From: a virus
Length of the DNA stretch: 24,251 nt
Strand: one strand, 5' to 3'
IMG/VR virus record: IMGVR_UViG_3300044712_000921
Location: 1-24,251 of that record
Part shown: one piece after another, positions 1 to 24,251 of the stretch
Layout: each line of letters begins with the position of its first letter
Position numbering within the stretch: position 1 is the stretch's first letter
Translations under genes and position numbers: made by a program
Notes under the pieces: generated by a model
Databases searched by the model: none
The model's input: only the letters and a program-made list of their open reading frames with translations
What the model was told of the DNA's origin: nothing

Positions 1-192
1 CAGGTCTAGCCGCAACGATAAATTCGCCAGCGCTGCATTAAGCGACCCAATGCCGCCGGTAATCGCCACCAGGTCGCGCTTGAGCATCCCCAGCGGGTTA
101 GCCCTCAGCGCTTCCTCGACCTTCTCAGCGGCTGATTTTTCGACGCGATCAACGCCAAGGCGGGCGCGCTCTACGGGATCGCGGGTGATCAT
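1..192 (-). CDS. Small hypothetical protein, C-terminus outside window
   Basis: An open frame reads leftward from an ATG at 192 and is still open at the window edge (64 codons visible). It begins MITRDPVERARLGVDRVEKS and is charged and predicted helical, with an EKVEEAL stretch. Its start lies one base after the stop of the upstream gene (194-394), as expected in a translationally coupled operon. I do not recognise the family. The codon use and tight spacing argue that it is real, but its length and function cannot be judged from this fragment. Confidence 0.55.
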   Translation of the reverse strand, partial: MITRDPVERARLGVDRVEKSAAEKVEEALRANPLGMLKRDLVAITGGIGSLNAALANLSLRLDL

Positions 193-193
193 C

Positions 194-394
194 TTAGGCA
201 CCGACGCCCGTCGACCGAGGCAGATCCACGCCTTCGGCCGCCGCTCCCATAAGGCAAATCGGGCAGACCGGGAAGATCCCGAAAACTACCGTCCGCGATT
301 CGTCGTCGACGGCGCGGTCGCACCAGGTGACGGAATCGGTGCGCAAAACGCAGGCCGTCAGGCTGATGTCGCGGAAGCGGACGAAGCGCTCCAT
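194..394 (-). CDS. Small cysteine-containing hypothetical protein
   Basis: A 66-residue protein starting at ATG 394 with a GAGGGAG ribosome site just upstream. It has four cysteines, including a CPIC motif near residues 44-47 and a lone cysteine in each of LTACVL and TWCD, so it could bind a metal. The family is not recognised. It sits between the membrane protein (399-674) and the edge-truncated gene in the same leftward operon, with gaps of 4 and 1 bases. Small proteins of this kind are typical phage accessory genes; no function is proposed. Confidence 0.55.
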   Translation of the reverse strand: MERFVRFRDISLTACVLRTDSVTWCDRAVDDESRTVVFGIFPVCPICLMGAAAEGVDLPRSTGVGA

Positions 395-398
395 CTCG

Positions 399-674
399 CT
401 ACTCCCTCACCGTGCCGACTAACCGGAGGTATTCGACGTATTCGTCGCGGCGTTCCGGCGAGGAAAAGAACTCGAAACGAGGGGTGCCGTTTATCGCGTA
501 CTTGATCTCCCAGGCGCGCTGTCCGTCGACCGCGGCGTACTCGGTGAGCCCGGTGATTTGGATCAACGGTCGATTGAACTGCCGGGAGAAAACGGCTAGC
601 ACATAGCCTCCGAATACGACCAAGCCCGCAAACATGGCTACCTTCACGACCTTGATTACTTTCTCGCCGCGCAT
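399..674 (-). CDS. Small single-pass membrane protein
   Basis: A 91-residue protein from ATG 674, with GGAGG at a good distance. Residues about 5-27 (KVVKVAMFAGLVVFGGYVLAV) form a hydrophobic helix preceded by positive charges (MRGEKVIK), giving one membrane segment. The remaining ~60 residues are soluble, acidic/basic mixed, with a C-terminal RRDEYVEYLRLVG stretch. The start overlaps the end of the upstream gene by 19 bases. The orientation and family are unknown. In a prophage accessory operon it could be a superinfection-exclusion or host-modifying protein, but nothing in the sequence shows this directly. Confidence 0.65.
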   Translation of the reverse strand: MRGEKVIKVVKVAMFAGLVVFGGYVLAVFSRQFNRPLIQITGLTEYAAVDGQRAWEIKYAINGTPRFEFFSSPERRDEYVEYLRLVGTVRE

Positions 675-919
675 ACGATCCTCCTGCCTATAGCTTCTAG
701 GCGCCTAAGGCGGCGCACTTCGTCCACGATCGCTACCAGGTCCTCGCCCTTCATGACCTGACCGAGTTGCTGTTGGCGCAGGATCGCGTGGGCGATGGAG
801 CGCCCGTCGCTTGGTCCGCACTTCCCGGCCATCATGTCGATTTCCGTGCGGCCCTCGATCGAGCGCATCCAAGCAAGCGCCCGGCTCGCCCGGTCGGTGA
901 TGCTGACCGACGTGCTCAT
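656..919 (-). CDS. Small hypothetical protein
   Basis: An 87-residue protein starting at ATG 919 (MSTSVSITDRASRALAWMRS). The frame is open further upstream to 1189, but that stretch is the arginine-rich shadow of two other genes. The chosen ATG overlaps the stop of the upstream 71-residue gene as ATGA, the arrangement used throughout this operon. It is mostly helical, with a basic C-terminal region (RRLRRLEAIGRRIV) that could contact nucleic acid. The family is not recognised. Confidence 0.6.
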   Translation of the reverse strand: MSTSVSITDRASRALAWMRSIEGRTEIDMMAGKCGPSDGRSIAHAILRQQQLGQVMKGEDLVAIVDEVRRLRRLEAIGRRIVCAARK

Positions 920-1131
920 TTGTGGCTCTTCTTCCATTCGTCGATGATGCGCTGGCTCTCGGCGCGCTCTTCGGCGGTGATCCCCGAAAGCTCCGCTTGC
1001 ACGGCCGGAGGAACCGGAGCCGCGATGCCCAAGATTGCCCGGACGTGGGTCGGCGAGATGAGCCCTTTTTGGGCCATCATGCGAATTTCGTGGAGCTGGG
1101 CAGCGGAAGGGAGAGCGGCGGGCGAGGTCAT
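916..1131 (-). CDS. Small hypothetical protein
   Basis: A 71-residue protein from ATG 1131, overlapping the end of the BRO-N gene by four bases (ATGA) and itself overlapping the next gene by four bases. The sequence MTSPAALPSAAQLHEIRMMA is followed by a helical segment GLISPTHVRAILGI and a charged C-terminus (EERAESQRIIDEWKKSHK). The middle could be a short helix-turn-helix, but the match is weak. It is probably co-translated with the BRO-N protein. The function is unknown. Confidence 0.6.
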   Translation of the reverse strand: MTSPAALPSAAQLHEIRMMAQKGLISPTHVRAILGIAAPVPPAVQAELSGITAEERAESQRIIDEWKKSHK

Positions 1132-1802
1132 TTCGATACCGCCTTTGCGGCCGGCTCTCCGTGTATGCCCTTAGCCGTTCGCTTGTCACAATAACGCGTG
1201 CAAAGCTCTAAAAGAGGATTCAGAGCGGCCGAGGAGCAAGCGTCGATGGCGTCGTCGCCGGCGTCGGATTCGATAGCATCGACAAGAGCGGCAGTTGTTT
1301 GGTAGACGCTGGCGCCTAGCTCGCTGGTGCAGACGTGGTTATGCTTGGGCGGAGCGGTGTATCCGATCAGGAAGTCGATCCGCTTCTTACCTTCTTCCTG
1401 TCCGTACCGGATGAAAACTTCGCGGGCAAAAGCGGCGCCGGGCATCCTGCCCTGGCGGGCCTTAGTGGCGACATAGGCGCCGGTCTTGCGAATGGACGGA
1501 AGAACCTCGCCGGCGATCCATTTTTGAAAGGGGAGCGCTTTCGGCTTATCTGAACGGGCCAGGAAGAAGTACAGGCCGGGCTCGGAAAGGCAAAGCATTT
1601 CCTGCGCGCCGCCGGGGGTGTGAATCCGATTCACCCCCTTCCAATCGTCCGGAATATGTCCAAAAAGGCGCGCCGCGTTGCTGGACTCAGAATAATCCAG
1701 CCGTTCCGCTACATCCTTCGCCACGAACCACGGCTCACCCTTGGCCGAAGTGACGCGGATTTCCGCATTGTCTGGCGTCTTGAAAACCTGGATAGCGTTC
1801 AT
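1128..1802 (-). CDS. BRO-N domain phage antirepressor-like protein
   Basis: A 224-residue protein. The first ~110 residues fit the BRO-N family: IQVFKTPDNAEIRV, PWFVAKDVAERLDY, then a loop ending at MLCLSEPGLYFFLARS and KALPFQKWIAGEVLPSIRKTGAY. This domain is a DNA-binding module found in phage antirepressors and in baculovirus BRO proteins. The C-terminal ~100 residues have no clear family and replace the usual ANT or KilA-C effector domain. The start ATG 1802 overlaps the stop of the ribbon-helix-helix gene (ATGA), so the two are co-translated. The pairing suggests control of lysogeny or early genes; that role is inferred from the family. Confidence 0.85.
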   Translation of the reverse strand: MNAIQVFKTPDNAEIRVTSAKGEPWFVAKDVAERLDYSESSNAARLFGHIPDDWKGVNRIHTPGGAQEMLCLSEPGLYFFLARSDKPKALPFQKWIAGEVLPSIRKTGAYVATKARQGRMPGAAFAREVFIRYGQEEGKKRIDFLIGYTAPPKHNHVCTSELGASVYQTTAALVDAIESDAGDDAIDACSSAALNPLLELCTRYCDKRTAKGIHGEPAAKAVSK

Positions 1803-2008
1803 TGGCGGGCCTCGCTAAGAGCTTCCATGTCGATCTGGCTGGTGTTGGCGCGGATCGCTTCTAGGCGCTGATACTCGACGAGACCGATCTTTATCAGCTC
1901 GCCGGCCTGGCGGGGGACGCTTCGCCCCTCTTTCGTGGCGATGGCTTTCAACCTGGCCAACTGGGCATCGTCGAGGGATGCCGTCAGGTATCCGTATCGC
2001 TTTCTCAT
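1799..2008 (-). CDS. Ribbon-helix-helix (CopG/Arc-like) regulator
   Basis: A 69-residue protein from ATG 2008 (MRKRYGYLTASLDDAQLARL). A basic N-terminal strand (RYGYLTASLD) is followed by two helices (AQLARLKAIATKEGRS and QAGELIKIGLVEYQRL), the usual ribbon-helix-helix layout for a dimeric DNA-binding repressor. The frame also contains a TTG at 2047, but a perfect operator-like palindrome (2020-2037) lies between the two starts, so the ATG is preferred. Neither start has a good ribosome site. It is first gene of the leftward operon 1-2008 and probably autoregulates through the palindrome. Confidence 0.7.
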   Translation of the reverse strand: MRKRYGYLTASLDDAQLARLKAIATKEGRSVPRQAGELIKIGLVEYQRLEAIRANTSQIDMEALSEARQ

Positions 2009-2019
2009 AGCGGCATGGT

Positions 2020-2037
2020 AGACCACATTTGTGGTCT
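2020..2037. promoter_or_regulatory. Perfect palindrome, candidate operator
   Basis: AGACCACA-TT-TGTGGTCT is a perfect 8-bp inverted repeat with a 2-bp centre. It lies 12 bases upstream of the ribbon-helix-helix gene start and about 25 bases from the -35 box of the divergent rightward promoter. Ribbon-helix-helix repressors bind such short symmetric sites in front of their own genes. The assignment to that protein is inference. Confidence 0.55.
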
Positions 2038-2061
2038 TGTCTAGCAATATTTGAAAATATT

Positions 2062-2090
2062 TTGAAAATAGCCGACACTTACGATATGAT
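2062..2090 (+). promoter_or_regulatory. Sigma70-type promoter for the 2108-2831 genes
   Basis: TTGAAA (2062-2067), a 17-bp spacer and TATGAT (2085-2090) give a near-consensus vegetative promoter. Transcription would start near 2097, giving a leader of only ~11 bases that contains the GAGAGG ribosome site of the next gene. A second TTGAAA copy lies at 2051-2056. This is the best promoter visible in the left arm and would be active in a lysogen unless repressed. Confidence 0.6.
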
Positions 2091-2107
2091 TGATACGAGA
2101 GGTTCCC

Positions 2108-2350
2108 GTGGGAGCTAAAACCGATTCACCAAAATCGCACGTCCAAAAGGTTCGGCTAGACGACGAAGATCGTACCGATTGCCTAGACGCCAAGTCAAAA
2201 AGTCGATATTGGCACAAGCGACCAGAATCCGAGTTTTACGGCTACCTGCTTAACCTGGGAGTAGAAAAGTATAAAAAGTGCATTCTGCCTAGCGAATCCG
2301 GAGATTCCGATATAGCTCACGATGGGCGCCAAGTCAGCAACGGATATTGA
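2108..2350 (+). CDS. Possible ribbon-helix-helix protein of AT-rich insert
   Basis: An 80-residue protein. GTG 2108 is chosen because GAGAGG (2097-2102) lies 5 bases upstream; a TTG at 2090 in the same frame has no ribosome site and overlaps the -10 box. The core reads KVRLDDED (a possible strand), a helical region around TDCLDAKSKSRYWHKR, then ESEFYGYLLNLGVEKYKK (a second helix). This resembles the ribbon-helix-helix layout, but weakly. It is transcribed divergently from the 1799-2008 regulator and is AT-richer than the genes around. A regulatory role is inferred from position. Confidence 0.5.
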   Translation: MGAKTDSPKSHVQKVRLDDEDRTDCLDAKSKSRYWHKRPESEFYGYLLNLGVEKYKKCILPSESGDSDIAHDGRQVSNGY

Positions 2351-2387
2351 TTTATGAACCTAAATGGGCGAGTCCTACTTGGCGCCC
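2324..2387. repeat. 11-bp inverted repeat with 42-base loop
   Basis: GGGCGCCAAGT (2324-2334) and ACTTGGCGCCC (2377-2387) are perfect reverse complements. The left arm is inside the end of the 2108-2350 gene and the right arm is in the gap before the secreted-protein gene. It could fold in RNA as an attenuator between the two genes or be a two-part protein site. There is no U-run after it, so a simple terminator is unlikely. Confidence 0.5.
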
Positions 2388-2444
2388 CTCGACGGAATGT
2401 AAAATCTTGCCTTTTATTTTGAAAGATAAGTCGACGGGATAGAT

Positions 2445-2831
2445 ATGAAAAAGCTTATTCTGTTTTTCCTGCTACTTCCCGCCATACTGCCAGCCGAGAA
2501 TTCAGTACCAATCTATAATCCGGCTCGCGCATGGGCTGATTTCTCATACGAAGAAAAATATATGTATCTTCATGGTGTATATGATACTTTGGAGATTGCA
2601 GGCGTTTCAGCGGAAGCCGTAAGGTTTTATGAAGAAAATATGCACCCGCTAGGATTGTGGATCGAGAATATCGAAGCGGTGTATAAATTGAATCAGGATA
2701 TGAAGTTTATTCAAGCCGCGCTAGTTTCCATGCCGGGGTTTCCGGCTATTGATATTTTGTATATCGACGGGATACCAGAATCAGTTGAAAAAATAAGGAT
2801 CATGGCGGGGATTTCTGAGAATTCAGATTGA
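2445..2831 (+). CDS. Exported protein with signal peptide, candidate moron
   Basis: A 128-residue protein. MKKLILFFLLLPAILPA is a textbook Sec signal peptide with likely cleavage at LPA-EN (after residue 17). The mature part (~111 residues) has no cysteine, is rich in Tyr, Ile and Glu, and shows a FSYEEKYMYLHGVYDTLEIAG helix. The family is not recognised. The start ATG 2445 has a modest GGGAT site. The gene is visibly AT-richer than its neighbours and lies alone on the plus strand between two leftward operons, the usual appearance of a moron expressed in the lysogen. Surface exclusion or envelope modification is possible but not shown. Confidence 0.75.
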   Translation: MKKLILFFLLLPAILPAENSVPIYNPARAWADFSYEEKYMYLHGVYDTLEIAGVSAEAVRFYEENMHPLGLWIENIEAVYKLNQDMKFIQAALVSMPGFPAIDILYIDGIPESVEKIRIMAGISENSD

Positions 2832-2861
2832 TCCCCGCCAGATTCTGATACTCTATCAGAA
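2803..2861. terminator. Hairpins between convergent genes, likely terminator
   Basis: Two perfect stems lie where the plus-strand gene (ending 2831) meets the minus-strand AbrB gene (ending 2856). The first is TGGCGGGGAT (2803-2812) with ATCCCCGCCA (2831-2840). The second is TTCTGATA (2843-2850) with TATCAGAA (2854-2861) around a 3-base loop. Neither has a long U-run, but the position between convergent genes fits a bidirectional transcription stop. Confidence 0.5.
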
Positions 2862-3077
2862 CGGTCCTTCCGCCGGAAGTTCGTCAATCACGGCCGGAGC
2901 CTTCCCATCCTTCGGAAACGTCAATATCAGCATATCGCCGGACTTGCGGACCTCTACCACGTCGCCCTTCTTGAGCCCTCGGAGCTTTACCTCGGAGGCG
3001 GGAATAATAACCGCGAGGGACGATTTTCCTATCATCTGCAATTTCGGCGCGCTGATCAGCTCCATGCTGTCTTTCAT
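2856..3077 (-). CDS. AbrB/MazE-like (SpoVT-AbrB fold) DNA-binding protein
   Basis: A 73-residue protein. IGKSSLAVIIPASEVKLRGLKKGDVVEVRKSGDMLIL fits the swapped-hairpin AbrB core: the S-L-A-V-I-I-P strand, the L-K-K-G-D turn, and a closing strand. Such proteins are dimeric DNA-binding regulators or antitoxins. The start ATG 3077 overlaps the ParB-like stop (ATGA), so it is last in the parA-to-parB operon. No toxin gene follows it, so a regulator is more likely than an antitoxin. It may modulate the partition operon; that is inferred from context. Confidence 0.75.
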   Translation of the reverse strand: MKDSMELISAPKLQMIGKSSLAVIIPASEVKLRGLKKGDVVEVRKSGDMLILTFPKDGKAPAVIDELPAEGPF

Positions 3078-3865
3078 AACCCCGCAGCCTCCCTTATGAT
3101 ATCCGCTGATTCCAGGAAGCCTTCCGGATGCAGGCTCTCGCTGGCGCGTCTTTCGATCTCGTCAAGGGCTGACTGCAGCTTGAGTATAAGTACATCATAC
3201 TTACTTGTCGACCCTTCCCGGCGTTTGGCTGCGGCTTCGGCCCTGGCGGCCTTGACGTCTTCGGCGTCCGGGGCATCCTTCCCGGCCTCGCTGGCGATCT
3301 TGGAAGCCGCCCGGCCGATCTTGGCGTCCCGGATAGTCTGGCGCTCGCTCTTCCCGGCGGCCGCGGCGATCTCGGCCCGCGTGGGCCCATCCTCGGAGAT
3401 CCCGCGGAAGTACCCGGGCCATACCCGGCAATAAAGGGCGATCCTGGTATCCTCGTCGATCTCGAAGCGCCCCAGGTTGCCCAACAAGAGGCGCCGCTCC
3501 TGCTCCACCGGCATAAGGGTCGACAAGACGATCCGAACCGGCAGGCGGGCGAGTCCGATCCGCTCGGCGACGATGAGGCGGCTTTCGCCCTCGATCAAGA
3601 GGCCATCCGGCATGGCGACCAAAGCGTTGATGATGCCGTCCTTGCGGATATCACGCTCCAGGTCGGCGTAGTATTGGGCGGTTTTCAGCTTACGGAAAAC
3701 GTCGTTCGCGGGGTTCAGTTTGAACCAGCCCAGCGGCTTCCACTCGATGTCCGACAGCTCCAGGCCTTCGCTGGCGGCCGGCGCCGGGGCTTTACGCGGG
3801 GTAGCTGGCTTCGATCCGGGGCGAGGCGTGGCGAGGGCGGCGGAGATGACGCTGGAGGGTTTCAT
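3074..3865 (-). CDS. ParB-like nuclease/partition protein
   Basis: A 263-residue protein. The start ATG 3865 is preferred over the longer frame to 3940 because GAGGTGAG precedes it and it overlaps the upstream stop as ATGA. After a Pro/Ala-rich tail of ~35 residues come a ParB N-terminal domain (ALVAMPDGLLIEGESRLIVA then ERIGLARLPVRIV, matching the GERR-type CTP-binding box as GESR) and a KorB-like helix-turn-helix (GPTRAEIAAAAGKSERQTIR). The C-terminal ~60 residues look helical and may dimerise. It probably binds a centromere near the parA promoter. It is separated from parA by five genes, unusual for parAB pairs, which are normally adjacent. Confidence 0.8.
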   Translation of the reverse strand: MKPSSVISAALATPRPGSKPATPRKAPAPAASEGLELSDIEWKPLGWFKLNPANDVFRKLKTAQYYADLERDIRKDGIINALVAMPDGLLIEGESRLIVAERIGLARLPVRIVLSTLMPVEQERRLLLGNLGRFEIDEDTRIALYCRVWPGYFRGISEDGPTRAEIAAAAGKSERQTIRDAKIGRAASKIASEAGKDAPDAEDVKAARAEAAAKRREGSTSKYDVLILKLQSALDEIERRASESLHPEGFLESADIIREAAGL

Positions 3866-4335
3866 GGTCTCACCTCGGTTTGAGACAACACCCTGGCCGC
3901 TACGTCTGCCGCTTGCTTGATCTCGCCGAGCAGCCGGCAAGCTACAATCGATGGCTCGCCGCCCTCCCAGTCCTCACCGCGCTCAATTGATTCAACCTTG
4001 GACCGCATCTCGCGGCACAGGTCTAGGGCCGCACGGGCTTTGGTCAAATCGCTTTGAGCCTTTTCGGTGGCCTTAAGCGCGACCTCTCGGGCGTCAGCCG
4101 CCCGGGTCGCCGGGTTGTTCCTGAGCTGGTCGCCTTCGAGCCACTTGTCCGCCGAAACCATGACGGCGTCCAGTTCGTCCATGCGGAAGGCTTTGACGGC
4201 CTCGTCGCGCGCCATCGCCTTCCCCTCCTCCCGTCCTCGAGCCTTCGCGGCGTCCAAGGCTAGTAGCAGGCGCGGCCTCATGGATTCTAGCAGTCCGGCG
4301 GCGAGTTCCTTATCGGCTAAGGTCGGTTCGGTCAT
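3862..4335 (-). CDS. Hypothetical helical protein
   Basis: A 157-residue protein from ATG 4335 (MTEPTLADKELAAGLLESMR); GGAG lies upstream and the start overlaps the previous stop by four bases. The longer open frame to 4482 is arginine-rich read-through of the neighbouring gene. It is strongly helical, with a central A/E/K-rich segment (residues ~75-125) of coiled-coil character. The family is not recognised. Its position just upstream of the ParB-like gene with coupled translation suggests shared expression rather than a known function. Confidence 0.65.
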   Translation of the reverse strand: MTEPTLADKELAAGLLESMRPRLLLALDAAKARGREEGKAMARDEAVKAFRMDELDAVMVSADKWLEGDQLRNNPATRAADAREVALKATEKAQSDLTKARAALDLCREMRSKVESIERGEDWEGGEPSIVACRLLGEIKQAADVAARVLSQTEVRP

Positions 4336-4529
4336 GGGGTTTCTCCTTTCAAAAAGCGGTCCAGGTATTCCAGGGCTTCGTCGTAGTCGCGTTGTTCTTG
4401 GGTGCGCTGGTCGATCTTCACGATTTGCCCTTGAGAATCGACGGCGTAGACATCCCTTCCGAAAGCGCAAAAGGGCAGCCATACGGGCGGGGATACGTCG
4501 ATCGATAAAGCCTCTTCATCGATTTTCAC
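4332..4529 (-). CDS. Small hypothetical protein
   Basis: A 65-residue protein starting at GTG 4529, which overlaps the previous stop (GTGA) and follows a very strong GGAGGGAGGGGG ribosome site. The first half (VSPPVWLPFCAFGRDVYAVDSQGQIVKI) looks like a small beta-rich unit. The second half (QRTQEQRDYDEALEYLDRFLKG) is a helix. The family is not recognised. Coupling on both sides supports a real gene. Confidence 0.65.
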   Translation of the reverse strand: MKIDEEALSIDVSPPVWLPFCAFGRDVYAVDSQGQIVKIDQRTQEQRDYDEALEYLDRFLKGETP

Positions 4530-4864
4530 ACCCCCTCCCTCCGGTAGCGATTTTTTAAGAATTTATCCTCGTCGCTTTGTTCCTTACGGTAGCCTCGCAC
4601 GAACTCTTCATGGTCAGCCTTCGCAGTCTCATCGCGGTAGACGTGAGCTGGGCAGGTTCCGGACTGGTCAGTTGTACGCGTACCGCATTTCCCGTAGTTG
4701 AATAAATCGGTCCCCGGTTTCCAGTTTCGGCAGTCCATACAGAATGGTGCTTCAACTTCGTCGCCATGGACAAGGTGATATCCTTCGCCGGGCTTGGCTC
4801 CGGCGTGTAACGCTGGAGCCGGCTGGATGGGATATTCGTCGAAGAGCAGGGCTTGATCGGTCAA
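4526..4864 (-). CDS. Cys4 small protein with N-terminal clamp-binding-like motif
   Basis: A 112-residue protein starting at TTG 4864, overlapping the previous stop (TTGA) with GGAGG upstream. The N-terminus MTDQALLFDE carries Q-A-L-L-F, close to the bacterial beta-sliding-clamp peptide QL[SD]LF. Cysteines at about 42, 45, 60 and 71 (C-x2-C, C, C) suggest a zinc-binding unit; the C-terminus is highly charged. It is the third of three tandem genes with the same design (5127-5336, 4861-5130). Clamp binding is inferred from the motif; no enzymatic domain is visible. Confidence 0.65.
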   Translation of the reverse strand: MTDQALLFDEYPIQPAPALHAGAKPGEGYHLVHGDEVEAPFCMDCRNWKPGTDLFNYGKCGTRTTDQSGTCPAHVYRDETAKADHEEFVRGYRKEQSDEDKFLKNRYRREGV

Positions 4865-5130
4865 CCGACGACCTCCTTAGCGCACACCTCGTCCAGCACC
4901 CGCTGCTGTACCTTGGACATCCAGTTGTCGTCCGGGTAGCGCGTCGCCATGCACAACGTGCGCTCGGGGGTTGCCGGAGTTGCTGTCGAGTATGACGGGC
5001 AATGGCAAACCCCGAACGGGTAGGTGCTATGGCCATTGGACGTGTAGTCGCAGAAAATGCACATCAAGCACGTCCGGCCGGGGAAGATCACTTCGGCGGC
5101 TGGCTCGGCGAAGAGGTCGAGCTGGGTCAA
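4861..5130 (-). CDS. Cysteine-rich small protein with clamp-binding motif
   Basis: An 89-residue protein starting at TTG 5130 with GGAGG seven bases upstream, and overlapping the upstream stop (TTGA). The N-terminus MTQLDLFAEP contains Q-L-D-L-F, an exact match to the bacterial sliding-clamp consensus QL[SD]LF. Six cysteines follow (about 21, 24, 27, 42, 44, 60), plus nearby histidines, suggesting a metal-binding fold. The C-terminal part (DDNWMSKVQQRVLDEVCAKE) is helical. It is the middle and best-matching member of the tandem trio and could dock on host DnaN. Confidence 0.7.
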   Translation of the reverse strand: MTQLDLFAEPAAEVIFPGRTCLMCIFCDYTSNGHSTYPFGVCHCPSYSTATPATPERTLCMATRYPDDNWMSKVQQRVLDEVCAKEVVG

Positions 5131-5336
5131 GCCTTAACCTCCGAGCACGTGCCTAAGTCGATGTCTACCTTTCTGCGGGTAAGCCTGCACCGCTCCGGCG
5201 TCCAATCGGCATGGATACACTCGGCGCAGCCGATCGAGCCGTCGTCAATCACGCTCAATTCCCGATAGGAGTCGCGGGCTTCCAGTTTGCTCGGTGGAAG
5301 CTCGGCGACTTCGGCGAACAGGTCGGCCTGGCTCAA
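5127..5336 (-). CDS. Cys4 small protein with clamp-binding-like motif
   Basis: A 69-residue protein starting at TTG 5336 with GGAGG upstream; the ATG a few bases earlier is in another frame and stops after five codons. The N-terminus MSQADLFAEV has Q-A-D-L-F, one residue off the clamp consensus. Cysteines at about 37, 40, 50 and 64 (C-x2-C-x9-C-x13-C) suggest a small zinc site. It is first of three tandem relatives directly downstream of parA (13-base gap). The N-terminal decapeptide is nearly the same as in the next gene, consistent with duplication followed by divergence. Confidence 0.65.
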   Translation of the reverse strand: MSQADLFAEVAELPPSKLEARDSYRELSVIDDGSIGCAECIHADWTPERCRLTRRKVDIDLGTCSEVKA

Positions 5337-5349
5337 ACCGCGGCCTCCA

Positions 5350-6081
5350 TCACCCCACCACCTCCGCCGCCAGCGCGGAAAACCACATCTCCGCCCTCGT
5401 CCCGTCCTTCAACGACCGCCCCATATTCGCGGCGCCCTTGATCGGCGGATCGCGCAGAATCGCCGACGCCGAGCACGTCCAAGCCTCTTCCGCCTGGAGG
5501 GCCGCCGCTTCCTTCTCGGTCACCATCGACGGGACAGCGACGATCCGGGGCGGCTCCCGCTCCATGCCCTCGCCGATGCTCGCGACCTCGCTGGCGATAA
5601 TCTGAAACCCCTGCAAGGTCCAGCGCGACGCCGACACCGGCACCAGCACTACGTCCGCGGCGTATAAGCCCAGGGTCAATTCCAGGGACAGGCTCGGCGG
5701 CGTATCGATGATCACCACGTCACAGTCGAGCCTCCGCAATGCGGCGCGCAGACGCATCGCCGCGCCCTGATCGCGGGCTAGTTCGATGCCGATCCGGGAA
5801 AGGCTCGGAGTCGCGGGAATCACCTTGATCGTTTGCACCATCTCAGCGTCCCAGGTAACTCCTGTGAGCCCTAGCTGGCGCGTCAAGAAGTGGTAGACGT
5901 TGCAGGCGTCGATGTCGTCGGCCTCGCAATAGCGCAGCCAGTAGTCGGTCAGATTATTGTTGTGGTCCAGGTCGACAGTTAACACACGCCGGCCTTGATC
6001 AGCCAAAGCCCTCGCCAGGAACACGGCCAGCGTCGTCTTGCCTACGCCGCCCTTAAGACTCGATATCGTCATGATCTTCAC
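5350..6081 (-). CDS. parA: ParA-family partition ATPase
   Basis: A 243-residue protein. It has the deviant Walker A motif KGGVGKTT (residues 10-17, with signature Lys10), Walker A' TVDLDHNNN (around 34-43) and Walker B DVVIIDTPPS (121-130). There is no N-terminal helix-turn-helix, so it resembles short (type Ib) ParA proteins that drive plasmid segregation on the nucleoid. The start GTG 6081 is favoured by a GGAGG seven bases upstream; ATG 6072 would be too far away. A promoter and repeated sites lie just upstream. Within a phage it points to plasmid-like lysogeny. The partner is probably the ParB-like protein 1.5 kb downstream. Confidence 0.9.
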   Translation of the reverse strand: MKIMTISSLKGGVGKTTLAVFLARALADQGRRVLTVDLDHNNNLTDYWLRYCEADDIDACNVYHFLTRQLGLTGVTWDAEMVQTIKVIPATPSLSRIGIELARDQGAAMRLRAALRRLDCDVVIIDTPPSLSLELTLGLYAADVVLVPVSASRWTLQGFQIIASEVASIGEGMEREPPRIVAVPSMVTEKEAAALQAEEAWTCSASAILRDPPIKGAANMGRSLKDGTRAEMWFSALAAEVVG

Positions 6082-6097
6082 GGGTACGCCTCCAGAA

Positions 6098-6229
6098 TGT
6101 AAGTATATATTACGTACTATGACAGTATATTACACTTACACACGGAAGGCAAGATACTTACTATGTAATTGTTATATACTTACATTTATTTGACGCAGTT
6201 TCGGAAAAAGTAAGTGCTATATACTTGTA
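6098..6229. repeat. TGTAAGTATATA repeats, candidate parS/operator
   Basis: TGTAAGTATATA (6098-6109) recurs as its exact complement TATATACTTACA (6173-6184), with one near copy TATATACTTGTA (6218-6229) and shorter matches ATACTTAC (6154-6161) and ACACTTACA (6132-6140). The cluster covers the parA promoter on both sides. Repeats of this size in front of parA usually act as centromere and operator. Which protein binds them is not known from sequence. Confidence 0.6.
6124..6152 (-). promoter_or_regulatory. parA promoter, sigma70-type
   Basis: Reading leftward: TTGCCT (6152-6147), a 17-bp spacer, TATACT (6129-6124). The predicted start is near 6117, about 36 bases before the parA GTG. It is surrounded and partly overlapped by TAAGTATAT-type repeats, which would let a partition protein repress it. 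Partition operons are usually autoregulated this way. Confidence 0.6.
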
Positions 6230-6263
6230 CGGCCGCTATATTGGGCAGTTTATAGCGGATGCT

Positions 6264-6292
6264 TATTTATTTATATCTTTACTAAATAAATA
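6264..6292. repeat. AT-rich inverted repeat
   Basis: TATTTATTTA (6264-6273) and TAAATAAATA (6283-6292) are perfect 10-bp complements around a 9-base loop, followed by an alternating TA run to 6300. It is the most AT-rich stretch of the window and could be an easily melted element or an architectural-protein site. Confidence 0.5.
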
Positions 6293-6338
6293 TATATATA
6301 CGATATAGCGGATATAGCTGATATCCGTGAAAATGCCC

Positions 6339-6388
6339 TACGCGCGCATACGCGCACGCGCGCGCACACGCGCAGGCGCGCACACATG
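6339..6388. other. Alternating pyrimidine-purine tract, Z-DNA candidate
   Basis: About 50 bases alternate pyrimidine and purine with a single break near 6375, mostly CG and CA steps. It lies between the first and second 16-bp repeats and is next to an AT-rich dyad. Such tracts readily adopt left-handed DNA under negative supercoiling. It codes for nothing recognisable. Confidence 0.6.
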
Positions 6389-6586
6389 AGGGCGTGTTTT
6401 GCGTAAGATCGGCTATATCCGCTATACGTGTAGCAATTCTATACAGCACATACACATAGAAAATCTAGTGATATAGCGGATATAGCCAGGTTTAGCGGAT
6501 AGCGAAGCAAATACATACAGAGTATAGAATAAGGTACTGTGGCCGAATATAAGGCCAAGCGGGTAAGCATCAAGCTCGCTTAAAAC

Positions 6587-6647
6587 GTTAACTGACTCCA
6601 AAAAATTAACAGGTTAACCCCTGGCTATAGTGGCGTATTGTGTTAAC
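6587..6647. promoter_or_regulatory. GTTAAC palindromes before the packaging genes
   Basis: The hexamer palindrome GTTAAC occurs at 6587-6592, 6613-6618 and 6642-6647, with a related ATTAAC at 6605-6610. Spacing is 26 and 29 bases. The last copy lies inside the longest version of the small terminase frame, which favours the internal GTG 6675 as the real start. They may be a late-gene regulator site; a -10-like TATAGT sits at 6626-6631 without a good -35. Confidence 0.4.
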
Positions 6648-7322
6648 TCGAAAAACGCCGCTATACTTGGCGTCGTGGCGATCTACTCGCTCGCTGACTT
6701 CGCCCGCATCGCTAAAGTATCAAAGCCCGCGGTCACCCAGGCCGTGCGGCGCGGCAAGATCATAAAAGGCTCTGACGGAAAAATAGATTCGGACAATCCG
6801 CTTAACGCGGCATACCTTGGTGAGAAGCTGCGCGACATTCCGATTCTACCTCGACAGAAAAATCAGCCACCGGCCGAGCCCTCGGAACCCAAGGCGGAAA
6901 AGCCAAAATCGGAAAAGTCAAAGCCTCCAAAAGGTGACGCCGTGTCACCCCCTAACCATCCAACGCTCTCGCCGGCTGAGCGCGAGAAGATGATGAGGGA
7001 AGGCCGCGAGTCATTGAACCTGGATAGGTCGCGGAAGATCGCCGACCTCGACCTGAAGCGCCGCATGGCCGAGGGTCACGCTATTCGCAACGCGCAGCGC
7101 AAAGGACAGCTGGTTGAGCGCGACCTTGTTCGCCAGCGCTTCAACGCCTTCGACGCCAGCCTCAAGACTAACTTCCGCGACATGCCCCGGCGCGTATCAG
7201 CTCAGATCCACGCAATCGCGGCATCGGGATCGGCCCGCGATGTCGAAGCGTACCTAGAGCGCGAGATTGGCCAGGCGATAGCCCGGGCGGTTGAAGCATC
7301 GAAAAGCTTGGGCCTTTCCTAG
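6630..7322 (+). CDS. Terminase small subunit (gpNu1-like)
   Basis: Up to 230 residues. A winged/helix-turn-helix DNA-binding segment (VAIYSLADFARIAKVSKPAVTQ then AVRRGKI) is followed by a Pro/Lys linker (residues ~75-115) and a helical C-terminus with many Arg/Lys. This is the layout of lambda gpNu1-type packaging proteins, which bind cos and recruit the large subunit. It directly precedes the large subunit with no gap. GTG 6630 gives the longest form. GTG 6675 begins exactly at the conserved domain and may be the true start; neither has a clear ribosome site. Confidence 0.8.
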   Translation: MAYCVNSKNAAILGVVAIYSLADFARIAKVSKPAVTQAVRRGKIIKGSDGKIDSDNPLNAAYLGEKLRDIPILPRQKNQPPAEPSEPKAEKPKSEKSKPPKGDAVSPPNHPTLSPAEREKMMREGRESLNLDRSRKIADLDLKRRMAEGHAIRNAQRKGQLVERDLVRQRFNAFDASLKTNFRDMPRRVSAQIHAIAASGSARDVEAYLEREIGQAIARAVEASKSLGLS

Positions 7323-9236
7323 ATGGTGACGAAGGTTCAGCGACCGATCTTCACCGAGGCCGAACGAGCTGACGCATCCAGCTGGATCGAGGAAGTCCTC
7401 GCCGCCGCGATCCATACCGAGATCACTCACATGACCGTCGCCGAGTGGGCCGAAAAAAAGCGGATTATACCCGAGGGCCTGTCGTCGATGCCCGGCCCAT
7501 TCTCCTGGTCGGTCACGCCGTACCTCCGCGAAATCGCCGACTGCCTTTCTGCCACCTCTCCGGTCCAAGAGATCGCCGTGATGAAAGGCGCCCAGGTAGG
7601 CTTCACCGTCGGCGTGCTTGAAAACTGGATTGGCTACGACATCGACGTCGAGCCCGGCCCGACCATGTTCGTATCTGGCGATCAAGAGATGGCCGAGGCG
7701 TCAATCGAGTTACGCGTCGATCGCATGATCCAGAGCGCCGGTATCGCGGATAAAATTTTTAGCCAGTCGGAAAAAAAGTCGAACAAAAAAAGCGGTGACA
7801 CGAAAGCGAAAAAGGAATTCCCCGGCGGCTTCCTTCTCGCCGCCGGGCCAAACTCCGCTGCCAAGCTCCGCACCTTCTCGATCCGCTACCTTGCCCTCGA
7901 TGAGGTCGACGCCTACCCCGATTCGGCCGAAGGCGAAGGCGACCCGCTCGCCCTCTTGCTCCGCCGCACCGACGCCTTCGAGGCTATCCGTAAAGTTCTC
8001 TACGGCTCGACTCCCCTCGTCGCTCAGACATCGAAAATACTCCCGCTCTTCAAAGCCGGCGACCAGCGCTTGTACCACGTGCCCTGCAAACATTGTGGCG
8101 AGATGCAGCCGCTTAAATGGGAAGGCATTAAGTTTGACCGAGATCCAGACGGCCGCCTCGTCTACGGGTCGGTCCGATACGAGTGCTGCAAGTGCGGCGG
8201 CGCCTGGACCAACTCAGACAAGGCTTGGTTTCTTCCCCGCGGGGAATGGCGACCAACCGCAAACGCGCAGCGCCCCGGCCTTCGTTCCTACCACATCAGT
8301 TCGCTATACTCGCCGATCGGTATGCGCTCATGGGATTCGATCGCCCAGGAATGGCTGGACACAGGCGACGATATTGCCAAGCGCCGAGTCTTCATCAACA
8401 CCGTCCTCGGCGAACCGTGGGTCGAGCGTGGTGAAGCTCCGCGCTGGGAGCGCATCATGCTTCGACGCGAAGGCTGGTCACCGGAGATCCGCAAACCGAC
8501 CGGCATCATCGAAGCGACCAAGCCGGAAGGCGCCATGCTTGTCACCATCGGTGCCGACGTTCAGAAAGACCGCATCGAGGTCGAAGTAGTCGCATGGGGG
8601 AACGCAAAGGAGTCCTGGTCGCTCGGCTATCACGTCCTATACGGTGAGACCCAGGACATCGAATCGATCTGCTGGTCTGACCTGACTGATATCATCACCA
8701 GGCCGCACGCCGGGATGCCGTCCTATTGCACGCTCATCGATGCTCACTACAACACCCCGACCGTCTACCAGTTTTGCGAACAGTTCGATGGTACCGTATA
8801 CCCGGTAATGGGCGACGCCCGCATCGGCAAGACCCGCCACGCCTTCGCTCTGAAGGACGTGCCGGGTTACCAATGCAAGCGCGTTGACCTATTCACCGAC
8901 TTCCTCAAGCTGGAGATATATGGCTACCTTGCTAAGGGCACACCCGAATCACTCGACGCGCCAATGCCTACCGGATACAGCCATTTTCCCGAAGAGTACG
9001 GCGAACATTATTTCCGCCAGCTGACAGCCGAGGAGCGCGTAGCGGAAAAAACCCGCAACGGACAAACTCGCTACGTTTGGACGAAGCCGGCCGGCCGGCG
9101 CAATGAGGCGCTGGACTGTCGTGTCTATGCGCTTGGCGCCCTCTACGTCCTGGCCACCCAGGCCGGTGAGTCCGAAGACGGGTCGATTGACTGGCCCGGA
9201 TTCTGGGATTGGGTTAAGGAATCTCTGCAGTATTGA
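7323..9236 (+). CDS. Terminase large subunit, GpA family
   Basis: A 637-residue protein, the usual size of lambda gpA. The ATPase part has a Walker A-like KGAQVGFT (residues 88-95) and Walker B YLALDEVDAYP (around 189-199). A zinc-finger-like pair CKHC (255-258) and CCKC (288-291) follows. The nuclease part has ITIGADVQKDR-type acidic residues (Asp412) and LIDAHYNT (Asp473, His475). It cuts concatemeric DNA and pumps it into the procapsid through the portal. The ATG at 7323 follows the small subunit stop immediately. A lysine-rich insert (KKSNKKSGDTKAKK, ~151-164) is typical of the family. Confidence 0.95.
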   Translation: MVTKVQRPIFTEAERADASSWIEEVLAAAIHTEITHMTVAEWAEKKRIIPEGLSSMPGPFSWSVTPYLREIADCLSATSPVQEIAVMKGAQVGFTVGVLENWIGYDIDVEPGPTMFVSGDQEMAEASIELRVDRMIQSAGIADKIFSQSEKKSNKKSGDTKAKKEFPGGFLLAAGPNSAAKLRTFSIRYLALDEVDAYPDSAEGEGDPLALLLRRTDAFEAIRKVLYGSTPLVAQTSKILPLFKAGDQRLYHVPCKHCGEMQPLKWEGIKFDRDPDGRLVYGSVRYECCKCGGAWTNSDKAWFLPRGEWRPTANAQRPGLRSYHISSLYSPIGMRSWDSIAQEWLDTGDDIAKRRVFINTVLGEPWVERGEAPRWERIMLRREGWSPEIRKPTGIIEATKPEGAMLVTIGADVQKDRIEVEVVAWGNAKESWSLGYHVLYGETQDIESICWSDLTDIITRPHAGMPSYCTLIDAHYNTPTVYQFCEQFDGTVYPVMGDARIGKTRHAFALKDVPGYQCKRVDLFTDFLKLEIYGYLAKGTPESLDAPMPTGYSHFPEEYGEHYFRQLTAEERVAEKTRNGQTRYVWTKPAGRRNEALDCRVYALGALYVLATQAGESEDGSIDWPGFWDWVKESLQY

Positions 9237-9382
9237 CCGCGCTCGCTTAGTGGTGTACCATCGGGATACATGGTGACGAAAAGCCCCGCCTATAGCGTGG
9301 CTCTCGTCCGGCGGGTAACTCCGCGCGAAGCGCCCAGCCTGTTAGCAGGACATGGGCGCTTCGTCGTATTTGGGGGTCAAGC
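9237..9382. other. Non-coding gap with strong RNA hairpin
   Basis: No gene is seen. CGAAGCGCCCA (9326-9336) and TGGGCGCTTCG (9353-9363) form a perfect 11-bp stem; the 16-base loop contains a further CCTG/CAGG stem. Upstream, CCCGCC (9285-9290) can pair with GGCGGG (9310-9315). GCCCCGCCTA at 9283-9292 recurs at 23461-23470 in another tail-region gap. There is no U-run, so this is more likely a structured mRNA leader or processing site than a terminator. Confidence 0.5.
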
Positions 9383-9625
9383 GTGACGCGCCCCCTCGCC
9401 GAAATCCAAGCCGACCTTACCCTCGCCTACGCCTCCCGCCGAAAAGCCATCGAAGCCGCCGAATACACTATGGATTCCGGCCAGGGTCGCATGGGCGCCA
9501 AACGTGATCTCGCCGCCATCGAATCGACCATCAGGGCACTTCGCGCCGAATACGACGAAGCCGAAGACCTGCTCAATGGCGTCGATTCCGGCATCATCGA
9601 AATGGACGTGCGGAGGTACGGATGA
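9383..9625 (+). CDS. gpW-like head-tail joining protein
   Basis: An 80-residue, mostly helical protein between large terminase and portal, the place of lambda gpW. It starts at GTG 9383 after GGGGG and ends overlapping the portal start (ATGA). The pattern of a first helix (LAEIQADLTLAYASRRKAIE), a short turn with Gly (DSGQGRMGAKRD) and a second long helix (LAAIESTIRALRAEYDEAED) resembles gpW/DUF6148-type small head proteins. gpW binds below the portal to complete filled heads. Family membership is judged from size, position and pattern, so the call is moderate. Confidence 0.65.
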   Translation: MTRPLAEIQADLTLAYASRRKAIEAAEYTMDSGQGRMGAKRDLAAIESTIRALRAEYDEAEDLLNGVDSGIIEMDVRRYG

Positions 9626-11280
9626 GCCTCGCCTCCCGCATCCGCGCCGCCTTCGATAAACCAGCCCCGGCGCATCGCGGTCTCGTCGAAGGCGTTACCC
9701 CTGGCGACCAGAGCGGCGCGCAAGCCTCGTCCGGATGGGCTTGGCACGGCGGCGTCTCTCGCCCGTGGGCCGGCGATAAAGCTCCCGGCAGCATCTCTTA
9801 TCCGTCGCTCTGGTCGCTCGATACCTACCGCCTGCGCCAGCGCTCCCGCGTCGCTTACTGGGACAGCGTCCAAGCGCGGGCGCTCATCGGCCGCCTGGTC
9901 GATAACGTCATCGCCTCCGGTCTCACCCTGGAATCCTCGCCGGTTTGGAGCATGATCTCCCCCGACTGGTCGGAGGAGCGCCGGCGCGATTGGTTGGCGA
10001 ACACCGAAAACCGGTGGATGCTTTGGGCGAATTCCACGGACCCGGACGCCACCGGCCGCCTCACGCTCCAGCAAATTCAGCGCCTTGAATTTTCTAGCCG
10101 CCTCCGCGACGGCGAGACCATTCCGATTCTTCGCTATTCTCAATCGCCCAATTACTCCAACCCCGTGCAGCTCCAATTCCTCGATCCCGATCAGGTCGGA
10201 GACTACGCCTCGGCTACCCAAAGGACCGCCGCCAAGAAAGCCGACAACCGCATCGTCGACGGATTCGAGCTAGACAAGGCCGGCCGCGAAATCGCGATCT
10301 ACGCGCTAGATGAACAAACCGCGAAGGCCGAACGCATCCCGGTATCCGGTCCGTCCGGCCGGCGCTTCGTGCTTCACCCTGCCATTATCGACACCTTCGG
10401 CCGCGTGCGCGGCATAGGCGTCCTCGCGAACCTTATCCATGAGCTGGAGAAGATCACCACCTACTCCGTCGCCGAGCTGGCGGCCGCGGTTATCAACGCG
10501 TCGATAGCCGGCTGGACCGAGACCGAGGCCGGATCTCCGAAGGGCCCCGGCTTCAAGGCTCCGTCGCTCAAGGCGGACAGCCAGGCGCAAGCCGCGACGG
10601 CGTCGGCGACTTCCCCGCAGCCGCAGCGCTATGAGATCAACAACCCAGGGCTGTGGATCAATTCAACGGCCCCCGGCCAAAAGCTCCAGTCCTACGACAC
10701 CAAGCGTCCGAACGTAAACTTCGATGTCTTCCTCAAGGCTTTCGTCGCCCAGCTTTCCGCCTCGCTCGGCATCCCGGTCGAAGTCCTGACCATGTCCTTC
10801 AACGCCAACTATTCGGCGAGCCGCGCGTCCTTGCTCCTGTTCTGGACCGTCGTCGAGACCTGGCGCGACTCTTCCGCCGCTATGTTCTTGGGTCCGATCT
10901 ACGCCGCTTGGTTCGCCGAGGAAGTCCGCGCCGGCCGAATCGAAGCCCCCGGCTTCGGCGAGTCGCCGACGCTCACCCGCGCGTGGCTGAACTGTGACTG
11001 GATCGGCATTAACAAGCCAAGCATCGACCCCCAAAAAGAAGCCACCGCCGCCGACACTCGAATAGCCGCCGGCCTTACGACCAGGGCCCGCGAAGCGAAG
11101 GCCTACAACGGATCGGAATTCTCCGAGAACGTTTCGCGCCTCGCCATCGAAAACGCCGACCTCGCGAAGGCGAATAAAAGCATCACGCCCGCGGCTCCGG
11201 CTCCAGCTTTTTCCGCCAGCAGTTCAAAGCAAGAATCCGCGCCCAACGATCAAAAACCCCAGGAGGACGAGGAAGAATGA
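9622..11280 (+). CDS. Portal protein, lambda gpB family
   Basis: A 552-residue protein matching lambda-type portals. It has YWDSVQARALIGRLVDNVI-type early helices, FSSRLRDGETIPILRY, LQFLDPDQVGDY, and GRVRGIGVLANLIHELEKITTYSVAELAAAVINAS with a later FNANYSASRASLLLFWTVVETWR. The portal dodecamer forms the DNA channel at one capsid vertex and contacts the terminase and tail. The C-terminal ~40 residues are low-complexity and acidic (PQEDEEE). The start ATG 9622 overlaps the gpW-like stop. No separate fusion or truncation is visible. Confidence 0.93.
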   Translation: MSLASRIRAAFDKPAPAHRGLVEGVTPGDQSGAQASSGWAWHGGVSRPWAGDKAPGSISYPSLWSLDTYRLRQRSRVAYWDSVQARALIGRLVDNVIASGLTLESSPVWSMISPDWSEERRRDWLANTENRWMLWANSTDPDATGRLTLQQIQRLEFSSRLRDGETIPILRYSQSPNYSNPVQLQFLDPDQVGDYASATQRTAAKKADNRIVDGFELDKAGREIAIYALDEQTAKAERIPVSGPSGRRFVLHPAIIDTFGRVRGIGVLANLIHELEKITTYSVAELAAAVINASIAGWTETEAGSPKGPGFKAPSLKADSQAQAATASATSPQPQRYEINNPGLWINSTAPGQKLQSYDTKRPNVNFDVFLKAFVAQLSASLGIPVEVLTMSFNANYSASRASLLLFWTVVETWRDSSAAMFLGPIYAAWFAEEVRAGRIEAPGFGESPTLTRAWLNCDWIGINKPSIDPQKEATAADTRIAAGLTTRAREAKAYNGSEFSENVSRLAIENADLAKANKSITPAAPAPAFSASSSKQESAPNDQKPQEDEEE

Positions 11281-11573
11281 CCGAAGCTATCTACGCCGTC
11301 GCCGGTAGCCTGGCAACTGTCCTCATCATTTACATCATCAACACCCTCCGCACGGCCTCCTCTCTTCCCCGTCGCGTCAAGCGCTTGGAGGCTGTTTCCG
11401 CTCTTTCCGTAGAAACCCTCGACGTCCAGACCGAAGGCCTTATCGCCATCGCCGAAGCAGTCTCCGGCGAGAAGTGTAACGGAAATGTCAAAGACGCCCT
11501 GGCGTCGATGAGGGAAAATAAAAAAAAGACCAGGAGCTTCCTAGCCGAAAACGTCACCGGAGGCGCGCGTTGA
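11277..11573 (+). CDS. Single-pass membrane protein, lysis-cassette candidate
   Basis: A 98-residue protein from ATG 11277, overlapping the portal stop, with GAGGA upstream. Residues ~6-24 (YAVAGSLATVLIIYIINTL) form one membrane helix near the N-terminus. A basic, helical part follows (SSLPRRVKRLEAVSALSV) and ends in a charged tail. It lies immediately before the M23-like enzyme and the two-helix membrane protein, so it may be an inner-membrane spanin or a holin partner. The layout (one N-terminal helix plus a helical soluble part) fits an i-spanin or a holin regulator; no family was recognised. Confidence 0.65.
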   Translation: MTEAIYAVAGSLATVLIIYIINTLRTASSLPRRVKRLEAVSALSVETLDVQTEGLIAIAEAVSGEKCNGNVKDALASMRENKKKTRSFLAENVTGGAR

Positions 11574-12037
11574 TCTATACCGCTCGCTTTGCCCACCTGG
11601 AATCGAGGCCAAATCTTTCCGTAGGTGATGCCGTTATGCGCGGCGACCTTCTCGGAGTTATGGGAAGCTCGGGGCAAAGCGAAGCGCCGCATCTCCACCT
11701 AGACGTCGTAGTCGGCATGCAATCCAACGCATACAGCTTGGCCAGTATCGACAACGGCTGTCCTGCGCCGGCACCGGTCCGGCAGCTTCTTTACTTCGCT
11801 GACTCCGATCTATTCGGCGTTCCCTTGATCGTTACCACGCCATACGCCGAAGTCGAGTACTTCACCAAGCGAGGCAAGGTCCACTACGGCTTGGACCTCG
11901 TTCCGTTCGACCGCAAGGAAACCGCTGACCACCGCTCGATCTACTGGAATCGCACGTTCCACGGTCGGGTAATTCGCATTGGCTTCGACCCGGAAGGATA
12001 CGGGCATCACATCCAGATTTCCTACGAGGCACCTTAA
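11570..12037 (+). CDS. M23-like metallopeptidase with circularly permuted motif order, putative endolysin
   Basis: A 155-residue protein. The first ~45 residues look like the C-terminal half of an M23 (LytM) domain: ARFAHLES (His9), SVGDAVMRGDLLGVMGSSG, then the HLH motif (His41, His43). A ~50-residue linker follows. The last part is the N-terminal half: GKVHYGLDLVP (His105, Asp109), FHGRVIRIGFDPEGYGHHIQISY. The three zinc ligands and the other catalytic histidine are present, in permuted order. TTG 11570 is firm: GGAGG lies 6 bases upstream and it overlaps the previous stop. M23 enzymes cut peptidoglycan peptides. No signal peptide is seen. It lies between two membrane-protein genes, as in lysis cassettes. 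Confidence 0.75.
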   Translation: MIYTARFAHLESRPNLSVGDAVMRGDLLGVMGSSGQSEAPHLHLDVVVGMQSNAYSLASIDNGCPAPAPVRQLLYFADSDLFGVPLIVTTPYAEVEYFTKRGKVHYGLDLVPFDRKETADHRSIYWNRTFHGRVIRIGFDPEGYGHHIQISYEAP

Positions 12038-12291
12038 TGGACAACCAGAAAACCGGCCTCCTCGAAGAGTCCCCCGGCGTTACTTCTTCCAAGCGCTTCT
12101 TCGGCGCGGCGCTGATCTCGGCGGGTGGCCTCCTTCTCACCGCGATCGGCGTCGTCGCCATCTTTCAAAAGGTCGCCGACCCGGAAACCGCCTTAGCGGC
12201 TGGCACTACCCTGGTCGCCACCGGCGCCGCTCTGCTCGGCATCGGCGTTCTCGAAGGCCTCGGCAATCGAATCGGGGGTCCGCGTGAATAG
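12037..12291 (+). CDS. Two-helix membrane protein, putative holin
   Basis: An 84-residue protein from ATG 12037, overlapping the enzyme stop (TAATG). Two hydrophobic helices are seen, about 22-44 (FGAALISAGGLLLTAIGVVAIF) and 53-75 (ALAAGTTLVATGAALLGIGVL), with charged ends, the topology of class II holins. Holins form membrane lesions that time lysis and release the endolysin. Sequence family is not recognised; the call rests on size, topology and position beside an M23-like gene. It could also be a structural membrane protein, but that is less likely here. Confidence 0.65.
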   Translation: MDNQKTGLLEESPGVTSSKRFFGAALISAGGLLLTAIGVVAIFQKVADPETALAAGTTLVATGAALLGIGVLEGLGNRIGGPRE

Positions 12292-13558
12292 GCTCTACGC
12301 AATGGAGCGCGGCTTCCTGACTAGGCTCCTTTCCGACCGCCGCGAACTCCTCGCCATTTCCCGGACGCTCGGTACTGCCGAAGCCATGCGCGCGGCCCGC
12401 GAGGACCTTATCTCCTCCGCCGCGATCTACGTCACTCCGCAGACTCCCGAGCAGACCGCCGCCTCGTACATCGTCGACGCCGACGGCGTGGCGCATATTC
12501 CGATCAAGGGCGAGCTTACTCCCCAGGCCAAGACCGACGCTTGCGGCGCATACACCGCCCAGGCTCTCACCGAGTACGGCTTTATCTCTGCCGCGTCCGC
12601 CGCCGCCGACTCCGACCCCAAGGTCAAGTCCATCGTCTACGACGTGGACAGCCCCGGCGGGTACGTCGATGGCGTCGACATGGCGGCCCAGGCGATGGCC
12701 TCGGTTAAGAAGCCGACCGAGTCCCGCGTCTGGGGCTTTGCCGCCTCCGCCGCCTATTGGCTGGCCTCCCAAACCGACCGCATCGTAGCGATGACACCAG
12801 CCGCGCAATTTGGCTCGATCGGCGTTGCGTTGGAAGAATTCGACAAGGACGAAGCCCTAGCCCGCGAAGGCATCGCCCACCGGGTCTACTCCTCGACCGA
12901 TGCGCCGGACAAGCGTCCGGATACCAAGACCCCGGAGGGCCGCGCCAAGATCGTCGCCTATCTCGACAGCGTCCACAGCGTATTCGCCGCTCGCGTCGCC
13001 GAAGGCCGCAAGGTTACCGCCGAGAAAGTCGCCAAAGACTTCGGCCGCGGCGGCCTACTTATCGCCGCCGACGCGCGCAAGGCCGGCATGATCGACGAGA
13101 TCGTCGGCACCTCCATCTCCCGTCACTCCGCTGGCGTCGCCAGCTCGGCCGCCGCTCAAGCGGCCATCCCAAACGAGGAGGTCCGCATGGATCTCAATAC
13201 GCTCAAGGCCGAGCACCCGGACGTCTACGCTCAGGCCGTCAAAGTCGGCGTCGATCAGGAGCGCTCGCGCGCCGATGGTCTCCGCAAGTGGCTCGTCGCC
13301 AGCCCGGGCAATACCGCCCTGGCCACCATCGTCAACGAAGCGCTCGCCGCCGGCAAGGCCGAGTCCGACGTGCTTCCGTCGTTGATCACCGCCGCCCAAT
13401 CCAAGCCGGTCGCCGATACCCCGCCGCCGGTCCCGACCGCTACCGCCAAGAACGGCGCCAACGCGGAAGGCGAAGCCGACGACGACGGCTCCAAGGGCGA
13501 GGCGCAAATCCGCGCCCTCATCTCCGGCAAGACCACGAAGGAGGCCGCCCATGCCTAA
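12284..13558 (+). CDS. S49 (ClpP-fold) capsid protease, gpC-like
   Basis: A 424-residue protein. The peptidase core runs from about 65 to 270: VAHIPIKGEL, IVYDVDSPGGYVDG (118-130), then WGFAASAAYWLASQTD with the likely catalytic Ser155, and QFGSIGVA. Such proteases process the portal and scaffold during capsid maturation. The catalytic Lys is not clear from inspection. The C-terminal ~120 residues are helical, then Pro/Ala- and acid-rich, and include an internal start for a scaffold. GTG 12284 follows GGGGGT and overlaps the holin-like gene by eight bases. The order portal-protease-decoration-capsid is that of lambda. Confidence 0.9.
   Translation: MNRLYAMERGFLTRLLSDRRELLAISRTLGTAEAMRAAREDLISSAAIYVTPQTPEQTAASYIVDADGVAHIPIKGELTPQAKTDACGAYTAQALTEYGFISAASAAADSDPKVKSIVYDVDSPGGYVDGVDMAAQAMASVKKPTESRVWGFAASAAYWLASQTDRIVAMTPAAQFGSIGVALEEFDKDEALAREGIAHRVYSSTDAPDKRPDTKTPEGRAKIVAYLDSVHSVFAARVAEGRKVTAEKVAKDFGRGGLLIAADARKAGMIDEIVGTSISRHSAGVASSAAAQAAIPNEEVRMDLNTLKAEHPDVYAQAVKVGVDQERSRADGLRKWLVASPGNTALATIVNEALAAGKAESDVLPSLITAAQSKPVADTPPPVPTATAKNGANAEGEADDDGSKGEAQIRALISGKTTKEAAHA
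13187..13558 (+). CDS. Nested scaffold protein (Nu3-like), internal start
   Basis: An in-frame ATG at 13187, codon 302 of the protease gene, has a perfect GAGGAGG (13175-13181) five bases upstream, better than the protease's own ribosome site. The 123-residue product (MDLNTLKAEHPDVYAQAVKV) is helical with an Ala/Pro/acid-rich end. Lambda makes its scaffold Nu3 from the end of gene C in just this way. Scaffold function is inferred from this parallel and the strong internal site. Confidence 0.75.
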   Translation: MDLNTLKAEHPDVYAQAVKVGVDQERSRADGLRKWLVASPGNTALATIVNEALAAGKAESDVLPSLITAAQSKPVADTPPPVPTATAKNGANAEGEADDDGSKGEAQIRALISGKTTKEAAHA

Positions 13559-14276
13559 TCCCGCTATCACCGCGATCGACCTGCGCGACCTGGTCATCGC
13601 CAACGAGCTGTCCATCGGCCGCACCATCCTCGCGGGCCAGAACCTGGGCGTCGGCTCCGTCCTCGGCGAGTGCGCCGCCCTCACCGCCGCCAAGGCCTTG
13701 GCCGGAGCCGGCACCGCGGGCGCCAACACCGGCGACGGCACCCTCACGCTCGACGTCACCACGCCGGTCCTCGCCGGCGCCAAGCCCGGCGTCTACAAGG
13801 TCCGCATCGTCCGCCCGGCCGTGGCCCAGGTCGGCACCACTCCGGTAGTCCCCGCCCAGAAAGCCCTGGGCCAGGTCATCGATCCGGACGGCGACGTGAT
13901 CGGCACCTTCGAAATCGCGACCAGCGCCGGCACCACGTTCGAGAACCAGATCAAGTTCGTGATGGTCGAGGGCTCCACTCCCTACATCGCGACCGACGGC
14001 TGGAACATCACCGTCACCGCCGCGGCCAAGAAGCTGAAGCTGACCAACAAGGCCAATTCCGACGGCTCCGAAGTCGCTCGCTACGTCCTGCTCAAAGCGA
14101 CCGACGCGACCGAAGCCGACGTGGCCTCCGTCCCCGTGATGAAGGTCGGCCGCGTCAACGGCAACAAGCTCGTCTTCGGCGGCGCCTCCGTCCTCGCTGA
14201 TCACGTCGAACAACTGGCCGAGAACGGCATCATCGCCGAAGCCGGCGCCGCCCTGGCCGCCGCCGACAACGCCTAA
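13551..14276 (+). CDS. Head decoration protein (gpD-like) with extra domain
   Basis: A 241-residue protein, about twice lambda gpD (~110). The ends match the decoration fold: ELSIGRTILAGQNLGVGSVLGE at the N-terminal side and SEVARYVLLKATDATEADVASVPV followed by GRVNGNKLVFGG at the C-terminal side. A Gly/Thr/Val-rich beta domain is inserted at ~50-165 (GDGTLTLDVT, GVYKVRIV, DPDGDVIGTFEI). This insert is common in decoration proteins of environmental phages. Trimers cap the expanded capsid. AAGGAGG precedes the ATG, and the gene overlaps the protease stop by eight bases. Confidence 0.85.
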   Translation: MPNPAITAIDLRDLVIANELSIGRTILAGQNLGVGSVLGECAALTAAKALAGAGTAGANTGDGTLTLDVTTPVLAGAKPGVYKVRIVRPAVAQVGTTPVVPAQKALGQVIDPDGDVIGTFEIATSAGTTFENQIKFVMVEGSTPYIATDGWNITVTAAAKKLKLTNKANSDGSEVARYVLLKATDATEADVASVPVMKVGRVNGNKLVFGGASVLADHVEQLAENGIIAEAGAALAAADNA

Positions 14277-14290
14277 GGAGGGCGAAGAAC

Positions 14291-15355
14291 ATGGCCGATA
14301 ATTTCCGCCGCATCATGGCGGCCGCCTACGACGAGAGGATGCAGAACGAGCCCACGCCGTTCCTGTCCTCGATGTTCGGCGCCCAGCCCGGGTCCTTGAT
14401 CCTTTCCGAGACCGACCGCGTCGAAGTCGACATCATCCGCGACGACGCGCGCGTCGCCGTCGACGTCGTCCGCGGCGCCGCCCAGCACAACGTCAACGAC
14501 GCGGGCCAGTTCTCTAATAAGGAATTCAAGGTCCCGCTCTACGACGAGCGGGCGCCGATCACCGCGTCGATGCTCAGCAAGCGCATCCCGGGAATGGACC
14601 CCTACGCCCCCGGCGATCCCGCGATGGCTCTGGCGTACCACGCCTCGACGATCCAGCGCGGCCAGGCCCGCAAGATCATCCGCGAAATCGAACGCATGGC
14701 CGCCGAGGCGCTGCAGTCGGGTACGATCACGCTGAAGAACTCGGACTCCCTCGACTTTAAGCGGAAGTCCACCCACTCCGACACCCCGACCACGAAGTGG
14801 GGCAACAGCGGCCATCCGCTCGCGGACATCGAAGCCATGTGCTCCGTCATCAAAAAGGACGGCAAGCGCAAGCCGAAGCGCGCGATCTTCGGAAACAAAG
14901 CCTGGAACGTCTTCTTCGGCAACGCCGACGTCCTCGCAGTCCTCGACAAAAAATGGGTCGACGCCAATCGCATCTCCCCGTCCGAGGTCGCCCAGGGGGG
15001 CACGTACAAGGGCCGCATGTGGTTCGGCGATTACGAACTGGACCTCTACACCTACCCCGAATACTACATCAACGCGGCCGGCGTGGAGACTCCCTACATC
15101 GTCGAGGATACGGTCATCCTCATGGACCCGACCGCCCGCCTGGACAAAGCCTTCGGCGCCATCGAGCTGATGCCGGGCGCGACCGAAGACTACCGCCGCC
15201 GCGGCCTCCCGGTCCTGCCCGAGTTCGTCCAGGGCCAGATCGTCCCCTACGTCAAAGAGGACTACCCGACCGCCCTGTGGGCCGGCGTCCAGTCCGCCCC
15301 GCTCGTGATCCCGACCGCGATCGACACCATCGGCGTGCTGATCAACGTCGACTAA
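14291..15355 (+). CDS. Major capsid protein, lambda gpE family
   Basis: A 354-residue protein, the length of lambda gpE (341). Recognisable segments are PTPFLSSMFGAQPG, EVDIIRDDARVAVDVVRGAAQHNV, APITASMLSKRIPGMDPY, and a C-terminal YPEYYINAAG, PYIVEDTVILMDPTAR and QGQIVPYVKEDYPTALW, which map onto the HK97-fold capsid. It assembles the icosahedral shell around the scaffold. TAAGGAGGGC precedes the ATG. It is followed by the head-completion genes. Confidence 0.93.
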   Translation: MADNFRRIMAAAYDERMQNEPTPFLSSMFGAQPGSLILSETDRVEVDIIRDDARVAVDVVRGAAQHNVNDAGQFSNKEFKVPLYDERAPITASMLSKRIPGMDPYAPGDPAMALAYHASTIQRGQARKIIREIERMAAEALQSGTITLKNSDSLDFKRKSTHSDTPTTKWGNSGHPLADIEAMCSVIKKDGKRKPKRAIFGNKAWNVFFGNADVLAVLDKKWVDANRISPSEVAQGGTYKGRMWFGDYELDLYTYPEYYINAAGVETPYIVEDTVILMDPTARLDKAFGAIELMPGATEDYRRRGLPVLPEFVQGQIVPYVKEDYPTALWAGVQSAPLVIPTAIDTIGVLINVD

Positions 15356-15368
15356 TCGGAGGCCCAAG

Positions 15369-15734
15369 ATGTTCAGAGCCAACCCGAGGAAGAATAGCAC
15401 CGTATCCGGCACCTCCGGCCGGCGCTATCTTCCCGGCGAGGCGATCGAAGCCGGCGACATTCCCGAGGCCTCCATACCCGGGATGCTCGCCGACGAGTCG
15501 ATCGTCGAAGAAACCGAATCCAATCCCGCCACCGGCGGCCAGCCGGCCGTAAACTCCGGCGGCTCCGGCAACCAGCCCAGGCTCCCGCAGCCGGCCGCCC
15601 TCAAGCCCATGAGCCAGGAAAACCGCGCCAAGCTCGAAGCCAAAGCGGTGTCCATCGGTATCGGCGTCCCCGAGTTCGTCGCCACTCTCACCGACGCCGA
15701 ACTGAAGCAGAAGGTGAAGGAGGCCGGCAAGTGA
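15369..15734 (+). CDS. Head accessory protein, gpFI-like position
   Basis: A 121-residue protein from ATG 15369 with GGAGG. The middle (residues ~45-85) is Gly/Ser/Pro/Gln-rich and probably disordered; the C-terminal part (NRAKLEAKAVSIGIGVPEFVATLTDAELKQ) is helical and resembles SAP/Rho-N-like small modules. The position after the capsid protein fits lambda gpFI (~132 residues, a packaging helper) or another head-associated protein. Homology cannot be shown by eye. The stop overlaps the next gene's GTG. Confidence 0.55.
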   Translation: MFRANPRKNSTVSGTSGRRYLPGEAIEAGDIPEASIPGMLADESIVEETESNPATGGQPAVNSGGSGNQPRLPQPAALKPMSQENRAKLEAKAVSIGIGVPEFVATLTDAELKQKVKEAGK

Positions 15735-16084
15735 GCCTTCGCGCGATGGCCGAAAGCGACAGCACCGCGACCCTGGCCATGGATGGCGACGACATCACCC
15801 TGACGTCTCCGTCCGGAACCGTGTACGCCGTCCAAGGGCAGTACATCCGCCGCGGTATGGACATCGATCCAGGAACCGGCCTTCAGGTCGCCGGGAACGT
15901 GTCGGCGTTCACCGTCTCGCTTTCGGCTCTCGCGCTTCTTGGCCTACTCGATTTCGACGACCTCAAGGACGCCGGCTGGACCGTCGAAGCCAGGGACGTC
16001 ACGGGCAAGATCGTCCGGGCGAAGCTCTCCCCGGGCATGCTCGACCGCACCATCGGCCGGGTCACGTTCGCGGCGAAGGTCTAG
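15731..16084 (+). CDS. Head-tail joining protein, gpFII-like
   Basis: A 117-residue protein, exactly the length of lambda gpFII. It is beta-rich: TATLAMDGDDITLTSPSGTVYAVQG, VSAFTVSLSALALLGL, GWTVEARDVTGKIVRAKLSPGMLDRTIGRVTF. Its place between head and tail-terminator genes fits the FII-type attachment proteins that form the tail docking ring. Starts at GTG 15731 overlapping the previous stop. Function is inferred from position and pattern. Confidence 0.6.
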   Translation: MSLRAMAESDSTATLAMDGDDITLTSPSGTVYAVQGQYIRRGMDIDPGTGLQVAGNVSAFTVSLSALALLGLLDFDDLKDAGWTVEARDVTGKIVRAKLSPGMLDRTIGRVTFAAKV

Positions 16085-16087
16085 GCG

Positions 16088-16711
16088 ATGCCGCTCATCC
16101 CGCGCGATTTCGACGATCTGCTGCTTGACCGGATCGTATCGACCCTAGAGGCCTTCTCGGCCGAACAGGCGCAGATCGATCCGGCGGTGGCATTCTCCGT
16201 CGTGCGCAGTCGTCGCCGATCCGTCAGCCCGAAAGAGGCTCCGCTCGTTAACGTCTGGTCGGATTCCTGCATTCCAAGCCAGGCCGGCGGGACCGCTCGC
16301 ACCATCGGCTCCGAGACCGTCACCATCAACGTCGACTGCATCGCCCACGAGGATACGGACGACCTGGCGCGCGATTCTGACGAGGCGGTCGACCTTCGCC
16401 TCGCGTACCTCAAGGCCCAGGTCCGCCATGCCCTTTTTGCTTTATCCGCTTCCGACTTCGGCCTACCAGTTGGGACCATCGCCGCTAAGACCTGGCCGAC
16501 TTGGACGCCGTACAAGGACGAGTCCGGCCAACTTGAAGAGTCGATCATTGGCGGTCGCTGGACCTTCAACGTTTCCTACAACTGGCGCCCGGTCGAGTCC
16601 GATCATCCAGCCTTTACCGGCGTCTCGATCGATACCGGCCTTTGGTCCGGCCTGTATTCCTACGCCAAGGGCATCGCCATTTCCGGGCATGCCGAGGCGA
16701 GCGCAACCTAG
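16088..16711 (+). CDS. Tail terminator/completion protein
   Basis: A 207-residue protein, last before the sheath gene. It begins MPLIPRDFDDLLLDRIVSTL (helix), followed by VNVWSDSCIPSQAGGTARTIGSETVTINVDCIAHEDTDD and ADLR-type helix LRLAYLKAQVRHALF. This alternation with a strand TINVDC is typical of gpU/gp37-like proteins that cap the tail tube and join it to the head. Function is inferred from the pattern and order. An AAGG site lies upstream of ATG 16088. Confidence 0.6.
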   Translation: MPLIPRDFDDLLLDRIVSTLEAFSAEQAQIDPAVAFSVVRSRRRSVSPKEAPLVNVWSDSCIPSQAGGTARTIGSETVTINVDCIAHEDTDDLARDSDEAVDLRLAYLKAQVRHALFALSASDFGLPVGTIAAKTWPTWTPYKDESGQLEESIIGGRWTFNVSYNWRPVESDHPAFTGVSIDTGLWSGLYSYAKGIAISGHAEASAT

Positions 16712-16791
16712 TCCTTTGGGCGGCCTCATGTCGTGAGACAGCATGGCCGCATCTTTCTAGCTGACCGCCGGCAGGCGGACAGGAGTCCACT
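16712..16791 (+). promoter_or_regulatory. Structured leader before tail sheath gene
   Basis: GCGGCC (16720-16725) pairs with GGCCGC (16745-16750), enclosing TGTC-GTGA-GACA (16729-16740). A second hairpin CCGCC-GGCA-GGCGG (16765-16778) ends three bases before AGGAG (16781-16785). A near-identical arrangement with different stem bases lies at 23485-23507. The pairing is conserved while bases differ, suggesting the RNA structure matters for translation. Confidence 0.55.
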
Positions 16792-18270
16792 TTGATCGAT
16801 TTCGGATTGATCCCGGCGTCCGCCGTCGCGTCGGGCGTTTTCGTAGAACAAGAGGCCGTCCGTACGGGCGTCGGCGGGCTCAGGCTACCGCAAAAGATCG
16901 CCCTATTCGGACAGTACAACTCGGGCAAGACCCCGACCAACTACACCCCGCGCCTCCTGGCGTCTCCCGACGAGGCCGCCGTCCTCTACGGCCCCGGCTC
17001 CATGCTGCACCTCATGGCGATCAAGGCCTTCGCCGGATCGCGCGCGGTACCGGTCTACGCCGTGCCGATTCCCGACGCCACCTCGGGACAGGTCAAGGCC
17101 GACGGCACGATCCTAGTCGCCGGGCCCGCCACCTCCCGCGGCACGATCTCCCTTTTCATCGCCGGCCAGAAGGTCACGGTCTCCGTCACGTCCGGGGACT
17201 CGGCCGCTACCGTCGCCGCCGCGATCAAAGCCGCCATCGATGCCGCCGTGTACCTCCCGGTCGTCGCCACGATCAACACCGCCACGGTCACCTTGACCGC
17301 GAAGTGGGCCGGCGAGAGCGGTAACGGCATCACGATCAAGCAGGACCTCGACATCGGCGACGCCAACCTGGAGCCAACCGGCATCACCTTGACGATTACC
17401 CAGCTGGCGGACGGCGCCACCGACCCCGCCGTTACCTCCGCTTTCGACGCCCTCGGCGCCGAATTCTTCACCGAGATCGCCTTCCCCTACAGCTCCTCGG
17501 CCGCGCTCACGGCGCTCGACACCGCCTGGACGGACCGCCTCGCCCCCGAGATCAAGAAACCTTTCGTCGCTTTCCTCGGCGATACCGATGCCCGCGCCGA
17601 TTACCTGGTCACGGTGGCCGCGCGCAACTCCCCCGGCGAGACCTATGTCAACGTCGAAGGCTCCCCGGCCTTGCCGTGCGAGATCGCCGCCGCCGCCGCC
17701 GGAATCGCCGCCGCTTCCGCCGAGTCCGCGCCCTCCCGCCCGTGGAAGGGCCTCACCCTTCCCGGCATCCGCGCCGGTACGCTCCCGGCCTGGACCTGGG
17801 GCCAGCACAACGACGCCCAGCGCGCCGGCGGCGGTACGACGGACCCGAATCCCGACGGCTCGGTCAAGATCAAGGACCTGGTCACCAGCTACAAGACCAA
17901 CGCGGTGGGCGCCGCCGACGATTCCTTCCGCTATCCGGAAACCATCGCCAATATCCAGGCGAAGATTTTCAGCCTGGACACGCTGTTTTCCGGCCCGCCC
18001 TTCGATCGCGCCGTCGTGGTCGACGACTCCGCCAATACGGCCGTCAGCTTCGCGGTCTCCCCGAAGCGCTGCGTCGCGTTCCTCCGCCAGGTCATCGACC
18101 AGCTCTGGATCGCCGAGGCGTGGAGCAAGGAGCGCGACTTGATCATGGCGTCGATCGTCGCGGAAATCGACGCCAGCAACGCCGGCCGCATCAACGTGCG
18201 CCTGACCGACTACATCGCCGTCGGCTTGCGCATCGTCGCCATCAAATACCAGTGGGCCCTCGGGGCCTAA
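16792..18270 (+). CDS. Tail sheath protein (Mu gpL-like)
   Basis: A 492-residue protein, the size of Mu gpL (495). The N-terminus runs IPASAVASGVFVEQEAVRTG and LPQKIALFGQYNSGKTPTNYTPRLLASPDEAAVLYGPGSML, the typical sheath start. A long Ala/Thr/Val middle follows. The C-terminus has VVVDDSANTAVSFAVSPKRC and NVRLTDYIAVGLRIVAIKYQW, which includes the conserved strand that links sheath subunits. It contracts to drive the tube through the envelope. TTG 16792 has AGGAG six bases upstream. Tube gene follows after nine bases. Confidence 0.9.
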   Translation: MIDFGLIPASAVASGVFVEQEAVRTGVGGLRLPQKIALFGQYNSGKTPTNYTPRLLASPDEAAVLYGPGSMLHLMAIKAFAGSRAVPVYAVPIPDATSGQVKADGTILVAGPATSRGTISLFIAGQKVTVSVTSGDSAATVAAAIKAAIDAAVYLPVVATINTATVTLTAKWAGESGNGITIKQDLDIGDANLEPTGITLTITQLADGATDPAVTSAFDALGAEFFTEIAFPYSSSAALTALDTAWTDRLAPEIKKPFVAFLGDTDARADYLVTVAARNSPGETYVNVEGSPALPCEIAAAAAGIAAASAESAPSRPWKGLTLPGIRAGTLPAWTWGQHNDAQRAGGGTTDPNPDGSVKIKDLVTSYKTNAVGAADDSFRYPETIANIQAKIFSLDTLFSGPPFDRAVVVDDSANTAVSFAVSPKRCVAFLRQVIDQLWIAEAWSKERDLIMASIVAEIDASNAGRINVRLTDYIAVGLRIVAIKYQWALGA

Positions 18271-18279
18271 GGAGACGCC

Positions 18280-18663
18280 ATGAACGTTCGCGCCGGCGAT
18301 ATACGCCAGATCACGATCGCGGGCCGGGAATACGATCCCGCGCCCGAATCCGGCTGCACCATCCTCCCGGGCGGCTTCGCAAACGAAGTCTCCCTCAACG
18401 GCAACGGTACGATGCACGGCACGCAAAAGCGCCGCGTCGCCGGCATCAAGGAACTGTCCCTATCGATCGACGATAGTCGTCAGGACCTCGAAGAGCTGAA
18501 GGACATCGGCGACAAGGGCGAGGCCGTCCCTGTCAACATTACCCTCGTCAACGGCATCGCCTACACCGGGTCGCTTGTCCTCGTCGTGGACGAACTCGGC
18601 AAGGCCACCGCCGAAGGCACCGCGACCATTAGCCTACTCGGCGAAAAGTTCGAGCAGATATGA
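18280..18663 (+). CDS. Tail tube protein (Mu gpM-like)
   Basis: A 127-residue protein, the usual size (~118-125) of Mu-like tube proteins. The mixed beta pattern includes GDIRQITIAGREYDPAPESG, GFANEVSLNGNGTMHGTQKRR, GIKELSLSIDDSRQDLEELK and VNGIAYTGSLVLVVDELGKAT with a closing GTATISLLGEKFE. It stacks hexameric rings around the tape measure to form the inner tube. AAGGAG precedes ATG 18280. It sits between sheath and tail-assembly chaperone as in Mu and P2. Confidence 0.88.
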   Translation: MNVRAGDIRQITIAGREYDPAPESGCTILPGGFANEVSLNGNGTMHGTQKRRVAGIKELSLSIDDSRQDLEELKDIGDKGEAVPVNITLVNGIAYTGSLVLVVDELGKATAEGTATISLLGEKFEQI

Positions 18664-19034
18664 GCGTCATCGCCAAGGACGTCGCCGCCAAGATGGTGGC
18701 CGGGTGGGAAGAGGAAATCGGAGTTGACCTCAAGAAAGAGGCTCGCGACAGGATCATCGGCGCGGTCGCGGGGGGTCGGCTCGATTACATCGGCGGGAAA
18801 TTCGCGTACCGGCTCATCGGCCCGGTCCATCTTGAGAACGCCACCACCGTCGATTCGGTCACGGTGGCCGAGCCGACTGGCGGGCAACTCCGCGAGGCCG
18901 CGAAGGCGAAGGACGACATGGAAGGGACCATGCGCCTACTGTCGGCGGTGTCAGGCGTACCGCTGGCGGTGTTCGACCGCATCGGTCAGCGCGACATTCT
19001 GACCCTTTCGGAGCTGATCGGTTTTTTCGGATAG
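18660..19034 (+). CDS. Tail assembly chaperone, short form (gpG/Mu gp41-like)
   Basis: A 124-residue protein overlapping the tube stop (ATGA). The C-terminal half (VTVAEPTGGQLREAAKAKDD then VSGVPLAVFDRIGQRDILTLSELIGFF) matches P2 gpE/Mu gp41-type chaperones, which coat the tape measure before tube growth. The N-terminal ~45 residues are a separate, basic/acidic helical segment not present in the shortest family members. The frame ends just after a run of six T, where ribosomes can shift to make the long form. Confidence 0.8.
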   Translation: MSVIAKDVAAKMVAGWEEEIGVDLKKEARDRIIGAVAGGRLDYIGGKFAYRLIGPVHLENATTVDSVTVAEPTGGQLREAAKAKDDMEGTMRLLSAVSGVPLAVFDRIGQRDILTLSELIGFFG

Positions 19035-19213
19035 CCGCGGGAGCGGCGCCGATCGATTCGATGCTCTGGACGGTCGGCGCCCGTTTTAGCTTTTCCGAGG
19101 CCGAGCTGTGGGCTTTGCCCCTCTCGCGCCTCGTGTTTTGGTATCGCGGCGCGCTCCAAATGCACGCCGACGAACAGGCCGCGGTAGTCGCGGCGGTGAA
19201 TGGGAGTAGGTAG
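18660..19213 (+). CDS. Tail assembly chaperone, -1 frameshift long form
   Basis: Ribosomes reading the short frame meet T_TTT_TTC at 19022-19028. A -1 shift continues from 19028 in an open frame to TAG at 19213, adding 61 residues (RIAAGAAPIDSMLWTVGARF onward, ending VAAVNGSR). The total is ~184 residues. A GNRA-like hairpin starts 6 bases downstream of the slippery site. The extension fills the gap before the tape measure and contains the W-x-x-P helices usual in gpT/E' parts. Lambda G/GT and P2 E/E+E' work the same way, with P2 using a closely similar T-run. Confidence 0.78.
19022..19081 (+). promoter_or_regulatory. -1 ribosomal frameshift signal
   Basis: Slippery heptamer T_TTT_TTC at 19022-19028. 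Six bases later is CCGC-GGGA-GCGG (19035-19046). A longer stem GGCGCCGATCG (19045-19055) with CGGTCGGCGCC (19071-19081), containing one G-U pair, follows and partly competes with the first, possibly forming a more complex fold. Site, spacing and stimulator fit a programmed -1 event. Confidence 0.75.
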
Positions 19214-19214
19214 C

Positions 19215-20690
19215 ATGGCCGGCTTTACGATCAAGTCAGTATTCGAGGCCATCGACCGCATCACCGGTCCGGTCCGCACCATGCGTGGATCGGTCAAGGC
19301 TTTCGGCAAGGACTCCAAGGACACCTTCGGCGGTATTGCCCGCTCCGCCGGCGTACTCAAGGGGGCCATCGCCGGAGCCATCGCCGCGATTACCACCGGC
19401 GCCGCCGTGAAGGCTCTGGTCGCCTTCGCCGAGCGCGGAGACGACATCGCGCGCAACGCCGCAATCTTGGGACTTACGGCCAAGGCATACCAGGAACTAT
19501 CCTACGCCGCCCAAATGGCCGACGTCGATCAAGAGGCGTTCGCGGCCGCCTCCAAGAAGCTCAACGCCAACCTCGGTTCCCTGAAGCTCAAGACCGGCAC
19601 CCTCTACGCCGTCCTCACCAAGACAAACCCGCAGCTCGCCTTCCAGCTCCGCGCCGCAAAGGACACCGACGAAGCCTTCACCCTCATGGCCGACGCGATT
19701 GCCGCCGAGACCAACGTCCAGCGCCGCGCCACGCTCGCCCAGGCCGCATTCGGCAAGAGCGGACAAGAGTTGATTCCAATGCTCGAAGGCCTCGCCGACG
19801 CCCGAAAGGCCGCCCAAGCCGCCGGAGCCGTCATCTCCGACGAAGACGTCGCATCGGCATCGCGCTTGGATGACGCCCTGAAGCGCATTAAGGCCGCTGC
19901 TTCCGGGCCGCTTAACGCCGCCCTCGCCTCAGTCGCCGACCGGGTCGCTCCCATCATCGAGAAGATCACCGCCTGGGCGACGGCGAACCGAGAGCTAATC
20001 GACCAGAATATCGAAGGCACCTTCAACGCCATCGGGGCCGCCGTGAAGTTCGTCGGCGATGCCTGGAACTCCGGATTCATCCCGGCTATTTTGGCCGGCG
20101 TCGGAGTCTTCAAAACGATCACCGCCGCGGCCGCCATCTACTCCAGCGTCATGGCCGCCGTCAATGCGGCGCAGATCGCCGCCGCGACCTCAGGGGCTAC
20201 CCTATCGGCCATCATGCTCGCCAACCCGGTCGGCCTAGTCGCGGCCGCCGTGGCCGCCCTCGTTGCCGTCGTCATTCTGCTCGCCGCCAACTGGGACAAA
20301 GTCAAGGCCGCCGGCGCCGCCGCCTGGGAAGGCCTCAAAGCCTTCGGCGGCTGGATCGGCTCCGGCTTTCTCGCCATCCTCCGGAGCGTCGTCGGCGTCA
20401 TGGATGCGATCGCCGCCCCGTTCCGCTTCCTGGTTAACGCCGTTTCCAAGCTCGGCGGAGGCGCCGGGCTGGGCATCCAGCCGCTTTCGAACTTCTTGCC
20501 CGGCGCCGCTCCAATGCCTGTTTCTCCGAACGCCGCCGCCATCGAGTCGCGCCAGTACGCCGAATCGCGCTCCGTCCTCGACGTCAACTTCGGCGGAGCC
20601 CCGGCCGGAACGACTTTCCGACAAGCCGGCGCGGCGCCCGGCATCACCATCAACCGCGGCCCGACCCTGGCGTCCGGAGGCGCGCATTGA
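19215..20690 (+). CDS. Tail tape measure protein
   Basis: A 491-residue protein from ATG 19215 (MAGFTIKSVFEAIDRITGPV) with GGAGTAGG upstream. FEAIDRITGPVRTMRGSVKAFG is a common tape-measure opening. A long Ala-rich, helical middle follows with hydrophobic segments around 310-365 (AILAGVGVFKTITAAAAIYS, then GLVAAAVAALVAVVILLAANW). The C-terminus is Gly/Pro-rich. It sets tail length, about 0.15 nm per residue, so ~74 nm here. The placement right after the chaperone frameshift region is classic. Confidence 0.88.
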   Translation: MAGFTIKSVFEAIDRITGPVRTMRGSVKAFGKDSKDTFGGIARSAGVLKGAIAGAIAAITTGAAVKALVAFAERGDDIARNAAILGLTAKAYQELSYAAQMADVDQEAFAAASKKLNANLGSLKLKTGTLYAVLTKTNPQLAFQLRAAKDTDEAFTLMADAIAAETNVQRRATLAQAAFGKSGQELIPMLEGLADARKAAQAAGAVISDEDVASASRLDDALKRIKAAASGPLNAALASVADRVAPIIEKITAWATANRELIDQNIEGTFNAIGAAVKFVGDAWNSGFIPAILAGVGVFKTITAAAAIYSSVMAAVNAAQIAAATSGATLSAIMLANPVGLVAAAVAALVAVVILLAANWDKVKAAGAAAWEGLKAFGGWIGSGFLAILRSVVGVMDAIAAPFRFLVNAVSKLGGGAGLGIQPLSNFLPGAAPMPVSPNAAAIESRQYAESRSVLDVNFGGAPAGTTFRQAGAAPGITINRGPTLASGGAH

Positions 20691-21943
20691 GCCACCTCGA
20701 CCGCCTCCGCGTCGGAAAATACACCGCCCCCTCCGGCGCCGTTTTCCAATTCAACTTCGACGACCTCGGCCGGCAAGGCGGGAAAAAGACCGACGTCTCC
20801 GAGATCCCGCAGTCCGACTTCGCCAAAGTTCAAGACCTCGGCGCCAAAGCAACCCAGTTCCGCTTGGAGCTGTACTTCACCGGTCCCGACTACGATAAAA
20901 CCGCCGACGCATTTTGGGCCGCTCTCGGCGAGCATGGTCCCGGCCGGCTTCAACACCCGAGGTGGGGAGACCTCGACGTTCTCGCCGAGTCCTACGGTCA
21001 GGAGGAAAAGTTCGTCGACGGCCTCGGCCGGGCGGTTTTCTCGATCGACTTCATCCACGCGCCGCCGACTCCGGCCATCGCCGTCGCAATCCAGACCGCC
21101 GCCGGAGTAGTTGCCGCCGCGAAGGCATCCGCCGCCGCCGCATCCGCCGCGTTCGCATCAGGCTACACTAGCCCGGCCGGAGCCGCGGCTCCAACTGCTT
21201 CGACCGGCTTCGCCATCCCGGCCTTGCAGGACCTCATGGAGTGCAAGGATCGCCTGCGCAAGACCATGCGCGAGATCAAAAGAACTTCGCTCCGCATGGC
21301 CGGAGGCCTGAAAGAACTGTCCCAGCGGATCAACGCCGAAACCGTCGCGTTCATAAACGACCTCGACCAGCTCATCATGGCGCCAGTTGACCTCGCCGAC
21401 GCCCTTGGCTCTGTCATCGGAGCATCGGCGCTTGCGCCTGTTTCGGTCGGTATCAAGCTTTCGTCATACATCGAGGAATTCAACGCCGTCGCCTTCGGTC
21501 CGACCAGCCCGGCTCAAGCGGCCATCAACGTCCTAACCGTGCAGGCCATAGCCTCCGCCGGAATCGAGGCGTCAGCCACCGGCGACCTCGCTTCGCGCTC
21601 CGAAGCGATCGCCGCCCACGACCGTATCGTTGAGCTGTACAACCTGACCCGCTCAGCCGTCGAAAATTCCGAAGCGTCCGCCTCGTACATCGCCGACCCG
21701 GTGGCGATGCAATCCCTCGCCCAGGCCGCCGCCGCGGCGAAGGCTTACCTTCTCGAAGTATCCTTCAGCTTACGATCCGAGCGCCGCATCATCCTCAGCG
21801 GCGCTGCTACCCCCCTGGAGCTCGTCCACCGCTTCTACGGCGACGTCGACCGCCTTGACGAATTCTGCGATCAAAATCATCTCCAGGGCGATCAGCTCTT
21901 GATTGTGCCCGCCGGCGCAGAGGTTTCGTACTATGTCGGATGA
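20687..21943 (+). CDS. DNA circularisation/tail protein N-like (Mu gpN)
   Basis: A 418-residue protein. The first ~90 residues match the DNA_circ_N family: YTAPSGAVFQFNFDDLGRQGGKKTDV, GAKATQFRLELYFTGPDYDKTADAFWAAL, GPGRLQHPRWGDLDVLAESY. The middle is Ala-rich and helical. The last ~45 residues (ATPLELVHRFYGDVDRLDEF) look like a LysM-type unit. In Mu-like phages this gene follows the tape measure and builds the tube-baseplate junction; the name circularisation protein is historical. TTG 20687 has GGAGG six bases upstream and overlaps the previous stop. Confidence 0.82.
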   Translation: MSHLDRLRVGKYTAPSGAVFQFNFDDLGRQGGKKTDVSEIPQSDFAKVQDLGAKATQFRLELYFTGPDYDKTADAFWAALGEHGPGRLQHPRWGDLDVLAESYGQEEKFVDGLGRAVFSIDFIHAPPTPAIAVAIQTAAGVVAAAKASAAAASAAFASGYTSPAGAAAPTASTGFAIPALQDLMECKDRLRKTMREIKRTSLRMAGGLKELSQRINAETVAFINDLDQLIMAPVDLADALGSVIGASALAPVSVGIKLSSYIEEFNAVAFGPTSPAQAAINVLTVQAIASAGIEASATGDLASRSEAIAAHDRIVELYNLTRSAVENSEASASYIADPVAMQSLAQAAAAAKAYLLEVSFSLRSERRIILSGAATPLELVHRFYGDVDRLDEFCDQNHLQGDQLLIVPAGAEVSYYVG

Positions 21944-22958
21944 TACCGTCCGCCTATCCGTAAACGGCCGCGACTTCTCGGGCTGGACCGGCGTCACGAT
22001 CGCCATGTCGATCGACAACGTCGCCGACGCTTTTTCCGTCTCCGCCCCCTTCGATCCGGACGCGCCGGATATCCGGGCCGCCTTCAAGCCGTTCGGCTAT
22101 CAGCGCGTCGAAGTATTCGTCGGCTCTGACCGCATCCTCACCGGCTTCATCGACGCGGTTTCGCCATCAATAGATTCCGGATCACGCGGTATATCCGTCC
22201 AGGGCCGCAGCCTTCCCAGCCACCTCATCGACTGCTCCGTCTTGGGTGAGCTGGAATTCTCCGGACTTGCCCTGTCGACGATCGCTAAGGTCCTTACCGC
22301 CAAGTTCGGGATCGCGGTCCGCGCCGACAACGACACCAACCCGCTAGAAGTCGCCCGCGCCGAATACGGCCAAAGCATTGCCGATTTTCTCAACTCCCTC
22401 GCCGCCCCGCGCAACCTGTTGCTCAACTCGTCCTATTCGGGCGAGCTGGTCATCTCGTGGGCGAAGCTCCTGAAGGATAAGCCGGTGACCGCCGACCTCA
22501 CCGAAGGCATGCCGCCATTCAAGTCGGCGTCCGGCCATTTCGACGGGACGAAGCGCTTTTCCATCTACGAAGTAGCAACCCAATTCGCCGGCGAGGTCGA
22601 CCTAGTCGGTACGGCAACCGATGCCGCGATCAAGGTCTACCGGCCGCACAGCATAGCCGCTGGCGATACCGACCAGGATCCGGACATCACCGCGGCCAGG
22701 CTTCGAACGTCCAGCTTCGCCAGCTCAATAGGCGTGTCGGCCAGCGTCTCCGGCTGGCGGCGCCCGGACGGTAAGCTGTGGGCTGAGCGCCAGGCCATCA
22801 CCCTTCTGGCTCCCGGCGCCATGATCTACACACGCACGAAATTCATCATCGCCGAGGCGCAGCTTAAGCTCTCCGCCTCCGAGCGGTCAACCGACCTCCG
22901 CCTTGTCCTGCCGGAAATGTACACCGGCGACCTTCCCAAGGAGACTCCGTGGGCATAG
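21933..22958 (+). CDS. Baseplate hub protein (Mu gpP-like)
   Basis: A 341-residue protein from ATG 21933 (MSDDTVRLSVNGRDFSGWTG); it overlaps the upstream stop by 11 bases, with GAGG upstream. The longer frame to 21903 would lie inside the gpN-like end. The features DNVADAFSVSAPFDP, YQRVEVFVGSDRILTGFID and SIQGRSLPSHLIDCSV (as ISVQGRSLPSHLIDC) are typical of Mu gpP/T4 gp27-like hubs. The hub forms the trimeric centre of the baseplate and holds the spike encoded next. Confidence 0.82.
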   Translation: MSDDTVRLSVNGRDFSGWTGVTIAMSIDNVADAFSVSAPFDPDAPDIRAAFKPFGYQRVEVFVGSDRILTGFIDAVSPSIDSGSRGISVQGRSLPSHLIDCSVLGELEFSGLALSTIAKVLTAKFGIAVRADNDTNPLEVARAEYGQSIADFLNSLAAPRNLLLNSSYSGELVISWAKLLKDKPVTADLTEGMPPFKSASGHFDGTKRFSIYEVATQFAGEVDLVGTATDAAIKVYRPHSIAAGDTDQDPDITAARLRTSSFASSIGVSASVSGWRRPDGKLWAERQAITLLAPGAMIYTRTKFIIAEAQLKLSASERSTDLRLVLPEMYTGDLPKETPWA

Positions 22959-23458
22959 CCGAAATCGTCGCCATCGCTAGCTCTACGTATAAAGCCCTTC
23001 GCGGCGCCTCCGGCAAGACCGTCAACGTTAAGGCTACCGGAATCGGCGGCGCCGGCATCGAGGCCGAATACTACCAGGCCGGCGGCGTATTCCATCGCCC
23101 GCCGCGCAATGTCCGCGGCATCTTCCTCCCGATCGGGCCAGGCCGTCGCTATGGCGTAGTCATCTCCGGCGTAGCCTACAAACTCAACATCGAGGTCGAA
23201 GACGGCGAAACCGTCATCTACTCTACCGACGCCTCGGGCATCAATCTCAAGGCGAAGATAAGGCTTGGCGCGGACGGAAAAATCGCGATTTCGAACCAAA
23301 TCAAATCCCTCAAGACCGTCCTGGCCTCGCTCATCGATCACCTCTCCGGGCTCACCACGATCAACTGCGTGCCGGGGTCGCCGGTGACGCTGAACCCGGC
23401 CGTCATCGCCCAGCTCACCCAGGATAAGGTGGATCTGACGATGCTTCTCAAGGACTAA
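22949..23458 (+). CDS. Baseplate spike protein (Mu gp45/P2 gpV-like)
   Basis: A 169-residue protein starting at GTG 22949 with AAGGAG, overlapping the hub by ten bases. N-terminal helix/OB-type segment (MGIAEIVAIASSTYKALRG), then VFHRPPRNVRGIFLPIGPGRRYGVVISGVAYKLNIEVEDGETVIYSTDASGINLKAKIRLGADGKIAISNQ, a strand-rich stretch that matches the gp45-type spike stem. The C-terminal apical repeats with an HxH metal site seen in P2 gpV are not evident. It is the tail's piercing tip. Confidence 0.75.
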   Translation: MGIAEIVAIASSTYKALRGASGKTVNVKATGIGGAGIEAEYYQAGGVFHRPPRNVRGIFLPIGPGRRYGVVISGVAYKLNIEVEDGETVIYSTDASGINLKAKIRLGADGKIAISNQIKSLKTVLASLIDHLSGLTTINCVPGSPVTLNPAVIAQLTQDKVDLTMLLKD

Positions 23459-23513
23459 ACGCCCCGCCTAGCGGAGCGAAATGACCGTCGTGAGACGGAC
23501 ATAGGAGACCACC
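23459..23513 (+). promoter_or_regulatory. Structured leader, relative of the sheath leader
   Basis: CCGTC-GTGA-GACGG (23485-23498) is a hairpin with a GNRA tetraloop placed five bases before AGGAG (23503-23507). A smaller CCGC-CTA-GCGG stem lies at 23464-23474. GTCGTGAGAC is identical to a ten-base stretch at 16730-16739 in the sheath leader. The position (gene gap, just before ribosome site) is the same in both. Confidence 0.55.
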
Positions 23514-23912
23514 ATGGCGCTACTCGCACCCGACGTCGGGGAAGTGATCATGCTTTCGCGGATACTCAACAAGGCCGCTACCGGCGACGTGAAGCTGCAC
23601 TTGTACACCAACAACTACACGCCGGTTGAAGGATCGCTTTTGGCGAACTTCACTGAATGCGTTGCGACCGGGTACGCGGTCAAGACGTTGACCGGTGCGT
23701 CGTGGACGGTCGCGACGGCCGCCGGTACGACCGAAGCCAGCTACGCCGAACAGACCTTCACCTTGACCGCGTCGGCTACGGTCTACGGCTACTATGTCAC
23801 GGACAGCGCCGGAACCGGCCTTCTGTGGGCGGAGCTTTTCTCGGGCGGACCGTTCTCCATCCCCTCCGGCGGCGGCGACGTGCGCGTGACTCCGAAGATC
23901 CAGCTGGCTTAA
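23514..23912 (+). CDS. Small beta-rich virion protein, function unknown
   Basis: A 132-residue protein from ATG 23514. LYTNNYTPVEGSLLANFTECVATGYAVKTL, then SYAEQTFTLTASATVYGYYV and GLLWAELFSGGPFSIPSGGGDVRV, is a strand-rich Thr/Ala/Gly-rich pattern seen in many phage tail-region proteins of unknown role. No signal peptide or membrane segment. It sits after the spike gene and before the repeat protein, so it may belong to the baseplate or fibre, or bind the host surface. Confidence 0.65.
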   Translation: MALLAPDVGEVIMLSRILNKAATGDVKLHLYTNNYTPVEGSLLANFTECVATGYAVKTLTGASWTVATAAGTTEASYAEQTFTLTASATVYGYYVTDSAGTGLLWAELFSGGPFSIPSGGGDVRVTPKIQLA

Positions 23913-23915
23913 ACC

Positions 23916-24251
23916 TTGGCCCTCGAACTCCTCGACCTCGCCAAATGCGGCGCGGCCAAGTGCGGCCTTAGCGTTCTCAACGCGGGCCTCGTCGAGTACG
24001 AGGGCGAAGGTGTTGTCACAATAGGCGGAGCCGTCTCGGCCCGCCCATCGATCCCGGGAGCCGCCGGCGGCGAGATCACTATTGGCGGCGCCGCCGGCGT
24101 CAAAGCCGCCTACAAGCCAAGCGCCGGCGGCGAGGTGGCCCTTAGCGGAACTTCGGTGGTCAAAGCCGCCTACGCGCCCGCCGCCGGCGGCGAGATCGCC
24201 CTTGGCGGCGCCGCCGACGCTCATCCCTCGATCCCTGGAGCCGCCGGCGGA
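23916..24251 (+). CDS. Repeat-containing fibre-like protein, N-terminal part
   Basis: A frame starting at TTG 23916 is open for 112 codons to the window end. It begins ALELLDLAKCGAAKCGLSVL, then 20-residue repeats: EGVVTIGGAVSARPSIPGAA, GGEITIGGAAGVKAAYKPSA, GGEVALSGTSVVKAAYAPAA, GGEIALGGAADAHPSIPGAA. Unit variants end in PSIPGAA or KAAY-P-A. The 60-bp period is visible in DNA. Such repeats suit an extended fibre or adhesin. The ribosome site is weak, so the start may differ. The protein continues beyond the window. Confidence 0.6.
   Translation, partial: MALELLDLAKCGAAKCGLSVLNAGLVEYEGEGVVTIGGAVSARPSIPGAAGGEITIGGAAGVKAAYKPSAGGEVALSGTSVVKAAYAPAAGGEIALGGAADAHPSIPGAAGG

Follow-up and report, generated by a model that had tools for sequence, protein, structure and literature searches.

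A viral gene for a probable circularly permuted M23 metallopeptidase, proposed as a holin-dependent endolysin

Few peptidoglycan-hydrolase folds have been studied as much as M23, from which many antibacterial lysins are drawn. The canonical order of its motifs is HxxxD, AHL, HxH. The stretch of DNA that we analysed (24,251 nucleotides of the IMG/VR virus record IMGVR_UViG_3300044712_000921; hereafter the window) contains a gene at 11570-12037 on the plus strand, the 155-residue product of which departs from this order and reads AHL, HxH, HxxxD. We asked whether this protein is an M23 domain whose chain has been circularly permuted in nature, as had been proposed in an earlier note on this DNA, and whether it may serve the phage as a lysin. 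A natural permutation would mean that a defined hairpin of the M23 sheet can accommodate new chain ends, and it would make the folding of M23 readily testable. Since the order is rearranged with all residues kept, direct predictions follow for crystallography and zinc assays.

The earlier note was not aware of a described permuted M23 lysin. We also found none in the open-access literature, which was the scope of the search (subscription papers lay outside it), and a 2022 review of the M23 family does not mention permuted members (PMC9662197). Among cell-wall peptidases there is a precedent for natural permutation in the circularly permuted NlpC/P60 enzymes (YaeF/LRAT-like; PMC6403190), which, unlike M23, have an unrelated cysteine-peptidase fold.

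Reading frame and motif order

The translation of 11570-12037 has AHL at residues 8-10 (H9 of RFAHL; 11594-11596), HLH at 41-43 (H41 and H43; 11690-11698) and HYGLD at 105-109 (H105 and D109; 11882-11896), as the earlier note had described. The protein ends with GYGHHIQISYEAP (11996-12034), which profile alignment and predicted strands identify as the end strand and new C-terminus. In ordinary M23 domains, the equivalent strand runs on through a hairpin into YxTxYAHL. The motif order also agrees with the Pfam match: residues 3-48 correspond to positions 45-89 of PF01551 (34.3 bits; cut-off 28.7), so that the second half of M23 stands first in the chain. The pattern HLH followed by HxGxD matched once in the window and in none of 100 shuffled versions.

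In LytM, two histidines and the aspartate hold the zinc, and the first histidine of HxH and a mid-domain histidine are located at the water; the zinc motif is defined as H(x)nD (PMC9662197, from which we also took the role of H9). H9 would be the equivalent of LytM His260; it lies 32 residues N-terminal of H41, as expected of M23 (~30 residues before HxH). By the M23 motif, H41-L-H43 comprises a catalytic histidine and a zinc ligand, and HYGLD is the HxxxD zinc motif.

The reading frame opens with TTG, which is preceded at a distance of six bases by a GGAGG ribosome-binding site (11559-11563) and overlaps the TGA of the preceding open reading frame (11571-11573). From these features the earlier note had argued that the gene has neither a misplaced start nor a simple truncation. 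Homologues (described below) agree on both counts: they begin with ATG at the equivalent site (M-[IT]-[YL]-T-x-R-[FYL]-A-H-L) and likewise stop directly after GYG...[YF]E.

A linker of ~50 residues, thought earlier to join the old C-terminal to the old N-terminal end, is indeed present, but not all of it is new. Its part YFADSDLF / LFIDKELF resembles the xDPxxFL-like tail that follows HxH in ordinary M23 domains. Because of this resemblance, the actual joint is, as judged by alignment, only a few residues long: the old C-terminal end probably extends to YFADSDLFG (11792-11818; likeness to the xDPxxF tail), and the old N-terminal strand resumes at LIVTTPY (11825-11845; compare ITSPFG, hhalign).

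Homology of both halves and predicted fold

The C-terminal half of the window protein by itself gave no Pfam match in a single-sequence search; a permutation explains why such genes appear as half-domains in profile searches. We rotated the sequence by placing the C-half before the N-half; rotated sequences served solely as search queries and alignment rows. Rotation raised the PF01551 score from 34.3 to 44.4 bits and extended the coverage from positions 45-89 to 20-89, through the rejoined hairpin. A gain was also seen in the comparison with lysostaphin (4qp5) in permuted order, where the score rose from 29.3 to 38 bits in an alignment spanning the rejoined hairpin HGRVIRIGFDPEGYGHHIQISYEAP-IYTARFAHL.

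Profile comparisons with shuffled controls gave similar results. A C-half profile of seven sequences scored 28.0 (hhalign) against ten ordinary M23 domains, with a maximum of 19.9 among 200 column shuffles. The rotated family scored 130.6 over 108 columns against the ordinary M23 profile, versus 111.5 over 46 columns without rotation; the best of 60 rotations with a shuffled C-half reached 117.7, below the real score. The segments paired by hhalign were (permuted/ordinary) TTPY/TSGF, HYGLD/HAGVD, GRVIRI/GYVGRS and GYGHHIQIS/GYGNLVEIN.

An AlphaFold2 model built from nine sequences was fairly confident (pLDDT 85.8, pTM 0.85). Its strands (residues 2-10, 27-32, 41-48, 86-91, 107-112, 123-125, 132-140 and 145-153) follow the M23 segments AHL, GxxIG and HxH, then TTPY, HxGxD, IYWN, GRVIRI and GYGHHIQI, an order that in the model fits a permuted M23 fold. 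Foldseek searches of PDB and BFVD with either model returned no significant match and no M23 structure; the method is sequential, and this result is therefore weak evidence either way, although it lends the fold no structural confirmation. Taken together, the controlled rotation tests, the family of same-order homologues and the permuted order of the modelled strands support the conclusion that the window protein is a naturally circularly permuted M23 domain, the C-half of which is homologous to the first half of M23. With PF01551 members (LytM, lysostaphin and phage M23 endolysins) it shares both halves, the zinc ligands, the catalytic histidines and the domain size. It differs in that the halves are swapped, with the chain starting at the strand before AHL and ending at the pre-hairpin strand.

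We propose that an M23 chain was cut within the beta-hairpin that links the GYGxxVxI and YxTxYAHL strands, and that the old C-terminal tail was connected, with hardly any spacer, to the strand that used to be N-terminal, by way of YFADSDLFG and then LIVTTPY. Since the two strands at the opening are adjacent in ordinary M23 domains, the active site should stay undisturbed. Its three-dimensional arrangement would be unchanged, with H105, D109 and H43 on the zinc and H41 and H9 activating the water.

A sequence in this order might also belong to a domain-swapped dimer, in which the halves of two molecules complement one another and the active unit is not a monomeric permutant. Intra- and intermolecular pairing look the same in sequence, but the single-chain model has a pTM of 0.85, and we regard the dimer as very improbable.

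Related permuted proteins and their origin

Single-sequence scans with the window protein and with the portal protein found no relatives. Further IMG/VR scans yielded seven other distinct proteins with the same motif order (L032, L030, L029, L033, L034, L036 and L060), which are 149-156 residues long and 43-56% identical to the window protein. With the window, the family has eight distinct members (L031 is identical to L030, and L032 lies on the L021 contig). The L021 protein, which is 46% identical to the window protein over its full length and shares its order, came from a scan with a degenerate DNA pattern (HLH then HxGxD); the others came from alignment-driven scans and a second pattern. 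Six of the seven passed the PF01551 cut-off, and L029, scanned alone, was slightly below it (28.5 bits).

We discarded most of the remaining pattern matches, which did not lie in frame or lacked an M23 context. The sole match from the genome collection (L035, Curtobacterium) was also rejected; it consisted of 28 residues located upstream of, and reaching into, the start of an unrelated gene. Neither INPHARED phages nor PLSDB plasmids gave a full-length match to the permuted protein, and the matches that we inspected (Partridge, pir03, sm033, Lalka27b, MMP7, phiLo and MD-2021a) had the ordinary M23 order.

The window gene comes from a single metagenomic contig, where a mis-assembly, a frameshift or a wrong start might mask a gene of ordinary order. 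Order, start and stop are shared by seven other distinct contigs, however, which refutes such an artefact and leaves it next to no probability. Because at least seven further viral contigs keep the permuted order, in apparent lysis gene clusters, we conclude that the rearrangement is genuine and has been maintained, and that no sequencing error produced it.

The zinc ligands and the extra histidine, all of which the earlier note had described as kept, are invariant in nine of nine sequences, namely the eight members and a more divergent permuted protein (L054, see below). Invariant in this set are M1, A8, H9, L10, G19, G32, G35, H41, H43, D78, F82, Y92, H105, D109, D114, G132 and G145. We estimated dN/dS for L030 and L032, the sole pair with clearly unsaturated dS; in the remaining pairs, synonymous sites were saturated or nearly so. 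The value of 0.10 indicates purifying selection on this pair of sequences.

Circular permutations usually arise by way of a tandem duplication. The simplest origin of the family would be a tandem M23 duplication from which the two outer halves were later lost. The earlier note had offered the middle of such a duplication as an alternative to a true permutation; this holds as the probable origin but not as the present state, every member being a free-standing open reading frame of 149-156 residues. That the gene is a degenerate remnant of this kind, with half of each copy left and no function as a folded unit, is likewise largely refuted and has very little probability left: against it stand the free-standing frame of constant length in eight contigs, the five active-site residues (H9, H41, H43, H105 and D109) invariant among proteins that are 37-91% identical, the low dN/dS of the measurable pair and the confident, compact AlphaFold2 model.

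L054 (2218-1724, minus strand) encodes a divergent permuted M23 of 164 residues with the same cut point (order AHL-HLH-HPGID) and two separate Pfam M23 stretches. The tail after HLH resembles that of M23 enzymes of Thermus phages, which themselves have the ordinary order. In a tree of rotated permutants and ordinary domains, L054 grouped with the Thermus-phage M23s (support 96/80 and 98/95), apart from the main family (100/100). Its nearest ordinary relatives there, from Thermus/Meiothermus phages (Lalka27b_28, MMP7 and phiLo), have the order HPGVD-YAHL-HLH, unlike L054 and the window protein. The tree suggests a second origin of the permutation in L054; in an AU test, a single clade of L054 and the main family was not rejected (p=0.0885), and we therefore do not claim an independent origin. 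The L054 phage also carries an M23 of ordinary order within an open frame of ~1026 residues.

A third motif arrangement occurs in L025 (2993-3628, minus strand) and in Synechococcus phage S-EIVl (AHV82231; L064 2001-2747), where HLH or, in S-EIVl, HLD is followed by HxGxD and then LLHT. These are also phage M23s with rearranged motifs, like the window family, with a different cut point; AHV82231 is annotated simply as 'peptidase M23 family'. We put at about even the chance that M23 has been permuted more than once in phages (window family, L054 and S-EIVl/L025) and that the permutants form a distinct, previously undescribed class of lysins.

Gene neighbourhood and possible role in lysis

The permuted gene sits between a portal gene (9622-11280) and an S49 protease gene (12284-13558). 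It is directly preceded by a gene for a 98-residue protein (11277-11573, plus strand) with one N-terminal transmembrane-like segment and a KCNGNV motif, a proposed partner in a lysis cassette. In L036 and L038, relatives of this protein, with CNGNV in common, are encoded immediately ahead of the permuted gene. Downstream, an 84-residue protein (12037-12291, plus strand) with two transmembrane-like segments is a candidate holin by position and size; family searches gave no convincing match for it. Recognised holins adjoin the permuted gene in two other contigs: L021 (identical to L040) has a downstream GTA_holin_3TM gene (PF11351, 3.8e-13), and the downstream neighbour in L038 is near-identical to it (PHROG holin, 6.8e-22). 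Small transmembrane-like proteins are encoded downstream of the permuted gene in L036, L060, L041 and L042.

A search of the window and of seven family contigs, all of which may be partial, for three lysin families found no second M23, no Amidase_2 and no Phage_lysozyme. The lack of another lysin of these types supports an endolysin role for the permuted protein. The chain begins at a core strand, without a signal peptide, and the enzyme would be expected to build up in the cytoplasm; release by a holin would thus be the expected route. The neighbouring small membrane protein would open the inner membrane and let the enzyme reach the peptidoglycan, where it would presumably act as a peptidase on the peptide cross-links. 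From the sequence evidence as a whole, we consider it likely that the gene encodes a holin-dependent phage endolysin, an M23 domain opened at one beta-hairpin and with its old ends joined.

Tape-measure and tail proteins often contain M23 domains, and the gene lies among head genes both in the window and in L041 (portal upstream, protease downstream). The permuted M23 might hence be a virion or assembly peptidase instead of a lysin. Other contigs have different outer neighbours, yet small membrane proteins flank the gene there too, including the two recognised holins. The protein has just the one small domain and none that would target it to the virion, and no other lysin of the searched families accompanies it. 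Near relatives of the window phage, moreover, have other genes or nothing between portal and protease. This slot holds a weakly C39-like protein between two small membrane proteins in L006 (4639-5322), and another protein flanked by small proteins in L004 (13001-13591) and L005 (4815-5375); in L002 there is almost no gap. On this evidence we find a virion or assembly role improbable and retain the endolysin as the preferred reading.

Two small membrane-protein frames that overlap almost fully in different reading frames were seen downstream of the holin candidate in L060 (458-812, minus strand) and in L036 (6480-7084); these are possibly nested spanin-like genes. Elsewhere in the window, a ParA-like partition protein (PHROG, 6.5e-44) is encoded on the opposite strand close to the packaging genes (5350-6081, minus strand), and a frame of 128 residues (2445-2831), without a match in PHROG, begins like a signal peptide. 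L021 also encodes a 287-residue protein (6196-7059) that consists mostly of near-identical short repeats (xxAGEWI/xxAGGWI/xxAGESI).
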